A DNA stretch of 64,000 bases from NCBI RefSeq assembly GCF_028823635.1, contig NZ_JAPEHU010000001.1, positions 186,001-250,000 of the forward strand, given 5' to 3'. Under the pieces are notes generated by a model, which was not told the DNA's origin, searched no databases, and saw only the letters and a list, made by a program, of their open reading frames with translations. Position 1 is the first letter of the stretch. Each line of letters opens with the position of its first letter. The translations under genes and the position numbers were made by a program. Shown piece by piece: positions 1 through 64,000 of the stretch. Source of the stretch: Demequina sp. B12 (GTDB lineage: Bacteria; Actinomycetota; Actinomycetes; Actinomycetales; Demequinaceae).

Positions 1-127
1 CAACCGTGGAGAGATCGACATCAGCAGTGCTTGAGCCAGCTAGATTCCATATGAGTTGAACGACAACCGCGAACACCGCAAACAGCACTCCCATGGCGAG
101 CGCGTTTATCACGACCTTGATCAACAT
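1..127 (-). CDS. Small membrane protein, cut by window edge
   Basis: Reads from ATG at 127 to the left edge (42 codons visible). The product begins MLIKVVINALAMGV and has one clear hydrophobic segment (residues 4-30), then a polar stretch. Its ATG overlaps the TGA (121-123) of the upstream pseudogene, the same arrangement as the intact pair at 573-1726, so it is probably a paralogue of the 573-770 membrane protein. Function unknown. The upstream gene of the pair is broken, so expression of this copy is uncertain. Confidence 0.5.
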   Translation of the reverse strand, partial: MLIKVVINALAMGVLFAVFAVVVQLIWNLAGSSTADVDLSTV

Positions 128-500
128 GGGTAACCCTTCCACTTTGAGGCAGTGCCCACGTAGATGTACACGAGTTCGAAGCATTGATTCTTCGCGGCGG
201 CATCTTTGGCGGTCCGGACAATCGAGCTCGACACGTCGTAGACGTAGTATGCGCAACCAGCGGCGGCTGCAGCACCAGCTGTCCCTGCTGTCGCGAGAGG
301 CGCGCACAGAATCGCCGCATACTTCAGTTTGTCGTTGATAGCGCCGGCTTTACCGTTGACAAGGCGCTTGGTCTCAGACTTGTTATATCGAACATAGATG
401 CCCCTCCCAATGGTTACTTTCGGGTCTGTCGCGATGGGGGGCAAGCAGCGCCAGCGGCATCCTATACGTGCTAGGCGAGTGTCGGCCGTTCCGCTTGATA
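121..500 (-). pseudogene. Decayed C-terminal copy of the secreted protein at 767-1726
   Basis: The open part (444 to 121) encodes a tail with the motif PPIATDPKV...YNKSETK, matching PITADPTV...FNKAETK in the C-terminal third of the 767-1726 protein. Nucleotide similarity continues upstream to about position 500, but there the homologous frame carries two TAG codons (near 462 and 471). It is also shifted relative to the tail by a length change at a G6 tract (436-441). The N-terminal two thirds, signal peptide included, are missing. I read this as the remnant of a tandem duplication. Confidence 0.65.
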
Positions 501-520
501 GCCTGCACTGGTTCCACAGA

Positions 521-563
521 AAAGTCGGCTCCGCAATCGTGTCGAAATTGCGGAGCCGACTTT
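521..563. terminator. Bidirectional intrinsic terminator
   Basis: A perfect 17-bp inverted repeat (521-537 with 547-563; arm AAAGTCGGCTCCGCAAT) with a 9-nt loop. An A-run on the left and a T-run on the right let it work in both directions. It lies 10 bp after the stop of the 573-770 gene and would end the transcript of the 1726-573 pair. Confidence 0.8.
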
Positions 564-572
564 CCTCCCAAG

Positions 573-770
573 CTAAGCGTCAACGCGACGTGGACTGCGC
601 ACTCGTATCAAGGTCAAGAACAGACCCGTCAATGCAAGCAGTGCGCCCACCATACTCACCACGGTCGACCCCTCCCAGCCCTGCCAGCGTAGCGCGAACT
701 CACCCAGCGCCAGGCCGACTCCCAGTCCTAAGAGAAATACGCCCAGAGTCTTTAGCTTAGCCTTCATCAC
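573..770 (-). CDS. Small two-helix membrane protein
   Basis: 64-65 aa, starting at GTG (770) or the ATG right after it (767). The GTG overlaps the TGA of the upstream secreted-protein gene (GTGA), so translation is probably coupled. Two hydrophobic segments (about residues 9-26 and 37-56) are separated by a short loop containing WQGW. The C-terminus is basic (RVRSPRRVDA). No family recognised. The constant pairing with the secreted protein, also seen in the remnant at 1-500, suggests the two act together at the membrane. Confidence 0.7.
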   Translation of the reverse strand: MMKAKLKTLGVFLLGLGVGLALGEFALRWQGWEGSTVVSMVGALLALTGLFLTLIRVRSPRRVDA

Positions 771-1726
771 TTACACCTGGAATCCCTATACGTGCCAGGC
801 AGAGAAGCAAGTCCTCCTGCGTGTGAGAACTTTAGAACCAGGCACTTCATTGGCGATGAGTTTACTCCCGTATTAGCCACATAGACGATTGCCCCAGCTT
901 GTGCGGCACACGCGGCGCCCGCAGCCCAGTGGGCCCTTGCGCAAACTGCCGAAATCGCGGCAACAGTCCAGCCACCACTTGCAATTGACTTTGTTTCTGC
1001 TTTGTTGAAGTGGAGATAGCGCCACCAGCCAAGTGAGACGGTCGGGTCTGCGGTGATGGGGTAGGCGCTGCTAGCGCTGTGTTCCACGTGCTGAACGAGC
1101 GTGGACCCTTCCACCGTGTAGTGGGTAGCAACGTCATCTCCATTGGCATCCACTGCCCACGGCGAGTCGATTGTGCCCACGACCACTGAGATACCTTCAT
1201 TGACCTGTTCGACGAGTTCAACCGAACCGTCTTCCATCAGCACCGGCTCCACACCTGCACCGAACTCATACGAGTACGTCGAGGCGGCTTCAGGGCCTTC
1301 AAGGACGGTCTGCAACCGGACGCCGTCGTCGAGGACCTGCACCGCAGCATGAGCATCACCATGATCCGCGGCGTACACCACTGTCCCATCGGCAGCCACG
1401 TCACCATCGGCCACCATCACTTCAGTCGGAAGCGAGATCTCCACAGGCGAGTCCACGTCATTATCGATCACCACCGGAGTGTCGGCATCCAAGGAAACCT
1501 CAACCTCAAGGTGAGCCTCGCCGCCAGACTCAAACAACACAACCCCGGCAGCAACGCTGTCCGGCTGTTCCACCACTGCCACCTGATCGGCAGGCACAGC
1601 CTGCTCAATCACAGCAGCCACATCGTCAGCATCAATCTCTGCTGGCGCCGCGCTACTTGCCGTAGCGCTCACCACAAGAAGCGGAACTACAAGGAGCGAA
1701 GCCCCCCCAAACACACGTGTTTTCAC
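767..1726 (-). CDS. Secreted protein of unknown function
   Basis: The reading frame runs up to 1813, but the GTG at 1726 is preferred. It follows an AGGGGG ribosome site by about 10 nt and opens a good signal peptide (KTRVFGGASLLVVPLLVVSA, cleavage near SAAPA). The mature part is acidic and rich in Val, Ala and Asp (residues ~30-230), then comes an AYPITADPTVSLGWWRY motif and a Cys-containing tail. I cannot assign a function; similar actinobacterial exported proteins with a YPI(T/A)ADP motif are uncharacterised to my knowledge. It is coupled to the small membrane protein and ends at the terminator at 521-563. Confidence 0.75.
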   Translation of the reverse strand: MKTRVFGGASLLVVPLLVVSATASSAAPAEIDADDVAAVIEQAVPADQVAVVEQPDSVAAGVVLFESGGEAHLEVEVSLDADTPVVIDNDVDSPVEISLPTEVMVADGDVAADGTVVYAADHGDAHAAVQVLDDGVRLQTVLEGPEAASTYSYEFGAGVEPVLMEDGSVELVEQVNEGISVVVGTIDSPWAVDANGDDVATHYTVEGSTLVQHVEHSASSAYPITADPTVSLGWWRYLHFNKAETKSIASGGWTVAAISAVCARAHWAAGAACAAQAGAIVYVANTGVNSSPMKCLVLKFSHAGGLASLPGTYRDSRCK

Positions 1727-1852
1727 TTCAGTACATCCCCCTAGATCAGAACAACCACACCCTGTTGTGTGGCCGTGAAACAGACAGTAAGCCAATTCGG
1801 ACAAACTGTCCATAGGTAGAACTGCACGATGCGCAAGGACCAGTCAGGCCCG

Positions 1853-2512
1853 CTACACGGCGGCAGTCAGGATCGCGCGGGCCGCCGGGAGGCCCAGGCT
1901 GACCGTGGCGCCGTCCAGAGTGAGTTCGACCGTGCCAGCCGCAGGATGCTGCGCCGCGACAGTGAGCTCCGTGCCAATGTCGAGGCCCACACCGCGCAAG
2001 TGCTGCAACAGTTCTGGGTCGTCATCCCACACACGTGCAATACGCACCTGCGTCCCTGAGGGCACGTCAGGGATCGCGGTCAGTTCCTCTTCAGGCAGGA
2101 CTCCCGCGGCCGTGGGAATGGGGTCGCCGTGCGGGTCATGTGTGGGCTGACCCAGTTTCTCCGCCAATCGCTCCACAAACGTGTCCGACACCGCATGCTC
2201 CAAGACCTCGGCCTCGTCATGCACCTCATGCCAGCCGTAACCCAAGTAGTCGACCAGGAACGTCTCGATGAGCCTGTGCTTGCGGACAGTCGCGAGCGCA
2301 ATCTGTTCACCCTCCGGCGTGAGGGAAATGCTGCCGTACCGCTGATGCGTGATGAGGCCACGGCTCGCGAGCTTCTTCACCACCTCCGAAACGGACGACG
2401 GCGACAACGCCAACCGCTGCGACAACGCGGTGACCGTCACCGGCCCCTCAGACCATTCGGCGGCGTTAAAGATCGCCTTGAGGTAGTCCTCCGTCACCGT
2501 GGGTCCGGCCAT
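1853..2512 (-). CDS. mntR: Manganese-sensing DtxR/MntR-family repressor
   Basis: 219 aa. N-terminal winged helix (residues ~5-65), metal-binding dimerisation domain (~66-125), C-terminal FeoA/SH3-like domain (~145-219). The metal ligands fall at DtxR numbering: H79, E83, H98, E102, E105, H106. Position 102 is Glu rather than the Cys of iron-sensing DtxR/IdeR, and Asp9 (TEDYLKAI) replaces Met10; both are the MntR state, so Mn(II) is the likely effector. An AGGAGG ribosome site precedes the ATG. The importer genes lie immediately upstream on the same strand, its likely targets. Iron sensing is the less likely alternative. Confidence 0.88.
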   Translation of the reverse strand: MAGPTVTEDYLKAIFNAAEWSEGPVTVTALSQRLALSPSSVSEVVKKLASRGLITHQRYGSISLTPEGEQIALATVRKHRLIETFLVDYLGYGWHEVHDEAEVLEHAVSDTFVERLAEKLGQPTHDPHGDPIPTAAGVLPEEELTAIPDVPSGTQVRIARVWDDDPELLQHLRGVGLDIGTELTVAAQHPAAGTVELTLDGATVSLGLPAARAILTAAV

Positions 2513-2576
2513 GGCCTGCCTCCTGCGCCCTGGGTTGTGCTGCGGTCAGGTCCCATTGTTCCGTAAAGCCAGCCCC

Positions 2577-2637
2577 CGCATCGGCCCCTCCACCCACGCA
2601 TCGGCCCTCCCACCCCGCGGATCAGCCCCTCCCACCC
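2577..2637. repeat. Three imperfect 20-bp direct repeats
   Basis: Three units of roughly CGCATCGGCCCCTCCCACCC lie head to tail directly beside the hairpin repeat at 2638-2699. The first two each contain the GCATCGGCC nonamer (2578, 2598). No function can be assigned. Confidence 0.6.
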
Positions 2638-2699
2638 CGCCAAATGGCTCCATTTGGCTGTTATGGCTCGCTAAAACAACCAAATGGAGCCATTTGACG
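2638..2699. repeat. REP-like hairpin element, copy 1
   Basis: Arms 2641-2662 and 2675-2696 form a 22-bp inverted repeat with one mismatch around a 12-nt loop. The arm core is AAATGGCTCCATTTGG. It lies between the importer permease stop and mntR, both on the minus strand, and could act as a terminator or mRNA-stabilising element. Same family as 9640-9701 and 63611-63666, and a relative of 36201-36258 and 37425-37482. Confidence 0.85.
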
Positions 2700-2717
2700 C
2701 AGAAGAGGGGGGTGAAG

Positions 2718-3575
2718 CTAGGCGCGGGCCGCCGACCGCTCCCGCATCTTCGCCACCAGACCCTGACGCGGCGCGAACAAGTACACCAACGTGAACACCA
2801 CGCCCTGGACCACCACCACCAGGCCACCAGACGAAGCATCGAACCAGTAGCTCAGGTAGATCCCCACCACAGAACTCACCGCAGACATCAACGGCGCAAT
2901 CCACAACATCCGGGTAAACGAGTCCGTCAACAAGTACGCCGTCGCGCCAGGAATGATCAACAGCGCCACCACCAAGATCACGCCCACCACCTGCAACGCC
3001 ACCACACACACCACGGCCAGCAAACCCAACAGCAGCCAACCCAAACGCTTAGGGTTCAGCCCCATCGCATGCGCATGAGTGGAGTCGAACGCAAACAACG
3101 TGAGGTCACGGCTCTTCAACAACAGCACCGCGAGCGCCACCGCCGCCAGAAGCCCCACCTGCCACACGTCCTGAGACGACACACCCAAGATGTTCCCAAA
3201 CAGAATGTGCGACAGGTCGGTCTGCGACGGCACCACCGAAATCAACACCAAACCCAGCGCAAACAACGTGGTGAACACGATGCCAATCGCCGCGTCCTCC
3301 TTGACGCGCGATGTCCCCCGCAGCACCCCAATGAGCACCACCGCCAACACCCCAAACGCGAGCGCCCCCAAGGCAAACGGAACGCCCACCACATACGCCA
3401 GCACCACACCGGGCAGCACCGCATGCGACACGGCATCCCCCATGAGCGACCATCCCACCAGCACCAACCAGCACGACAGCAACGCACACACCACTGCAGC
3501 AATCACGGTGACGGCAAGAGCACGCACCATGAAGTCGTACTGCAGGGGCTCCAAGACGATGTCGATCACACTCAC
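2718..3575 (-). CDS. mntC: Manganese (metal) ABC transporter permease
   Basis: 285 aa with about eight hydrophobic helices, typical of the ABC-3 permease family (MntC/ZnuB/PsaC). It forms the membrane channel of the importer whose ATPase and binding protein are encoded directly upstream. The start overlaps the ATPase stop by 4 bp (ATGA), so the proteins are translationally coupled. The C-terminus ends in a short basic tail (KMRERSAARA). Mn is favoured over Zn by the neighbouring MntR-type regulator and by the lack of a His-rich loop in the binding protein. Confidence 0.9.
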   Translation of the reverse strand: MSVIDIVLEPLQYDFMVRALAVTVIAAVVCALLSCWLVLVGWSLMGDAVSHAVLPGVVLAYVVGVPFALGALAFGVLAVVLIGVLRGTSRVKEDAAIGIVFTTLFALGLVLISVVPSQTDLSHILFGNILGVSSQDVWQVGLLAAVALAVLLLKSRDLTLFAFDSTHAHAMGLNPKRLGWLLLGLLAVVCVVALQVVGVILVVALLIIPGATAYLLTDSFTRMLWIAPLMSAVSSVVGIYLSYWFDASSGGLVVVVQGVVFTLVYLFAPRQGLVAKMRERSAARA

Positions 3576-4312
3576 GCGGCACCCCCCAGGTCGATGCCGA
3601 ATGCTCGGGTGAGGTTCTCTGGCCGCAATGCGCCCTCGACCGAGCCTTGATACAGCACGCGGCGCAGCAGCAACACGGCCTCGTCGGCGAGCTGCGGCAG
3701 CGCATGCAGATCGTGGGTCGACACCAACACCGTGGCGCCGTCGGCAGCAAGCTCCCGCAACAAGCCCACGATGGTCGCCTCAGAACGCTTGTCCACGCCA
3801 GCAAAGGGTTCGTCCAACAGCATCAGCCGCGCCCCCTGTGCCAACCCGCGCGCCACAAACGCACGCTTGCGCTGCCCGCCAGACAACCGGCCAATCTGTC
3901 GGCGAGCCAGGTCCGTCAACTCGACCCGCTCCAGGGCTTCCTGCACCGCGACACGGTCAGCGTGCCGAGGACGACGCACCCACCCCATGTGCCCGTAGCG
4001 CCCCATCATCACCACATCCCACACGGTGAGCGGGAAGTCCCAGTCCACGTCCTCGCTCTGGGGCACATACGCAAGGCTCTGTGAACGCCTGGCCTTGCGG
4101 GCATCGGCCCCCCACACCTGCACTGATCCGTGCTGGGGTTCCACCACGCCCATGATCGACTTGAACAGGGTCGACTTCCCCGAACCGTTCATGCCAATCA
4201 AGCCTGTGACCTTGCCTGGCTCGAGGGTGAGGGTGCAGCCCTCCAATGCAGTCACGGCGCCATAGGCGACCGTGAGGTCCCGCACTTCCAATGCCGCGGA
4301 CCGGCCCGTCAC
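3572..4312 (-). CDS. mntB: Manganese (metal) ABC transporter ATPase
   Basis: 246 aa, a complete ABC ATPase: Walker A GMNGSGKST (residues ~39-47), signature LSGGQRKRAFVARGL (~143-157), Walker B LMLLDEPFAGVD, then the H-loop STHD. It energises metal uptake on the cytoplasmic face. It overlaps its neighbours by 4 bp on both sides, the central gene of a compact SBP-ATPase-permease operon. Confidence 0.93.
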   Translation of the reverse strand: MTGRSAALEVRDLTVAYGAVTALEGCTLTLEPGKVTGLIGMNGSGKSTLFKSIMGVVEPQHGSVQVWGADARKARRSQSLAYVPQSEDVDWDFPLTVWDVVMMGRYGHMGWVRRPRHADRVAVQEALERVELTDLARRQIGRLSGGQRKRAFVARGLAQGARLMLLDEPFAGVDKRSEATIVGLLRELAADGATVLVSTHDLHALPQLADEAVLLLRRVLYQGSVEGALRPENLTRAFGIDLGGAA

Positions 4313-5337
4313 GACGTTTCACCCGCATCCGACGCGGCCACGCCACCCGCCAGACCTTCGACGATCAGCTCGACATCGTGGCGCAGCAGGTCAAGATACG
4401 TGGGGACGGGGCCGGTGTCGTCGGACAGCGAGTCCACGTACAGCGTCCCGCCAAACTCCGCATCCGTGGCATCGACAACCTGGCGCATCGCCTTGTCAGA
4501 CACGGTCGACTCACAAAACACTGCGGGCACGTCATTGTCGTTGACATACTCGATGGCCGCCGCGATCTGCTGAGGCGTGGCCTGTTGCTCCGCGTTGACC
4601 GGCCACAAGTAGACCTCGTCCAGGCCGGCGTCACGCGTCAAATACGAGAACGCACCCTCACACGTCACCAGCGCCCGCTGGCTCTCCGGGATCCCCGCAA
4701 GCGCCGCATCCAGCCCGGCAGCGACATCGGCGATCTGGGTTTTGTAGTCCTCGCCGCGGCGTTCATAATCAGCGGCATTGTCAGGATCCAGGGTGCTGAA
4801 CGCGTCAACCATCTGATCGACATACAGCTGCGCATCCGTGGGGCTCATCCAGGCGTGTGGGTTCGGCTTCCCCGCATACGCGTCACCCGCGATATCGATG
4901 GGATCCACGTCAGCCGACACCACCACGTGAGGCGCATCCACGGACTCCACGAACTTGGCGAACCACGCCTCCAAACCCAGACCGTTGTCGAGAATCAGGT
5001 CCGCATCTTGAGCGCCACGAATGTCCCCCGGCGTGGGCTCGTAGCCGTGGATTTCCGAGCCGATCTTGGTGATGGACTCCACGCGAAGATCGTCGCCAGC
5101 AACGTTCCCCGCCATGTCCGCGAGCACCGTGAACGTGGTGAGTACCAGGGGGGCATCGGCGTTGTCGGCGGGAGCCACCGTGGTCGCTTGACCGGAAGCC
5201 GATGCGTCAGCCGAGTCTGCGGCCCCGGTGCCAGTCCCGGTCCCCGCGGCGCAGGCGGTCAGCAGCACGGCGCTGAGGGCCGATGCGACCGCCAGCACGC
5301 GCACTTTGTCACCACGGACCCGGGGAAAGTTCGGCAT
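4309..5337 (-). CDS. mntA: Manganese-binding lipoprotein (cluster A-I SBP)
   Basis: 342 aa. Signal peptide with lipobox LLTAC (Cys29), then a low-complexity Gly/Thr/Ala linker. The metal-binding fold carries the four expected ligands: H97 (EIHGYEP), H161 (NPHAWMS), E227 (TCEGAF) and D302 (YVDSLSD). The His-rich loop of zinc-specific ZnuA proteins is absent, which favours Mn. No ribosome site precedes the ATG. Instead TACAGT (5345-5350) lies 7 nt upstream, with a TCGACT -35 (5368-5373) at 17-bp spacing, suggesting a leaderless mRNA. A weak GTTGC...GCAAC dyad (5374-5395) beside it could be the MntR operator. Confidence 0.9.
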   Translation of the reverse strand: MPNFPRVRGDKVRVLAVASALSAVLLTACAAGTGTGTGAADSADASASGQATTVAPADNADAPLVLTTFTVLADMAGNVAGDDLRVESITKIGSEIHGYEPTPGDIRGAQDADLILDNGLGLEAWFAKFVESVDAPHVVVSADVDPIDIAGDAYAGKPNPHAWMSPTDAQLYVDQMVDAFSTLDPDNAADYERRGEDYKTQIADVAAGLDAALAGIPESQRALVTCEGAFSYLTRDAGLDEVYLWPVNAEQQATPQQIAAAIEYVNDNDVPAVFCESTVSDKAMRQVVDATDAEFGGTLYVDSLSDDTGPVPTYLDLLRHDVELIVEGLAGGVAASDAGETS

Positions 5338-5416
5338 ACCGAAAACTGTAATCCGGCACGCCAGAGAAGTCGAGTTGCCGGCGCGTCAATGCAACAACAG
5401 GGACTGCCTCAACACG

Positions 5417-6073
5417 TCAGGCGTGGCCCGCCGCAATATCCGCATGCTGCCCCACCCACGCATGCATCGCGATCGCCGCCGCCGCACCCGCATTAATGGA
5501 CCGGGTGGAGCCATACTGCGCAATCGCGAGAGTCGCATCGGCCGCCTCACGGACCGCATCCGTCAACCCCACCGACTCTTGGCCCAACACCAGCACACAG
5601 TTGCGAGGGAACTCGAACGTCTCAATAGGCACCGAACCAGGCAAGTTATCGATCCCGATGACCGTCAAACCCTCACCGTGAGCCCACGCCACAAACTCCT
5701 CCACCGTGGGGTGATGGCGCACATGCTGATAGCGGTCCGTCACCATGGCGCCCCGACGGTTCCACCGCCGCCGGCCCACAATGTGAACCTCACGCGCCAA
5801 GAACGCATTCGCAGTCCGCACCACCGAACCGATGTTGAAGTCGTGCTGCCAGTTCTCAATCGCCACATGGAACCCGTGACGCCGCGTATCAAGATCCGCA
5901 ACGATCGCTTCATGCCGCCAGTACCGGTACCGGTCCACCACATTGCGGCGGTCCCCGTGCTCCAACAGCTCCGGGTCATAGTGATCATCCGCGGGCCACT
6001 CAGCGCGTCCGCCCGGCCACGGGCCTACCCCGTACTCGAGTTCGTCGCCCGCCACGTCACGCGCGTCGCTCAC
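5417..6073 (-). CDS. TrmH/SpoU-family RNA 2'-O-methyltransferase
   Basis: 218 aa with the three SPOUT motifs: [12 protein letters not shown] (motif 1, ~81-92), [12 protein letters not shown] (motif 2, ~164-175), and [15 protein letters not shown] (motif 3, ~191-205), which form the knotted SAM-binding site. It probably methylates a ribose in tRNA or rRNA; the target cannot be told from sequence. The N-terminal ~70 residues lack the usual L30e-like substrate domain. The start overlaps the purT stop by 4 bp (ATGA), so the two are co-expressed. Confidence 0.87.
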
Positions 6074-7254
6074 GCCAACTCCACCGTCAACGCATTCGCT
6101 GCCGCACGCGCCCGGTCCAACGCCACCTCGACATCGTCCCCACGGGCCACCGTCACAGCGATACGCCTGCGGCCCTCCACCCGCGGCTTTCCGAACAGCC
6201 GCAGGTCCGTCTCCGGCACGGCAAGCGCCTGCTCCACACCACCAAAGATCGGCACCCCCGAGCCCTCACCCAACACGGCACACGACGCCGACGGCGCTGT
6301 CTCCACGGCATCGGCCACCGGCAGCCCCAGGATCGCGCGCGCATGCAACGCGAACTCACTGAGCCGCTGCGACGCCACCGTCACAAGCCCGGTGTCGTGC
6401 GGACGGGGCGACACCTCGTTGAACAGCACCTCGTCGCCCCGGACAAACAACTCGACGCCGAACACGCCATGACCGCCCAACGCACTCGTCACAGCATCGG
6501 CGATCTCGCGGGCACGGTCGCGCGCTGCCGCAGTCATGGGGTGAGGCTGCCAGGACTCCCGGTAGTCGCCGTCCTCCTGCACATGCCCAATGGGCTCCAA
6601 GAACGTCACCCCATCCACGTGGCGGACCGTCAACTGAGTGATCTCGTAGTCGAACTCAACGAACGCCTCAACGATCAGCCGGGCCTTCTGCGCCCGCCCC
6701 CCAGCAAGCGCATAATCCCAGGCAGACCCAGCATCGGCCGCTTCCCGCACTACCGACTGACCCTTACCCGAAGACGACATCACCGGTTTCACCACACACG
6801 GCGTCCCCAACTCGGCGACCGCTGCGACCAGCTCGTCACGCGTATCCACAAACCGGTACGGAGATGTGGGCAGGCCCAACTCCTCGGCCGCCAAGCGGCG
6901 AATCCCTTCACGGTCCATCGTCAGCCGCGTCGCACGCGCCGTCGGGATCACCGTGGCCACGCCCTCGCGCTCCACCTCCACCAACACATCGGTGGCGAGC
7001 GCCTCAATCTCCGGCACGATCAGATGCGGACGCACCTCATCGATAGCGGCACGCAACGCCTCCGCATCAAGCATGTCCAGCACAAGCGAACGGTGCGCCA
7101 CCTGCATGGCGGGCGCGCCAGCGTAGCGATCTGCCGCGATCACTTCCACGCCCAGGCGCATCAGTTCAATCGCGACTTCCTTGCCCAGTTCGCCGCTGCC
7201 CATCAGCAGCACTCGGGTGGCGTGAGGAGTTTCGGGGGTACCAATGACCGTCAT
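6070..7254 (-). CDS. purT: Formate-dependent GAR transformylase
   Basis: 394 aa, the usual length for PurT. It makes formyl-GAR from GAR, formate and ATP in purine synthesis without folate. N-terminal Rossmann-like part with [17 protein letters not shown] (~15-31), central ATP-grasp domain ([14 protein letters not shown], ~157-170; [25 protein letters not shown]), C-terminal domain ending in the VEVALDRA region. AACACT (7262-7267), a near-consensus -10, lies 7 nt before the ATG and no ribosome site is visible. The trmH-like gene follows with a 4-bp overlap. Confidence 0.95.
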
Positions 7255-7342
7255 GCGGTCCAGTGTTCCACCCGCGGCGTGTCCTCACGTAGGCCTTCAG
7301 GCGGGCCGATGCGTGGGAACGGTTCCGTACGGACTGCCGGGT

Positions 7343-7417
7343 TTAGCGGCGGCGCTGCATCCACCACCACAGGGCGGCAATGCCACCTAGGAACAGGACG
7401 GGGAACAACTGCTCCAT
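7343..7417 (-). CDS. 24-residue membrane micropeptide downstream of lemA
   Basis: ATG at 7417 and TAA at 7343-7345 encode a 24-aa peptide starting MEQLFPVLFLGGIAALWWWM and ending QRRR: one hydrophobic helix and a basic end, the expected layout of a small membrane protein with its C-terminus inside. It begins 8 nt after the lemA stop, so it is likely the last gene of that operon. The ribosome site is weak (TAGG). No homologue recognised. Confidence 0.45.
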   Translation of the reverse strand: MEQLFPVLFLGGIAALWWWMQRRR

Positions 7418-7425
7418 ACGAGTGC

Positions 7426-7989
7426 CTAGAACTGAACCTTGGGCGCTTGGCGTGCGGCCGTGTCCAGGACCTCAAAGTAGTCGGCCCGCTGGAAGGAGAA
7501 CATGCCTGCGACCACGCTCGAGGGGAACACCTCGATCTTGGTGTTCAGCGCCCGCACGTTCGCGTTGTAGAAGCGACGGCCGGCCGCGACGCGGTCTTCC
7601 GTGTACGTCAGTTCACGCTGGAGTTCCAGGAAGTTCTGGTTTGCTTTCAGGTCCGGGTACTGCTCGGACAGGGCAAACAGGCGTCCCAGGGCCTGGCTCA
7701 GAGCGTTCTCTTGGTTGGCTTGCTCTGCGGGCGTGGAACCGGGCGCCGCCGCTACCGTGCGAGCTTCTACGACCGCTTGCAGGGTGGAGCGCTCGTGAGC
7801 GGCATACCCCTTCACTGTCTCCACCAAGTTGGGGATCAGTTCGTGGCGGCGCTGCAACTCCACGTCGATCTGTCGCCACGACTCCGCGACCAGATTTCGC
7901 AGTTTTACCAGCGCGTTGTACAGGCCGATCCCCCACAGGACCAGCACCACCACGATCAGTGCAAGTGCAATAAAGAACGGTTCCATCAT
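7426..7989 (-). CDS. lemA: LemA family protein
   Basis: 187 aa. One N-terminal membrane helix (~4-24) followed by the long helical LemA domain with the family signature YNALVKLRNLVAESWRQIDV (~29-48) and RRHELIPNLVETVKGY. The protein sits in the membrane with the helical bundle exposed; its biochemical role is not established. A GAGGGGG ribosome site lies just before the ATG. It is 35 bp downstream of the membrane protein at 8025-8927, matching the frequent pairing of LemA with a larger membrane partner. Confidence 0.93.
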   Translation of the reverse strand: MMEPFFIALALIVVVLVLWGIGLYNALVKLRNLVAESWRQIDVELQRRHELIPNLVETVKGYAAHERSTLQAVVEARTVAAAPGSTPAEQANQENALSQALGRLFALSEQYPDLKANQNFLELQRELTYTEDRVAAGRRFYNANVRALNTKIEVFPSSVVAGMFSFQRADYFEVLDTAARQAPKVQF

Positions 7990-8024
7990 TTCCCCCTCGG
8001 AGGCGTCATGAGCCGAATGTGAGT

Positions 8025-8927
8025 CTAGTGCTGCGGTTCGTGGGGCGCAGCCCCCGGTGGGGTATCCATCCCGATCCCCGTGTAGCGGCGAGAGTTCAAC
8101 ACGCCAGACTGCGTAGCCCAGTCGGGACCGCGCATCGGCCTGTCATCCCCCGTGCCAACGCCATAACCCAACTCCCGGAACTCACGCAACACATGGTCAG
8201 GAATCCTGCGGGCAATCGCCGTCACGATTCCCAACCGTGCCGCCAGATCCTCCGGTCCTTGACGTCCGCGCTGCCACACGTACACCGCGGCGCCTTCAAT
8301 GCGGATCGCATACCCCTGCACGTCATCCCACGTGAGGCGCTCCACCATGCGCGGATCCAGGACGGCGTGCGCGTAGCGGGCGTCCGTCGCGATGACCCGC
8401 CACTGCCGGTTGAAGTCGTGAGACTCGACGTCAACGTCCCTGCCTCCGAGCGCCGTGATGACGGTCTGGGCTACGCCTTGAGGAACGATGTCGATGCGGG
8501 GGAGAGCCACATCCAGTTCCGCGAGTGTGACTTGATGCGCGATGGTCATAGGCCGGGAATCGCGTTCCGCACGCGTCTCGTAGACGTGAGCGAACGTGGC
8601 GCATTGCACGCCGTTGAACGCGCCGGCGGCAACGGCTTCTTGGCGTAGCGCCCGGCCCGTATCAAACGGGAACTCACGGAAGCGCCGCGAGTAGCGGTGG
8701 GTGACGGCGGCGTACTCCCAGCCGTGCTCGCGCGCAAACGTCGCATAGGCGTCACGGTGGCGGCCCGCCATCCAGAAGTCCCAGCTCATCCACACACCCG
8801 CCGCGAGCATGAGGACTCCGGCAAGCAGCATTGCGAACGGTGTGGACACCCCAACGAACAACACGCCCGACACTAGGAAAAGCGCTGCAGGCCCCAGCCA
8901 ATGGGACAGCGGAACGTTCCTCAGCAT
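8025..8927 (-). CDS. Membrane protein paired with LemA
   Basis: 300 aa. Two hydrophobic helices near the N-terminus (~9-30 and ~31-52), then a soluble domain with alternating beta/alpha character. The layout resembles the DUF3137-like partners often encoded beside lemA, but I see no decisive motif. TACTGT (8934-8939) ends 6 nt before the ATG with no ribosome site, so a leaderless start is likely. First gene of the transcript that continues into lemA and the micropeptide. Confidence 0.75.
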   Translation of the reverse strand: MLRNVPLSHWLGPAALFLVSGVLFVGVSTPFAMLLAGVLMLAAGVWMSWDFWMAGRHRDAYATFAREHGWEYAAVTHRYSRRFREFPFDTGRALRQEAVAAGAFNGVQCATFAHVYETRAERDSRPMTIAHQVTLAELDVALPRIDIVPQGVAQTVITALGGRDVDVESHDFNRQWRVIATDARYAHAVLDPRMVERLTWDDVQGYAIRIEGAAVYVWQRGRQGPEDLAARLGIVTAIARRIPDHVLREFRELGYGVGTGDDRPMRGPDWATQSGVLNSRRYTGIGMDTPPGAAPHEPQH

Positions 8928-9023
8928 GGCGTCACAGTAGCGCTGTCGCTGGGGACGGCGGAAGGGCGTTTGCGGGCCACAAGGAGGGCCGATGCTCGGG
9001 TCACGCGGGTGCGCACCAGCGGG

Positions 9024-9590
9024 TTACGACAGGTCTAGGTCGTCCAAACCGAACAGCGAAATGTATGGCAGGCCTGCAGCTTCGATCTTCTCGCGGGCAC
9101 CGGTGTCGCGGTCCACGATCACTGCGACGGCTGCGACGGTGGCGCCTGCTTCACGGATGGCGTCCGCGGCGGTCAGGACAGAGCCGCCGGTCGTGGAGGT
9201 GTCTTCGACGGCAACGACGGTGCGGCCTGCAATGTCCGGGCCCTCGATGCGGCGCTGAAGACCGTGGGCCTTGTTTTCTTTGCGCACCACGAAGGCGTCC
9301 AGGTCCAAGCCGCGGCTGGCGGCGGCATGCAGGAGCGAGGTCGCGACCGGGTCAGCACCCAGGGTGAGGCCACCGACGGCGTCGATGTCCGCGGGACCGT
9401 AGCCGTCTACCTCGAGCTGGTCGAGCAGCACGTGACCCACGAGCGGTGCGGCGCGGTGGTGCAGGGTGATGCGGCGCAGGTCTACGTAGTAGTCCGCTTC
9501 CTTGCCTGAGGCCAAGGTGATGCGGCCGTGCACCACTGCCAGTTCCTTGATGAGGTCGCGCAGTTGCTCTCGAGGCGTGAGGGAAGTCAT
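9024..9590 (-). CDS. pyrE: Orotate phosphoribosyltransferase
   Basis: 188 aa. Converts orotate and PRPP to OMP in pyrimidine synthesis. The PRPP-binding signature is VVAVEDTSTTGGS (~110-122); the catalytic Lys/flexible-loop region is RKENKAHGLQRRIEG. Length is normal. TAGGAT (9598-9603) lies 7 nt before the ATG without a ribosome site, pointing to leaderless transcription. It stands alone, with a REP-like hairpin 50 bp upstream of its start. Confidence 0.95.
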   Translation of the reverse strand: MTSLTPREQLRDLIKELAVVHGRITLASGKEADYYVDLRRITLHHRAAPLVGHVLLDQLEVDGYGPADIDAVGGLTLGADPVATSLLHAAASRGLDLDAFVVRKENKAHGLQRRIEGPDIAGRTVVAVEDTSTTGGSVLTAADAIREAGATVAAVAVIVDRDTGAREKIEAAGLPYISLFGLDDLDLS

Positions 9591-9639
9591 GGCGCAAATC
9601 CTACCGGTGCCCCTTCCGCCCCCGTCCGCGCCCTCTTCC

Positions 9640-9701
9640 CGCCAAATGGCTCCATTTGCCTGTTATAGCTCCGTAAAACAGCCAAATGGAGCCATTTGGC
9701 G
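9640..9701. repeat. REP-like hairpin element, copy 2
   Basis: Inverted repeat of 25-bp arms (9640-9664 with 9677-9701) with one mismatch and a 12-nt loop; arm core CCAAATGGCTCCATTTG. It lies between the stop of the short-chain dehydrogenase (9754) and the start of pyrE (9590), both minus strand. Same family as copies 1 and 5. Confidence 0.85.
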
Positions 9702-9753
9702 GAGGGGCGGGGGGGTTTTGAGGGGCGCGGGTGGGTGAGGGGTGGGCGGCGCG

Positions 9754-10521
9754 TTAGTGGCGGGTGCGCATCGACGCGGCTCGGCGAGTCAGCGACGAGG
9801 GCAGCGCTTTCATGACCGCGCCAGCAATCGCGTACCGCGCGGACGGCGTCACCACCACATCCTTGCGACGCACCGCCGCGAGCGCCGACGACACCACTTG
9901 TTCCGCGGTCAGCCATGTCACGTCGTGGAACTCGGTGCGCATGTGCGACAGCGTGGGATGAGAGTGGAACTCTGTCTTCACGAGGCCAGGCAGCACGACA
10001 GTTGCGGTGACACCGGTGCCGCGCAGTTGGGTGGCGAGCGCTTCCGTGAAGTCCAGCACCCACCGTTTGTGTGCGGCATAGGACGTGTTCGCGAGGTGGG
10101 CCGCGATCGAAGAAACGTTAAGGATGGCGCCGTGACCGCGTTCCGTCATAGCCTTCGCTGCTACCTGGGACAGTCGCAACGGCGCCGTGACCAGCACGTC
10201 GAGGACGGCCTTCTCCACCTCCCAGGTGGAGTCCACGAGGTCTTTGCCGATGCCGTATCCGGCGTTGTTGACCAGCAGGCTGACGGGGCGGTCCGGGTCG
10301 CCCACGCGGGCGGCGACCTTGTCGAGGTCCGATGCGTTGGACAAGTCCGCGACCAGCACCTCGACGTCCACGCCGGCAGCGCCGCGGAGTTGGGTGGCCA
10401 GGGTGTCGAGCGCGTCTGCGCTGCGTGCCACCAGGACCAGGTCGTGGCGGGCAGCGGCGAGTTGCCATGCAAACTCTGCGCCCAAACCTTTGGATGCGCC
10501 GGTAATCAGTGCGGTAGCCAT
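9754..10521 (-). CDS. Short-chain dehydrogenase/reductase
   Basis: 255 aa classical SDR: cofactor motif TGASKGLG (~7-14), NNAGYG (~88-93), catalytic Ser (NVSSIAAH, ~138-145) and YAAHK (Tyr/Lys, ~151-155). Arg near the first strand is absent, so cofactor choice is unclear. Substrate unknown. TAGGCT (10528-10533) ends 6 nt before the ATG, a leaderless-type start. Confidence 0.9.
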   Translation of the reverse strand: MATALITGASKGLGAEFAWQLAAARHDLVLVARSADALDTLATQLRGAAGVDVEVLVADLSNASDLDKVAARVGDPDRPVSLLVNNAGYGIGKDLVDSTWEVEKAVLDVLVTAPLRLSQVAAKAMTERGHGAILNVSSIAAHLANTSYAAHKRWVLDFTEALATQLRGTGVTATVVLPGLVKTEFHSHPTLSHMRTEFHDVTWLTAEQVVSSALAAVRRKDVVVTPSARYAIAGAVMKALPSSLTRRAASMRTRH

Positions 10522-10574
10522 TCGCCCAGCCTACGCACTGCAAGGAGCGGGCTGGGCTGTGGCGTTTCGCCTTG

Positions 10575-13292
10575 TTATGGCTGGGGTTCGCTGAACGGCG
10601 TGTAGGGGATCTCACCCTGGACGATGCGCCGGTTCAGGTCCCGCAGACGTGACACCAGTTCGGGTCCGTCCTGAGCGACGGATTTGGGCCAACCATATGC
10701 CTCCACGACCGCCTCATCGAGAGTCTTGTGAAGAGCCTTGAGGTCCTGGAAGCCGCCCTCGTCCATCAGGTTGTAGAGCTTGGTGAGTCCCAGGTTGTGC
10801 TCCACGCACAGTTCGCTACGGCGCTCGTACAAGGCGGCCGATGCCTGAGCCACCTTGTCCCGTTGGGCGTCAGTGGGCTGGGGCCAGGGGAAGGTGGCGA
10901 ACACGGACGTTGGCGTATAACGGAGGTCGCCCTTGAGCGTCGACGACTGTGCCCACGCCCATGCGTCATGCGCACGGGACAAGAGGATCCCCATCGAGTA
11001 GTCGTCGTCAAAGGCAAAGACGTCGGTGAGATTGCTCGCCAGAGTTCCCGCGTCTACCCAACTAAGTGACAAGCGCTTTCCGGTGATGCCGGTCGCGATG
11101 AAACGGCGCATGTCGTTGAGCGCAGACCTCATCGCGCGCCGTGGCTCTCCAAAGATCCACCAAAGTTCGCGGTAGGACTTGCGGTTGTTCGTCTCACGTT
11201 CCGGCTTAACATCTCGACGCACGATTTCGAGCGCCGCAGGAAAACGTGCGGCGTCTTCGAGTGGCATCAAGCGGAAGTCAAGAGCCCACCGTGATGGACG
11301 CTGGCCGGGATCATCGGCCAGGTCTCGGCCGATGAGGTACGGCACAACTACCTCGTCATAGGCGGCATCAGTCCGGTCCCTCAGCGCCTGCGCCACAGCG
11401 TGGTCAATGATGAGGCCCTTGGCCTTGGGGCTTGGTCCTTCGAAGCACTTGCCTTTGTTCGGCCCGAGCGGCACCGGCACCCAACCGTCACCACTGACGG
11501 GACGCAAACTTGTCGTGATGCCTTCTACCTTCGCCCCATCGAGGTCGAACACCTCAGGCACCGCCTCAGGATCCTTGACCCAGTTCACGATGGAAACGTG
11601 CACCTTGGCCTCGCCGGGCCATTTCTGGGACGAGATTGCATCAGTAATCACGCCACCGTTGTCCACCACATACTGCAGCGATGCTGCACGACCCAAGTTT
11701 TGGCTGATCGAGTTGGTCCCGACGAAGCCTGCACGCTGGCCTGCCGCCATCTGCTTGTGAGCCTTACGGAACCAATACGTGCAGAGGTCACGGACGCCAG
11801 TTCCAAAGTCCTTCTTGAGCCATTCGACGTAGTCGCCCCCGAGCGAACCGCGCAGTTGTCCGCCGCCAAGGAACGGCGGATTCCCGATGATCGCGTCCAC
11901 CTTGGGCCACTCTGCCCTCAGGGCATCGGCTGCCCGTAGGCCCGGCAGCGAAACCAGGGGGAGCGGCGCCTCTGCTTCCCCGTAAAGTTCCATGACCTGG
12001 CGGTGTCCCATCCACAGCACTACGCGCGCGATCTGCACCGCGACGTGCTCAATGTCGATTCCCTGCACGTTCGTCAGGGGCACATACGGCAATGGGCCGG
12101 CCGGCTTGGGCGCGCCGGTGGACGCAACAAGGGTGTCAATGCGTTGCTTGAGTTCATACTCGAGCGCACGTAGCTCGCGGTAAGCGACGTAGAGGAAGTT
12201 GCCGCATCCACAGGCGGGGTCCAGCACCGTGAAGGCACACAGCTCATCCAAGAGCGCCACTGCATCAGTGACCGTCGCCACCGCATTGATCCGCTCGCGC
12301 CACGGCCGCACGATGGTGGGCGTGACGATCTTCATGATGTCCGCCTCGTGCGTGTAGTGCGCGCCCAGGGCGGACCGGCGCTCCTGGCCCAGCACGCCCT
12401 CAAGCAAGGATCCAAAGATGGTGGGGTTCACGTTGCGCCAGTCGAACTCGACGGCAAGCTTCAGGTGCTCAAGTTCATCGCGGGTGAGCATCGGCGAGTC
12501 CACCTCAGCGAAGAGGTCGCCGTTCACGTAACGCGTCCCGGAGTACGCACCGGTACGGCCGGAGTTGGACTTCTTGTTCAGCAGTCCAAAGAAGTAGTCG
12601 AACTCACGCGTGGAGTTAAGGTCGGGGTCCTTCAGCACAGTCTCGACCGCATGGGACAGCGGCAGTCCGTCAAGGAGACCCAGGTCTTCCGCGAACATGC
12701 ACCACACCACCTGCATGGTGAAGCGCTGAATGTCCGTCACCGGTGCCGCGCCACGATCCGCCATCGAGGTGTAGAGCTGCGCCACATGCTCGGCGGCTTC
12801 TTCTGTCAACTCGCGGCGCTGCTCCGTGAAGACCGGGTCCACGTCGCCCGACTGGAGGAACAGCATGGCCTCAAAGCGGTCCGGCAGCTCTTCGAGCGTG
12901 AGCCGCACGCGCGGCTCCTTGGGGAAGCGACCAGGCTCCCAAATTTCGAACTCGTGGAAGTTGCACAGCACCACCCAGCGCGCTGCAGGCACTCCCTCGG
13001 CGGCATCGGACGACTCTTGCCAATACCGAATGCGCTGGTCGTCGGCCTTCGCCAACGGCACACCCGGTGCCTTCATCTCGACAATGAGCTCACCGGGCCA
13101 GTGGAGGTCCATAAACCCCGCGGAGGACTTGAAGTCCTCAAACAGCGCACCCGCCTCGCGGCGGTCCGTGCCGTACGCGGCAAACAGCTCGTTGAGAAAG
13201 GTCTGAGCCTCTGACCGCTCCGAACCGGAGTAGTCCTTCCAACGCTTGACGAAGGCGCCCAGCGCCTGTTCAACCTCGGCGCCACTGCGCAC
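10575..13292 (-). CDS. MmeI-like single-chain restriction-modification enzyme (type IIL)
   Basis: 905 aa. The N-terminal nuclease part carries D62-x9-E72-M-K74 (DLHWPGELIVEMK), the spacing of the PD-(D/E)xK site of MmeI. A helical region follows (~150-310), then a gamma-class N6-adenine methyltransferase: DPACGCGNF (359-367, SAM binding) and GNPPFLGG (471-478, catalytic NPPF). A target-recognition region (~600-800) and C-terminal helices finish it. MmeI relatives cut about 20 nt from an asymmetric site and protect the host by methylating one strand, needing no partner gene; none is present here. The GTG start has a GAGGGGG ribosome site. It lies 29 bp after the small gene at 13322-13579. All motifs look intact. 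Confidence 0.92.
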   Translation of the reverse strand: MRSGAEVEQALGAFVKRWKDYSGSERSEAQTFLNELFAAYGTDRREAGALFEDFKSSAGFMDLHWPGELIVEMKAPGVPLAKADDQRIRYWQESSDAAEGVPAARWVVLCNFHEFEIWEPGRFPKEPRVRLTLEELPDRFEAMLFLQSGDVDPVFTEQRRELTEEAAEHVAQLYTSMADRGAAPVTDIQRFTMQVVWCMFAEDLGLLDGLPLSHAVETVLKDPDLNSTREFDYFFGLLNKKSNSGRTGAYSGTRYVNGDLFAEVDSPMLTRDELEHLKLAVEFDWRNVNPTIFGSLLEGVLGQERRSALGAHYTHEADIMKIVTPTIVRPWRERINAVATVTDAVALLDELCAFTVLDPACGCGNFLYVAYRELRALEYELKQRIDTLVASTGAPKPAGPLPYVPLTNVQGIDIEHVAVQIARVVLWMGHRQVMELYGEAEAPLPLVSLPGLRAADALRAEWPKVDAIIGNPPFLGGGQLRGSLGGDYVEWLKKDFGTGVRDLCTYWFRKAHKQMAAGQRAGFVGTNSISQNLGRAASLQYVVDNGGVITDAISSQKWPGEAKVHVSIVNWVKDPEAVPEVFDLDGAKVEGITTSLRPVSGDGWVPVPLGPNKGKCFEGPSPKAKGLIIDHAVAQALRDRTDAAYDEVVVPYLIGRDLADDPGQRPSRWALDFRLMPLEDAARFPAALEIVRRDVKPERETNNRKSYRELWWIFGEPRRAMRSALNDMRRFIATGITGKRLSLSWVDAGTLASNLTDVFAFDDDYSMGILLSRAHDAWAWAQSSTLKGDLRYTPTSVFATFPWPQPTDAQRDKVAQASAALYERRSELCVEHNLGLTKLYNLMDEGGFQDLKALHKTLDEAVVEAYGWPKSVAQDGPELVSRLRDLNRRIVQGEIPYTPFSEPQP

Positions 13293-13321
13293 CGTGAACC
13301 CCCTCAGATTCAGGCAAATGC

Positions 13322-13579
13322 CTAGAGAAGCCGGATCGCATCCCCGGCGTAGTACGTATCTTGCATCAGTCGCTTGTGCTGTTTGCTGAGCTCCGTAATA
13401 GCGTGCTCCAGTGCCAACTCCACGTTCCGGTCGCCGCCGGACTTTTTGACCTTTGCCAGGCCCTTCTTAGCCCTGGCGATGGTGTGTTCCAAGTTGAGCA
13501 ACACAGCCGAGACCTCACCCATCGCTTCCTGAGACGCCCCCGACTGCTCAGGGTCGTGCGACGGAACTGCTGACGTCAT
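13322..13579 (-). CDS. Small helical protein upstream of the MmeI-like enzyme
   Basis: 85 aa from the ATG at 13579, chosen because GGAGG lies 5-6 nt upstream; the frame stays open to 13837 but that extension has no coding character. After a polar N-terminus the protein is almost entirely charged helix (EHTIARAKKGLAKVKKSGG; ELSKQHKRLMQDTYYAG). No family recognised. The stop is only 29 bp before the restriction gene, so the two are probably cotranscribed; a link in function is inference. Confidence 0.7.
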   Translation of the reverse strand: MTSAVPSHDPEQSGASQEAMGEVSAVLLNLEHTIARAKKGLAKVKKSGGDRNVELALEHAITELSKQHKRLMQDTYYAGDAIRLL

Positions 13580-13724
13580 GGAGGCCTCCTTGTGCAACAC
13601 GATCATCCTAACGGCCAGCCCCGACATGACCACAGACCTGGCGAGAGTGTGGACAACGCCACGGCGGCATCGGCCGTCTCGCATACCCACGCCGCATGTC
13701 TCTCCCGCCAGGTAGCGTTGGGGC

Positions 13725-14516
13725 ATGCGATTGGCCACCTGGAATGTGAACTCTGTCCGTGCTCGCTGCGACCGTGTCGTGGACTGGTTGGAACGCTCCG
13801 AGACTGATGTGCTGGCGATGCAGGAGATTAAGTGCAAGCCGGAGCAGTTCCCGCGTGAGGCCTTTGAAGCTGCAGGCTACGAACTTGCCATTCATGGGCT
13901 GAACCAGTGGAACGGTGTGGCGATTGCATCGCGCGTAGGCCTGGAGGATGTGGAGACGCAGTTCCCTGGCCAGCCGGCATTCGGCAAGCCGGGGCAAGAG
14001 CCGGTGGTGGAGGCCCGGGCCATCGGCGCCACTGCAGGCGGCGTGCGTGTGTGGAGCCTGTACGTCCCCAATGGCCGTGGCCTGAATGACCCGCACTACA
14101 CGTACAAGTTGGCGTTCCTGGACCAGCTTCGCGAGCAGGCGGCAGGGTGGACGGACACTCCCACGGCGCTTGTGGGTGACTTCAATGTTGCTCCGCTGCC
14201 GACGGACATCTGGTCGGAGGAAGACTCCGAGGCCGAGACTCACGTGACAGAGGAAGCCCGCGCGGCTTTCCACGCATTCGAAGGCGCGGGGTACACGGAA
14301 CTGTCGCGCCACTTCATTCCGGAGGAGAACAAGTACACGTTCTGGGACTACAAGCAGCTCCGGTTCCCCAAGAACGAAGGCATGCGTATCGACTTCATTT
14401 ACTGCTCCCAGCCGCTCGTGGACCGCGCCACCACTGTCACCATCGACCGCGATGAGCGTAAGGGCAAGGGCGCATCGGATCACGTGCCCGTTGTGCTGGA
14501 CTTCGAGGCGCCGTGA
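13725..14516 (+). CDS. xthA: Exodeoxyribonuclease III
   Basis: 263 aa of the exonuclease III/AP endonuclease family, acting in base-excision repair. Visible motifs: ATWNVNSVRAR (4-14), MQEIKC with the metal-binding Glu (~34-39), VGDFNVAP (catalytic Asp/Asn), and the C-terminal SDHVPV with the catalytic His. TAGCGT (13713-13718) ends 6 nt before the ATG, a leaderless-type start. It shares a divergent 145-bp region with the 13579 gene and overlaps the next gene by 4 bp (GTGA). Confidence 0.95.
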   Translation: MRLATWNVNSVRARCDRVVDWLERSETDVLAMQEIKCKPEQFPREAFEAAGYELAIHGLNQWNGVAIASRVGLEDVETQFPGQPAFGKPGQEPVVEARAIGATAGGVRVWSLYVPNGRGLNDPHYTYKLAFLDQLREQAAGWTDTPTALVGDFNVAPLPTDIWSEEDSEAETHVTEEARAAFHAFEGAGYTELSRHFIPEENKYTFWDYKQLRFPKNEGMRIDFIYCSQPLVDRATTVTIDRDERKGKGASDHVPVVLDFEAP

Positions 14517-15208
14517 CCAACGACGGATTCGCTCCGCCGTCACAGCCCTCGGGCGGTGCGGCTGATCAGGGTGGCGCGCCGTGGACGCCGCCTAGCCCTG
14601 CAGGGGGGCCGATGCCGGCTCAAGGTTCCGCTGCGGCGGCACCGGAGCAAGGCGGTGACAGCAAGGCGGGTTCAGGTGGTCCGGGTGGCTCGCGCCGTTC
14701 GGGCATGCCGCGGTGGGTGTTGTGGTTCATGCTCATCACAGCGGTGGCGATTCTGGGCGGCATTGTGTGGGCGATCGTGTTGATGATTGCCGATGCCCGG
14801 ACCGCTCCTGCGGACGCAGACGCGACAGGTGACATGCATGCCCTACAGGTCGTGGAGGGCATGTGCCTGGAGAACGTTCCGCAGGATGGGGCTATTGCGA
14901 CGGTGACGGTGGTGCCGTGCGATACGCCGCATCGCGCGCAGGTGGTGGCGCAGATGAGGCTTCCGCTGGAGATCTACCCGGGTGAGGCAGAGATCCTGGA
15001 TTGGGTGGAGGACTTCTGCGAGCCGCGCATTCCCTACGCGGTGCGAGCCGAGTCTGGCTGGACCTCGTGGATTCCGTCGTCAGACTCATGGACGCGTGGC
15101 GACCGATCAATCTCATGCGTGGTGGTGACGGACGACCCCACGGAAGAGTCCCTGCTGGACGATGCCCCTGAGGACGACGACTCCGATCAGGACGGCCAGT
15201 CGACGTAG
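14513..15208 (+). CDS. Septum-formation-family membrane protein
   Basis: 231 aa. Pro/Gly/Ala-rich cytoplasmic N-terminus (1-60), one membrane helix (~68-91, WVLWFMLITAVAILGGIVW), then an extracytoplasmic domain with two or more Cys (CLENV, PCDTPHRAQV, FCEPRIPY) and an acidic tail. The C-x-n-PCxxPHxxEV-like motif is typical of actinobacterial septum-formation-domain proteins. Precise role unknown. The GTG start overlaps the xthA stop. Confidence 0.75.
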   Translation: MTNDGFAPPSQPSGGAADQGGAPWTPPSPAGGPMPAQGSAAAAPEQGGDSKAGSGGPGGSRRSGMPRWVLWFMLITAVAILGGIVWAIVLMIADARTAPADADATGDMHALQVVEGMCLENVPQDGAIATVTVVPCDTPHRAQVVAQMRLPLEIYPGEAEILDWVEDFCEPRIPYAVRAESGWTSWIPSSDSWTRGDRSISCVVVTDDPTEESLLDDAPEDDDSDQDGQST

Positions 15209-15278
15209 GCCAGTCGACGTAGGTCGGTCGACGCAGATCAGTCGACGAGGCAGGTTGGCGTCGGTCAGTCGATGTCAG
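15195..15278. repeat. 14-bp minisatellite at a gene end
   Basis: Six degenerate units with consensus GCCAGTCGACGTAG run from 15195 to 15278. The first two are identical; later units drift. The first unit supplies the TAG stop of the 14513-15208 gene. Because 14 is not a multiple of 3, unit gain or loss would not change the encoded protein unless the first unit is hit. Confidence 0.75.
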
Positions 15279-15292
15279 CCGGGTGGCGTGCG

Positions 15293-15835
15293 TTAGCCGA
15301 TGGCGTGGGGCCGTGCCGCGATGGCCTCGACGACGGCTTCGTCACCCACGGCCGCGAGCCATTCCAACAGGTTGGCTGGTGTCGCGGGGTTGCGGGCAAT
15401 CACTTCGCGCACTTCGGGGTGAGCGTAGGCGATTCGTGCGAGCTCCGCGGGTGAGGTTCGCGGGTTCGACGCCAGGCACCGGAGCGCGGGGTCGGCGGTG
15501 TCGTGGACGGCCGTACCGTGAACGGGGTTACGAACGAAGCGGACACCGGCGGCGGGAGTACGGGCATGGTCACCCGTATCTGCCTCGCGGTCACGCACAA
15601 TGACAATCCCAATCACGATGGGGAGGATGGGCAGGGCCCACAGGAACGGCGGGTAGGCCACTCCGTCGATGACTGCGAGAACAGCCGCTACGGCAAGGAA
15701 GCCTACGGACAACAATCCGTAGGCTCCTCGCGCGCGGCCGCCTAGGGACACTCTTGGCATGAAGCCAAGCGCGGCCACTAGACCGAACAGCACGCCGGTG
15801 ATGGCAAGGATGAACTCCTCACTCAACCACGCCAT
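15293..15835 (-). CDS. Membrane protein with leucine-rich-variant-like repeats
   Basis: 180 aa. Three hydrophobic helices (~7-26, ~36-57, ~62-80), then a soluble region with two or three copies of a variant repeat: LRCLASNPRTSPAELARIA and VREVIARNPATPANLLEWLA, the pattern of LRV-type helical repeats. Probably a protein-binding surface at the inner face of the membrane. Function unknown. The start has an AGGGGGG ribosome site. Confidence 0.65.
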   Translation of the reverse strand: MAWLSEEFILAITGVLFGLVAALGFMPRVSLGGRARGAYGLLSVGFLAVAAVLAVIDGVAYPPFLWALPILPIVIGIVIVRDREADTGDHARTPAAGVRFVRNPVHGTAVHDTADPALRCLASNPRTSPAELARIAYAHPEVREVIARNPATPANLLEWLAAVGDEAVVEAIAARPHAIG

Positions 15836-15879
15836 GCGCCCCCCTTAGTGCCGTTCGGCTACCCCCCTGTGCAGGTGGG

Positions 15880-15910
15880 GAGGCGGCCCGCGATGGCATC
15901 GGGCCGCCTC
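15880..15910. promoter_or_regulatory. GC-rich hairpin in the divergent region before the response-regulator operon
   Basis: Perfect 10-bp inverted repeat GAGGCGGCCC (15880-15889) with 15901-15910 and an 11-nt loop. It lies between two divergent genes, so a leader hairpin or operator is more likely than a terminator. Confidence 0.45.
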
Positions 15911-15949
15911 CTCACCAGTGAGACTGCCAGCCCAGGTAGCGGACGTAAA

Positions 15950-16014
15950 GCCCACACTTATGTGGGCAGTACACGTGTGGGCATGGGGTGTGACCACTAG
16001 GGTGGCCTCACACG
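15950..16014. promoter_or_regulatory. Clustered dyads upstream of the response regulator
   Basis: Two dyads lie 27-91 bp before the GTG at 16041: GCCCACA-CTTA-TGTGGGC (15950-15967), and GTGTGA...TCACAC (15989-16014) enclosing CCAC-TAGG-GTGG. TGTGGGCA also recurs as a direct repeat (15961 and 15976). This is the expected look of an autoregulatory operator for the adjacent LuxR-type regulator. Confidence 0.5.
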
Positions 16015-16040
16015 CTGTGTGTCATCGCAAGGGAGGACGT

Positions 16041-16667
16041 GTGGGCGGTCAGTTTCGTATCGCGCTGGTCGAGGACCATGCGCTGATCTCCTTGGGCTTT
16101 CGCGACCTGATCGCCACGACCGACGACATCTGTATCGATGCCTGCGTGGAGACTGTCGCGGAGTTGCCAGAAGTGCGACTCGACCTTGTGGTGCTGGACC
16201 TTCGACTGGCCGACAGTTCCTCACCAGCGGACAACGTCTCGACCATCGTGAAGAGGGGCGTGCCCGTCCTGATCTACACCGGCGCAGAAGACCGTAGCCT
16301 CATCCAGGCCGCCGCGCGTTCCGGAGCGGCAGGTCTGGTGCGCAAGTCCGCCGCCCCGGAAGAGCTCCTGGACGCTATCCGTACCGCAGCATCGGGCGGC
16401 TCCGTGTTCTCCACCGACTGGGCCGCCGCGATCGACTCTGACAGCGAACTGCCCGACGCCGGGCTGAGCGAACGGGAGGCGGAGGTCCTCGCGATGTACG
16501 CGTCAGGTGAGACCGCCCAAACCGTCGCCCGCGCGCTGGGAATCTCACGCGCCACCGTCTCCGACTACGTCATTCGCATCCGCCGCAAATACTCGCTCGT
16601 GGGCAGACCCGCCACGTCACGGGTCGACCTCTTCAGGCGCGCCATCGAGGACGGGCTCATCGAATGA
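16041..16667 (+). CDS. NarL/FixJ-type response regulator
   Basis: 208 aa from GTG at 16041, chosen for the GGGAGG site 5 nt upstream (the frame opens at 15918). Receiver domain (4-120) with acidic pair E11-D12, phospho-acceptor D53 (VVLDLRLAD) and K in VRKSA. C-terminal LuxR-type HTH (~145-208: LSEREAEVLAMYASGETAQT...SRATVSDYVIRIRRKY). A DNA-binding activator or repressor controlled by the kinase encoded next, with a 4-bp overlap. The dyads upstream are candidate self-binding sites. Confidence 0.92.
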   Translation: MGGQFRIALVEDHALISLGFRDLIATTDDICIDACVETVAELPEVRLDLVVLDLRLADSSSPADNVSTIVKRGVPVLIYTGAEDRSLIQAAARSGAAGLVRKSAAPEELLDAIRTAASGGSVFSTDWAAAIDSDSELPDAGLSEREAEVLAMYASGETAQTVARALGISRATVSDYVIRIRRKYSLVGRPATSRVDLFRRAIEDGLIE

Positions 16668-17842
16668 CGCCGGGCGCGGACCACTCCGCACGCGACCGCC
16701 TCCAACGCACCCTGTACTTTGCGTGTGGAATCGGCGCCCTCGTGTTCGGCCTGCTCATGATGCCGGGCGACTCCGGCATCATCGCCGCCCATTCGCAACT
16801 CGCGCCGTGGTACTGGTGGTCCTCCATCGTCATCGCCGTCATCGTGCCCGCCAGCTTCACCCTCACCGCTCTCTGGTTGAAGCTCGAGGTGCTGCACGCC
16901 ATCGCCTTCGCCTCGATCGTGGGCTTCTGGGTCATGCAGCTGCTGTGGGTTCCCGCCATGAACGACCTGGTACTCGAAAACCACGCCACCCCGTGGCTTC
17001 AAGGCGTGACAGCACTGCCATCCACGCTCACCGGCGTACTGTTCGCCTCGCGCGCCGTCGCCGTCTTCCCCCTGTCGCAGTTCCTGCTCGTCCCACTCGT
17101 GCAACTCTCGGCATCCGACACATCCGTGACAGTCGCTCTCCTCGACGGGTGTGGGGCACTGATCTTCTGCTCCATCCTGACCGCACTCGCCTTCGCAGTC
17201 GTCGGGGCCGGAGACCTCCAAGACAAAGCCACCACCCGAGCACGACGACTCGCCGCCACCAACGCCGCCCAACGCACCGCAGAGCAGGAAAACAGCCGCA
17301 TCAACGCGATGATCCACGACGACGTTATGTCCGTCCTGCTGTCCGCAAGCCGCAGTGGCACCACCCCCGAACTCGTCACCCAAGCCCAACGCGCATCGGC
17401 TTCCATCGCAAGCCTGGCCTTGTCAGACGACGCCGCCAACCGCCTCTACTCCGCCGACGACGTCGCGGCAGTAGTGCGTGACACCGCCGCCGCATCGGGC
17501 GCCACAGCAACCGTGACCCTCACCCAGGCCGGACCCCTCCGAGTGCCAGGCGAACCCATGGCCGCGCTTGCGGAAGCAGTCGGCGAAGCGCTGCGCAACT
17601 GCGTCAGGCACGCAGGGGACGATGCGCACATCACCGTCACGATCTCCGTCAGCGCACGCACCGTCGAGATCACCGTCGCCGACGACGGCGTCGGGTTCTC
17701 CCACCACAACGTTGACCCCCGCCGGTTGGGGATCTCGCTGTCGATCAAACAACGCGTCCGTGGCATCCCCGGCGGCGACGCGCACGTCCGATCAACCCCC
17801 GGCGCAGGCACCACCGTCACCGTGAAGTGGACCCGCCCATGA
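16664..17842 (+). CDS. Sensor histidine kinase
   Basis: 392 aa. About five or six membrane helices fill residues ~18-190 with little outside sequence, suggesting sensing of a membrane-located signal. A linker is followed by a dimerisation helix with the likely phospho-acceptor in NAMIHDDVMSVLL (~residue 215). The ATPase domain has N-box EAVGEALRNCVRHAG, G1 ITVADDGVGF and LGISLSIKQRVRGIPGG. It phosphorylates the regulator at 16041-16667. It overlaps the next gene by 4 bp (ATGA). Confidence 0.9.
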   Translation: MTPGADHSARDRLQRTLYFACGIGALVFGLLMMPGDSGIIAAHSQLAPWYWWSSIVIAVIVPASFTLTALWLKLEVLHAIAFASIVGFWVMQLLWVPAMNDLVLENHATPWLQGVTALPSTLTGVLFASRAVAVFPLSQFLLVPLVQLSASDTSVTVALLDGCGALIFCSILTALAFAVVGAGDLQDKATTRARRLAATNAAQRTAEQENSRINAMIHDDVMSVLLSASRSGTTPELVTQAQRASASIASLALSDDAANRLYSADDVAAVVRDTAAASGATATVTLTQAGPLRVPGEPMAALAEAVGEALRNCVRHAGDDAHITVTISVSARTVEITVADDGVGFSHHNVDPRRLGISLSIKQRVRGIPGGDAHVRSTPGAGTTVTVKWTRP

Positions 17843-18915
17843 CACCCGCGCACGCTACCTCCCCCATCGATCAAGTCGACGGCCCCCGCGACCTGCTGCC
17901 CATGAGCAGCACCCCGGCACGCGCCATCTACGGACTGTTCGTCACCACCAACATCGCCTTCGCACTCGGCAGCCTCAACGCCGTCGAACGCGAATGGCAA
18001 GCCATGCTCGCCGTCGTCATGGTGTGCCTCGCCGGCCTCCTTTTGGTATCCACCCGCCCCCACCCGTTCCCGCTACGCGACGTCTTCATCGTGCTGAGCT
18101 TGCTGGTTGGAGCATCGGCCCTGGTGTACACGAACCTGGCGACCGCGGACGGGCTGGGGCGCGCCACCTGGCAAGTGGGGGCGTCAACGTGGGTGCTGTT
18201 CTTCCTGACGATGCGCGGACGCACCGGGTTTGCGTGGCTCGGCATGGCCGTGCTGGTCCTTCAGGCAGTCGAATGGGCGGCACGCGCAGGAAAATCGCCG
18301 CTGGCAGGCATCGCGATGTTCGACACCCACATCGGCATCCTGGTCGTGGGAACCCTGTTCGCAGTGTCGCTCCGCCGCACCGCCCAACGCATCGCAGCCG
18401 CTAACGAAGTGTCCGTCGCTGCCGCATCCGGGGCCGCAGCAACCAACGCAGCCGCGGAAATCCGCCACGCACGCCTCGCCGAACTTGCCGAACTCGTGAC
18501 GCCGCTGCTCGACAGAATCACGCAAGACGAGCCTCTCTCGGACGACGAACGCCGCACCATGGGCCGGGCAGAAGCGCAACTACGTGACGGCGTACGGGGC
18601 CGGTCCATTGCACTGCCCCAAGTCGTCGAAGCGGCGGACAGGGCTCGCAGCCGCGGTGTCCACGTCACGCTGCTCGACGACCGCGGTGCCCCCATCCACG
18701 ATGGCGCAGCCCTATCCCGCCTCACCTCCGCCATCGTGGCCGCTCTCGATGACGCCCAGGACGGCGCAGTCACAGCGCGTCTACTTCCGGCAGGCCGCTC
18801 TGCGGCCCTCACCATCCTCGCGGTCAACGGATCCGACACCGTGCGGCTGTCGATCGACGACCGCGGCTACGCGCTCGGCAACCCGCTTCCCCCAACAAAC
18901 AGCGCCCAGGGATAA
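17839..18915 (+). CDS. Kinase-like membrane protein, possible accessory of the two-component pair
   Basis: 358 aa from the ATG at 17839, which overlaps the kinase stop. Five or six membrane helices (~28-185), then a coiled Ala-rich stretch and a domain that follows the order of a histidine kinase: a helix with EIRHARLAELAELVTPLL, then AEAQLRDGVRGRSIALPQVV and ARSRGVHVTLLDDRG. The N-box and glycine boxes of an ATP site are not recognisable, so it probably cannot bind ATP. It may be a decoy or partner that forms dimers with the true kinase. A hairpin terminator overlaps its stop codon. Confidence 0.7.
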   Translation: MTPAHATSPIDQVDGPRDLLPMSSTPARAIYGLFVTTNIAFALGSLNAVEREWQAMLAVVMVCLAGLLLVSTRPHPFPLRDVFIVLSLLVGASALVYTNLATADGLGRATWQVGASTWVLFFLTMRGRTGFAWLGMAVLVLQAVEWAARAGKSPLAGIAMFDTHIGILVVGTLFAVSLRRTAQRIAAANEVSVAAASGAAATNAAAEIRHARLAELAELVTPLLDRITQDEPLSDDERRTMGRAEAQLRDGVRGRSIALPQVVEAADRARSRGVHVTLLDDRGAPIHDGAALSRLTSAIVAALDDAQDGAVTARLLPAGRSAALTILAVNGSDTVRLSIDDRGYALGNPLPPTNSAQG

Positions 18916-18930
18916 CCCCTGGGCGCTGTC
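18898..18930. terminator. Bidirectional terminator between convergent genes
   Basis: Inverted repeat AGCGCCCAGGG (18901-18911) with 18917-18927 around a 5-nt loop, extendable by two pairs. It includes the stop codon of the 17839-18915 gene and lies 20 bp before the end of the convergent SHOCT gene. Confidence 0.75.
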
Positions 18931-18950
18931 CACGTGTCTGCAGTGTGCAG

Positions 18951-19346
18951 CTACTGCTGGAGGGCCTTCGCCTTGAGCGCGTCGAACTCCTCTGCGGTGA
19001 TCGCGCCAGAGTCGAGCAGCTCCTTCGCAGCCTTGATCTCGCCGGCAGCACCGCCAGCCTCGTTGATCAGACCCTTGGTGTACTCCACCTGAGCCGCGTG
19101 AGCAGCAGCCGCCTGATCGACGTCACGACGGGTCATGCCCTTGCCGCGGGCGATCAGGTACACCAGCGCGCCCAGCACCGGCAACAAGATCACGAAGATC
19201 AGCCAGGCTGCCTTGCCGAAACCGCCCAGTTCCTTGTCACGGAAAATGTCCATGATGATCCGGATGACCACCACGAAGAACGTGATGACCACCATGATCC
19301 AGAGGGTGAACAGCAAGATTGCGAGGAAGTTCTCAAAGAATTCCAC
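18951..19346 (-). CDS. PLDc_N-SHOCT membrane protein
   Basis: 131 aa. Two membrane helices (~5-34 and ~45-66) with the WLIFVILLPVLGALVYLIARG stretch typical of the PLDc_N segment, a linker, and a C-terminal SHOCT motif (EIKAAKELLDSGAITAEEFDALKAKAL). SHOCT motifs are short helical modules found on many membrane proteins; the role here is unknown. It stands alone and ends facing the terminator at 18898-18930. Confidence 0.85.
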   Translation of the reverse strand: MEFFENFLAILLFTLWIMVVITFFVVVIRIIMDIFRDKELGGFGKAAWLIFVILLPVLGALVYLIARGKGMTRRDVDQAAAAHAAQVEYTKGLINEAGGAAGEIKAAKELLDSGAITAEEFDALKAKALQQ

Positions 19347-19403
19347 TGAAATGCTCCTTGTACGACGGGTGTGCGTTCCCGCGAGTGCGAGGACGTTCTT
19401 ACC

Positions 19404-21038
19404 CTAGCGCTCCCGTGTGAGCGCCACGATGCGACGCAAAGTCGTCAACGGAACCATCCCGTAACGCAGCAGTGCGTCGTGGAACTCACGGATGTCGAAA
19501 CCGTCATACGCCTCAGCTTCCGCTCGGATCGACTCGATTTCCCTGCGTCCCACCATGTACGCGAGGGCTTGCCCCGGCAGACCGATGTAACGGTCGATCT
19601 CCTGCACAATCTGATCGGTGCTGAGCGGGCAGTGCGCCACCATGTAATCGATCGCTTCCTGGCGCGTCCAGCCCAGCGCATGCATGCCCGTGTCCACCAC
19701 TAAGCGGCACGCGCGTAGCGAATCCGCAGCCAGCATGCCCACGCGAGCAAGGTCCGAACTGTACAATCCCATCTCATCCGCGAGACGCTCCGTGTACAAG
19801 CCCCATCCCTCCAGATATGCGGTCACACCAAAGTGCTTCACCACAGGGTGGAGATCCTCCGCTTCCTCATGGAAAGCGAACTGCAAATGGTGGCCAGGAA
19901 TCGCCTCGTGGAAAGCGATCGCTTCCAACTCGTATGTTGACCAGGCGGCCGGGTTTGATGCGTTAAAGAAGAACTCACCAGGCTTACCCGTCGCCTGCGA
20001 TGGCGGGGCGTAAAACGCCACCGGGCCAGATTCAATGGCGAGCGCCACACACGGCGAAACCGGCATGCGCGCAAACCATTCCGGCGCGGCAGCCTGGGCA
20101 CGTTCAAGAGCGGTGGTGGCGTCCGCGACAATTGCCTCACCCGAGGTGTAATGCATGGACTCGTCGTCACGCAGGAGGCGATAGATCTCCGCATTGTCCT
20201 GCGTACCCAGCAACGGTCCTGCCAGCTGTCGATACTCCGCTTCAAGTTCGTCGATCACCCGCAGGCCAAGGTCGTGAACCTCCTGCGCCGTCATCGGCAG
20301 AGTCGTGTAGGAGCGCACCAACTGCTCGTAGAGTTCAGCGCCACCTTCCACGTGCACCAAGCCCGGCTCGTCGTCACCGCGTCCGCGGGCCGCCACGTCC
20401 GCCAAAGCATCGGCCGTCCGCTGCAATGCCGGCACCACCTCCGTGGCGACAACGTCGTCCAGGCGAGCCTTCCACGCATCCGCATCTGAACTTTCCGTGG
20501 GAGCGGCCTGGGCGGTCAGCGGCGCAGAGTTCTGGGTGAGGTCCAGCAACGCTTCAGCGGTCTGGCGCAGGTGCGTGGCAAGCGTGACGCGGCCTTCCAG
20601 GGCTGCGGCCTGGACGGCAGCCATGATGTCGTCCAGCAACGCAGGGAACGCCGCAACCTTGGCGAGGTACTGCTCGCCGTGCTCGTCCGTCTTCAACGGG
20701 AAACGGCTCAGGAACACCTCAGCGAGCGACAGTACGCCAATGCGCGGGTTCACCACATTGAGTTCCACCGACCATTGGAGTTCCAGGTCAGCGGCGTGCG
20801 CCGTCACCGCGACCGTGTCACGCAACGCGACCTCATGCGGGTTGGACTCGTCGATCTCCAGTGCATGCGCCCTCTCCACGAAGTCACGCAAACGCTCCTG
20901 CCGCTGCGCTATCCCGCCCGGCGAGACGTCCTCCCACTGATCCAAGTTCTCCAACGATCCATCCCACAGCAAGCGGAACAGGTCGGTGGATTGGCGGTAG
21001 GCGTAGTACTCGTCAGCGAGATCAGTCAGTGCGGTCAC
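19404..21038 (-). CDS. DUF885-family putative metallopeptidase
   Basis: 544 aa, full length for DUF885. The HEAIPGHHLQ motif (~365-374) has the zinc-binding HExxPGHH form, and FGVTAYLEGWGLYTERLADEMG (~390-411) supplies the further Glu residues expected in the site. No signal peptide, so probably cytoplasmic. Substrate unknown. TAAGGT (21045-21050) ends 6 nt before the GTG start, another leaderless-type gene. Confidence 0.87.
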   Translation of the reverse strand: MTALTDLADEYYAYRQSTDLFRLLWDGSLENLDQWEDVSPGGIAQRQERLRDFVERAHALEIDESNPHEVALRDTVAVTAHAADLELQWSVELNVVNPRIGVLSLAEVFLSRFPLKTDEHGEQYLAKVAAFPALLDDIMAAVQAAALEGRVTLATHLRQTAEALLDLTQNSAPLTAQAAPTESSDADAWKARLDDVVATEVVPALQRTADALADVAARGRGDDEPGLVHVEGGAELYEQLVRSYTTLPMTAQEVHDLGLRVIDELEAEYRQLAGPLLGTQDNAEIYRLLRDDESMHYTSGEAIVADATTALERAQAAAPEWFARMPVSPCVALAIESGPVAFYAPPSQATGKPGEFFFNASNPAAWSTYELEAIAFHEAIPGHHLQFAFHEEAEDLHPVVKHFGVTAYLEGWGLYTERLADEMGLYSSDLARVGMLAADSLRACRLVVDTGMHALGWTRQEAIDYMVAHCPLSTDQIVQEIDRYIGLPGQALAYMVGRREIESIRAEAEAYDGFDIREFHDALLRYGMVPLTTLRRIVALTRER

Positions 21039-21056
21039 CCCACGACCTTAACCCCG

Positions 21057-22472
21057 TCACAGGCCCCTGCGGCGCTTGCGGTCCGTAGCGATCGCGGCAA
21101 CACCCACCAGCACAAGGGCCGATGCGACGGCAGCCAGCGGCAGCGAGTTCGTACCCGTCGCGGCCAGGGCGGGGGCCGATGCTCGGGTGGGCTCAAGCGG
21201 TGTGGCGTCTGAAGTGGTCTCCGGCGCGGTAGCGACGGGCTGCGTTTCTGGCACGGTGGCCGGCGCGTCTGGCTCGGCGCGCGTCACGACGGCCTCCGGC
21301 TCAGGCGACGGGAGCTCTACAGACGGCCCCGTCGACGACGGCAGTGATACGAGGTCCGTGCCACCGACCTCCACGGGTTGCGGCACTCCCTGCGGGACCA
21401 CGGTGGGCACTTGTGTGACCAGCGTGCCGTGGGTCACCGTTGGCACCTGGTGCGGTGTGACCGAAGGCACCAGGGCCGGCGTCAAAGGCGGCGTCAGCAC
21501 GGGCGTCGAAACCGTCATCGGCGCGGAAACCACCACGGGAACCAAAGTGGACTCAACGCTCGAGGGCAGCAATCCGCCAGCCAGTGACAGCGGGCGCGGA
21601 ACGTCAACGAACGCCACTGCGTCCGGCGACTCGGGACTCACCAGCAACAGGCGCATGGGTGCGGACTGCGGCAGCAGCGACGGGACTGCGTCCGTGACCG
21701 TCTCCGCGGCCGCCGGGAAGTTCGGTGTCTGCACGGGAGCAGGCGTGGCCACAGGAGTGGCGACTGGTGTGGGCGTCGGAGTCTGCGCCGGTGTCGATGG
21801 ATTCGCCGTGGGCACGGCGGCAGGTGTGGCTGTAGGCGTCGCGGTTGGTGTGGCTGTAGGCGTTGCGGTTGGTGTGGCGGTTGGCGTGGGAGTCGGCGTC
21901 TGGGTGGGAGTCGCGGCGACGACCGGTTCAGGCGTCACGACCGGGTCCGGAATCGCTGGGGCCGCAACGCTCCAGGTGGCATCCGCCGCGGCGGACCCCA
22001 GACCTAGGGAGGTCACGGTCGTGGTGTACGTCGCATCGGCTGCCCCGGATGTGGGCACCGCGGTGCGGTACTGGAGCACAAACTGTCCGTCGCAGTGGTC
22101 CGTGATCCGTAGCGAGAAGCCTCCCGCCGAGTGTTGCCAATGCAGGTGGGACGACCCCACGACGCTCGAGGCGCCATTGGCGAGTTCACACGTGACCCCC
22201 GGGCTCCCCGTGAGGGTCAGGGGGCCTGACCAAGCGCTCGTGATCACGGTGGGACCGCGATCCTGTCCTTGCACGCGGGCCTCCCACCCCAGGGTGCGGG
22301 ACGCCGCATCGGCACCCGTGGAACGCACCGCAAGGGCTACCGCGGCTGCGGACGCTGGCCCGGCCGCCATGACACCGGCAGCCATCACGGCCCCCACGAC
22401 GGCGACAGCCGCGCACACGCGGGCGGCGACTGGTGAGGGGAGGGACAAGGGAACTGCGTGAGACTTCGACAC
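21057..22472 (-). CDS. Sortase-anchored (LAxTG) Thr/Pro-rich wall protein
   Basis: 471 aa from GTG at 22472, chosen because GGAG lies 10 nt upstream and a signal peptide follows (ARVCAAVAVVGAVMAAGVMA...ASAA); the frame itself opens at 22625. A ~140-residue N-terminal domain with two Cys is followed by a long Pro/Thr/Val stalk including a TPTATPTATP tract. The C-terminus has LAATG, a hydrophobic helix and DRKRRRGL, a complete sorting signal. No sortase gene is in this window. A perfect CRP-type palindrome lies 139 bp upstream of the start. Confidence 0.8.
   Translation of the reverse strand: MSKSHAVPLSLPSPVAARVCAAVAVVGAVMAAGVMAAGPASAAAVALAVRSTGADAASRTLGWEARVQGQDRGPTVITSAWSGPLTLTGSPGVTCELANGASSVVGSSHLHWQHSAGGFSLRITDHCDGQFVLQYRTAVPTSGAADATYTTTVTSLGLGSAAADATWSVAAPAIPDPVVTPEPVVAATPTQTPTPTPTATPTATPTATPTATPTATPAAVPTANPSTPAQTPTPTPVATPVATPAPVQTPNFPAAAETVTDAVPSLLPQSAPMRLLLVSPESPDAVAFVDVPRPLSLAGGLLPSSVESTLVPVVVSAPMTVSTPVLTPPLTPALVPSVTPHQVPTVTHGTLVTQVPTVVPQGVPQPVEVGGTDLVSLPSSTGPSVELPSPEPEAVVTRAEPDAPATVPETQPVATAPETTSDATPLEPTRASAPALAATGTNSLPLAAVASALVLVGVAAIATDRKRRRGL
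21823..21894. repeat. 24-bp tandem repeats encoding the TPTATP stalk
   Basis: Three 24-bp units (two nearly identical at 21823-21846 and 21847-21870, a diverged third) built from a 12-bp subunit. They encode alternating TPTA in the stalk of the wall protein. All changes by whole units keep the frame, so stalk length could vary between strains. Confidence 0.7.
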
Positions 22473-22610
22473 TGCACGACTCCAATGGATCCGGGGAAGG
22501 AAACCGGGGTCGCGCCCGCAGGCGGCAACAAGTGCTACTGAGTGTTGGTGCGGATCTCGTGATCGACGACACCGGGGGCCATATCTTTGTGACCGGTTCC
22601 AGACTCTCAT

Positions 22611-22626
22611 TGTGATCCGGATCACA
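22611..22626. promoter_or_regulatory. CRP/GlxR-type operator
   Basis: TGTGATCCGGATCACA is a perfect 16-bp palindrome matching TGTGA-N6-TCACA, the consensus of cAMP-receptor-type regulators (CRP, GlxR). It lies 139 bp upstream of the LAxTG wall-protein start and 53 bp beyond the tRNA-Arg terminator. A half site TGTGACCGG lies about 20 bp closer to the gene. Confidence 0.7.
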
Positions 22627-22673
22627 CTCAGGACTCACGTCCCCCGTTGAGCAAAACTTGCCCCCAGGAAACG

Positions 22674-22708
22674 CAAAAGACGCCCCCACTGCGAACAGTG
22701 AGAGCGTC
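22674..22708 (-). terminator. Terminator of tRNA-Arg
   Basis: Stem 22679-22691 with 22696-22708 (13 bp, loop CGAA, two imperfect pairs) followed on the minus strand by TTTTGC. It begins 6 bp after the tRNA 3' end. Confidence 0.8.
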
Positions 22709-22713
22709 ATCCG

Positions 22714-22786
22714 CGCGCCCGGAGGGATTCGAACCCCCAACCTTCTGATCCGTAGTCAGATGCTCTATCCGTTGAGCTACGGGCGC
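22714..22786 (-). tRNA. tRNA-Arg(ACG)
   Basis: 73 nt on the minus strand, starting GCGCCCGTAGCTCAACGGAT. The acceptor GCGCCCG pairs with CGGGCGC, the T arm has GGTTCGAATCC, and the anticodon loop CTACGGA gives anticodon ACG, read as ICG after deamination. CCA is not encoded. It has its own terminator. Confidence 0.95.
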
Positions 22787-22869
22787 GTGGCCCATCAGGG
22801 CCGAGTCACAAGTGTACAGGTTGTTTTGGGGCCTTGATGACACCCAGACGGACCTTCACCTTGTCACAG

Positions 22870-22956
22870 CGGAGACGGTGGGATTCGAACCCACGGATGG
22901 GTTACCCCATCACATCCTTAGCAGGGATGCACTTTCGGCCGCTCAGTCACGTCTCC
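22870..22956 (-). tRNA. tRNA-Ser(GCT)
   Basis: 87 nt, class II tRNA with a long variable arm, starting GGAGACGTGACTGAGCGGCC. The anticodon stem CATCC/GGATG encloses CTGCTAA, giving GCT, which reads AGC/AGU. The acceptor GGAGACG pairs with CGTCTCC, discriminator G. Confidence 0.95.
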
Positions 22957-23181
22957 CGAATGCGCACTCAGAGTACCGGCACGGACCGTCCCTGAGCAAA
23001 GTGGGTGCCGTGCGTGTGAGGAACCACGCGCTGGGCGGCCGCAGACTGGGTCGCTGCGAACGCGCACCGGGCCGTCCCTGACACGCCCCAAGGTCGCCCA
23101 CGGGGTGTCACACGGAACACGCCGGCCACCCCAGCCGCAGCATGTCAGGCACGGCCCGCAACGCCCCCCCCAGACGCACAA

Positions 23182-23206
23182 AAGCCGCGCCCTCACGGAC
23201 GCGGCC
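23182..23206 (-). terminator. Terminator of tRNA-Ser(TGA)
   Basis: On the minus strand GCCGCGTCC and GGGCGCGGC form a hairpin followed by TTTTG, 15-20 bp after the tRNA 3' end. Confidence 0.7.
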
Positions 23207-23220
23207 CTCATGCTGTCGAG

Positions 23221-23309
23221 CGGAGAGTGTGGGATTCGAACCCACGGAGACGCTAAAACGCCTCAACGGTTTTCAAGACCGTCACCTTCGGCCACTCGGT
23301 CAACTCTCC
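23221..23309 (-). tRNA. tRNA-Ser(TGA)
   Basis: 89 nt class II tRNA starting GGAGAGTTGACCGAGTGGCC. The anticodon stem ACGGT/ACCGT encloses CTTGAAA, giving TGA (reads UCA/UCG/UCU). A long variable arm (GAGGCGTTTTAGCGTCTC) follows. The discriminator is G and CCA is not encoded. The 264-bp gap to the next tRNA holds only its terminator. Confidence 0.95.
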
Positions 23310-23318
23310 ATGCGGGGC

Positions 23319-23750
23319 TCACGCCCCAGCCGTGCCATTGTGCCAGCCCGGAGGCATTCCTGGCGAAACCACGGTCAAGTCATAGATCAACGCGACCGTG
23401 GCAAGGTCCGCGTCGTAGGTAGCAATGCGATCAATCGACGGATGAGCCACCGCTGCACCCAGGTGCAACGCCGCAAACGGTCGCAACACCGCGGACGCGT
23501 GCGTTGACACACCCACGTTCTGATCCGAGAACCGAATCACCGGCACCCGCGAACGGATCTGCTCCACGACGTCGAAGGCCTTAGCCTTCTCCTCACGCGG
23601 ATACAGCTCGGCGGCCTGGCGGACCTCAGTCAGGCCTAACTGTGTGGTCGCCACTTGATCCAGGCGCGGCAACACCCACTCAGCGAACTCGTCGAAGTAC
23701 CGCACGCCAGGCAGGAACCTGCACAATGCGGAGCCGTCGAGATAGATCAC
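23319..23750 (-). CDS. PIN-domain protein (VapC-like), no antitoxin visible
   Basis: 143 aa. MIYLDGSALCRF supplies the first acidic residue (D5); further acidic positions are in LTEVRQ (~41-46), HPSIDR and ATYDADLATVA (~110-119). This is the order of a PIN ribonuclease site as in VapC toxins. The start lies 70 bp after the conservon GTPase stop, and that gap cannot hold a VapB antitoxin. It ends 9 bp from tRNA-Ser(TGA). It could be an orphan toxin or a housekeeping PIN nuclease. Confidence 0.75.
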   Translation of the reverse strand: MIYLDGSALCRFLPGVRYFDEFAEWVLPRLDQVATTQLGLTEVRQAAELYPREEKAKAFDVVEQIRSRVPVIRFSDQNVGVSTHASAVLRPFAALHLGAAVAHPSIDRIATYDADLATVALIYDLTVVSPGMPPGWHNGTAGA

Positions 23751-23777
23751 GTTGGCAAGGATATCTCGGAGCCATCA

Positions 23778-23811
23778 GCCTATGCGCACGCGCCATTGCG
23801 CACGCATAGGC
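23778..23811 (-). terminator. Hairpin after the conservon operon
   Basis: GCCTATGCG (23778-23786) pairs with 23803-23811, with further GCGC pairing inside. It begins 10 bp after the GTPase stop and probably ends the conservon transcript, although no T-run follows. Confidence 0.55.
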
Positions 23812-23820
23812 CGTCTGCAA

Positions 23821-24423
23821 TCAGCTCTTCTGGAGCTGGCGCATCGCGAGCTGAACGACCGCGATCAACGCTTGCTTGGTTGCCGACTTTTCCCGAGCGT
23901 CCGTGTACATGATCGGAACCTCGTCGGGGATGCCCAGGGCCTCGCGCACGTCTTCCAGCTTGTGGCGTGCCACGCCATCGAAGCAGTTGACGCACACAAT
24001 GAACGGAACGCCGCGACCCTCGAAGTAGTCCACTGCGGGGAAGCACTGTTCAAGGCGCTCCGTGTCGACCAGCACCACGGCACCGATGGCGCCGCGAACA
24101 AGGTCGTCCCACATGAACAAGAAGCGGTCCTGACCGGGCGTACCGAAGAGGTACAGCCACAGCGAACCGGGAAGGGCGATGCGTCCGAAGTCCATGGCCA
24201 CGGTCGTGGTGGTCTTGCGGTCGGTCACGCCGCCCGCATCGTCCACGCCGATGGACTTCTCCGTCATTGCCGCCTCAGTGTTGAGGGGGTCGATGTCGGA
24301 AATGGATCCGATGAAGGTCGTCTTGCCGACGGCGAACCCGCCGGCGATCACGATCTTGACAACGGTAGGAGCGACGTGCGGCGCGCTGGGCGCGACCGCC
24401 GCGTCAGAGGGCTGCGATGCCAT
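23821..24423 (-). CDS. cvnD: Conservon small GTPase (CvnD-like)
   Basis: 200 aa from the ATG at 24423; the frame opens at 24471, but only from 24423 does the overlap with the upstream gene (20 bp) look normal. Ras-like GTPase: P-loop GGFAVGKTTF (~27-36), switch region with T (KTTTTVAMDFG), G3-like LFGTPGQDRFLFMW. Conservon GTPases work with the roadblock and DUF742 proteins at a membrane sensor complex described in Streptomyces. Last gene of the operon. Confidence 0.88.
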   Translation of the reverse strand: MASQPSDAAVAPSAPHVAPTVVKIVIAGGFAVGKTTFIGSISDIDPLNTEAAMTEKSIGVDDAGGVTDRKTTTTVAMDFGRIALPGSLWLYLFGTPGQDRFLFMWDDLVRGAIGAVVLVDTERLEQCFPAVDYFEGRGVPFIVCVNCFDGVARHKLEDVREALGIPDEVPIMYTDAREKSATKQALIAVVQLAMRQLQKS

Positions 24424-24790
24424 CAAGGACACTCTCCAGAAGACTGAGCGACAGGCCGCCCGACTCGTCATGCGTTGACTTGTCGTTGGCAGTGCCGCCG
24501 GTATGAATCACAAGGTGGTTGTCAGTAGCAAGATCCGTCACGAGGACACGGACCACGCCCAGCGGGAGCCGAGTGTGCGCCGAAAGTTCCGCGATGGATT
24601 GATATTGACCCGCAGCGAGCTGCAGGATCTTTTTCTTCTCCGGGGTCAACCCCGTAAAAGTCTGTGTAGTGGAGCGCGCCTCCACGAGGGCTTCCATCGG
24701 AAGGTCCTTGCTTGCAGCGCTGACCCGCCCACCGGTCACGGCATAGGGCCGGACCGTGTAGGCCTCCTCCTCGTAAAGGTGGTCAGTCAT
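24404..24790 (-). CDS. cvnC: Conservon DUF742 protein (CvnC-like)
   Basis: 128 aa. The N-terminal YEEEAYTVRPYAVTGGRVSA is the DUF742 hallmark, followed by a winged-helix-like part (LTPEKKKILQLAAGQYQSIAELSAHTRLPLGVVRVLVTDL). It is the third member of the conservon; in Streptomyces these proteins bind the sensor complex rather than a known operator. It lies 12 bp after the roadblock gene and overlaps the GTPase. Confidence 0.9.
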   Translation of the reverse strand: MTDHLYEEEAYTVRPYAVTGGRVSAASKDLPMEALVEARSTTQTFTGLTPEKKKILQLAAGQYQSIAELSAHTRLPLGVVRVLVTDLATDNHLVIHTGGTANDKSTHDESGGLSLSLLESVLDGIAAL

Positions 24791-24802
24791 GATGTTTCTC
24801 CC

Positions 24803-25243
24803 TTAGGAGCGGGTCTCCCCGTCAGTGGGCAAGTTCTGGCGCATCTCCGTGATCAGCTGCGGAGTCAGCGCATTCTCGGTACGCGAAACCAAGAGGGTCA
24901 TTTCGTAACCCACCAGGCCCACGTCGCACGTGGAGTCGGCTGCCACGGCAAGCACGGAGCCGTTCGACACGCTCATGAGGAACAGGAACAGTTCGTCCAT
25001 TTCGATGATCGACTGGCGAACTTCACCTGCCTGGAGCTGGCGTGCGGCACCACGCGTCAGGCTAGCCATGCCAGACACCACGGCTGCAAGGGTGTCGCCA
25101 CCCGTGCGGTCGAGGTTCTTCGACATCGCCATGAGCAGGCCGTCAGCACTGACGACGAGCGTGTGGCGAGTTCCTGGCACTGTCTGAACAAAGTTGTCCA
25201 GCAGCCAGCCAAAGTTAGTGGCTTCAGTACTGAGCTCGGTCAC
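24803..25243 (-). CDS. cvnB: Roadblock/LC7 protein (CvnB-like)
   Basis: 146 aa Roadblock/LC7 fold: NFGWLLDNFVQTVPGTRHTLVVSADGLLMAMSKNLDR near the N-terminus, then GDTLAAVVSGMASLTRGAARQL. Roadblock proteins dimerise and often act as GTPase-activating or scaffold subunits for the neighbouring GTPase. GGAGG lies 5 nt before the GTG start, which overlaps the stop of a 21-codon frame (25240-25305). Confidence 0.9.
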   Translation of the reverse strand: MTELSTEATNFGWLLDNFVQTVPGTRHTLVVSADGLLMAMSKNLDRTGGDTLAAVVSGMASLTRGAARQLQAGEVRQSIIEMDELFLFLMSVSNGSVLAVAADSTCDVGLVGYEMTLLVSRTENALTPQLITEMRQNLPTDGETRS

Positions 25244-25305
25244 TGGTCCTCCTTGAGGTTGCTGCTCCAGCGATGGAGCACATTGAGATATGAGTAATTG
25301 TCCAT
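25240..25305 (-). CDS. Possible 21-residue peptide between the conservon kinase and roadblock genes
   Basis: ATG at 25305 and TGA at 25240-25242 encode MDNYSYLNVLHRWSSNLKED plus a final Q. Its stop overlaps the roadblock GTG by 4 bp (GTGA), which would couple translation across the gap. The ribosome site is weak, so this may be chance. Confidence 0.3.
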   Translation of the reverse strand: MDNYSYLNVLHRWSSNLKEDQ

Positions 25306-25312
25306 GGTTCCG

Positions 25313-28300
25313 CTATTCCTGACGTCCAGCTTCGGCAGAATCGCGGTCCATTGCTTCAACGTCCGAGCGTGCGCGCTGCGTGCCCGAGTAGAAAGAACTG
25401 AAGCGGTGACGCACAGCTTCCGCGTCGCGGTCTGCGCTCGGGGTGGCCGTAGGTTCGGCCGCAAGCGGCTTCACCTCGACCGGAGGAGCGTCCGCCGGGC
25501 GACGCTTCTGCAAGCCCGCCCGAGTCTTCTCCACCTTCGGCCGCTCCGCAGCCAACGAGGAAAGTTCTGAGAAGACAGCGCTCGTCATGTCCGGCTCATC
25601 ATCCGGCAGGGGCTCCGGCTGGATGATGGGCTGGTATCCCGAGGAAACCTCTGGCTCCGCGGCCTGGATTGCGCTCTGGCCGGCGGCTTCCCAGCCCGTA
25701 GCGCGTGCAAGGTCATCGGGGCTGAAGGATGCGCCTTCGTCCGCAGACTCCGACTGGCCCCACTGGTCACGAACGGCTTCCGGCTGGAAAGCCTGCGGAG
25801 CCGGTTCGAAGGACTGCGGCGCAGGTTCAAATGCCTGAGGGGCCGGTTCGAAGGACTGAGGAGCGGGTTGGAACGACTGCGGCGCAGGTTCGAACGCCTG
25901 AGGGGCCTCCGAGACGGGCTCCGGTGCAGACGGCACGAACGGTGCAGGCTCAGGCTCTGGTTGCGACGGCGTGGCCTGGGGGGCCCAGCCGCCGCTTGCG
26001 CTCGGCGCGGCAGCAGGTGCCTCATACGAGGGTGCGGCTTCCGCGCTTGGCATGAACGACGGACGCGCCGGGGGCATGCTGGGTTCGGGAGCCGATGCTG
26101 CGGAACGCGCAGACGAGTGCGGCGCCGCGGCGATCGGGTTGAACGACACACCGGCAGCCGACGCGGGGCTTTCGGCGACCTGTTCGACCTTGTCTTCGCG
26201 CGGGCCACGACCAAACAGGCGGGAGAAGAACCCTGGCTTGTGGTCCTCTTCCACTGCGCTTTGGATCAACGCGTCCAACTGAGGAGCATCGGCTGATGCC
26301 GCCGATACCGGCGAGCCGGTGGGGCTGTCCGTTGCTCCAGACCCCGTCCACGGCGTGGGTGCCAGCGGTGCCGCACCGAAGGGCGACTGCTGCTGAGGTT
26401 CAGGCTGGAAGGGAGCAGCAGGGGTAGCCGCGGCGGGGCTGTCGTAGCTGCCATAGTGCGGCGCCTGCGGCTCCTGTGCGGCTGGGGCCTGCTGTTCCCA
26501 CGGCTCGTAGGCCGGTTCGCGGTCCTCAATTTCAGGAGCGGACGATGCGGGCTGCGGCTCAGCCTCAGCGGCAAACACCGGCGCGAAGGGGTTCGTTGCA
26601 GGGCTGAATGCTGGTACTTCTTCAGCCTGCGGCTCGTCCTCCTCCAGCATCGGCACAACGAACGCGTCAGCGGGTGCCGCGGAGACTTCCGGCATGGCGT
26701 CAACCGATGAGGCTGCTTCCGGTGCCGAGTCCACCTCAGGAACTGAGTACGGTGCCGGGTCTACAGGGGCATCCGCGGCTGCAGGTTCCACTGCGCTCCA
26801 CGGTTCCTCCGCGGAGCGCACTGCGGGCGCTTCTGCCAGGAACGAAGGCATCTGGGGAGCGGCGTCCGGCTCCGCCGGGGTCACGGCCGCGGCAGCGGGT
26901 TCCTCGGCAACCACGGGTTCCTCGGCAACAGCGGGTTCTTCGTCCACCACGGCGGACTGCGCCGACAACGCGGACTGTGCCGAGTACACCGAGTCGAGCT
27001 TGGGCATGCGGAAGCCGGCAACTCCTGCTGCCGCGTCCGGCTCAAGTTCGTACGTGGGGGTGGGCTCGGGCTCGGGCACGCTTGCCGACGGCTCAGCAGC
27101 CTGGTCGGCGCTGTACTGGTCGGCGCTGTACAGGGCAGCGTCAACCGGCTCAATCCCAGCGTCGCGAGGTTCGGGCGCAGAAGCCGCCGACGCTGCGGAA
27201 CGGTCACGTCCACCAAAGAACGCGGCCGCAGTGAACGCTGCAGCGCCAGCCGCGGCAGTTCCCGTGATAGCGGCGTTACGTCCGGAGTTGTCCTGGGGCT
27301 CAGGCGTGGGCTGTGCGGGGGCACGGTCCTCGAACTCCGGAGCCGACGGTGCGAACCCGGGGATCTCGGGCGCGGACTGGACCTTGGGGCGACTCGGGAG
27401 CGGCGTGGCCGGGGTCTGGCCCTGGGCGTCTTCGTTGTCGCGACGCGAACGGAAGCCGCGGAACATCGACGAACGCTCTTCGAGCGATTCGGGGGAGATC
27501 TCGCTCGCTGCCACTGCCGGAGTAAAGCCACCGCCAGCCTCGGCGGCCAGCGCCGACAACTGTTCGTCGGTGGCGCGTGCCGGCAGACCGACCACGCTGT
27601 TGCGTTCGCGTTCCGCATCGGACACGCCAGGGGCGGTGCGGCGGCGTCGCGAAGGCAAACCGGCGGCGCTGTTGCCGTCCGTCAGTGCCTCGGGGTTGGT
27701 GGCCTCGGCTACGGGCGCTGCCGCAGCATCGGCTGCAATGAGGTCGTCGATCGAGTTCGCGGGCGCTTCTGCGGGTTCGTTGCGGGTCGGCAACGCGCCG
27801 CTACGAGCCGGGAGTCCGTCACCGCGTGCGGGCAGACCGTCGGACCGACCCGACAGGCTCGTGCCCTGTTCAACTGCCGCAGGAGCGTAGGCCGAGCCAC
27901 CCACAGGTGCCGTAGCCGGAGCCTGCTGCGACGGCACGTTCGAGGGAGCCGATGCTGCGACTGGGGGCATGTCGACGGGTGCGGCATCCGTGTCAGAGGC
28001 GAACAGAGTGACGGGCAGCAGCACGGTCGCGACAGTGCCTTCGCCTTCGCGGGATGCGATCGAAACGGTCGCGCCCACGCGGCGAGCAATACGACCGACC
28101 ACGAACAGGCCCAGGCGCTGCGCACCCAGGATTTCGGAGGCCGCAGTCGAGGCGACACGGGCGTTCGCGTCCGCGACCTCAGAGTCGGTCATGCCGATGC
28201 CGTCGTCAGCGATCTCAACGCGGTACGAGTCGCCCTGGCGGGTCGTGGTGACTGCCACACGGGAGCCCGGGTCGGAGAACACGGTGGCGTTCTCCAGCAG

Positions 28301-30307
28301 CTCCGCGAACAGGTGTGCGGTTGTCAGCGCGGCGTGACCCAGCATCGCGGGGTCCTCGTGGAGTTCGAGTTCAACGCGCTCATAGAGTTCGATCTCGGAC
28401 GATGCGGTACGCACCACGTCCGACAGCGGCATCGGGCGGCGCAAGCGGCGACCGGTGTCAATACCTGCGAGCACCAGGAGAGATTCCGAGTTACGACGCA
28501 TTCGCGTTGCCAAGTGGTCAAGCGCGAACAGCTTGGTCAGCGTGTCCGGGTCGTCCTCCGTGCGCTCCATGTCATCGATCGAGGCGAGCTGGCGGTTCAG
28601 CAGCACCTGGTCACGACGTGCGACGTTAACGAACATCTCAGAGATCGATCCACGCAGGGCGGCCTGCTCGGATGCGATCGACAGCGTGGTCGCGTTGACC
28701 GCGTTAAACGCCTCTGCCAGACGGCCAACCTCGTCCTGCGATTCCACGGGGATCTGCACTTCGGAAACGTCGACGTCTTCGCCCGGAACTGCAACGCGCT
28801 CCACCAGGCGAGGCAGCTCAGTACGGACTGCCGTTGCCGTCGTGGTCAGGCGGCGCATCGGGCCCACGATACGGCGGGCGATCAGCAATGCGACCACGAG
28901 CGACGTACCAATAACGATCACAGCGACCAAGGCCGTCAGAACCGTCTGCCACACCGCGGCCTGACGGGCTGCAGCTGCCTCCGACTCGACGTAGTCCCAC
29001 ATGTCGGCGCGAAGGGGCTCGTACACCTCGAGTTCTGCGCCCACCTGTGCGGGCCAGTCGGCGTCACGTTCACCAATCAGGGATGCGTCAAGACCCGTAA
29101 GGACCTGGGTACGGACGGAGACGAACGAGTCAGCGGTGCCGTCGTTGTCCGCGGCTGATCCACCGTAGTTCGGCACTTCAGAGGTGCCCGGCACCGTCTG
29201 CGACGCGTCCTGCGCGGCTTCAAGAGCAATGTCGGTGCGCGTCGTCATCGTTCTGGCCTGGGCAATCTCACCAGGAGCAAACGCACCCGCACGGATCAGG
29301 CGCTGCGTGACGGTCTCTTCAAACTTGATGCGCTCCACGAGGGTGTCGAGGGAGGCGTACGCCTGGAGTCCCTGCACCACTTCCTGGCCTTCCATCGTCA
29401 CACCCACAACGGTGGAGGATCGCACGGTGCTGTCCACCACACCGGTGTAGAAGTTCGTCAGATACGCCACGTTCACACTCGTGTCAGCGACGCTCGCACG
29501 GATGGCGGGCAACTGGGCGAGTGCTTGCTCGGCTTCAGCGAGAACCGCGAGAGCCTGTTCGTTGTCTGCGTTGACCTGCAACAGGTCAGACGAGACGCCC
29601 AACTTTTCGACAGCAGCGTTGGTTGCTGTGGCTGCCTGCTCAAACTCGGTGCGGAAGTCAACCGGCTCCGTGAACAAGGTCGTCGCAAACTCGGACTCGT
29701 TGTTCAGACGGAAGGACAGTGCTGCCAGCGGGACGTCCATGTTGTACGACTCGGGAAGCGAGTCTGCGATCGCGCTGACCTCTTCCGCGGCGGCCGTGTA
29801 GGCAGCTTGCATCGCTGCGATGTCGTCCTCCCCGGGGAACACGACCCAGCCGGCGGACTCTTCAGTGGGGGCTCCAACGCCAAGGGCGCGAGCATCCTCC
29901 ATGTACAGACCGGAAGCGCCACGGTTAATCGCGGCGTCGACCTCGTCCATCAGTTCTTCGGGTGAAGGACCGTCCAGGACACCGGTCAGTTCATCAGGTT
30001 CGATCGCTTCGGCACGGGCTTCAAGGTCCGCAATGGCAGCATCGGTCGCCTCATAGGCGGTCTCGAGCTTGCTCTCACCATCCTGGACGCTGTGCACAAA
30101 GTTCGTGGCTGCCCAACGTTCGTTCTGGAAGTCGGTCTGCACCTCTTGGATGGTGCCGAGCACGTCAAGAACGCGTTCCGCGTCACGGGCCTGGCCCAGC
30201 GACTGTGCGGCTTGCCACACGATGACGCCCGCGGCCAGGATCAGGACCAGAATAGGCACCGCAACTACTGCGAGTACCTTCCCGCGAATCCCCAGTCTGT
30301 CGAGCAT
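25313..30307 (-). CDS. cvnA: Conservon sensor histidine kinase-like protein with giant disordered tail (CvnA-like)
   Basis: 1,664 aa. Membrane helix (~11-31), a large extracytoplasmic sensor (~32-455, nitrate/nitrite-sensor-like helical region), second helix (~460-480), HAMP-like linker, dimerisation helix LFALDHLATRMRRNSESLLV and an ATPase domain with FAELLENATVFSDPG and ADDGIGM, ending near residue 780. The remaining ~880 residues are Pro/Ala/Glu-rich, free of Cys and without a recognisable fold, containing APQ(S/A)F(E/Q)P repeats. Conservon kinases normally have a much shorter tail. A GA-rich ribosome site precedes the ATG. First gene of the four-gene operon. Confidence 0.88.
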   Translation of the reverse strand: MLDRLGIRGKVLAVVAVPILVLILAAGVIVWQAAQSLGQARDAERVLDVLGTIQEVQTDFQNERWAATNFVHSVQDGESKLETAYEATDAAIADLEARAEAIEPDELTGVLDGPSPEELMDEVDAAINRGASGLYMEDARALGVGAPTEESAGWVVFPGEDDIAAMQAAYTAAAEEVSAIADSLPESYNMDVPLAALSFRLNNESEFATTLFTEPVDFRTEFEQAATATNAAVEKLGVSSDLLQVNADNEQALAVLAEAEQALAQLPAIRASVADTSVNVAYLTNFYTGVVDSTVRSSTVVGVTMEGQEVVQGLQAYASLDTLVERIKFEETVTQRLIRAGAFAPGEIAQARTMTTRTDIALEAAQDASQTVPGTSEVPNYGGSAADNDGTADSFVSVRTQVLTGLDASLIGERDADWPAQVGAELEVYEPLRADMWDYVESEAAAARQAAVWQTVLTALVAVIVIGTSLVVALLIARRIVGPMRRLTTTATAVRTELPRLVERVAVPGEDVDVSEVQIPVESQDEVGRLAEAFNAVNATTLSIASEQAALRGSISEMFVNVARRDQVLLNRQLASIDDMERTEDDPDTLTKLFALDHLATRMRRNSESLLVLAGIDTGRRLRRPMPLSDVVRTASSEIELYERVELELHEDPAMLGHAALTTAHLFAELLENATVFSDPGSRVAVTTTRQGDSYRVEIADDGIGMTDSEVADANARVASTAASEILGAQRLGLFVVGRIARRVGATVSIASREGEGTVATVLLPVTLFASDTDAAPVDMPPVAASAPSNVPSQQAPATAPVGGSAYAPAAVEQGTSLSGRSDGLPARGDGLPARSGALPTRNEPAEAPANSIDDLIAADAAAAPVAEATNPEALTDGNSAAGLPSRRRRTAPGVSDAERERNSVVGLPARATDEQLSALAAEAGGGFTPAVAASEISPESLEERSSMFRGFRSRRDNEDAQGQTPATPLPSRPKVQSAPEIPGFAPSAPEFEDRAPAQPTPEPQDNSGRNAAITGTAAAGAAAFTAAAFFGGRDRSAASAASAPEPRDAGIEPVDAALYSADQYSADQAAEPSASVPEPEPTPTYELEPDAAAGVAGFRMPKLDSVYSAQSALSAQSAVVDEEPAVAEEPVVAEEPAAAAVTPAEPDAAPQMPSFLAEAPAVRSAEEPWSAVEPAAADAPVDPAPYSVPEVDSAPEAASSVDAMPEVSAAPADAFVVPMLEEDEPQAEEVPAFSPATNPFAPVFAAEAEPQPASSAPEIEDREPAYEPWEQQAPAAQEPQAPHYGSYDSPAAATPAAPFQPEPQQQSPFGAAPLAPTPWTGSGATDSPTGSPVSAASADAPQLDALIQSAVEEDHKPGFFSRLFGRGPREDKVEQVAESPASAAGVSFNPIAAAPHSSARSAASAPEPSMPPARPSFMPSAEAAPSYEAPAAAPSASGGWAPQATPSQPEPEPAPFVPSAPEPVSEAPQAFEPAPQSFQPAPQSFEPAPQAFEPAPQSFEPAPQAFQPEAVRDQWGQSESADEGASFSPDDLARATGWEAAGQSAIQAAEPEVSSGYQPIIQPEPLPDDEPDMTSAVFSELSSLAAERPKVEKTRAGLQKRRPADAPPVEVKPLAAEPTATPSADRDAEAVRHRFSSFYSGTQRARSDVEAMDRDSAEAGRQE
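25783..25908. repeat. 21-bp tandem repeats in the kinase tail
   Basis: About six 21-bp units encode APQSFEP/APQAFEP/APQSFQP near the C-terminus of the conservon kinase. Unit changes keep the reading frame. The conserved Phe every seventh residue in a disordered context suggests repeated binding stickers. Confidence 0.75.
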
Positions 30308-30487
30308 TTACCCTCACCCTCACGAGCCATCGTCGTCCGTCGCAACGGACGGTCAGAGCGACGTCAATGCCTCTCCGACTCTCTCGGTTATCGGCGCTTG
30401 TGCCGAAAACTTGAAGACCTCAGGGCCCACCTATGGTCAGACACGCTATAACGTGGCGCATATGACGCGAAACCCCCAGGACTCCGT

Positions 30488-31450
30488 GTGATTATTTCCA
30501 CTTGTCGCACTCAGATGCAAAACGGGGTCCTGGATGTGGAGGAAGCACCAAACCCGACACCCGGTCAGCAAGAGATCGTCATCGACATCGCCGCCGCAGG
30601 CGTCAACCGCGCCGATCTTCTCCAAGCCACAGGCCACTACCCGCCACCGCCGGGCGCACCCACCTGGCCAGGCCTCGAGGTCAGTGGAACCGTGCGGGAG
30701 GTCGGCGACCAGGTATCCCGGCATCGGCCCGGCGACCACGTGGTCGCTTTGCTTGCTGGCGGCGGCTACGCGGAACGGGTAGCCCTCCACGAAGACCTTG
30801 CACTCCCCCTTCCAGAGGGCCTGGACCTGATCGCGGCAGGCGGACTCATGGAAGCAGCCTGCACCGTGTGGTCCAACTTTGATGCCGCGGGTGCGCGCGC
30901 CGGACAGACCGTCCTGATCCACGGCGGCGCAGGCGGCGTCGGCACTCTCGCCATCCAGGTCGCACGCGCCATGGGGATGACAGTCATCGCGACCGCAGGC
31001 AGCGACGAACGCGCGGCCCGATGCGCCGCCCTGGGTGCCCACACTGCCGTGAACTACCGCTCCGAAAGCTTCGTGGACGCCGCCCGCACGTATGGCGGCG
31101 CGGACATCATCCTCGACGTGGTGGGCGCTGCCTACCTGACCGACAACCTCGCGGCACTGGCGACCGGTGGCACGCTCGTCGTCATCGGGCTACAGAAGGG
31201 CTCGCGCGGTGAGATCAACCTCGGCACGCTACTCGGCAAACGTGCACGCGTCATCGGCACCACCTTGCGTTCGCGCCCCCACAAGGAAAAAGCCGCGATC
31301 GTTGCCGGAGTCGAGCGCGACCTGTGGCCGCTCGTCCCCACCGCTGTGGCGCCCGTCATTCACGGCACGTACCCACTGGCGCAGGCACAACAGGCACACG
31401 ACGACCTTGCCGCCGGGAACGTATGCGGAAAACTCCTGCTCCTGCCGTAG
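30488..31450 (+). CDS. NAD(P)H:quinone oxidoreductase-like protein (MDR superfamily)
   Basis: 320 aa of the zinc-free quinone-oxidoreductase/TP53I3-like branch of the medium-chain reductases. Substrate part with AGVNRADLLQATGHYPPPPG (~37-56), cofactor motif HGGAGGVGTLAIQVARAMG (~143-161), NYRSESF. It likely reduces quinones or enones with NADPH. Start is GTG. TATAAC (30447-30452) about 36 bp upstream is a candidate -10. Two small hairpins (30334-30351; near 30390) lie in the 180-bp gap shared with the divergent conservon. Confidence 0.88.
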   Translation: MIISTCRTQMQNGVLDVEEAPNPTPGQQEIVIDIAAAGVNRADLLQATGHYPPPPGAPTWPGLEVSGTVREVGDQVSRHRPGDHVVALLAGGGYAERVALHEDLALPLPEGLDLIAAGGLMEAACTVWSNFDAAGARAGQTVLIHGGAGGVGTLAIQVARAMGMTVIATAGSDERAARCAALGAHTAVNYRSESFVDAARTYGGADIILDVVGAAYLTDNLAALATGGTLVVIGLQKGSRGEINLGTLLGKRARVIGTTLRSRPHKEKAAIVAGVERDLWPLVPTAVAPVIHGTYPLAQAQQAHDDLAAGNVCGKLLLLP

Positions 31451-31465
31451 CTGGAGCGCCGTCCG

Positions 31466-32698
31466 TCAGTCCAGATTGCTGGCCGCAAGCGACGCAGCCA
31501 GCGAAGGAGTCACCGGCAAACGCGGAATGAGCGTCGCCTGCAACGCGTGATACAGATCCACCTTGCCCGGCCACACCGTCCCAGCGACCTGCAACTGCGG
31601 ATCCAACTCATGCCACCAGGAGCCACCCTCAAAGTCGAGGTGGTGGTCGCCCGCGAAATCCCACCAGTCCTGGTAGTTCTCCGCAAACAGCGGCAACTTC
31701 GTGGCACGCCACAACACGGCAGCAGCGGCAATCGCCTCCGCGCTCACCCAGTGCATGCGCTCCCGCACCACCGGCTCACCCTCCCAGTTGACCGTGTACA
31801 CAAAGCCACGCTCACCATCCACGTTCCAGCCGTCACGGGCCGATGCGTCATACAGCGACCGCGCCGCCTGCAGCATCCACTCGGGAGCCACCAAACCACG
31901 CTGCTGCAACGACAACGACAACTGCACCGTCAGCCGCGCCCACTCAAAACCATGACCGATCGTCGCCCCAAAAGGACGGAACGGATGCTTGGGGTCGTCC
32001 TCGTTGTAGCTCAACAACGGCGTCCAGTCCGCATCGAAGTGCTCAGGCAAACGCCAGTCATGCGACGGCGCAAACCGGTCCATCACCCGCTCCACGATCC
32101 GCAACGCCCGGTCCAACCACACCCGGTTACCGGTCGCGTCGGCGGCCGCAAGGAACGCCTCCACCATGTGCATCGTGGAGTTCAGCCCGCGATAGTCCTC
32201 CGACTCGGACCAGTCCCGGGAGAAGTCCTCCAACGTCATCCCCGCGTCGTCATCCCAGAACCGTTCCTCGATCACCGCGAGCGCGTCGTCCAACAGCTCG
32301 GCAGCATCGGGCCGCTTCGCCGCCACCGCAGACGACGCCGCCAACACCACAAACGCGTGGGCGTACGCCTGCTTGGCGTCATTCGTGGGACCGTCCTCAC
32401 CCACCGCAGCAAACCAGCCGCCATGGTCGTGGTCACGGAGACGCCCACGCAACGCATCAATGCCGTGATCCACCAACGCAGCCGAACCCGGATGCCCCAT
32501 CAACGTCGCAAGCGAATAGCAGTGCGTCATACGGCACGTGATCCACAGTTCCGCCTCGGCACCCTCAGGGAGCTGGCCGGCAGCGTCGAGACCACCGAAC
32601 CCTCCACGAGAAATCCGGCTCGCCCGCCCAAACGTCAACAAGCGTGCCGACTCTGCCTCGAGCCAACGGTGGTGTGAAGGAGTGGTAAGCCACGTCAT
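31466..32698 (-). CDS. AGE/YihS-type sugar isomerase
   Basis: 410 aa, an (alpha/alpha)6-barrel of the N-acylglucosamine 2-epimerase family. The catalytic histidines expected in YihS-type aldose-ketose isomerases are in STMHMVEAF (~165-173), TIGHGFEW (~247-254) and DLYHALQA (~385-392). Likely an isomerase of mannose/fructose or sulfoquinovose type; the substrate is not decidable. TAGGGT (32705-32710) ends 6 nt before the ATG, a leaderless-type start. Convergent with the quinone reductase, 15 bp apart. Confidence 0.87.
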   Translation of the reverse strand: MTWLTTPSHHRWLEAESARLLTFGRASRISRGGFGGLDAAGQLPEGAEAELWITCRMTHCYSLATLMGHPGSAALVDHGIDALRGRLRDHDHGGWFAAVGEDGPTNDAKQAYAHAFVVLAASSAVAAKRPDAAELLDDALAVIEERFWDDDAGMTLEDFSRDWSESEDYRGLNSTMHMVEAFLAAADATGNRVWLDRALRIVERVMDRFAPSHDWRLPEHFDADWTPLLSYNEDDPKHPFRPFGATIGHGFEWARLTVQLSLSLQQRGLVAPEWMLQAARSLYDASARDGWNVDGERGFVYTVNWEGEPVVRERMHWVSAEAIAAAAVLWRATKLPLFAENYQDWWDFAGDHHLDFEGGSWWHELDPQLQVAGTVWPGKVDLYHALQATLIPRLPVTPSLAASLAASNLD

Positions 32699-32752
32699 GG
32701 CGCCACCCTAGCGACGACTCCGACCACCAGGCCAGCAATCGTCACCGTCGCG

Positions 32753-33613
32753 CTACAAAACAGCCAAACGATCCGGATCAATCAGACGCTCAAGCACCTG
32801 CAACAAGCCATCCTCGTCCACGGAGCCCACCACTTCATCGGCTGCTTCCATGACCGGACGCGGCGCCGACCCCATCGCCGCCGACTGACCAGCCCACCTC
32901 AGCATTTCGATGTCGTTGTTGCCGTCCCCCACCGCAACGGTGTGATCCGGGTAGATCCCTAGCTTGCGGCGGAGCGCTTCCAGGGCCGATGCCTTGGTCA
33001 CCCCAGGAGGCGTCAAGTCCAGCCACGCGGAATACCCCACCGCATACGTCACGTCATTGAGGCCGATGCGGCGCACCAAGTCATCAAAATGGCTCACATC
33101 CGCACCGGGAGCGCGGATCACGACACGGGTCGCTTCCTCATGAGACAACTCGTCAAAGTCATCCACGACACGCTGCCGGCCCACCAACTCACCCATGGGG
33201 AACTCACGGCTCACCCGGAAACCCACACCCAGGTCCTCGACCGCAAAGTACGCGTCAGGCATCTCCTCGCGAATCAACTCGAGCGCCGCCCGCGGATTAA
33301 ACGTCACCGTCTCCACAATGTCGTAGCCCCCTGGCGTCGCAGGGTTCAACCGGATCGTCACCGCACCGTTCGAACACACGGCCCACCCGCGACGAATCCC
33401 CAACTGCTCGGCCACCGGCAACGTCGCAATGATGTTGCGACCCGTCGCCAAGATCACGTGATTGCGGCACATCCGCACCTGCTCAACAGCACGCGCCACC
33501 TGCGGGGAAATGTCACCACCCCAATGCATCAGGGTGCCGTCAATGTCGAGACCCAACAGCCTCCACGTGTCAGGACCGAGCGGCGGATTCATGTCTTCCA
33601 GGGCCGGACTCAT
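32753..33613 (-). CDS. HAD-superfamily (Cof-type) phosphatase
   Basis: 286 aa. Motif I DIDGTLMHWGG (~20-30), motif II-like ATGRN (~56-60), Lys in TKASALEALRRKLG and motif IV GDGNNDIEML (~227-236), with the C2-type cap of Cof phosphatases. Probably dephosphorylates a sugar phosphate or small metabolite. TAGGCT (33620-33625) ends 6 nt before the ATG. It follows serS on the same strand, 92 bp downstream. Confidence 0.88.
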   Translation of the reverse strand: MSPALEDMNPPLGPDTWRLLGLDIDGTLMHWGGDISPQVARAVEQVRMCRNHVILATGRNIIATLPVAEQLGIRRGWAVCSNGAVTIRLNPATPGGYDIVETVTFNPRAALELIREEMPDAYFAVEDLGVGFRVSREFPMGELVGRQRVVDDFDELSHEEATRVVIRAPGADVSHFDDLVRRIGLNDVTYAVGYSAWLDLTPPGVTKASALEALRRKLGIYPDHTVAVGDGNNDIEMLRWAGQSAAMGSAPRPVMEAADEVVGSVDEDGLLQVLERLIDPDRLAVL

Positions 33614-33705
33614 GACACGAGCCTACGACGACCACCCGACACGACAGTGAACCCGCACCGCCTGCCCGAACCCGCGCATCGGCCCCCGTCGTGCCCGCAA
33701 TGCCC

Positions 33706-34977
33706 CTACGCGACAGGAGTCAGGAACTCACGACCACCCAGGTACGGGCGCAAAAGCTCCGGCACATACACGGAGCCGTCAGCCTGCTGGTGGTTCTCCA
33801 ACAACGCCACAATCCACCGGGTGGTCCCGATGGTGCCGTTAATGGTCGCCACGGGCGTGGTGCCCCTCTCGGCCCGCTCGCGGATCGCCAGACGACGCGC
33901 CTGATACGTGGTGCAGTTCGAGGTCGACGTGACCTCCATCCACCGTTCCTGGCTCGGCAGCCACGCCTCACAGTCAAACTTGCGGGCAGCACTCGAACCC
34001 AAGTCGCCCGCCGCCGTATCAATCACGCGGTACGGAAGCTCAAGGGCCTTGAGCATTTCCTCCTCAATGGAGAGGAAACGTGCATGCTCAGCCGCAGCAT
34101 CGGCCGCCGTCACATAGGAGAACATTTCCACCTTGTGGAACTGGTGCACGCGAATAATGCCCCGCGTGTCACGGCCCGCCGAACCAGCCTCACGGCGGTA
34201 GCACGCACTCCAACCGGCATAACGTTTGGGGCCGTCGCCCAGATCGATGATCTCGTCCGTGTGATAGCCCGCGAGCGCCACCTCAGAGGTGCCCGTCAAG
34301 TACAACTCATCGCGCTCAAGGAAGTAAATCTCATCCGCGTGCTTACCCAAGAAGCCCGTGCCAGCCATCGTCTCCGGACGCACAAGCGTGGGCGTAATCA
34401 TGGGAGTGAAACCACGTTCCGTCGCCAGGTTCATCGCCGCATTCAACACCGCAAGCTCAAGCTGCGCGCCCACACCAGTCAGGAAATAGAAACGCGCGCC
34501 CGACACCTTCGCGCCACGCTCCATGTCGATCGCCTGAAGGCCCTCGCCAATGGCCAGGTGGTCCTGAACCTCGATGCCCTCGGCCGCGAAATCCCGCACC
34601 TGGCCCTCATGACGCAGCACCGTGAAGTTATCTTCACCGCCCGCAGGAACACCGTCCTCCGGCACGTTACCCAAGGAACGCGCAAGCTCGACAGCCTTGG
34701 TGGCCGCGGCATCGGCCGTCGCCTGCAACTCCTTCACACGCGCCGCCAACTCCTTGGTGTGAGCCAGCAACGCCTGCTTCTCATCGCCCTGAGCCTGCGC
34801 CACCTGCTTACCCAACGACTTCTGTTCGGCACGCTTGGCCTCAAACTCCGTCAATGCTGCACGCTGCTCGGCATCAGCGGCCAACACCTGGTCCACAATG
34901 GCCGGGTCATCGCCCCGAGAACGCTGGCTAGCGCGGAAGAGCTCGGGTTCGGCACGCAAGAGCTTGAGGTCAATCAT
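33706..34977 (-). CDS. serS: Seryl-tRNA synthetase
   Basis: 423 aa, normal length. N-terminal coiled-coil arm (~30-100) that holds the long variable arm of tRNA-Ser; class II catalytic core with [10 protein letters not shown], motif 2 [10 protein letters not shown] (~281-290) and motif 3 [14 protein letters not shown] (~389-402). Charges tRNA-Ser, two of which are encoded at 22870-23309. TAGACT (34985-34990) lies 7 nt before the ATG. The promoter overlaps that of the divergent lipid kinase. Confidence 0.97.
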
Positions 34978-35018
34978 GTCCGCGAGTCTAACGGGGCGAC
35001 GCTAGGTAGGCTCCTGTC
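34978..35018. promoter_or_regulatory. 41-bp divergent promoter shared by serS and a lipid kinase
   Basis: serS has TAGACT (on +: 34985-34990) 7 nt from its ATG; the kinase has TAGGCT (35007-35012) 6 nt from its own. The two -10 boxes are 16 bp apart, so each -35 region must lie on the other gene's -10. Confidence 0.6.
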
Positions 35019-36167
35019 ATGGTCCTCCCCATCACGCTCGGGGCTTCCGCCCTAGTGATCGCCGTCGTGGCGCTCGTCCTTGCCATCACGGTGGTGCGAC
35101 GCGTCGGCAGCCGCGATCCGCTCTCGGTCCCGCTGTTTTGGCGTCGCTTGCTGCGCATCACTCCTATCTCCAGCGCCACCGCCGAACAAGCAGGCGCACT
35201 CCAGGGCCGCGAACGGCAAGTAGTCGCGTTCGTCGCCAACCCCTCCAAGACAGGCGTCACCGAACTGCGAGAGCGAGTCCTCCGCGCCTGCGCCGAGCGA
35301 TACCTCCCCGAACCTCTGTGGCTCCACACCACCATCGAAGACCCCGGCACCGGACAAGCACGCGCCGCCATCGAAGCAGGGGCCGATGTCGTGGTCGCCG
35401 TCGGTGGCGACGGCACCGTCCGTGCAGTCGCCGAGGCACTGGTGGGACGCGACGTGGCGATGGGAATCATGCCGATGGGCACCGGCAACCTGTTCGCCCG
35501 CAACCTCGACATCCCCCTCAACGACGTCGACGGACAACTCCGCGTCATCCTCGAAGGCACCAGCCAAGCAGTCGACGTGGGCTACATGGACGTCGAACGT
35601 GCCTTCCCCGGCCACGGCGAAGACGGCACCCACCTGTTCCTGGTGATGGCCGGCGCAGGCATCGACGCAGAGATGGTCGCAGGCGCCGATGCCACCCTCA
35701 AGAAGCGCGTGGGCTGGCTCGCGTACTTCTTTGCCGCCGTGGAACACCTGGGCGACAAGCGCATGACCGCCACCGTTGCGGTTGACGACGGCGACGAAGT
35801 GACAGCAGAAATGCGCACCGTGCTGCTCGCGAACGCTGGCCGGCTACCCGGCGGCCTGCAACTGATCCCCGACGCCTCCATCACGGACGCCCAGCTCGAT
35901 ATCGCCACTTTGGACGCCCGCGGCGGCATCGTGGGCTGGACCGAACTGTTGGGATCGGTTGTGGCCCAAGGTGCAGGAATCAAGCAGTCCGAACTGTTGA
36001 GTGCGTGGCGCACGTCTCGCATCGATCATGCGCGTGGGACGGCTGTCAGTATCGAGATGGAGTCGCCGCAGCGGGTTCAGGTTGATGGCGAGTCGTTGGG
36101 CCGGGCGATCCGGTTGCGAGGTCGTGTGAAGCCGGGTTCGCTTGTGGTGAGGATTCCGCGGGACTAG
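35019..36167 (+). CDS. Diacylglycerol kinase-family lipid kinase
   Basis: 382 aa. An N-terminal membrane helix (~3-25), then the DAGK catalytic domain: VVAVGGDGTVRAVAEAL (~125-141) with the nucleotide-binding GGDGT, and MPMGTGNLFARNLDIP (~151-166). The C-terminal domain follows to residue 382. It phosphorylates a diacylglycerol or related lipid at the membrane. Leaderless-type start, diverging from serS. Confidence 0.9.
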   Translation: MVLPITLGASALVIAVVALVLAITVVRRVGSRDPLSVPLFWRRLLRITPISSATAEQAGALQGRERQVVAFVANPSKTGVTELRERVLRACAERYLPEPLWLHTTIEDPGTGQARAAIEAGADVVVAVGGDGTVRAVAEALVGRDVAMGIMPMGTGNLFARNLDIPLNDVDGQLRVILEGTSQAVDVGYMDVERAFPGHGEDGTHLFLVMAGAGIDAEMVAGADATLKKRVGWLAYFFAAVEHLGDKRMTATVAVDDGDEVTAEMRTVLLANAGRLPGGLQLIPDASITDAQLDIATLDARGGIVGWTELLGSVVAQGAGIKQSELLSAWRTSRIDHARGTAVSIEMESPQRVQVDGESLGRAIRLRGRVKPGSLVVRIPRD

Positions 36168-36200
36168 AACGGTCTGGGGCGCCGTCCCGCGCCTGACTTC

Positions 36201-36258
36201 CCGCGAAATGGCTCCATCTCGCTGTTTTAGGGGCCTATAGCAGCCATTTTGTGCCACT
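36201..36258. repeat. Hairpin repeat, chimeric type, copy 3
   Basis: Left half AAATGGCTCCAT...CTGTT as in copies 1, 2 and 5; right half ends CATTTTGTGCCACT instead. It matches copy 4 (37425-37482) in inverted orientation at about 45 of 53 positions. It lies 78 bp beyond the stop of the DUF559 gene and between convergent genes. Confidence 0.8.
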
Positions 36259-36335
36259 AGAGGCGGTTGGGTCGTGCCCGCAGGCGGCCCAAGCAGAATG
36301 CCCGGCGACGCCGTCAGGAAGCGCAAGAACCGCTG

Positions 36336-37268
36336 TTAGCGCTCTGGAGCGAACCCCGCCATTCGGTGCGCGACCGCTTTGCGCACGTGCTGACGGCACC
36401 ACTCGGGCCGGCCCGTCACGTCTTCCCACGTGAGCCGGACCGTCACGTAACCCTCACCCGCGAGGAGAGCGTCACGCTCAATGTCGTGGCGGCGGTGCGC
36501 ATCGTCCGAGTGGAAGCGCGCACCATCAAACTCAACGGCGACCTTGGCTTGGCGCAAGAGAAGGTCGACCTTGAACGTTCGGCCGCCCGCACGAACCTTG
36601 CCCTGCATCTCCCACTCCAGCCACTCATCGCCGGTGAAGACCTCGGTCATTGCGCGATACTCCAACATCGACGTCACGCCGCGGGTTGCGAGCGCACACG
36701 CCTCCTCAAGCGCCGCGCGCTGAGGCAACCTGGGGTGATGCGCAGATCGACGCAGCACGTCCTGGGGGAACGCGATCCCTGACCTGAATGCGTCGAACAC
36801 GAAGCCCATACGTTCCCGATCAGTCGTCCATCGCCACGCGAGAATGAGGGCATCCACGCGGTTGACCACGCGCACGCCGTCAATCACTGTGACGTCCATG
36901 GGTACGTCGGTTCGGCGGACGGTGAGCACAGCGGGTGCGGGAGTGCGCGTACCGCGCGGCACCACAGCATGGATCACCGGTGGAGACTCATCGCGCCAAC
37001 CCGCGCACCACAATGCGGCGCGGCCCGCGACGGCACCGGTGGAGGGCAGCCACTGTGCAGCGACGGAGAGCTTGCACGGCACGGAAGTGGCGGCGTCGCG
37101 GTGCGCATAGAGGCCGGGGCCAACCCTCACCACATCTCCGAACCGCAAAGCCTCCGTCAACGTGGCGCTTGACCATCGCTCTTCTATTTCGCGCCGGTGG
37201 TGGGCGAGGCGAGACTCGGCTAGTGCAGCGGCGAGCGAGAACACGGCGAACGTCGAGCGTGGTGACAT
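36336..37268 (-). CDS. DUF559 (Vsr-like) endonuclease-domain protein
   Basis: 310 aa. An AbiEi-like N-terminal part (DVVRVGPGLYAHRDA, ~43-57) is followed by a middle region (PAVLTVRRTDVPMDVTVIDGVRVV). The C-terminal DUF559 domain holds a PD-(D/E)xK-type core: FKVDLLLRQAKVAVEFDG (~234-251), HSDDAHRRHDIERDALLAGEGY and VRLTWEDV. Such proteins are common in Actinobacteria and have no settled role; repair, defence and selfish-element functions are all possible. TAACGT (37276-37281) lies 7 nt before the ATG. Inverted hairpin repeats flank the gene. Confidence 0.8.
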   Translation of the reverse strand: MSPRSTFAVFSLAAALAESRLAHHRREIEERWSSATLTEALRFGDVVRVGPGLYAHRDAATSVPCKLSVAAQWLPSTGAVAGRAALWCAGWRDESPPVIHAVVPRGTRTPAPAVLTVRRTDVPMDVTVIDGVRVVNRVDALILAWRWTTDRERMGFVFDAFRSGIAFPQDVLRRSAHHPRLPQRAALEEACALATRGVTSMLEYRAMTEVFTGDEWLEWEMQGKVRAGGRTFKVDLLLRQAKVAVEFDGARFHSDDAHRRHDIERDALLAGEGYVTVRLTWEDVTGRPEWCRQHVRKAVAHRMAGFAPER

Positions 37269-37424
37269 GCGGTCGACGTTAGGTTGGCCGCGCTACGCAA
37301 CCCCACCGCAACCGACGGCCCTGGGGACGCCGGCCCCATGCATCGGTCTTGGGGACAACGCAGAGCCGTCGAAACCGGCGCGTCGCAAGCCCAGCATCGG
37401 CCCCACGGCCCCACGGCCGAGCGA

Positions 37425-37482
37425 AGTGGCACAAAATGCCTGTTATACGTACCTAAAACAGCGAAATGGAGCCATTTGGCGG
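37425..37482. repeat. Hairpin repeat, chimeric type, copy 4
   Basis: Begins AGTGGCACAAAATG, passes the shared centre CTGTT...AACAG, and ends AAATGGAGCCATTTGGCGG. It is the inverted partner of copy 3 and lies 157 bp upstream of the DUF559 start, ending 8 bp before the pheA stop. Confidence 0.8.
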
Positions 37483-37490
37483 GAAGGTGG

Positions 37491-38441
37491 CTAGTGGTTG
37501 CCCTTGCGCAGCGAATCCACCCAGGAATGCGCCTGATCGAAGGCTTCCTCGCCGGTGCCGACGTCTACGGGGTTCACCTCGGAGTCGGCCTTGGGATAGG
37601 ACCCCAGGAAGCGCACCACGGGACACGTGCGCTTCAACCCCACGAGCGCTTCAGCAACGCGTGCTTCGCCCACATGCCCCAGCACGTCAATGGAGAACGA
37701 GTACTCGCCGGGACGTTCCCCAATGGGACGCGACTCGATGCGGGACAGGTTGACGCCACGAACGGAGAACTGTTCCAGCATCCGGAGTAGAGCACCGGCC
37801 TGGTCGGTGGGCAGGTGGACCACGATGGTGGTTTTGTCTGAGCCGGTGGGTTCGCCAATGGCGCGGGGCCGGCCCACCTTGACGAAGCGGGTGGCTGCGG
37901 AGACGTTGTCGGCGACGCGGTCGGCAAGCACGGTGAGGCCAGTGGCGGCGCCGGTGCCGGGTGGGGCCAGGGCTGCGTTGAAGCCCAGGTCGTCGAGCGC
38001 CAGTGACTCGTTTGCGAGGTCACGTGCTGCGGCGGCGTTGGAGGACGATGCGACGAAAGCGACATCCGGCAGGGTCGAGTTTGCCCAGCGGCGCACTTGT
38101 GCCCAGGCGTGCGAGTGGGCGGAGACGGCGGTGATGTCTGCCAGTTCGGTGCCGGGGCGGACCAACAACTCAAAAGCAATGGGCAGGACCGTCTCGCCCA
38201 GGATGACGAGCGGCTCGCCCGTCGCAAGGGTGTCCAAAGTAGCGGTGACGCCACCTTCCACGGTGTTTTCGATCGCGACCACGGCGTAGTCGACTTCTCC
38301 GGCGCGCAGCGCACCCAAGGCGGTGACGACGTCAACGCAGGGAACGTACTCGGCTTCCTGCGGGCTGGCCATGGTGCGCAGTGCAGCTTCGGTGAAGGTG
38401 CCGGCGGGGCCAAGGTAGGCGTACCGGGGAAGTGCAGTCAC
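37491..38441 (-). CDS. pheA: Prephenate dehydratase
   Basis: 316 aa, monofunctional type: catalytic domain (~5-190) starting YLGPAGTFTEAAL with the conserved TRF triplet in SAATRFVKV (~183-191), then a regulatory ACT domain (~205-290; LSRIESRPIGERPGEYSF) that binds phenylalanine. It makes phenylpyruvate from prephenate. The start is GTG, with TAAGGA 8-13 nt upstream that could serve as ribosome site or -10. The next gene's start region is 12 bp away. Confidence 0.95.
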   Translation of the reverse strand: MTALPRYAYLGPAGTFTEAALRTMASPQEAEYVPCVDVVTALGALRAGEVDYAVVAIENTVEGGVTATLDTLATGEPLVILGETVLPIAFELLVRPGTELADITAVSAHSHAWAQVRRWANSTLPDVAFVASSSNAAAARDLANESLALDDLGFNAALAPPGTGAATGLTVLADRVADNVSAATRFVKVGRPRAIGEPTGSDKTTIVVHLPTDQAGALLRMLEQFSVRGVNLSRIESRPIGERPGEYSFSIDVLGHVGEARVAEALVGLKRTCPVVRFLGSYPKADSEVNPVDVGTGEEAFDQAHSWVDSLRKGNH

Positions 38442-38452
38442 GTGGGGCGTCC

Positions 38453-39382
38453 TTAGTCGTCGGCGGGCGTGGCGGCGTTGCTCGACGCGGGGGCGCCGGG
38501 GGCTGCCGGCTCGCTGGTGCGTCCGGGCGTGAGACCTGTCTTCACGCGGCGGGTGCTGATGGCGAGCATCACATCACGGTACCGGGCCAGGCGTGCGCGG
38601 CCGCCTCCTTCGATGCCGGAGCGTTGCACGTGTCCCAGTTCGCATTCGACTTCGGTGACAGTGAGGCCGGCGTGGAGGACGTCTAGGATCATGCCGACTT
38701 CGAGTCCTGCTCCGCGGGCGAGGGGGATGGAGGCTTCGAGGGCTTCGCGGGTGAGGCAGCGGACGGGCGCGAGGGGTTCCTCGGGGGTCCAGTGGGTGGC
38801 TTTTTCGACGGCACGGCGGGCTGCTTTGGAGGAGGCGCCGTCGACGCGGGGTTCGCCTTCTGCGAGGGCGACGGCAAGGTCGGCGACGTCTTCGGTGACG
38901 GCAGCAACCAGGGGTGCGGCACCGACGGCGTGGTGTCCGAGCGCGCCGGGGAGGAGCAGGATGGCGCGCGGGGTGCGTCCGGGTTCGTCACGCATTGCGA
39001 TGACCGATGCGCCGGTTTCGATGGATGCGGCGCGTCCGCGGTAGTGGGAGTGGCGGACCACGACGGCGCCGGCTTTGCGTGCGAGTTCTTGGGTGTTGTC
39101 GGTGGAGGCGTCGTCGACGACGAGGACGAGGTCGACGCCGGGGATGGCGCGGGCGGCGCGGACTGTGGCAGCGATGCGGCGAGCCCTGTTGTGAGCGACG
39201 ATAAGTGCCGCTGCGACGTGGAGGTCTTCGGGGGTGGCGGCGGGGCGGCGCACCCGTCCGGCGCGGGGCGCGGACTTGCGGCTGCTAACGCGTGAGGCGC
39301 CGCGGTGGGTGCCGCGTCCGCGCACGCTGGCGTCGCTTCCGGCGGTGTCGCCGGGCGTGCCTGAGTCGTCAAGATCTGCCAC
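38453..39382 (-). CDS. GT2-type glycosyltransferase-like protein
   Basis: 309 aa from GTG at 39382, chosen because GGGAG lies 5 nt upstream (the frame opens at 39460). A basic N-terminal tail is followed by a GT-A domain: AALIVAHNRARRIAATVRAA, the nucleotide-sugar motif VVDDASTDNT, then LARKAGAVVV. The usual DxD and C-terminal acceptor region are hard to find, and the chain lacks membrane helices. It resembles glucosyl-phosphoglycerate synthase-like GT2 enzymes in layout, but the product cannot be named. Confidence 0.7.
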   Translation of the reverse strand: MADLDDSGTPGDTAGSDASVRGRGTHRGASRVSSRKSAPRAGRVRRPAATPEDLHVAAALIVAHNRARRIAATVRAARAIPGVDLVLVVDDASTDNTQELARKAGAVVVRHSHYRGRAASIETGASVIAMRDEPGRTPRAILLLPGALGHHAVGAAPLVAAVTEDVADLAVALAEGEPRVDGASSKAARRAVEKATHWTPEEPLAPVRCLTREALEASIPLARGAGLEVGMILDVLHAGLTVTEVECELGHVQRSGIEGGGRARLARYRDVMLAISTRRVKTGLTPGRTSEPAAPGAPASSNAATPADD

Positions 39383-39445
39383 GGCTCCCAGCCTAGCGCC
39401 GTCACCGGCAGATTTGATCAACCCTTGGGGTTTTCGTGGGGTGAG

Positions 39446-39461
39446 CGTGACTGAGATCACG
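39446..39461. promoter_or_regulatory. CRP/GlxR-like site between a glycosyltransferase and pgm
   Basis: CGTGACTGAGATCACG matches the GTGA-N6-TCAC core of CRP-type operators with C/G in place of the outer T/A. It lies between divergent genes, 64 bp from the glycosyltransferase start and 85 bp from pgm. Weaker than the sites at 22611 and 53523. Confidence 0.45.
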
Positions 39462-39545
39462 TGCGGCCCTCACGGGATGGCGCGGGGCCGATGCTGACCA
39501 ACGTTCCGTTGCAGGCGTGCGTGGGATGGTGGAAGAGTAAGGACT

Positions 39546-41225
39546 ATGCACGAGCGCGCAGGCACGACCGCCCAGCCCCAGGACCTCATCAACGTGGATG
39601 ACCTGTTGGGGAAGTACTACGACGTGATTCCTGATCCGAACGATCCTGAGCAGCGGGTGGTGTTCGGCACCTCCGGTCACCGCGGTAGCGCCTTTGATGC
39701 GGCGTTCAATGAGGCGCACATCGTGGCAACAACAGCGGCGATCGTGGAGTACCGCGCGGCGCAGGGCACGGACGGTCCCCTGTTCATTGGTTTCGACACG
39801 CATGCGCTGTCAGGCCCCGCAACGGAGACCGCGATTGAGGTGTTGGCGGCTGCGGAGGTCGAGGTGCGGGTGGATGCCCGGAACTCGTGGACTCCCACGC
39901 CTGCGGTGAGCCGCGCGATCCTGGTCGCGAACGGTGCGGCATCGGCCGCTGGCTTGCGCACGTCCGGTCCAGGGCTTGCTGACGGCATTGTGGTGACGCC
40001 TAGCCACAATCCGCCCCGCGATGGTGGTTTCAAGTACAACCCGCCTCATGGCGGTCCCGCGGATACGGATGCGACCTCGTGGATTGCGAACCGCGCCAAT
40101 GAACTGCTGGCGGGGAACGCCTGGAAGCACGTGAAGCGCATTCCGTATGAGCGTGCCAAGCGCGCAGCGTGCGTGAAGCCGTACGACTTCATGGCGGCGT
40201 ATGTGGCGGATCTGCCGAAGGTGATCAACCTGGACGCTATTCGCGATGGTGGGGTGCGCATCGGCGCTGATCCTTTGGGTGGTGCTGCGGTTGAGTATTG
40301 GGGTGCGATCGCTGAGGAGCACCGTCTTGATCTGACGGTGGTGAACCCCAAGGTGGATCCCACGTGGAGTTTCATGTCGCTGGACTGGGATGGCAAGATC
40401 CGCATGGACTGTAGTTCCCCTTACGCGATGGCGAGCCTGCGCACGCTGATGGACGGTGGAGCCGCGCCGTACGACATTGCGACCGGCAATGATGCGGATG
40501 CCGACCGGCACGGCATTGTGACGCGTGACGGCGGCCTCATGAACCCGAACCACTACCTCGCGGCAGTCATCAGTTATCTCTTTGGCGGGGCACGCCCGCA
40601 GTGGCCGGCCGATGCGCGGATTGGTAAGACACTCGTGTCGAGTTCGCTGATTGACCGGGTGGGCGCCAAGGTGGGCCGCCGGGTGGAGGAAGTCCCGGTG
40701 GGCTTCAAGTGGTTTGTGCCTGGGTTGATGGATGGCTCGGTGGGCTTTGGTGGAGAAGAGTCTGCTGGAGCGTCGTTCCTGACCCGCGAGGGCAAGGTGT
40801 GGACCACCGACAAGGACGGCCTCATCTTGTGTCTGCTGGCGGCGGAGATCACGGGTGCGACGGGGACTACTCCGTCACAGATCCATGCCGGCTTGGTGGA
40901 AGAGTTGGGTCAGAGTTACTACACGCGTCTGGATGCGACTGCGACGAAGGATGAGAAGGCCAAGCTGAAGGCACTGTCCGCCAGCCAGGTGCGGGCCACG
41001 GAGTTGGCGGGTCAGGAGATCACCGCGAAGCTGACGGAAGCTCCCGGCAATGGCGCTCCCATTGGTGGTCTCAAAGTGACCACGGCCGATGCGTGGTTTG
41101 CCGCCCGTCCATCGGGAACCGAGGACGTGTACAAGATCTATGCGGAGAGCTTTGTGTCACAGGCCCACCTGGGTGAGGTGGAGCAGGCGGCACGCCAGGT
41201 GGTGTCTGAGGCTCTCGAGGGCTAA
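39546..41225 (+). CDS. pgm: Phosphoglucomutase (alpha-D-glucose specific)
   Basis: 559 aa. Phospho-serine loop TPSHNPPRDGGFKYNPPHGG (~145-164), metal loop NDADADRHG (~318-326), sugar loop GEESAGASFL (~403-412) and phosphate-binding PSGTEDVYKIYAE (~519-531), all intact. Interconverts glucose-1-P and glucose-6-P, linking glycolysis to glycogen and wall sugars. AAGGA lies 4 nt before the ATG. A hairpin terminator covers its stop. Confidence 0.96.
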   Translation: MHERAGTTAQPQDLINVDDLLGKYYDVIPDPNDPEQRVVFGTSGHRGSAFDAAFNEAHIVATTAAIVEYRAAQGTDGPLFIGFDTHALSGPATETAIEVLAAAEVEVRVDARNSWTPTPAVSRAILVANGAASAAGLRTSGPGLADGIVVTPSHNPPRDGGFKYNPPHGGPADTDATSWIANRANELLAGNAWKHVKRIPYERAKRAACVKPYDFMAAYVADLPKVINLDAIRDGGVRIGADPLGGAAVEYWGAIAEEHRLDLTVVNPKVDPTWSFMSLDWDGKIRMDCSSPYAMASLRTLMDGGAAPYDIATGNDADADRHGIVTRDGGLMNPNHYLAAVISYLFGGARPQWPADARIGKTLVSSSLIDRVGAKVGRRVEEVPVGFKWFVPGLMDGSVGFGGEESAGASFLTREGKVWTTDKDGLILCLLAAEITGATGTTPSQIHAGLVEELGQSYYTRLDATATKDEKAKLKALSASQVRATELAGQEITAKLTEAPGNGAPIGGLKVTTADAWFAARPSGTEDVYKIYAESFVSQAHLGEVEQAARQVVSEALEG

Positions 41226-41243
41226 CCCACAAGAGCCTCAGAC
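41204..41243. terminator. Bidirectional terminator between pgm and the giant surface protein
   Basis: A perfect 12-bp inverted repeat, GTCTGAGGCTCT (41204-41215) with 41232-41243, spans the pgm stop codon and ends 10 bp before the stop of the convergent gene. Confidence 0.75.
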
Positions 41244-41252
41244 CCTGGTCCG

Positions 41253-44200
41253 TTAGAACTCCCTGCGCCTGGCGATCAGGATCAGCGCCCCGCCAAGTCC
41301 GAGTGTCAACAACGCCATCATCAGGATCCACCATCCCTGGTAGCCGGTGAGGGGCAGCACTCCCGTGGCGTCTTCGTCGAACTGGTTGTAGGCCGTGACT
41401 GTCACGGTGGCATCGGCGCCGATGGTCACGGAGGCTTCCACGTCTCCGTCCCCTGCGGGCACCAGCCGGGTGTCGTCTGCACCACCGTTGTCCGTCTCCG
41501 TGACGATGCAGACGGAGCCGGCTGCGATGCCGTCAATGGTGGCAGTCAACGGTGCGCCGCCGCCCAACACCACGGTGCCGCTGTAGGTCGTGACGGGGTC
41601 AACGTCCGGACGTTCCCACGTGCACTCGATCGTGAACGCGAAGGGCTCGGTGGCGTCTTCTGCACCGGCGCCCACGATTTCCTTCACGAGTTCAAGCGAA
41701 CCCACGGCGAACACGTTCAGCACCTCAGCGCTGTTGGTGTCTCCAGGCGTGAGCACTAGGTCCGCTTGAGCGCCGTCCGTCACTGTGGGCTCGGCATCGG
41801 CCGTCACCACGGTCACCGTCGTTGACGCTGCACCACCGTTGTAGAGCTCGGTGACGGTACAGGAGGAGTTCGCGGGCAGGTTCTCGAACACGGCTGTTTC
41901 ACCGTTGTCGAGTGCCGCGATCATGGGCGCCAGTGGGCCGTAGCCGTCCGCATAGACGGGATGCTCATTCACGCCTCCCTCGTCGTACACGCACTGCACA
42001 GCGATCCAGTAGGGGCCAAGGTCGGGCACGTTGCCTTCGGCATCCATGACGGACTCGTCCACGGTCTTGGTCACTTCGAGCGAAGCGAAAGCTTCGAAGA
42101 AGTTCGTGACGGTGACCGCAGCGGCCTCGGCTTCCTCGCCATCGAGAACCTGAACCGTGGCGGAACTGTCGCCCGGCTCACCTGGCGTGTACGTCACGGT
42201 GTCAGCCCCAGCATCGTCCGTCTCCGTCACCACGCAGGTGGACGGCGCCAGGATGTTCGTCACTGTCGCTTCGAGCGGCTGATCTCCGCCGAGCGTCAGA
42301 TCACCGGTGTAGGACGTGATGCCGAACTCATCCGAGGTGCACTCGACGTGAACGATGAACGGTCCATCGCCACGTTCAGCAGCGCCATCACCAGTGACTT
42401 CCTTGGTGACCACCAACGCTCCGATGGGGTACGTGTTGGTGAACGTCACTCGGTTCGTGGTGAAGATTCCGGTCTCATTGAGGCCGATGCTGGTAGCGGT
42501 TCCCGTGGACGTTTCTGCGGTTTCTCCGGCAGGATGCACGGTCACGGTGCTCTCGCTGGCACTTGCGGTGTCAGTCTCCGTGACATCGCAGACGGTGCCG
42601 GTCGGCAGGTCCGTCAGGGTCTCGCTTTCGCCATGCATGAGGTCGAACATCATGGGCGTGCCGGGGTCGTTGGAGGCGAACTCGGCGGCGAAGACCTCCC
42701 GCTCGTATGGGGTGCCTTCGGCGTAGGTACACACCACTTCGATGGCGAACGGACCGACGTCCGGAATGTCGCCCGCCTCGTTGAGGATGGGGCCATCGAC
42801 GATCTTGTCGACCACCAGCTCCGTGGGCACTTCGTAGCGGTTGTCGACCGCGATCTGGGCCACGGGTGTGTCGGTGCCGTCGTCCTCAATGGTGACCACA
42901 CCAATGGAGGTGTCGCCGTCTTGAGCGGGGTCGAAGACCCACTGGTCAGGCCCGCCTTCGTCTGGCTGTTCCTCCGTGAGTACACATTCAGAGCCCACGA
43001 GGATTCCACCAACTGTGGTGGTCTCGCCGCCAACGACGGTGACCGTGTCATCGAAGGTCACCACGATGTGGTCGGGGTCGTCGGGGTCGACCGCTTCGCA
43101 GTACACCGCGACCTGGTACTCCTCACCCACGTGCGCATCGGCTCCAGGACCACTGAGAGTCTTGGAGATCTCCAACTCACCGGAGGCGAACTGGTTGATG
43201 AACTCGATGAAGTTCGTGGGTTCGGGGGCTTCTTCCGTCCCTGCGTTCGGGGTCAGCGTCAGCAACTCGTCCATGTAGATGAGTTCGCCGTCGGCTTCCT
43301 CCACGACAAACCCAAAGTCGGTGTCGTTCTCCCACACAATGCCCACGCGTGATGCGCCATGTTCGGGGTACTCACCCGCGATGCAGGTCGCGCCTGCAGG
43401 CAGGTCATCGAGCACCACCGACTCGAGGTGCTCGAGCGACACCGTCATGATCATCGGATACCCATCCAACGGGACCCAGTCGTCCGTGTTGGTAGCCGTG
43501 ACGTACTCGTCGCGGTACACACAGGCCACGCCGATGAGGAACTCTCCAGCCTCACCGGGATCCACTCCGGAGCCACCGTCGTCACCGACTACAACCTTGC
43601 CGACCTCAAGCGACGCCAAACGGTAGACGTTGGTGAGCTCGATCGACACTTCCTCGCTGTCGCCGAACGGCACCACCACCTCGTCAGGGTCGATCGTGGT
43701 GTCCCACTGGCCGTAGTCGCTCTCTTCGAGCGTGCAGGTGGCACCCGTGGGCAGCGTGTCCACCACGGTCGCGGGGTCACCGGCAGTCAGCGTGTACTCG
43801 TCACGGATAACTTCCACCGTCTCACCATCGATGTCGACGGTGCACACCAACTCCACGGTGTAGTCGTCGAGCGCATACTCGTCTGCACCATCACCATCGA
43901 GCGCCTTGGAGATGGCGATCGAGCCGGTCGCGAGCGCCACGCCCACCTTCACGCCTTCAGTTGCGGCAACCTGAGTCCCTGTTTCCGTTACCGCAGACAC
44001 GGCCACCGAGTTGTAGGCGATCGAGTCTTCGGAGGGAGGGCGCACGCCCGGGGTCATGGTCTCCACGTCGACCGTGAGGTACTCGCGCGGCAGCAGCGGG
44101 GTGTCGTCGGGGAAGGTCGCGACGTACATGATGCCGGTCACGTCTGCCAGGTCACCTGTGTAGGTGTCCCAGTCCAGCCATGCACCGCCACAGTCGCCAC

Positions 44201-47200
44201 CAGTCATCTCGTCAGTACATGGCACCGCGTCTGTGGTGACATACACGTCGAGGACACCGCCACCGGCGGGGTGGTTCTGGAACGATGCCACGGGGTCCAC
44301 GAGGATGGGGCCCCACTGGGAGCCGCGGTCGAGTTGCGGCGGCAACACGGTTTGGTCGCCTACCGCCGGCAAACGGTCGACAGCGACCAGCGTGGTCAAT
44401 GGCACGTTTCCGGTGTTCTGGAGGCTCAGACGCCACGTTTCGATCTGGCCTTCCTGGGTGCGGGGCACACAGGGCGAGGCGAAGAACCCGTCGGCCGGTT
44501 CGCCGGTCGTGGGGTCGCAAGCCACATCGGTGGCGCCGTCGACGAAGGCGCCCAGGGTGTAGTCCGGGTTGTCGGTGTCACCCGCCCGGACGTACTTCAC
44601 GGTGCGGATCGCACCTCCCTCGGCAACCGCGTTGGTCGCTTCTCCTTCGCAGGTCTCGAAGTAGTTCGCGGGATCGCCGTCGTCGGTTTCGCAGTAGTCG
44701 AACGACCGGTCCCCGTCGATCACAGCGGTGTTCGTGAACGTGACTGACGGCGAGATACCTGCCTGCGGAACCATCTGAATGGTGATCGTGAAGCTGGCCC
44801 CCACCGCGAGCGCCACCTGCTCACCGGGGTAACTGAACTCGATCTCGTCAGGGTCTCCAGTCGCGGGCGTCGGCGTGATCGTCACGTCATCCACATCGGT
44901 CGACGGGGCCACCCATGGCGCGGGCAACGGCTCGGCTGCGGAGTCGTCGAGAGTGAACGAATACGGGCTGTCGCCGGCAAGGATCACGTTCTCGTTGATG
45001 ATCAGGTCAGGGTTGCCGTCACCGTCAGAGTCCGGGATGAGGTCCGTGAAGACGGGGTTATAGATGGGCGTCTCACCGGTGTTGGTGAACGTCAGCTCGA
45101 ACTCGATGGGAGCACCAGGGCTCAACAGTTGCGCTGGGTCGTCGGGACCACCGGGTGACTTCACGACCTCTGCGGAGGTGATGGAGTGCTCGTAGATGAC
45201 CGTCGCATCGTCTTCAGCATCGTTGCTGCTGATACCCAGGTCGGTACCGCCGTCTTCGCCGAGCAACGCAGTGATTTCGCCGTAAATCTCGTTCACCGAG
45301 TGGCCGGCAAGGGTCTCTCCGGGAGCGGCGAGGTTGCCCACGAGGTCCGTGGGAGGAGCGTCTCCGGTGAGCATGACGTCGCGTCGCTTGACCACCACGG
45401 GAACGGACTGGAAGGGGTTCCAGGGGTTGTCCCATGCGTCAGCCGAGCTGAAGGTGAATACCAGGCCGTTCACGTCCTCGGCGGTGTAGGAACCTGGCAG
45501 CGTGGGGACGCCAGTACCGTCGTAGGAGTCCGCAGCAAGGCCGGAATAGGTAGCAGTGCCGTCCGTCTCCGCGGTGCGTTCACAACCGCCAGAGATGGCG
45601 CCGCCCAGGCTCCCCGAGATGGGGTTCTCTGAGTTCAAGCACACCTGCATCACGGTGTTCTCGATTGGCACGGTGCGGAAGAACGCGTCATCGACCCGCA
45701 CGAACTCGTACACGTTCCAGAAGCTGGGATCCAGGTCACTCACCGTCATGGTCACGGGGCGCGCGCCGGCCGTCGGCACCACTCCCAGCCACATAATGAA
45801 CTCATCGCTGGATTCGGGGGTGGTCTCCACCTGGGTATAGGGGTCCTGCCAGGTGCTCATGTCCGCCGGAGCTGAGTCCGTGAAGCCCTTGGTCACGGCA
45901 ACAGCGACCTCAAACTCGTCGAGCAGGACGTCCGCAGGAATGTCATCGGTCGTCACCGGCTCAGCCGCAGCATCGTCCACGGTGCCGGTCACCACGTTGT
46001 TGACCAACTGGCCGGCGTACACGATCTCATCGTCCGGATCATTCAATGTGTTGCCGCGGTACCGGTCCGTTTCCCGCAGTTGCAGCAAGAAGTCGATGGA
46101 CCCGGTCGCGTTGGGGTGAATACCGCCAGTGGTGGGATCGCCTGCGCCCAAAGCCGGCTCATTGCGGCCGTGGAAGATGAGTTCCAGACCCACAACATCG
46201 GCCATCTCCGTCAGGCCCCACACATTGACAGCAGTGTTCATGTCGCTTGTCGACAGGCAAGGCGTAGCCGACTCGTCGCAGTACATGTTTAACGTGAAAC
46301 CATCGGCGCCGTCCGGCAGGACGATGTCTTCAATGCTCTCAATGTTGAACACGTCAGACATCAGCAACGTGTCGGGGTCAGGGCGGTCCAGCGTAGGCCG
46401 GTCCTCGAGCGACAACTCGTCGACATAGGCAATCTGCGAATCGTTGGTGACCGTCAGGCCCACACCCGTGTGCGGGTAGAAGGACGGCTGCGTGCCCACC
46501 GGCGGAATACCCACCGGAGAGCCGTCCCACGTCTTGGTGGCACTCACCGACAGGTCTGCAGCGGTGATGACGATGTTGGTGCCGTCTGTGACCGTGGAGT
46601 CGCCGTTGACGGTGGACTCCGACTGAGCAGCGGCAGTGTTGCCCACATCGCCGGGGTCCGTCAGGTTGTACACAATCGACTCGTCCACAGGAACGGCGTT
46701 GTCGCTACGTAGCCAGTCACGGACACGGAACCGCAAGTCCACAGTCCTGCCGTCGCTCTGGTCCGAACGGGCCACACCGGAACCCACCGGCGGCACAATC
46801 TCTCCGGACACCGTGGCGCGCGAGTCGCTATCCGGGTTCTCAATGAAGATCACCCGAACAGCCACGGTCGTGGACTGCTCACTTTGGTTGAGGTTGAACT
46901 CTGGCATTGCGCCCTGGCATGCCGCTGTCGCACTGCCGTCGATGACGCCATCGCACACAGTGTTCGCGGGCGTGACCCACTGACCAGTGTCGCCGTTGAA
47001 GATCTGCACCGCGTCGACGGCGTCGTACTGCAACAACGGGTCTGTGACGGAGACTCGCACCAAGTCAAAGGCGTCGTAGAAGCTGTCGCTCGAGTCGAAC
47101 GGCACACCCGTGTCCGCGGCAGGAGCATCGGCCTCATCGACGATCGTCATCTGGTCCACGTTGGCCACGCCGCCGGTTGACCAGAGAATCCGCGCGTTCG

Positions 47201-49526
47201 TGGTTTGGTGCGAGCGTCCAGGGATGCTGGCGTCGAGGTCACCTGAGTTGGTCACGAACGTCTTGTCGATGTCCGGCCCATTGCCGTCGGGGTCAGGCTC
47301 TTCTACCGTGACCGGGGCACACGCTTCCGCAGGCGCCTCGGGCGTCACGGGGTCGCCGGAGCCTCCGGTGCCTTCCGCATCGGTCACCGCACAGTTCGTC
47401 AGTTCGACTAGCCCGTCGTCGCCCCAGTCGACCGTGGCCAACCAGTCCTGGTCCAGCCCCATGACGACGTTGGGCTTGAACTCTGTTCCCGGGTCGAACG
47501 GCTCGTCAGGATTCGTGGGGGTGTACACGAACTGGAGACCGCCGATGTCCTCCGGATTGGGTGGCGGGAACGTGTAGTTGAAGACACCATCACCCACTGT
47601 GGGAGTCGTCAGTTGCACCCAGGAGTCCGTGGTCGTGTCGTAATAGTTCACCGTTAGCGTGGTGCCTGCAGGCACCGACACATCCACGATGGAGTCCGGG
47701 TTGAAGGCATCCCAGAAATCAGAGTTCTCCGGGTCAATGGGGTCCTGGACGATGATCTCGTCAGCCCCCACCGTGGAATAGGGGTCATCAGTGTTGCCGT
47801 CCACGGGGTCGCCTGCAATACCGCCCGACAGTTGCAACACCACCCAGTTCCCGGCCCACCCCAACACGTCGCTGGGGGTAATGGTTTTGCCGGTCACGGT
47901 GTCAATGTGCTCGTCGAATGCGAACAGCGTGTCGTTGTCGGCATCGGTGCCGTTCACGCCGTCCTCCGTGGTTCCAGTGACCGACACCTCATTCAGGTAG
48001 TCGGCTTGTTCAACACCATCCAGTGGGGGAGTGCCAATGATGACGGGGACCGATGCATCGGTTCCGCCAGGAGGAATAGGTTCGCCATCAGTGCTGGTAA
48101 AGGTGATAGAGAAGCTGGTCACCGTGGTGACATCAACGCCGGTCAGGTCCGGAATCTCTCCATCATCAAGATCGATCACCACCGGCCCACCGGTGGTCTG
48201 CAGCGTGAGCGTCCCCTCTTCCGCCTCCTCCGGGAACACGACCGGCCCGTCAAACCCTTCAAAGTGGAGGCCATCGGGAGAGAACACACCTGGGTCAGGT
48301 TCCGTGATGGTCAACGACTCGACCGGGAGCGAACCGTCCACTCCCGCGGTGATCGTGGCAACAGAGGACTCACCATGCACCACAAAGTCAGGGTCAAAGT
48401 CCTTGTCGATCGCGACCGTCGGAATGTTGGTCTCGATCGTGTAGTCCGCTTCGTTCGAAGTTCCTGTGGCGGTGTCGTCGTCACGATTGACCTCAGAACC
48501 TGCCCAGTTCATGACCACCGTATCGTCGGTGAGGGTGCCCGGGTCTTCCTGGACCAGGTCGAGCTCAATGCCGGCCGTGGCATCCTCGGCGATGCGGGGC
48601 GCGGTGCCGTCGTCGAGGAACTCCACCTCGACGCCGGTCACCGTCGCGGGATCGATGCCCGTGAGGTCAACGGTGAACGGCAGCGGAGTCACCGAAGCGA
48701 TGTCGAGGGTTTGCGACACCGGGCCACCGGTCGTGTTCACCGTGATCGTGACCTGGTCCGCGCCGTCAGGAATTTCCGTGATGCGGATTGCCTCGAGATC
48801 GAGGTAATCGAACGTGTTGCTCGCGGACCCGGGCGCTGGGTCAATGATCGCGAAGCTGTCCGCCCCCGTCTCCGAACTGTTCTGCGCGTTGATCGTGGCG
48901 GTCGTCAGTTCGCCTTCACGGGCGGTGCCAGAGGTGGGGTCAAAGCTCTTGTCGACCGTCGTGGCCAGGTCCAGCGGCACGTCGATCGTGATGGGCCAAT
49001 CAGAGGTCTGGGGCCCGTTCGTGGCGTTCGTGGCGTCGAATGAACCGGTGTTCACCAACTCCACCCCCGAGTAGTCATAGTCGGCATCATCCGGAACCTT
49101 CACGGGAATCGTGATGGTGGTGATGTTTCCCGCGGTCATACCTGAGCCGGGGTTCGCGATGTCCTCGAAATCCTTGATGAAGTCAATCTCGAACGCATCG
49201 TCCACGCCGTCGCCGGTGGTGTCTGAGGTGATGATCGAGAACGGGTCCTCTCCCACGATCGTGGGTGTTCCGTTGAGCACCAGGGGCGGAGGCAAGGTGT
49301 CGGTGACCGCGGCGTCATAACAGTTGGCCACATTGCATGTGACCTCAATGACGTAGTTGAAGGTCGCGCCTGGCGCCAGCGGCATTGACTCGGGGCCAGG
49401 GCCTGTCTTGGTGATCGACACCGTCGAGTCTGGCGGTGCCGCAGAGGCCGGAACCGCGCTCACTAGTAGACCTGTCGTGGCCAAGACTCCGACCAACAAC
49501 GCCGATACAGAACTCCGAGTCCGCAT
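41253..49526 (-). CDS. Giant LPxTG surface protein with DUF11-like and DUF5979-like repeats
   Basis: 2,757 aa. Signal peptide (MRTRSSVSALLVGVLATTGL...SAAPP), then ~1,900 residues of Asp/Thr-rich beta-sandwich modules that begin like DUF11 domains (VSITKTGPGPESMPLAPGATFNYVIEVTC). Near the C-terminus come about seven ~100-residue modules, each starting (G/A)xLxVxK and holding a pair of Cys (for example VHVECT...STCVVTET), the DUF5979 pattern. The end is LPLTG, one hydrophobic helix and ARRREF, so it is wall-anchored by a sortase not encoded here. Likely a long adhesin or stalk. GGAGG precedes the ATG. Confidence 0.9.
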   Translation of the reverse strand: MRTRSSVSALLVGVLATTGLLVSAVPASAAPPDSTVSITKTGPGPESMPLAPGATFNYVIEVTCNVANCYDAAVTDTLPPPLVLNGTPTIVGEDPFSIITSDTTGDGVDDAFEIDFIKDFEDIANPGSGMTAGNITTITIPVKVPDDADYDYSGVELVNTGSFDATNATNGPQTSDWPITIDVPLDLATTVDKSFDPTSGTAREGELTTATINAQNSSETGADSFAIIDPAPGSASNTFDYLDLEAIRITEIPDGADQVTITVNTTGGPVSQTLDIASVTPLPFTVDLTGIDPATVTGVEVEFLDDGTAPRIAEDATAGIELDLVQEDPGTLTDDTVVMNWAGSEVNRDDDTATGTSNEADYTIETNIPTVAIDKDFDPDFVVHGESSVATITAGVDGSLPVESLTITEPDPGVFSPDGLHFEGFDGPVVFPEEAEEGTLTLQTTGGPVVIDLDDGEIPDLTGVDVTTVTSFSITFTSTDGEPIPPGGTDASVPVIIGTPPLDGVEQADYLNEVSVTGTTEDGVNGTDADNDTLFAFDEHIDTVTGKTITPSDVLGWAGNWVVLQLSGGIAGDPVDGNTDDPYSTVGADEIIVQDPIDPENSDFWDAFNPDSIVDVSVPAGTTLTVNYYDTTTDSWVQLTTPTVGDGVFNYTFPPPNPEDIGGLQFVYTPTNPDEPFDPGTEFKPNVVMGLDQDWLATVDWGDDGLVELTNCAVTDAEGTGGSGDPVTPEAPAEACAPVTVEEPDPDGNGPDIDKTFVTNSGDLDASIPGRSHQTTNARILWSTGGVANVDQMTIVDEADAPAADTGVPFDSSDSFYDAFDLVRVSVTDPLLQYDAVDAVQIFNGDTGQWVTPANTVCDGVIDGSATAACQGAMPEFNLNQSEQSTTVAVRVIFIENPDSDSRATVSGEIVPPVGSGVARSDQSDGRTVDLRFRVRDWLRSDNAVPVDESIVYNLTDPGDVGNTAAAQSESTVNGDSTVTDGTNIVITAADLSVSATKTWDGSPVGIPPVGTQPSFYPHTGVGLTVTNDSQIAYVDELSLEDRPTLDRPDPDTLLMSDVFNIESIEDIVLPDGADGFTLNMYCDESATPCLSTSDMNTAVNVWGLTEMADVVGLELIFHGRNEPALGAGDPTTGGIHPNATGSIDFLLQLRETDRYRGNTLNDPDDEIVYAGQLVNNVVTGTVDDAAAEPVTTDDIPADVLLDEFEVAVAVTKGFTDSAPADMSTWQDPYTQVETTPESSDEFIMWLGVVPTAGARPVTMTVSDLDPSFWNVYEFVRVDDAFFRTVPIENTVMQVCLNSENPISGSLGGAISGGCERTAETDGTATYSGLAADSYDGTGVPTLPGSYTAEDVNGLVFTFSSADAWDNPWNPFQSVPVVVKRRDVMLTGDAPPTDLVGNLAAPGETLAGHSVNEIYGEITALLGEDGGTDLGISSNDAEDDATVIYEHSITSAEVVKSPGGPDDPAQLLSPGAPIEFELTFTNTGETPIYNPVFTDLIPDSDGDGNPDLIINENVILAGDSPYSFTLDDSAAEPLPAPWVAPSTDVDDVTITPTPATGDPDEIEFSYPGEQVALAVGASFTITIQMVPQAGISPSVTFTNTAVIDGDRSFDYCETDDGDPANYFETCEGEATNAVAEGGAIRTVKYVRAGDTDNPDYTLGAFVDGATDVACDPTTGEPADGFFASPCVPRTQEGQIETWRLSLQNTGNVPLTTLVAVDRLPAVGDQTVLPPQLDRGSQWGPILVDPVASFQNHPAGGGVLDVYVTTDAVPCTDEMTGGDCGGAWLDWDTYTGDLADVTGIMYVATFPDDTPLLPREYLTVDVETMTPGVRPPSEDSIAYNSVAVSAVTETGTQVAATEGVKVGVALATGSIAISKALDGDGADEYALDDYTVELVCTVDIDGETVEVIRDEYTLTAGDPATVVDTLPTGATCTLEESDYGQWDTTIDPDEVVVPFGDSEEVSIELTNVYRLASLEVGKVVVGDDGGSGVDPGEAGEFLIGVACVYRDEYVTATNTDDWVPLDGYPMIMTVSLEHLESVVLDDLPAGATCIAGEYPEHGASRVGIVWENDTDFGFVVEEADGELIYMDELLTLTPNAGTEEAPEPTNFIEFINQFASGELEISKTLSGPGADAHVGEEYQVAVYCEAVDPDDPDHIVVTFDDTVTVVGGETTTVGGILVGSECVLTEEQPDEGGPDQWVFDPAQDGDTSIGVVTIEDDGTDTPVAQIAVDNRYEVPTELVVDKIVDGPILNEAGDIPDVGPFAIEVVCTYAEGTPYEREVFAAEFASNDPGTPMMFDLMHGESETLTDLPTGTVCDVTETDTASASESTVTVHPAGETAETSTGTATSIGLNETGIFTTNRVTFTNTYPIGALVVTKEVTGDGAAERGDGPFIVHVECTSDEFGITSYTGDLTLGGDQPLEATVTNILAPSTCVVTETDDAGADTVTYTPGEPGDSSATVQVLDGEEAEAAAVTVTNFFEAFASLEVTKTVDESVMDAEGNVPDLGPYWIAVQCVYDEGGVNEHPVYADGYGPLAPMIAALDNGETAVFENLPANSSCTVTELYNGGAASTTVTVVTADAEPTVTDGAQADLVLTPGDTNSAEVLNVFAVGSLELVKEIVGAGAEDATEPFAFTIECTWERPDVDPVTTYSGTVVLGGGAPLTATIDGIAAGSVCIVTETDNGGADDTRLVPAGDGDVEASVTIGADATVTVTAYNQFDEDATGVLPLTGYQGWWILMMALLTLGLGGALILIARRREF

Positions 49527-49660
49527 GGGACCTCCTTGTGCTCACCCACCGGGTGCACGCAGATGGCGCACCGCTGCACGTTTTCTCACGGTATACGACA
49601 CCTCACATATCGGCAGAAGTTGAGGTTCCCTGTAATGAAGATGGGATTTAAGATATCGGC

Positions 49661-50317
49661 ATGCCACGGAAGACCAGGCGTGACGCGGTCGCGAATCGCG
49701 AGCGCCTGATCGAAGCCGCCTTTGACCTACTCGCTCAACGTGACGCCGATCTTTCTGTGCGGGAACTCGCTTTACATACCGGCCACGGCGTGGGGACCGC
49801 CTACCGTCATTTCCCCAGTCACGACGACCTGATTCGTGCGCTTTATGACACCGCATGGGAACGCATCACCGCATCGGTCGCTGATCTGCCTCCCAGCACG
49901 ACTGCATGGGGGCACCTGGTCGCATTGCTCGACAAAACCACCACGACGCTTGCCGACTTCCCCGCAGTGCGCGCTGTGATGCGCCGCATGTACGACATCG
50001 ACCCTGACTACGCCCCCGCCGCTGGGATGGCCGCAACACTGCAGTCGCTCATCGACGCTGCGGTGGCAGAAGGTGCGATGCGTCCCGGAATCACGGGCGG
50101 AGACCTTGCGCTGACCGCGTTCGCTCTTGGAGGCATGGTCGGCAACCCCAGTGCGCCCGAACGCGAGATGCTGCGCCGCCACCTGGTGGTGTTCCTCGAT
50201 GGTCTGCGCGCCGACGGACACGCCACGGACCTGCCCGCGACCACCATGAACCCGCGCCAGTTCCACACGTTCGTCCACCGGTCCAACGCCCCTGCAAAGC
50301 CCGCGCATCACCCGTAA
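49661..50317 (+). CDS. TetR-family transcriptional regulator
   Basis: 218 aa. The N-terminal HTH (RERLIEAAFDLLAQR...LSVRELALHTGHGVGTAYRHFPSHDDLIRALYD, ~12-62) is canonical; the C-terminal ligand domain is diverged. Divergent from the giant surface-protein gene with a 134-bp gap, so that gene is a candidate target. TAAGAT (49649-49654) ends 6 nt before the ATG. ATATCGGCA occurs twice in the gap (49607, 49653). Confidence 0.88.
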   Translation: MPRKTRRDAVANRERLIEAAFDLLAQRDADLSVRELALHTGHGVGTAYRHFPSHDDLIRALYDTAWERITASVADLPPSTTAWGHLVALLDKTTTTLADFPAVRAVMRRMYDIDPDYAPAAGMAATLQSLIDAAVAEGAMRPGITGGDLALTAFALGGMVGNPSAPEREMLRRHLVVFLDGLRADGHATDLPATTMNPRQFHTFVHRSNAPAKPAHHP

Positions 50318-50366
50318 CCGCCAATTTTCATAGCGCCTGTCAGAGTCCTGTGGTTGGCTTGGAGCT

Positions 50367-51359
50367 ATGAAGACCACCGCACGCGTACTCGCGCTTTCGC
50401 TGATGTCCGTTCTTGTCCTGTCCGGATGCATCAAAATGGACATGAGTTTCACGGTCCATGAGGACAACACCGTCTCCGGTGACGTCGTCATGGCGGTGGA
50501 GGAAGGCACCGGCGAAGCGTTTGGCATGAGCGATGAGTCAGTGCTTGAAGAGATGTTTGCCGACACGGAGAGCCAGTTCCCCGGTGGCACCGTGGAGGAG
50601 TACAACGAGGACGGCTTTGTGGGCCAGCGCGTGTCTTTCGACAACCAGCCGCTTGAGGACCTTGGCGGCACCGACTCCGAAATGTCCCTCATCCGTGAGG
50701 GCGACGAGTTTGTGTTCACCGGCGCAGGTGCGGGCGCAACGGACGAAACCACCGACCTGTCCCAGCTTCCCGGAACGGCGTCAGTCTCCCTGACGGTGAC
50801 GTTCCCCGGAGAGGTCACGGAGACGAACGGCACGATCGCGGAAGACGACCCCACCACCGTGTCGTGGGATCTGCTGACCCAGACCGAAGACATGAACGCC
50901 CGGGCCAACGCCACCGCTGATGGTGGCAGCTTCCCGCTGTGGATCATCCTTGTCGTGGGACTCGGCGTTGGTGTCGTTGCTGGTGTGGCGATCTGGCTGG
51001 GTGCACGCCGCAAGCAGGAGATTCTGGACGACGCCCCCACACAGGGTCCTGCCGACGCCACGTTTACTCCGGAGCAGGCCGATGCGACCACTGGCACAGC
51101 CCCTGTCGCCCCCACTGACGCTGCAACCACCGAGGCAGCGACCACCGAGGCAGCACCCGTCGAGGAGGCGCCAGCCACCGAGGTCGCCGCAGATGAGCCT
51201 GGGGTCGAGGAGCCAGTAGTCGAACCGGTCGCTGACGAAGCCCCGGCAACCGAGGACACCACCGCGGACGCCGCCGAGGAAGCCCCCGCCGCTTCCGACA
51301 GCGTGGAGGCGGACTCGACCGACGAGCCCACCGCAACTGACGAGCCTGAACAGAAGTGA
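50367..51359 (+). CDS. LppM-like lipoprotein with C-terminal membrane helix
   Basis: 330 aa. Signal peptide with lipobox LSGC (Cys21), an LppM-type domain (~22-180; SFTVHEDNTVSGDVVMAV), a membrane helix (~192-213, LWIILVVGLGVGVVAGVAIWLG), then a ~110-residue Ala/Glu/Pro/Thr tail in the cytoplasm. LppM proteins of mycobacteria are envelope lipoproteins. The next gene encodes a second, shorter member and starts inside this stop (GTGA). Confidence 0.8.
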   Translation: MKTTARVLALSLMSVLVLSGCIKMDMSFTVHEDNTVSGDVVMAVEEGTGEAFGMSDESVLEEMFADTESQFPGGTVEEYNEDGFVGQRVSFDNQPLEDLGGTDSEMSLIREGDEFVFTGAGAGATDETTDLSQLPGTASVSLTVTFPGEVTETNGTIAEDDPTTVSWDLLTQTEDMNARANATADGGSFPLWIILVVGLGVGVVAGVAIWLGARRKQEILDDAPTQGPADATFTPEQADATTGTAPVAPTDAATTEAATTEAAPVEEAPATEVAADEPGVEEPVVEPVADEAPATEDTTADAAEEAPAASDSVEADSTDEPTATDEPEQK

Positions 51360-52189
51360 CTCGCGCGCTCGCACGCGCCTTCGCTAGCGCAAGCATTCTC
51401 CTCGCGCTCACAGGGTGCGTGCGGGCAACCGCTGACACAACCTTTGGCGAAGACGGAACGTTCTCGCAGACCGCGATCGTTGCGTACTCAGACTCTGTGT
51501 CGGGTGAGTTGGCCGATGTCATTGGCATGGACCCCGGCGTCCTCATCGGAGGTATCGAGGACTCCCCTGAGTTCCGTGCGTTCCACGAGGAGTACCCCGA
51601 TCAGGTCACCATCTCTGACTACGACGACGGTGACCTCGCTGGTATCCAGCTTGAACTGACAGATATCCCGATCGACGCCTTCGACGAGGCCTCCACCCAG
51701 GCGCTCGGCACGCTGGGTGCATCAGCGACAGTCGCCCTGGAGGACGGTCGCTACACGGTCTCCTTCCTCAGGACTGGTCAAGATGCCGCGCAACTGCTGG
51801 CTCTGGGAAGTAGTCAGCTCGAACTCCTGGGCAGCAGCGTTGATGTAGAAGTGACGTTCACTTTCCCCGGCCCGGTGACATCCGCCACAGCCGGCGAGAT
51901 TAGCGGCAACACCGTGACCATCGGTTTCGCCGACCTGGCGACAACTCCAGAAATCCGTATCGTCGCCGACGCCGAATCCGTGTTCCCATGGGCTGCCTTA
52001 GGCACATGGGCGGCCGTGGTGGGAGCATTTGCCCTGGTCATTGGCGGTGCCGCAGCACTGGTCATCCAAGACAAGCGGGCACGCGCGCGGAACTCTCTGC
52101 CTCCACCTCAAGCAGCCCCAGAGGCTACCGGTCCGGGTGTACTCAAACCTCCGTCGGCTGCGTCGCCCTCAGGGAAGGACAGCACGTAA
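51356..52189 (+). CDS. Second LppM-like lipoprotein
   Basis: 277 aa. Lipobox LTGC (Cys21), an LppM-like beta domain (~22-205) and a membrane helix (~213-240), then a short Pro-rich tail. The same layout as the preceding gene, but sequence identity is low. The GTG start overlaps the upstream stop, so the two are made together and may form a heteromer. Confidence 0.78.
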   Translation: MTRALARAFASASILLALTGCVRATADTTFGEDGTFSQTAIVAYSDSVSGELADVIGMDPGVLIGGIEDSPEFRAFHEEYPDQVTISDYDDGDLAGIQLELTDIPIDAFDEASTQALGTLGASATVALEDGRYTVSFLRTGQDAAQLLALGSSQLELLGSSVDVEVTFTFPGPVTSATAGEISGNTVTIGFADLATTPEIRIVADAESVFPWAALGTWAAVVGAFALVIGGAAALVIQDKRARARNSLPPPQAAPEATGPGVLKPPSAASPSGKDST

Positions 52190-52219
52190 GAGCGCCATCA
52201 ACCCGCATCAGGTGAGAGC

Positions 52220-53509
52220 ATGGAATACGTGCTTTCTCCCTATCGCTCAATTCTGAGCCGGCCTGGCGCCAAATCCTTCGCCTTTTCCGGGCTGTTGTCG
52301 CGCGTGCCCATGTCGATGTTCAACATCTCCTTCATCCTCATGGTGCAGATCGAGTACGGCAGCTACGAAATGGCGGGCCGGGTAGCGGCGATCGGGATTC
52401 TGTTCTGGGCGTTGCAGACGGTGCCTACCAGCCGTCTCGCAGACCGGATTGGTCAACGTGCAGCGATGATTCCACTCGCCATGCTCCACGTCGTGGGTGC
52501 GGTCCTGGGCGTGTGGGCAGCGATCAACCAGCAGCCGGAGTGGGTGCTGTGGATTGCTGTCATCCTGGCGTCGTGCCAGGGCCCATTGGGTTCGCTGACG
52601 CGTGCACGGTGGTCGCACATGTTGAAGTCAGACGAGGACATCCACACGGCATTCGCGTTGGAGGGGGCGCTCGACGAGGTGCTGTTCATCTCCGGACCGG
52701 CATTGGCCACGATCTTGGCCACCACGGTGTGGCCCGCAGCGGGCCTAGTGGTCTCCACGAGCGCGATGGTGGTGGGTCTCACCATCCTGTTGTCCCAGCG
52801 CGCGACCGAGCCTCCTGCCCGCCGTACCTCCGGCAAGGAACACACACTGGGCCTGCGGATTCCGCGCACGATCATCGCGGTGACGTTTGTGGCATTGGGC
52901 TTGGGGGTCATGTTTGGTGCCGTCGACATCTCCGTGGTGGCTTTCGCTGAGGAGATGGGCCACAAGGGTTGGTCAGGTTTGGCGTTGGGTGTGATCGCCT
53001 TTGGCTCGTTCGTGGGTGGCTTGTTCTACGGCACGCGCCACTGGAAGACCCCGTTGTGGAAACGTCTCATCATCGGTACGGCCATGTTGGCGATCGGGAT
53101 GACGGTGCTGACGTTCTCTGTGAACTTGGTGATGCTGGCTGTCATTGGCTTCCTTGCAGGAATCGCGATCGCGCCCACCATCACCAACTGCGACACTGCG
53201 GTTCAGCGTGTGGTGAAGCGCGATCAGATCACCGAAGGTATGGGCTGGTTGCGCATCGGTCAGGGTGTGGGTGTGAGCTTTGGCGCCTGGGCTGGCGGAT
53301 ATCTGGTGGATCATCTTGATGCGCAGGCCGGCCTGTTCCTAGCTGCGGGTGCGGCGATCGCGATGATGGGCATTGCCGTGCTGACGGCGCCTGTGGTCCG
53401 CAAGGGCACTGAACGTCCTGGTATTGCGGCTGGCGACGATGCGGAGCCGCCGTCGATGCACGGCGCTGACGATTGGGTGGACACTCCGCCAATCGCACCC
53501 AACGTGTAG
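52220..53509 (+). CDS. MFS transporter
   Basis: 429 aa, twelve hydrophobic helices. Motif A-like RLADRIGQRAAMIPLAMLH (~74-92) lies between helices 2 and 3 and the second half repeats the pattern less clearly. An exporter or drug/metabolite transporter; substrate unknown. A GGTGAG ribosome site precedes the ATG. The 272-bp gap downstream contains a CRP-type site and a structured RNA-like region. Confidence 0.88.
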   Translation: MEYVLSPYRSILSRPGAKSFAFSGLLSRVPMSMFNISFILMVQIEYGSYEMAGRVAAIGILFWALQTVPTSRLADRIGQRAAMIPLAMLHVVGAVLGVWAAINQQPEWVLWIAVILASCQGPLGSLTRARWSHMLKSDEDIHTAFALEGALDEVLFISGPALATILATTVWPAAGLVVSTSAMVVGLTILLSQRATEPPARRTSGKEHTLGLRIPRTIIAVTFVALGLGVMFGAVDISVVAFAEEMGHKGWSGLALGVIAFGSFVGGLFYGTRHWKTPLWKRLIIGTAMLAIGMTVLTFSVNLVMLAVIGFLAGIAIAPTITNCDTAVQRVVKRDQITEGMGWLRIGQGVGVSFGAWAGGYLVDHLDAQAGLFLAAGAAIAMMGIAVLTAPVVRKGTERPGIAAGDDAEPPSMHGADDWVDTPPIAPNV

Positions 53510-53521
53510 TCCGGGGACGGC

Positions 53522-53539
53522 TTGTGATGGGGGTCACAA
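53522..53539. promoter_or_regulatory. CRP/GlxR-type operator
   Basis: TTGTGATGGGGGTCACAA contains TGTGA-N6-TCACA exactly and extends one pair further on each side. It begins 13 bp after the MFS stop. TAACGT (53584-53589), a possible -10, lies 45 bp downstream, so the site is placed to act on a promoter for the structured region at 53596-53740. Confidence 0.65.
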
Positions 53540-53595
53540 CAGTTCAGGGACCAACGTCCCGCGTGCATGGCACGAACCGTCCGTAACGTTATTCA

Positions 53596-53740
53596 TGTCG
53601 TCAGGTGACAGGGAAGTCACCGAACAAAACGTGGCTCAGGCGATCATCCGGGGACTAGGTCGCCTGAGCCGCCACACTTCCGAGCGTCGGTGCCTCCCGC
53701 CCCTCCCCCCCGAGGCGCCGACGCCGGATCAATTTTCCCC
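53596..53740 (+). ncRNA. Candidate structured RNA (three hairpins, C-rich last loop, T-run)
   Basis: Three successive stems: GGTGAC/GTCACC (53604-53609/53616-53621), the 11-bp GGCTCAGGCGA (53633-53643) with 53660-53670, and a 13-bp stem (53684-53696/53712-53724) with one G-T pair and the 15-nt loop CCGCCCCTCCCCCCC. ATCAATTTTCC follows, resembling a terminator tail. No open frame with coding character covers it. C-rich hairpin loops recall the actinobacterial 6C sRNA class, but only one loop here is C-rich, so identity is not claimed. It could instead be a leader of the VanZ gene 41 bp downstream. Confidence 0.5.
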
Positions 53741-53781
53741 CTCTCTCTTCTCTCTAGTAGCGCGATCTACGCTTGTGCCTC

Positions 53782-54909
53782 ATGGGCCTGTACTACTCGA
53801 GCGCACTCCTGACGGTCTTGGCGACCGCAGCGTTGATTCCGCTCGCTACCCTCCCGGTTTTGGCGCGCACGGTCCGTAAGTACGGCCGGCTCCATGGGTG
53901 GCCATTGTTTGCGGCGGCGGGACTCATCGCATCGGCCGCCGCGCTGGCCGCGTTTACGGTGTTTCCGTTGCCGTCAGAGGATGACCTCCTCTGTAGCGCT
54001 GCGGGGCTGGAGAACTGGCAGACCACGCCACTGCACAGCATCGATGACCTCCGGGCTGCGGCCGATGCGGTGGGCACGAGCGGCCTCGCGGGCACGTTTA
54101 CGTTCTGGCAGTTGGCGGCGAACGTGGCGCTCTTTGTGCCGTTCGCTTTCTTCTTGCATCAGGCTGCCCGGTGGCCGGGTGTTGCGGTGGTGGCGTTGTC
54201 GTTCGCGGTGTCGTGCACGATTGAGCTGTCGCAGGGCACCGGGTTCTTTGGCGTGTATCCGTGCCCGTACCGCAGGTTCGATATTGACGACATCATCACG
54301 AACACGACGGGCGCAATCCTGGGGGTGGTGCTGTCCGCGATTGTGGGCGCGCTCTTCAGGTTCACTCGCCCTGCGCCAACTCCGGATCTGGCGCCGCCGG
54401 GGCGGGTGCGTCGCGCCCTTGCGGTGCTCATTGACCTGACATTGGCGTTGCTGTTGGTGGCGGGCCTGCAGGTGGTGCTGGTGTTGGCCTGGGAGGTCAC
54501 CACGGGCGGTGACGCAGAGCGCATCCCGGAGAACTCGGCGTTGTCGTGGGGCACACGGGTTGCGGTGGCGGTGTGGATGGGGGTGATCGTTCCGGGGTTA
54601 CGCAGGGACCGTGCCACATGGGGACAGGCGGTCATGTACATCACTCCTGCACGGGTGGATGCTCCGGGTGCGGTGCAGGCGGGTTGGTCACTGTGGGTGC
54701 GGGCCGTGGTGCGGTGGTTGCCGTGGGTGCTGTCTCCGGCGGTGGCAGGTCCGTTGATGGTGATGGCGGAGTTTGCGTGCACGGTGGTGCGCCGGGACCG
54801 GCGTTCAGTCTCTGATGTGGCGTCGGGGACGCGCATGAGTTCGGTGCCGGCGATGGAGCAGGCGCGTCGCTACGGTGTGGCTCAGGACCCGGGTAGCCTC
54901 GCTTCATGA
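53782..54909 (+). CDS. VanZ-RDD fusion membrane protein
   Basis: 375 aa from the ATG at 53782 (a TTG at 53773 is also possible). N-terminal VanZ-like half (~1-200): FTFWQLAANVALFVPFAFFL, SCTIELSQGTGFFG and RRFDIDDIITNTTGAILG are family motifs. C-terminal half (~205-345) is RDD-like: RRALAVLIDLTLALLLV, then WGQAVMYITPARVD. At least seven membrane helices. VanZ-like proteins are linked to glycopeptide tolerance in some bacteria, but most have no tested role. TACGCT (53768-53773) ends 8 nt before the ATG. Confidence 0.8.
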   Translation: MGLYYSSALLTVLATAALIPLATLPVLARTVRKYGRLHGWPLFAAAGLIASAAALAAFTVFPLPSEDDLLCSAAGLENWQTTPLHSIDDLRAAADAVGTSGLAGTFTFWQLAANVALFVPFAFFLHQAARWPGVAVVALSFAVSCTIELSQGTGFFGVYPCPYRRFDIDDIITNTTGAILGVVLSAIVGALFRFTRPAPTPDLAPPGRVRRALAVLIDLTLALLLVAGLQVVLVLAWEVTTGGDAERIPENSALSWGTRVAVAVWMGVIVPGLRRDRATWGQAVMYITPARVDAPGAVQAGWSLWVRAVVRWLPWVLSPAVAGPLMVMAEFACTVVRRDRRSVSDVASGTRMSSVPAMEQARRYGVAQDPGSLAS

Positions 54910-55748
54910 CCGCACGTATTGCCATTGTCACGACTGTGGAACTCGCCGAACCGGACATGGATGAGGTGCTGCTGTTGCCGCTCTTGCCGGAGGCGGAGCG
55001 GGTCGCATGGGATGACCCGAACGTGGACTGGTCTGCGTACGAGGTTGCGGTGTTGCGCACCACGTGGAACTACACCGAGCACCTTCCGGAGTTCTTGGCG
55101 TGGGCGGACCGCGTGAGCGCGGTGACCCGCTTGGTGAACCCGTTGTCGGTGCTGACGTGGAACACGGACAAGCGCTACCTGGCGGACCTGGAAGCTCGCG
55201 GACTGCCGGTGGTGCCCACGGTGTTTGTGGCACCGGGGGAGTCGGTTCCGGCCGATGCTCTGCACGGTTCCGTGGTCGTGAAGCCTTCCGTAGGTGCGGG
55301 GTCCGCGGGGGCTGCGCTTTTCCATGACGATGCGGCGGGGGCGTTGGCGCATGCGCAGGCGCTCCACGCTGCGGACAAGACAGTCATGATTCAGCCGTAC
55401 CTGGAGCAGGTCGACACGGTAGGCGAGACGGCCATGGCGTACCTGGGCGGACAGTTTTCGCATGCGGCACGGAAGGCCGCGATCTTGTCGAAGGAGTTGT
55501 CGAACTCGACGGGCCTGTATGCGGATGAGGAGATCTCGGCGTATAGCCCGTCGGTGGCGGAGCGGGAGTTGGCGGACCGTGCGGTCGCGACGTTGACCGG
55601 CGTTGCATATGCGCGGGTCGATTTGCTGCCCACCGACGATGGCCCGGTGATTCTGGAGTTGGAACTCGCGGAACCGAGCCTGTTTTTGCATGTCTCCGAG
55701 GGCGCACCGGAGCGGGCTGCCGCCGCTTTCCGCGCCTTGTTGCCATAG
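54906..55748 (+). CDS. ATP-grasp (RimK-like) ligase
   Basis: 280 aa. N-terminal part MTARIAIVTTVE...LRTTWNYTEHLPEFLAW, then an ATP-grasp fold: VVVKPSVGAGSAGAALF (~122-138), MIQPYLEQVDTVGETAMAYLGG (~162-183) and DDGPVILELELAEPSLFLH (~246-264), where the second E binds Mg. Substrates unknown; related enzymes join an acid to an amine. TAGCCT (54894-54899) ends 6 nt before the ATG, and the gene overlaps the VanZ-RDD stop by 4 bp. Confidence 0.82.
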   Translation: MTARIAIVTTVELAEPDMDEVLLLPLLPEAERVAWDDPNVDWSAYEVAVLRTTWNYTEHLPEFLAWADRVSAVTRLVNPLSVLTWNTDKRYLADLEARGLPVVPTVFVAPGESVPADALHGSVVVKPSVGAGSAGAALFHDDAAGALAHAQALHAADKTVMIQPYLEQVDTVGETAMAYLGGQFSHAARKAAILSKELSNSTGLYADEEISAYSPSVAERELADRAVATLTGVAYARVDLLPTDDGPVILELELAEPSLFLHVSEGAPERAAAAFRALLP

Positions 55749-55751
55749 AAG

Positions 55752-56285
55752 TCACCACCAGTACGTGGGGTACTTGCCGGTTCCGGTGAGCCCGCGCAGG
55801 AGCCCAAAGCCCACCAACACTGTGGCGGCGAGCGCGACGCAGATCACGAAAGAAACGTGGCCGTGAGGTGTCATGGCGCCGATGACGGCGGTGGCGGCTG
55901 CGGGCGAGTGTGAGGTGCGGGCCACCATCATGGCGCCCAGTGCGATCCCACCGGCGAGCGCACCCGCCCACAGAGAGTGACTCAGGGCGCCCACGGCAAC
56001 TCCGACGAGTGCGGAGATGACTTGTCCGCCCACGACGTTGCGGGGTTGCGCGAGGGGAAGGGCTGGGGCTCCCGCGATGAGGGCGACGCTCGCTGCCATG
56101 GGCGGAATGAGCAGCAGGTGTCCGGAGAGTGTTCCGAGTGCGACGAGGGCCGCGAGCGCCCCGGTGGCGGTGGCCGTGGCCCACATGACGGTGGTGGCGG
56201 GGGGCCGTGCGGGGGCTTTGCTGGTGCGGAGTGTGGGCGCGAGGGCGGTCATGGAGAGTCTTTCTGTTGGGGAACAGTCAAACAT
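55752..56285 (-). CDS. HPP-family membrane protein
   Basis: 177 aa from ATG at 56285; an ATG at 56252 (166 aa) is equally possible. Four to five hydrophobic helices with the HPP-type loop LLLIPPMAASVALIAGAPALPLAQPRNVVGGQ and AAATAVIGAMTPHG. HPP proteins are membrane proteins, in some organisms linked to nitrite transport. Two palindromic operators lie directly upstream and are shared with the divergent TetR regulator, the likely repressor. It converges with the ATP-grasp gene, 3 bp apart. Confidence 0.8.
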   Translation of the reverse strand: MFDCSPTERLSMTALAPTLRTSKAPARPPATTVMWATATATGALAALVALGTLSGHLLLIPPMAASVALIAGAPALPLAQPRNVVGGQVISALVGVAVGALSHSLWAGALAGGIALGAMMVARTSHSPAAATAVIGAMTPHGHVSFVICVALAATVLVGFGLLRGLTGTGKYPTYWW

Positions 56286-56289
56286 GCCT

Positions 56290-56339
56290 GAGAACGCTCG
56301 TTCTCGTGTGCTTGAATAGACTAGAGAACGAACGTTCTC
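56290..56339. promoter_or_regulatory. Twin TetR operators
   Basis: GAGAACGCTCGTTCTC (56290-56305) and GAGAACGAACGTTCTC (56324-56339) share the arms GAGAACG/CGTTCTC with a 2-bp centre and are 34 bp apart centre to centre, in the gap between the HPP gene and the divergent TetR gene. Confidence 0.85.
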
Positions 56340-56370
56340 CCGCGCAAGTCACCACCGTCAGGAGCCGGCA

Positions 56371-56913
56371 ATGCCCACAGACCAGGACCGCCTCCTCGAC
56401 GCTGCAGAAAAGCTCTTCTACGAACGCGGCTACCAAGCGGTTGGCATGGACGCCCTCCGCGAAGCCTCCGGGCTACCCCTCAAACGCATCTACGCGCTCT
56501 ACGGAGGCAAAGACGCGATCGCCGTGGCCATGCTGGACCGCCGCGACCTGCGCTGGCGTCACGCACTCGCCGCCCACGCCTCCCACGACCCCGAGCCCGC
56601 GCATCGGCCCCTCGCCATCTTTGACTGGCTAGAGACCTGGCTTGCCACAGACGGGCACCGGGGGTGCGCGTGGATCAACGCCTACGGGGAACTCGGCAGC
56701 ACGTCACCCGCCATCGCAGACGCCGTACGTGAACACAAGGCACGGGTGCGCGAGTACGTCGCGGACATCGTCGAAGCCGCTGGCGGCACTCCGGAAACCG
56801 CCCACTCCATCTCTCTACTCCTGGAAGGCGCCATGGTGACGGCGGGCATCACCGGCGACCCCAGCGCAGCACGCCACGCACGCCACGCCGCGGCCACCTT
56901 GCTCCAGAGCTAG
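56371..56913 (+). CDS. TetR-family repressor, probably of the HPP gene
   Basis: 180 aa. HTH: RLLDAAEKLFYERGYQAVGMDALREASGLPLKRIYALYGGKDAIAVAML (~7-55). The C-terminal part with CAWINAYGELG resembles the TetR_C group of small TetR proteins. AGGAG lies 9 nt before the ATG. The twin operators 32-80 bp upstream indicate autorepression plus control of the divergent HPP gene. Its TAG shares bases with the stop of the convergent gene (CTAG). Confidence 0.9.
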   Translation: MPTDQDRLLDAAEKLFYERGYQAVGMDALREASGLPLKRIYALYGGKDAIAVAMLDRRDLRWRHALAAHASHDPEPAHRPLAIFDWLETWLATDGHRGCAWINAYGELGSTSPAIADAVREHKARVREYVADIVEAAGGTPETAHSISLLLEGAMVTAGITGDPSAARHARHAAATLLQS

Positions 56914-58019
56914 TCGGCCGCGACCGGCTCCGCTCCCGCATAGGGATCCAGCAGGTAGTTCTCGCCGGCGCATCGGGCCACGATCAGATCGCCATCAAAG
57001 GTGCCGCGCCGCACCGCATCCGCCGGACTGCATTCCAGGTTCGGAGTGGCAACCTCAGCCACCTCAAACGAGTCATTGCTCAAGTCGTGGATGAGCCACT
57101 GCTCCTCCTGCGGCTTGCCGGACCCGGCGTGCTCGTACACCCCGTGATAGACGGCTCGCATGCCCTCCACGTCAAACCAGGCCTGTACGCCTTCACCCTC
57201 GGAGAAGCCCTGCCGCACCATGCGAGTGATCCGCGACGAGGCCAGCGAGCTCACAAAGTCCTCGCCGTCACGCCAGAACACGCCCGTCGAGTAGCCGCCC
57301 GCGTCGTACGACTCCCACAGCTCCAAACCATCGGGCTGAGTGGCCAGGTACTCGACGTTGCTGATCCCCTCCTCGGAGTGGTTGGCGGTCGCCACGGCGC
57401 CGCCATCCCAGTTGCGCTCGGCTTCACCTGTCAAGAGGTCCAGCTCGGTCACAAGTGCGGCCGTGGGCCGGCCACCCCGGCGCATCCACGCCACGTTGCT
57501 TTCCGGGTCCCAATGCACCACAGAGAGGCGGTAGTCGTTGCGGAGTTCATCCGTGACCAAGAACAGCTCCCCTGTGGGGCTGACGAGGACCAGCGACTGG
57601 CGTTCAGCGAGCGCCTCCTGACCGTCGCCGTCACCTTCGCGCACCACCGTCAGGTCCCATGAGGAGTCATCCAACTCCCAAATCCACTCGGGAAGCTCGT
57701 ACATGGCGGGGCGTGTCTCAGACGCTTCTATGAGGATCGGCAACTCATAGTCGGTGCCGTGGAGCCACACCGGGCGCCCATCCTCGTCCTCCGCCGCGGC
57801 GGCCTCTGCTGAGGACGTCACGCCAGGGGTGCTGTCGCCACGGTCAATGAACCCGTACTCGCCTAGGAACCAGTACGCGCCATAGGCCGCACCTGCCAGG
57901 ATGACCAAAGCGATGAGCCAGCCCACCGCAAACTTGCCGTCATCCGCACGCATCGCGCGGGCTCTTGTCTCCAACGACCTCCGCCACCACATGCTCCGAG
58001 CGTAAGTCAGCCAAGTCAT
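56910..58019 (-). CDS. Membrane-anchored protein of unknown function
   Basis: 369 aa from ATG at 58019, chosen for GAGGAG 4 nt upstream; the frame opens at 58298 without coding character. A basic N-terminus (WWRRSLETRARAMR) leads to one membrane helix (~30-51, VGWLIALVILAGAAYGAYWFLG). The ~315-residue outside domain is Trp/Asp/Glu-rich with repeated strand-turn patterns, suggesting a beta-propeller-like fold, and has two Cys near the end. No family recognised. Confidence 0.72.
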   Translation of the reverse strand: MTWLTYARSMWWRRSLETRARAMRADDGKFAVGWLIALVILAGAAYGAYWFLGEYGFIDRGDSTPGVTSSAEAAAAEDEDGRPVWLHGTDYELPILIEASETRPAMYELPEWIWELDDSSWDLTVVREGDGDGQEALAERQSLVLVSPTGELFLVTDELRNDYRLSVVHWDPESNVAWMRRGGRPTAALVTELDLLTGEAERNWDGGAVATANHSEEGISNVEYLATQPDGLELWESYDAGGYSTGVFWRDGEDFVSSLASSRITRMVRQGFSEGEGVQAWFDVEGMRAVYHGVYEHAGSGKPQEEQWLIHDLSNDSFEVAEVATPNLECSPADAVRRGTFDGDLIVARCAGENYLLDPYAGAEPVAAD

Positions 58020-58144
58020 CGGCTCCTCACAGCCGCACCGGAAAAGTTCGGGAACTCCTGCCGGCCCCCTCCAACACCACGCAAGCTGGCCCCAGTTTCC
58101 CGCACGCACTTGCATCACAAGCGCGCGATTGCCACAGTGTGACA

Positions 58145-59323
58145 ATGGCCGTGCCTGCCCCCGAGACTCTTGTGACGAATCCGCTGACCGGATTGACCCT
58201 TCCGCAACTACGCGAACGCACCTCCGCCAAGTGGCGCAAGTATGCGGCCGATGTGCTGCCGCTGTGGGTTGCGGAGATGGACGTGGAGGTTGCGGCACCC
58301 ATCCGAGAAGTGCTGGAACGTGCGCTCGCCACGGGCGACCTGGGCTATGCGTCCGGGACTGCGTACACGGAAGCGCTGGCGGGATTTGCGGACCGTCACT
58401 GGGGGTGGAACGTTTCCCCGGGGCAGATGACGACCGTCGCGGATGTCATCACGGGGTACACCGACATCATTTGCTTGCTGACGGAACCTGGCGATCAGGT
58501 CGTGGTGAACCCGCCGGTGTATCCGCCGTTCTTCTCCTATTTGCGCGCTGCCGGACGTCAGCTCACCGATGCTCCTTTGGGCGCCGACTTGCGACTGGAC
58601 TTCGCAGCGCTGGAGTCCGCGTTCGCCTCTGCCACGGAGGGTGGCCGCAGCGCCGCCTACCTGTTGTGCAACCCCCACAACCCTGGCGGTACCACCCACA
58701 CTCGGGAGGAGTTGGAACGGGTCGCCGCGCTGGCGGACCAGTACAACGTTCGGGTCGTGGTGGACGAGATTCACGCGCCGATCGTCTATGCGGGTGAAGA
58801 GTTTGTGCCGTACCTGTCGGTCGCGGGCGGTGAGCGGGGCTTCTCCGTCATGGCGGCGTCGAAGGCCTGGAACCTTGCGGGCATTCCGGCCGCCATTGTC
58901 ATTGGTGGTGCGGCGGTGCAGAACGAGCTCGCACGCTATGGCAACTCTGCCCACCATGGCCCCACGCACTTCGGCACACTCGCGCAAACCGCTGCGTACA
59001 CGCACGGTGACGCGTGGCTGGACAGCTTGTTGCAGGGGCTTGACTCCAACCGCCACTTGGTCGCAACACTGGTGGACGAGCACCTCCCTGGGGCGATCTA
59101 CCATCTGCCGCAGTCCACGTACTTGACGTGGATCGACTGCCGCCCACTGGAGCTGGGATCGGACCCCTCGGCACACTTCTTGGAGCATGCGCGGGTGGCG
59201 TTGAACTCGGGGCCCACGTTCGGTACTGGCGGCGAGGGGCATGTGCGCCTCAACATCGCCACGCATCCGGACATCATCACGGAGGCCGTGCGCCGTATGG
59301 GCGCCTCCACTCACCGCGGATAG
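58145..59323 (+). CDS. MalY/PatB-type PLP-dependent C-S lyase or aminotransferase
   Basis: 392 aa from the ATG at 58145. Fold type I PLP enzyme: LPLWVAEMDVEVAAPI (~35-50), NPPVYPPFF (~117-125), CNPHNPGGT (~172-180), VDEIHAPIVY (~204-213) and the PLP lysine in AASKAWNLAG (~237-246). MalY/PatB members cleave cystathionine or act as aminotransferases; in Actinobacteria they are often methionine-pathway lyases. The frame opens at 57965 but lacks support upstream. Confidence 0.9.
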   Translation: MAVPAPETLVTNPLTGLTLPQLRERTSAKWRKYAADVLPLWVAEMDVEVAAPIREVLERALATGDLGYASGTAYTEALAGFADRHWGWNVSPGQMTTVADVITGYTDIICLLTEPGDQVVVNPPVYPPFFSYLRAAGRQLTDAPLGADLRLDFAALESAFASATEGGRSAAYLLCNPHNPGGTTHTREELERVAALADQYNVRVVVDEIHAPIVYAGEEFVPYLSVAGGERGFSVMAASKAWNLAGIPAAIVIGGAAVQNELARYGNSAHHGPTHFGTLAQTAAYTHGDAWLDSLLQGLDSNRHLVATLVDEHLPGAIYHLPQSTYLTWIDCRPLELGSDPSAHFLEHARVALNSGPTFGTGGEGHVRLNIATHPDIITEAVRRMGASTHRG

Positions 59324-59392
59324 TCGCGTCCCCGCGGGCATGGCGTGACGGGTGCGGGCCGATGCTCGTGGGACCCGTGTAAGAATGCTCGC

Positions 59393-60019
59393 GTGACCAT
59401 GGGGACGGGACTGCGCTTGGTGCGCGCTGGGTTGGCGGCAAGTGTCGCCACGGGCGTAGCGCTGGCTTCTCACGTCCTAGGTGGCGGTCATGCTCCGTCT
59501 CCTGCCGGTGTGGCCGTTCCGTTGGTGTTGTCGTTCGTGGTGTGTGCGCACCTGTCGGGTCACCTGGGTTCCTGGTGGCGTACCGGCGTGGGTGTGGCGG
59601 TGAGCCAAGCGCTGTTTCACACGCTGTTTGTGGTGGGTTCGGGCGACGTAACCGTGGCATCGGGCGCTGGCGCGTCAACTGGTGCCGCGTCGCATGCGCA
59701 TCACATGGCCCCGGCCACGGTGGCGGCCTCCACGTCTGAATCGATCCACGGCGCGCACGGCGGCGGTGTCATGACCCTCGCCCACGTGGTGGCCGTCGTG
59801 GCGACCACGGCCGCGCTTGTACGGCTGGACTGGGCTCTTGGCCGCGCGATGGTGGCGATTGGGGTGCTGTTTGCACCGGTCGTCGCGCTGCTGACCACCA
59901 CCCCGGCGGTCACGTCCGGCGCCCGGCTTGTCGCGGTGCCGCGGACGCCGGTCCGCTTGGTGCAGTCTGTCCGTTCATGGAGTTGGAGCCTCCGCGGCCC
60001 ACCTGTTCTCACGGTGTAA
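59393..60019 (+). CDS. Membrane protein with His-rich outside loop, copper cluster
   Basis: 208 aa from GTG at 59393 (ATG at 59399 is an alternative). Five or six hydrophobic helices. Between helices 3 and 4 lies a Ser/Ala/Gly loop with clustered His (SHAHHMA, SIHGAHGG). TAAGAAT (59380-59386) ends 6 nt before the GTG with no ribosome site. The next genes encode a PCuAC copper chaperone and an exported DyP peroxidase, so a role in copper handling is inferred. No named family recognised. Confidence 0.7.
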   Translation: MTMGTGLRLVRAGLAASVATGVALASHVLGGGHAPSPAGVAVPLVLSFVVCAHLSGHLGSWWRTGVGVAVSQALFHTLFVVGSGDVTVASGAGASTGAASHAHHMAPATVAASTSESIHGAHGGGVMTLAHVVAVVATTAALVRLDWALGRAMVAIGVLFAPVVALLTTTPAVTSGARLVAVPRTPVRLVQSVRSWSWSLRGPPVLTV

Positions 60020-60026
60020 CTCATCC

Positions 60027-60072
60027 CGCTGGCTGCGCCAGCGACTTTCCGCTGCCCTGACGTGGGCAGCGG
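60027..60072 (+). promoter_or_regulatory. Two hairpins in the leader of the copper chaperone gene
   Basis: CGCTGG/CCAGCG (60027-60032/60038-60043) and the perfect 9-bp CCGCTGCCC/GGGCAGCGG (60049-60057/60064-60072) lie between the membrane gene and the PCuAC gene. No T-run follows, so a processing or stability element is more likely than a terminator. Confidence 0.4.
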
Positions 60073-60123
60073 CTTCACCGTTACCCCGGGGCGGATCTGC
60101 CCTGATCACTTTGAGGACTTTTC

Positions 60124-60735
60124 ATGAACGTAGTAACCCCTGTCATGCGTTTCGCCATGGGCGGCCTGGTGGCCGTGACGTTGGCGGCCTGTTCTACCGA
60201 CTCGACTCCTGCGGAGACGAGCGCCACTCCCACGCAGACCAGCCAGGCCGCGGATGCGGCGCACAGTGAGACCGCTGCACATGCCGTGACCGTGACCGAT
60301 GCGTGGGTCAAGACCACGGAGGAAGGCATGACAGCCGCCTTTGGCGAACTGGTCAACAGCACCGATGAGGCCGTGGTGTTGGTCAGTGCGAGCACGCCGG
60401 CGTCCGGCATGGTGGAACTGCACGAGACGTCGATGGACGATGCGGGCGGCATGTCGATGAGCGAAAAGGAGGGCGGATTCACGATTGAGTCAGGTGACTC
60501 ACTTGTGTTGGAGCCGGGTGGCAACCACATCATGCTGATGGACGTCACCACCCCCATCCTCGCCGGCGACACCGTGGCACTCACGCTCACCTTCGAGGAC
60601 GGCACCACCCTCGACATCGAGGCCGCTGCCAAGGACTTCGCAGGCGCCAACGAGGAGTACGTCGAAGACGAAGACTCCATGGATATGGACCACTCCAGCG
60701 ACGGCAGCGACGACCACTCCGGTCACGACCACTGA
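60124..60735 (+). CDS. PCuAC-family periplasmic-type copper chaperone
   Basis: 203 aa lipoprotein: lipobox LAAC (Cys23), Ser/Thr linker, PCuAC domain (~55-155) with the copper motif M...HETSM...GGNHIMLMD (the family's H(M)x10Mx21HxM arrangement), then a tail rich in Asp, Met and His (DSMDMDHSSDGSDD...GHDH). It carries Cu(I) outside the membrane to a copper enzyme. The stop is 1 bp from the DyP peroxidase ATG. Confidence 0.88.
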   Translation: MNVVTPVMRFAMGGLVAVTLAACSTDSTPAETSATPTQTSQAADAAHSETAAHAVTVTDAWVKTTEEGMTAAFGELVNSTDEAVVLVSASTPASGMVELHETSMDDAGGMSMSEKEGGFTIESGDSLVLEPGGNHIMLMDVTTPILAGDTVALTLTFEDGTTLDIEAAAKDFAGANEEYVEDEDSMDMDHSSDGSDDHSGHDH

Positions 60736-60736
60736 C

Positions 60737-61984
60737 ATGACTGACTCCCAGCCTCACTCGGGTGCCGGGACCTCCCGGCGGCGGCTCCTCCTTGGAGGGG
60801 CCGCCGCCGGCGTCGGCATGGCTGCGGGGGTGGGCGCGGATCGCCTTGCCCTTGCCGCCACGTCCCCCGCTCAACCCGACCCCGTCACCGCTGAAGCCAC
60901 CCCGGACACCACCGGACTCAACGGCGCGCAGACCGTACCCTTCCACGGCCGCCACCAAGCGGGCATCGCCACCCCCATTGCGGCCTACGCCGCCTACGTA
61001 GCCCTCGACCTTCATGACGACGTGGACCGCGACGGTCTCCGTCGCCTCATGCGTATCCTCACCGACGACGCCCGCCGGCTCAGCGCCGGGCAAGCGGCCC
61101 TCGCGGACACCGAACCGGAACTGGCCGAAGTGACGGCGGGACTCACCGTGACCTTCGGATTCGGTCCCGGGTTCGTCACCCGCGCGGGCGGCCCCATGCC
61201 CTCTTGGCTGGCACCGCTACCCGCCTTCGAGATCGACGCACTCGACCCTGCCTGGAGCGACGGCGATCTGCTGATGATCGTGTCCGCCGACGACCAGGTC
61301 ACTGTCGCCCACGCGGTGCGCATGCTGATGAAAGACAGCCGCAGCTTCACCACCCCGCGGTGGCGTCAGGATGGCTTCCGCCGCGCCTACGGCTCAGAGG
61401 TATCCGGCACCACTATGCGGAACCTGTTCGGCCAAGTGGATGGCACCACCAACCCCGAGCCAGGGACCGCGGACTTCGACTCGGTGGTGTGGAGTGACGA
61501 TGGCTGGCTCGCCGGCGGCACCTCCCTGGCATTGCGCCGCATCCGCATGAACCTCGACACCTGGGACGAGGTGGACCCCACAGGCCGCTCATTCTCCGTA
61601 GGACGCCGCATTTCCGATGGCGCACCCCTCACCGGAAACAAGGAAGGAGACCTGCCGGACTTCGACGCGAAGACACCAGCCGGCCGCACCGTCATCTCAC
61701 CCGTGTCCCACATCGCCCGCTCCCGCCCCGAGCAGCCGCACGAGGTCATCTTTAGGCGCGGCTACAACTATGACCTGCCGCCCGACGGCGACGGCGTCTC
61801 CGAATCCGGACTGATCTTCGCGTCGTTCCAAGCAGACGTCACCCGCCAGTTCCTCCCCATCCAGCAACGCCTCGCCGACGCGGACCTCCTCAACACCTGG
61901 ACCACCCCCATCGGTTCCGCAGTGTTCGCTATCCCTCCCGGCTGCGACGAAGGCGGCTATATAGGCCAAACCCTGCTGGGGTAA
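60737..61984 (+). CDS. Tat-exported DyP-type haem peroxidase
   Basis: 415 aa. Twin-arginine signal SRRRLLLGGAAAGVGMAAG (~12-30), then the DyP fold: GFGPGFVTRAG (~137-147), the catalytic GxxDG motif in LFGQVDGTT (~231-239), the proximal haem His in SPVSHIARS, and IFASFQADVTRQFLPIQQRL near the end. It follows the PCuAC gene with a 1-bp gap. In Streptomyces a DyP peroxidase (DtpA) and a PCuAC-type chaperone cooperate in maturing a copper oxidase; the pairing here suggests a similar route. Confidence 0.92.
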   Translation: MTDSQPHSGAGTSRRRLLLGGAAAGVGMAAGVGADRLALAATSPAQPDPVTAEATPDTTGLNGAQTVPFHGRHQAGIATPIAAYAAYVALDLHDDVDRDGLRRLMRILTDDARRLSAGQAALADTEPELAEVTAGLTVTFGFGPGFVTRAGGPMPSWLAPLPAFEIDALDPAWSDGDLLMIVSADDQVTVAHAVRMLMKDSRSFTTPRWRQDGFRRAYGSEVSGTTMRNLFGQVDGTTNPEPGTADFDSVVWSDDGWLAGGTSLALRRIRMNLDTWDEVDPTGRSFSVGRRISDGAPLTGNKEGDLPDFDAKTPAGRTVISPVSHIARSRPEQPHEVIFRRGYNYDLPPDGDGVSESGLIFASFQADVTRQFLPIQQRLADADLLNTWTTPIGSAVFAIPPGCDEGGYIGQTLLG

Positions 61985-62053
61985 CGAAACCGCAATCCGC
62001 GGCCACGCCGGAGGGCGGCACGTGAACGTGCACAGTCCGGCTAACGTGGAGAT

Positions 62054-62974
62054 ATGACGTTGATGGCAACACCGGCAGCTGAGGTGCACGTAGACGACAC
62101 GCTCGTGCGCTCACTGCTCGCTGCCCAACATCCCGACCTCGCCGACCTCACCCTGGGCCCACGAGTCGAAGGCTGGGACAACATCACGTACCGCCTTGGC
62201 GACACCCTCGCCGTGCGCCTCCCCCGCCGCGAAATGGGCGCCCGCATCGCCACCACCGAACTGGACTGGCTCCCGCGCATCGGCTCCCAATGGACCTTCC
62301 CCGCTCCGGTGCCCCAACGCATCGGGCAGCCCACCGACGCCTACCCATGGCGCTGGTCCGTCGTGCCGTGGATCCAAGGCGACATGGCGTACGACGCCCC
62401 GCTGAACGTTGACGGCGCACGCGACCTGGGCCATGCGCTCGCCCAAGTCCACACCACCGCGCCTAGCGACGCCCCACTCAACCCCGTCCGATCGCGCACC
62501 CTCCGCGAACGCGCCGAAACCTTCGACCACCGGCTCCGCCTCATCGAAGCCGACCACCCCATGCGGACCGCGACGCTCAGAGAAGCGTTCAGAGCGGCAC
62601 TGGAAGCGGCATCGGCCCCCTCCACATGGACCCACCTGGACCTCCACGGCGAAAACGTCCTCACACGCCACGGCCGCCTGGCCGGAATCCTGGACTGGGG
62701 AGACGCCGCCGTCGGGTCACCCGCCACAGACCTGGGCCAAGCGTCAGTGCTGGTGGGACGCGAACACGTCATGCCGATGCTCGACGCGTACGCCGGAACA
62801 GCAGACCGTTCCGTCGCGACCTTCATCGCAAGCGCTGCGGGACGGCTCGCCATCCGTGCGGAAGCCCTGAACTATGCGGTCACACTCGCGGCGATGGAAG
62901 ACCAGCGGTATCGCAACCCCGGCTTGCGGGCTTTGCAGGGCCTAAGCCAGCGGAGCAGTCGCACCCTGAGCTAG
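62054..62974 (+). CDS. APH-family phosphotransferase
   Basis: 306 aa kinase of the aminoglycoside/choline phosphotransferase fold. DNITYRLGDTLAVRLPRRE holds the nucleotide-binding Lys/Arg (~39-57); the catalytic loop is THLDLHGENVL (~195-205) and the metal-binding Asp is in GILDWGDA (~213-220). Resistance or housekeeping use cannot be told apart. TAACGT (62042-62047) ends 6 nt before the ATG. Confidence 0.88.
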   Translation: MTLMATPAAEVHVDDTLVRSLLAAQHPDLADLTLGPRVEGWDNITYRLGDTLAVRLPRREMGARIATTELDWLPRIGSQWTFPAPVPQRIGQPTDAYPWRWSVVPWIQGDMAYDAPLNVDGARDLGHALAQVHTTAPSDAPLNPVRSRTLRERAETFDHRLRLIEADHPMRTATLREAFRAALEAASAPSTWTHLDLHGENVLTRHGRLAGILDWGDAAVGSPATDLGQASVLVGREHVMPMLDAYAGTADRSVATFIASAAGRLAIRAEALNYAVTLAAMEDQRYRNPGLRALQGLSQRSSRTLS

Positions 62975-62983
62975 CGTGGGGCT

Positions 62984-63550
62984 ATGGAATCGACCTTTGC
63001 CCCTCTCGAGACGGAACGCCTCACGTTGCGCACCATGACGCTCGACGATGCGGAGGATCTCGCAGAGCGCCGGTCCGACACCACGACCGCTCAATACCAG
63101 GCATGGCGCGCACCGTACTCCGTGGACAGGGCACGTGAACTCATCGCAGAAATCACGTCCAGGCCAGGGCCGATGCCGGGGCACTGGTACCAGCTCGCCG
63201 TGGTGCGTAAGCGTGACGGGAAGGTCCTGGGGGACGTGGCCGTCCACCTGTCACCCAATGGCAAGACCGCCGAAGTGGGCTTCACCCTGCACCCGTGGGC
63301 GCGCGGTCACCACTACGCGACCGAGGCCACCGCTCGGCTCGTGGACTATGCCGTTTTTGACCTGAACGTGCATCGTGTCGAAGCAACCACGCACCCGCAC
63401 AACATTGCGTCGGTCCGGGTGTTGGAGCGCATCGGCTTCCTTGCCGAAGGTGTGCGGCGCGAGGCGTACTGGGTGGATGACGAGGTCAGCGACGACGCCA
63501 TCTACGGACTGCTGGCTCGTGAGTGGCGTGCGCGCCGCGCCCAGGACTGA
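62984..63550 (+). CDS. GNAT-family N-acetyltransferase (RimJ/RimL type)
   Basis: 188 aa. LETERLTLRTMTLDDAEDLAE at the start, acetyl-CoA loop in GFTLHPWARGHHYATEATARLVDYA (~97-121), then VHRVEATTHPHNIASVRVLERIGF (~126-149), standard for RimJ/RimL. Acetylates a protein N-terminus or a small amine. TAGCGT (62972-62977) ends 6 nt before the ATG and overlaps the stop codon of the upstream kinase gene. Confidence 0.9.
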   Translation: MESTFAPLETERLTLRTMTLDDAEDLAERRSDTTTAQYQAWRAPYSVDRARELIAEITSRPGPMPGHWYQLAVVRKRDGKVLGDVAVHLSPNGKTAEVGFTLHPWARGHHYATEATARLVDYAVFDLNVHRVEATTHPHNIASVRVLERIGFLAEGVRREAYWVDDEVSDDAIYGLLAREWRARRAQD

Positions 63551-63610
63551 CCCCACCTCCCCGCGCGTCTCCGGTGCTTCCCCGGCGCACCCCACGCCGC
63601 ACCTCCCCGC

Positions 63611-63666
63611 CAAATGGCTCCATTTGGTTGTTTTAGTGCGCTAAGACAACCAAATGGAGCCATTTG
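63611..63666. repeat. REP-like hairpin element, copy 5
   Basis: Arms 63611-63632 and 63645-63666 match with one G-T wobble, and the inner TTAG/CTAA pairs extend the stem to about 26 bp around a TGCG tetraloop. It is the most perfect hairpin of the family. It lies 60 bp after the acetyltransferase stop. Confidence 0.88.
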
Positions 63667-63698
63667 AGGGAGGGGGGAAGCATGGAAGACTGTCAGGC

Positions 63699-64000
63699 AT
63701 GGACATCTATGAGACACCGCTACCTGGCATTGGCGTCCGGTACGAGTTTCAGGCCGAAAGCGGCGACCACGTAGGCGTGGTGGTCCGCAGAGACGGCAAG
63801 CGCGACTTTGCGCTCTACGACCGGGAGGACCCGGACTCATGCCGTGGCACCGTCGAACTGTCCGAGGGCGATGCCGCGAAACTTGCTGAACTCATGGGCG
63901 GCACTTCCATCACCGCACGCCTGGCGTCGCTACGCCATCACGTCGAAGGGCTCGCGATCGAGTGGATCACCATGCCGTCGGCAGGCGGCTTGACCCACAA
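63699..64000 (+). CDS. KhtT-like regulatory subunit of a K+/H+ antiporter, cut by window edge
   Basis: The first 100 codons are present, starting MDIYETPLPGIGVRYEFQAE and continuing GDHVGVVVRRDGKRDFALYD, then VELSEGDAAKLAELMGG. This matches the N-terminus of KhtT-type cation:proton antiporter regulators, which control KhtU-like transporters through a C-terminal TrkA_C domain that would lie beyond the edge. The antiporter gene is expected next. The ATG at 63699 follows the hairpin repeat by 32 bp. Confidence 0.75.
   Translation, partial: MDIYETPLPGIGVRYEFQAESGDHVGVVVRRDGKRDFALYDREDPDSCRGTVELSEGDAAKLAELMGGTSITARLASLRHHVEGLAIEWITMPSAGGLTH

Follow-up and report, generated by a model that had tools for sequence, protein, structure and literature searches.

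An AbiEi-Vsr nuclease gene of Demequina bracketed by inverted copies of a private palindrome: a candidate REP/RAYT-like system with an enzyme of another family

The stretch of 64,000 nucleotides analysed here (the window) corresponds to C10:186001-250000 of the 2.33-Mb study genome (G000). It carries a nuclease gene framed by two repeats, in the interval between the genes for a YegS/DAGK-type lipid kinase and prephenate dehydratase (pheA; Table 1). The repeats are inverted relative to each other, 62 nt long and 89% complementary, and they bracket the nuclease gene alone, lying 77 bp past its stop codon and about 156 bp ahead of its start codon. Chance pairing is excluded because the partner copy was retrieved with E = 5e-17 in a whole-genome search. 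The initial annotation had described a DUF559 gene alone between matching inverted repeats, the unit being placed between two housekeeping genes, and both statements are borne out. In the repeat past the gene the left arm is the outer one and the right, inner arm (GTGCCACT) is divergent; the outer arm of the repeat ahead of the gene directly adjoins the pheA stop codon. One arm of the gene-flanking copies has diverged. Their single-strand folds are weak (z of -0.5 and -0.6) while those of the three other copies in the window are strong (z from -7.6 to -12.2), so that the hairpin nature first attributed to the whole family is pronounced in these three copies but not in the two at the gene. A terminator scan of positions 36000-37700 identified no stem-loop with a T-run, and the Rfam search matched tRNAs alone and no known RNA family. 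Neither a toxin partner nor a defence cluster adjoins the nuclease gene, whose neighbours are the lipid kinase gene and pheA.

Table 1. Coordinates of the nuclease locus and of the other repeat copies in the window.
Feature	Position	Strand	Remarks
Left neighbour, YegS/DAGK-type lipid kinase gene	35019..36167	+	directly convergent with pheA where relatives lack the nuclease gene
Flanking repeat past the 3' end of the nuclease gene	36197..36258	+	between the convergent lipid kinase and nuclease genes
Nuclease gene, 310 aa	36336..37268	-	N-terminal AbiEi-like DNA-binding half and C-terminal Vsr/DUF559/MTES_1575 nuclease domain
Vsr-like nuclease domain, residues 226-300	36369..36593	-	D..ExD..H active-site residues
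AbiEi-like part, about residues 15-180	36729..37226	-	winged helix and second domain; PADLOC, Foldseek
Flanking repeat ahead of the nuclease start	37425..37486	-	inverted copy of 36197..36258
Right neighbour, prephenate dehydratase gene (pheA)	37491..38441	-	domain search and synteny
Solo symmetric copy	2636..2699		single-strand fold z -7.6
Solo symmetric copy	9635..9702		single-strand fold z -9.9
Solo symmetric copy	63600..63666		single-strand fold z -12.2; 3' of a plus-strand gene

Three further features of the window are recorded here. Six overlapping register matches of a 21-bp tandem repeat at 25759-25926 probably correspond to a repetitive protein segment. Four 43-nt direct repeats spaced by about 360 bp (41479-42601) suggest a protein with repeated domains. 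The 99-nt tRNA-Thr called by ARAGORN at 55191-55289 was unconfirmed by Rfam and is likely a false call.

The two halves of the nuclease protein were assigned by domain and structure searches. Pfam models MTES_1575 (2e-8) and DUF559 (1.4e-5) both match its C-terminal part, and the AbiEi models of PADLOC match its N-terminal part (4e-10). The AlphaFold model (mean pLDDT 95) gave as best Foldseek match the AbiEi antitoxin 6y8q (E 1e-4); it also matches the homing endonuclease I-Bth0305I (3r3p; TMt 0.77) and, more weakly, E. coli Vsr. The AbiEi-like part is probably the one that binds the palindrome. The active site is intact: residues D235, E246, D248, H253, R265, E203, G197 and G273 are invariant in an alignment of 90 homologues, most of them about 30% identical to the window protein, and the nuclease is therefore under strong selection. 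No known transposase domain was found in the protein, its matches being to DUF559/MTES_1575 and AbiEi only, and the HUH/Y1 domain (PF01797) is likewise absent from it.

The history of the gene was followed by a synteny comparison of 44 Demequina genomes (G022 is D. sediminicola). Of the 37 species in which both neighbours could be placed on the tree, 29 have no nuclease gene at the lipid kinase/pheA junction, where the gap is usually 19-250 bp; empty sites of this kind had been predicted and are present in about 29 relatives. Nine genomes have the junction occupied by the nuclease gene (G000, G001, G007, G011, G022, G028, G031, G032, G041); in two of them, G032 and G011, the gene has the opposite orientation between these neighbours. 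All nine junction genes belong to one clade (97% support). Occupancy on the tree of the lipid kinase and pheA requires at least four changes, and the junction is empty inside an occupied clade in G005 and in the pair G026/G030. A single clade that has stayed at this junction, been lost in places and been inverted once is therefore the mark of an old resident rather than of a recent arrival, and the own mobility of the gene must consequently be low or belong to the past. The behaviour of the unit is that of an old gene retained by vertical descent rather than of an active jumping gene. The inversion can be produced by homologous recombination between the repeats. Neither a recent jump nor a target duplication was seen, the orthologous and the empty junctions being too diverged to define a duplication, and no second copy of the nuclease gene with the same ends is found in the study genome. 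Wherever the orthologous gene is full-length (six comparisons), the nuclease is less conserved than both of its neighbours. Large junction gaps without the nuclease gene occur in G021, G029 and G043 (L153, L161, L172), which have there an MFS-like transporter gene, joined in G021 by an FMN-reductase-like gene.

Homologous nuclease loci were inspected for flanking inverted repeats, counted at a score of 35 or more. Such a pair is found at 54 of the 91 nuclease loci of the 44 Demequina genomes and, among 314 control genes, at 12 (Fisher 8e-31). Of these 12 control positives, five represent the nuclease gene itself at other loci and four come from regions that were fetched for holding repeats. 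Typically, one copy is located 60-150 bp 5' of the start codon and the other 0-30 bp past the stop codon. A score of 35 or more is also reached in direct orientation at 26 of the 91 loci, as symmetric repeats score in both orientations, and the inverted orientation is therefore meaningful for asymmetric copies only. The 37 Demequina loci without a detectable pair may reflect decay, a longer distance or real absence. Outside Demequina, flanking inverted repeats are found at 19 of 44 nuclease loci from Actinomycetota, 25 having no detectable pair, and shuffled sequences reached the threshold at three of the 44 (20 shuffles each). A private palindrome pair is thus present at more than half of the 135 related genes sampled across Actinomycetota. 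An unusual case is locus L314 of a distant actinobacterium, where the nuclease flanks are inverted with a score of 298, extend far beyond the usual 60 bp and include an internally repeated unit, GGTTCCGGCGAGTGGCTCCGGGT.

Each nuclease gene lineage has its own private repeat. At the occupied junctions the repeat sequence is alike within a locus and differs between species (partial in G041 and G011); in the sister genomes G028 and G031 the within-locus scores are 115 and 111 while the repeats of one do not align with those of the other (score 17). Similarity between repeats of different loci is found in none of the 1184 pairs whose proteins are below 45% identity and in all six pairs at 80% identity or more. 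The expectation that DUF559 homologues are flanked by paired inverted copies was therefore right as to the pairs and wrong as to this particular hairpin. Homologues generally lacking these repeats, which the initial annotation would have taken as evidence against its proposal, are literally what was found, but this was the wrong test since the homologues carry their own, different pairs.

The repeat family occupies about 38 places in the study genome (all repeat copy numbers given here are approximate or lower bounds). They comprise 24 symmetric palindromes and 14 chimeric copies with the GTGCCACT-type arm. The chimeric subtype, which the initial annotation had not seen elsewhere in the window, is confined to the nuclease gene there but not in the genome, where 12 of the 14 chimeric copies lie away from that gene, some of them around unrelated genes. 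Copies are preferentially located between convergent genes (21/37 versus 29/137 background gaps; P = 6e-5) and avoid divergent promoter gaps (1/37 versus 38/137; P = 6e-4). The same repeat type is found in at least about 20 copies each in G007 and G022, which are with G000 the sole holders of this nuclease sub-clade among the 44 genomes, and yields 0-4 matches in each of the other 41. Dispersed families of their own, matching their own nuclease genes, are found in G018 (about 22 copies), G032 (22), G028 (20) and G004 (12). Eight of the 20 repeat sites of G007 are common to G000, and the site at 63600..63666 in the window is occupied in G007 too; for the G007 sites absent from G000, no repeat is present at those orthologous G000 junctions that could be checked. 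The sites of solo copies differ between the two genomes and hence turn over. No Y1 (RAYT) transposase was found in six genomes rich in repeats, the control being positive. The notion that the repeats travel with the gene is supported as to their co-distribution and not as to literal movement, since the junction genes form a single clade kept in place, apart from losses and an inversion.

Nearby repeats are oriented towards each other in 13 of 14 pairs and never outward (P = 1.6e-7; hand count among the matches listed). Some of these inward pairs form REPIN-like doublets with a spacing of about 90-110 bp (L239, L240) and others enclose accessory genes (GNAT acetyltransferase, SDR, RibD_C reductase). 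In the study genome, inward chimeric pairs surround a RibD_C-like reductase gene (L040:8558-9923), a gene for an NAD(P)-binding protein (L043:4036-4984) and a pst-type phosphate transport operon (L054:4041-8507), all three between convergent outer neighbours; the enclosed genes are possibly captured cargo. Cassette-like arrangements, in which an inward pair of the local repeat surrounds a single accessory gene, are also observed in G018 and G032 (L233, L234, L238; a 238-aa protein of unknown function, a GNAT acetyltransferase and an SDR). In G004 the repeats are arranged in tandem, the period being about 41 bp, and the arrays face each other (L241:2778-2998, L242:1990-2336). It is an attractive idea that the chimeric pairs arose when a cassette was inserted into a symmetric palindrome, as the outer genes are convergent at all four of them. 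Against it, some chimeric copies have no partner, and no orthologous site was found to hold a symmetric palindrome without the insert.

We consider it probable that the gene and its two repeats form the core of a system that resembles REP/RAYT but uses an unrelated enzyme, and in which the nuclease recognises its cognate palindromes and either maintains or spreads them. From domain content and repeat distribution we infer binding and cleavage of the palindrome, and its nuclease-driven spread or mobilisation. AbiEi proteins bind paired 23-bp inverted repeats separated by 3 or 13 bp (PMC7319586). The simplest model is that reading of the palindrome falls to the AbiEi-like half and nicking to the Vsr-like half, because these repeat lengths and spacings resemble the arms and loops found here. 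For the AbiEi-like half, the two arms of the protein's own palindrome would serve as inverted half-sites of an operator, and the DNA would be nicked or cut there by the Vsr-like half. Such activity would keep the two flanking copies alike, and would have seeded the solo copies and the inward pairs, some around other genes and mostly at gene 3' ends. Duplex, operator-like recognition is favoured over hairpin recognition for the window's two gene-flanking copies because both fold weakly as single strands; their recognition as single-stranded hairpins is doubtful.

The palindromes might instead be plain AbiEi-type operators, the flanking copies serving autoregulation and the solo copies being regulon or roadblock sites, with no nuclease-driven movement of DNA. 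AbiEi relatives do autoregulate through paired 23-bp inverted repeats (PMC7319586), and in paired loci one copy is found 5' of the start codon. However, the second copy lies directly past the stop codon and the solo copies are at 3' ends, only one of 37 being in a divergent promoter gap. Regulation would also leave unexplained the invariant nuclease site, the inward pairing and the per-species repeat populations with their site turnover, and we regard this explanation as unlikely. A role of the protein in defence or conflict, as a nuclease that cuts foreign DNA and for which the palindromes are self-recognition or control sites, is quite improbable: AbiEi-like and Vsr-like domains are both known in defence proteins, but dispersed palindromes are not predicted and the gene has no adjoining toxin partner or defence cluster.

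The preference for convergent gaps would suit an inbred family of bidirectional terminators, the nuclease gene having merely landed in one such gap. The locus has no U-tract terminator, each nuclease lineage has repeats of its own that hardly occur in genomes lacking the gene, and pairs are rare at control genes; we give this scenario very little credence. Equally slight is the chance that the unit is a conventional cut-and-paste transposon with terminal inverted repeats. In its favour are the inverted ends on either side, the existence of empty sites and the reversed gene between the same neighbours (G032, G011), but the junction genes are one orthologous clade at one site, no second same-ended copy exists in the genome, a known transposase domain is lacking and no target duplication was seen between the diverged junctions, while the inversion is explicable by recombination between the repeats.

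The REP/RAYT-like reading we prefer rests on a comparison with systems in which inverted palindromes flank the gene, protein and palindrome co-evolve, the gene evolves fast and palindrome copy number is tied to its presence (PMC2817692). RAYTs and REPINs are vertically inherited, the REPINs being replicated inverted pairs (PMC8049555). The Demequina loci share with them the single gene between two inverted palindromes, cognate copies dispersed between genes, inward pairs, protein-palindrome co-evolution, a gene evolving faster than its neighbours and a copy number that follows gene presence. The REP/RAYT resemblance pointed out in the initial annotation is therefore well supported in anatomy, co-evolution and co-distribution. 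The enzyme differs, as it is an AbiEi-Vsr nuclease without HUH/Y1 domain; the palindromes are about 55-70 bp long versus 20-40 bp in REP, and the hosts are Actinomycetota, the REP/RAYT arrangement having been described by Nunvar et al. (2010) in gammaproteobacteria only. The system is not a member of REP/RAYT because the defining Y1/HUH enzyme was looked for and is absent.

Nor does it belong among the AbiE toxin-antitoxin pairs, known insertion sequences or intron-borne homing endonucleases. AbiEi antitoxins of type IV AbiE systems have in common with the protein the N-terminal fold and, probably, the binding of paired inverted repeats of about 23 bp; here this fold is fused to a nuclease, no AbiEii (DUF1814) toxin gene adjoins it, and the repeats lie on both sides of the gene and dispersed. 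The C-terminal catalytic fold and its conserved D/E/H residues are those of the EDxHD homing endonuclease I-Bth0305I, E. coli Vsr and the MTES_1575 REase, the prototype of the last being a giant conflict protein with many domains (PMC3710099); unlike homing endonuclease genes borne by introns, the gene is intergenic and has its own repeats. The association of nuclease and repeats was not found described in the open-licence literature on DUF559/AbiEi, MTES_1575, REP in Actinobacteria and EDxHD. Within that literature we rate the system as new in kind, working like REP/RAYT without belonging to it. More tentatively, as a serious possibility rather than a probable one, the AbiEi-Vsr nucleases of Actinomycetota may represent a second, independently evolved palindrome-mobilising class. 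A private extragenic palindrome would be recognised and copied or moved, alone, in inward pairs or with captured genes, and would persist vertically with its gene as RAYTs and REPINs do.

With these observations, a large actinobacterial family annotated only as DUF559 or endonuclease-domain proteins gains a probable DNA partner and hence an activity that can be tested. Since these genes are flanked on either side by what is probably their recognition sequence, the cognate target of a member can be read from its genome. The observations also suggest that an arrangement described for one enzyme class, that of REP/RAYT, evolved a second time around an unrelated nuclease.
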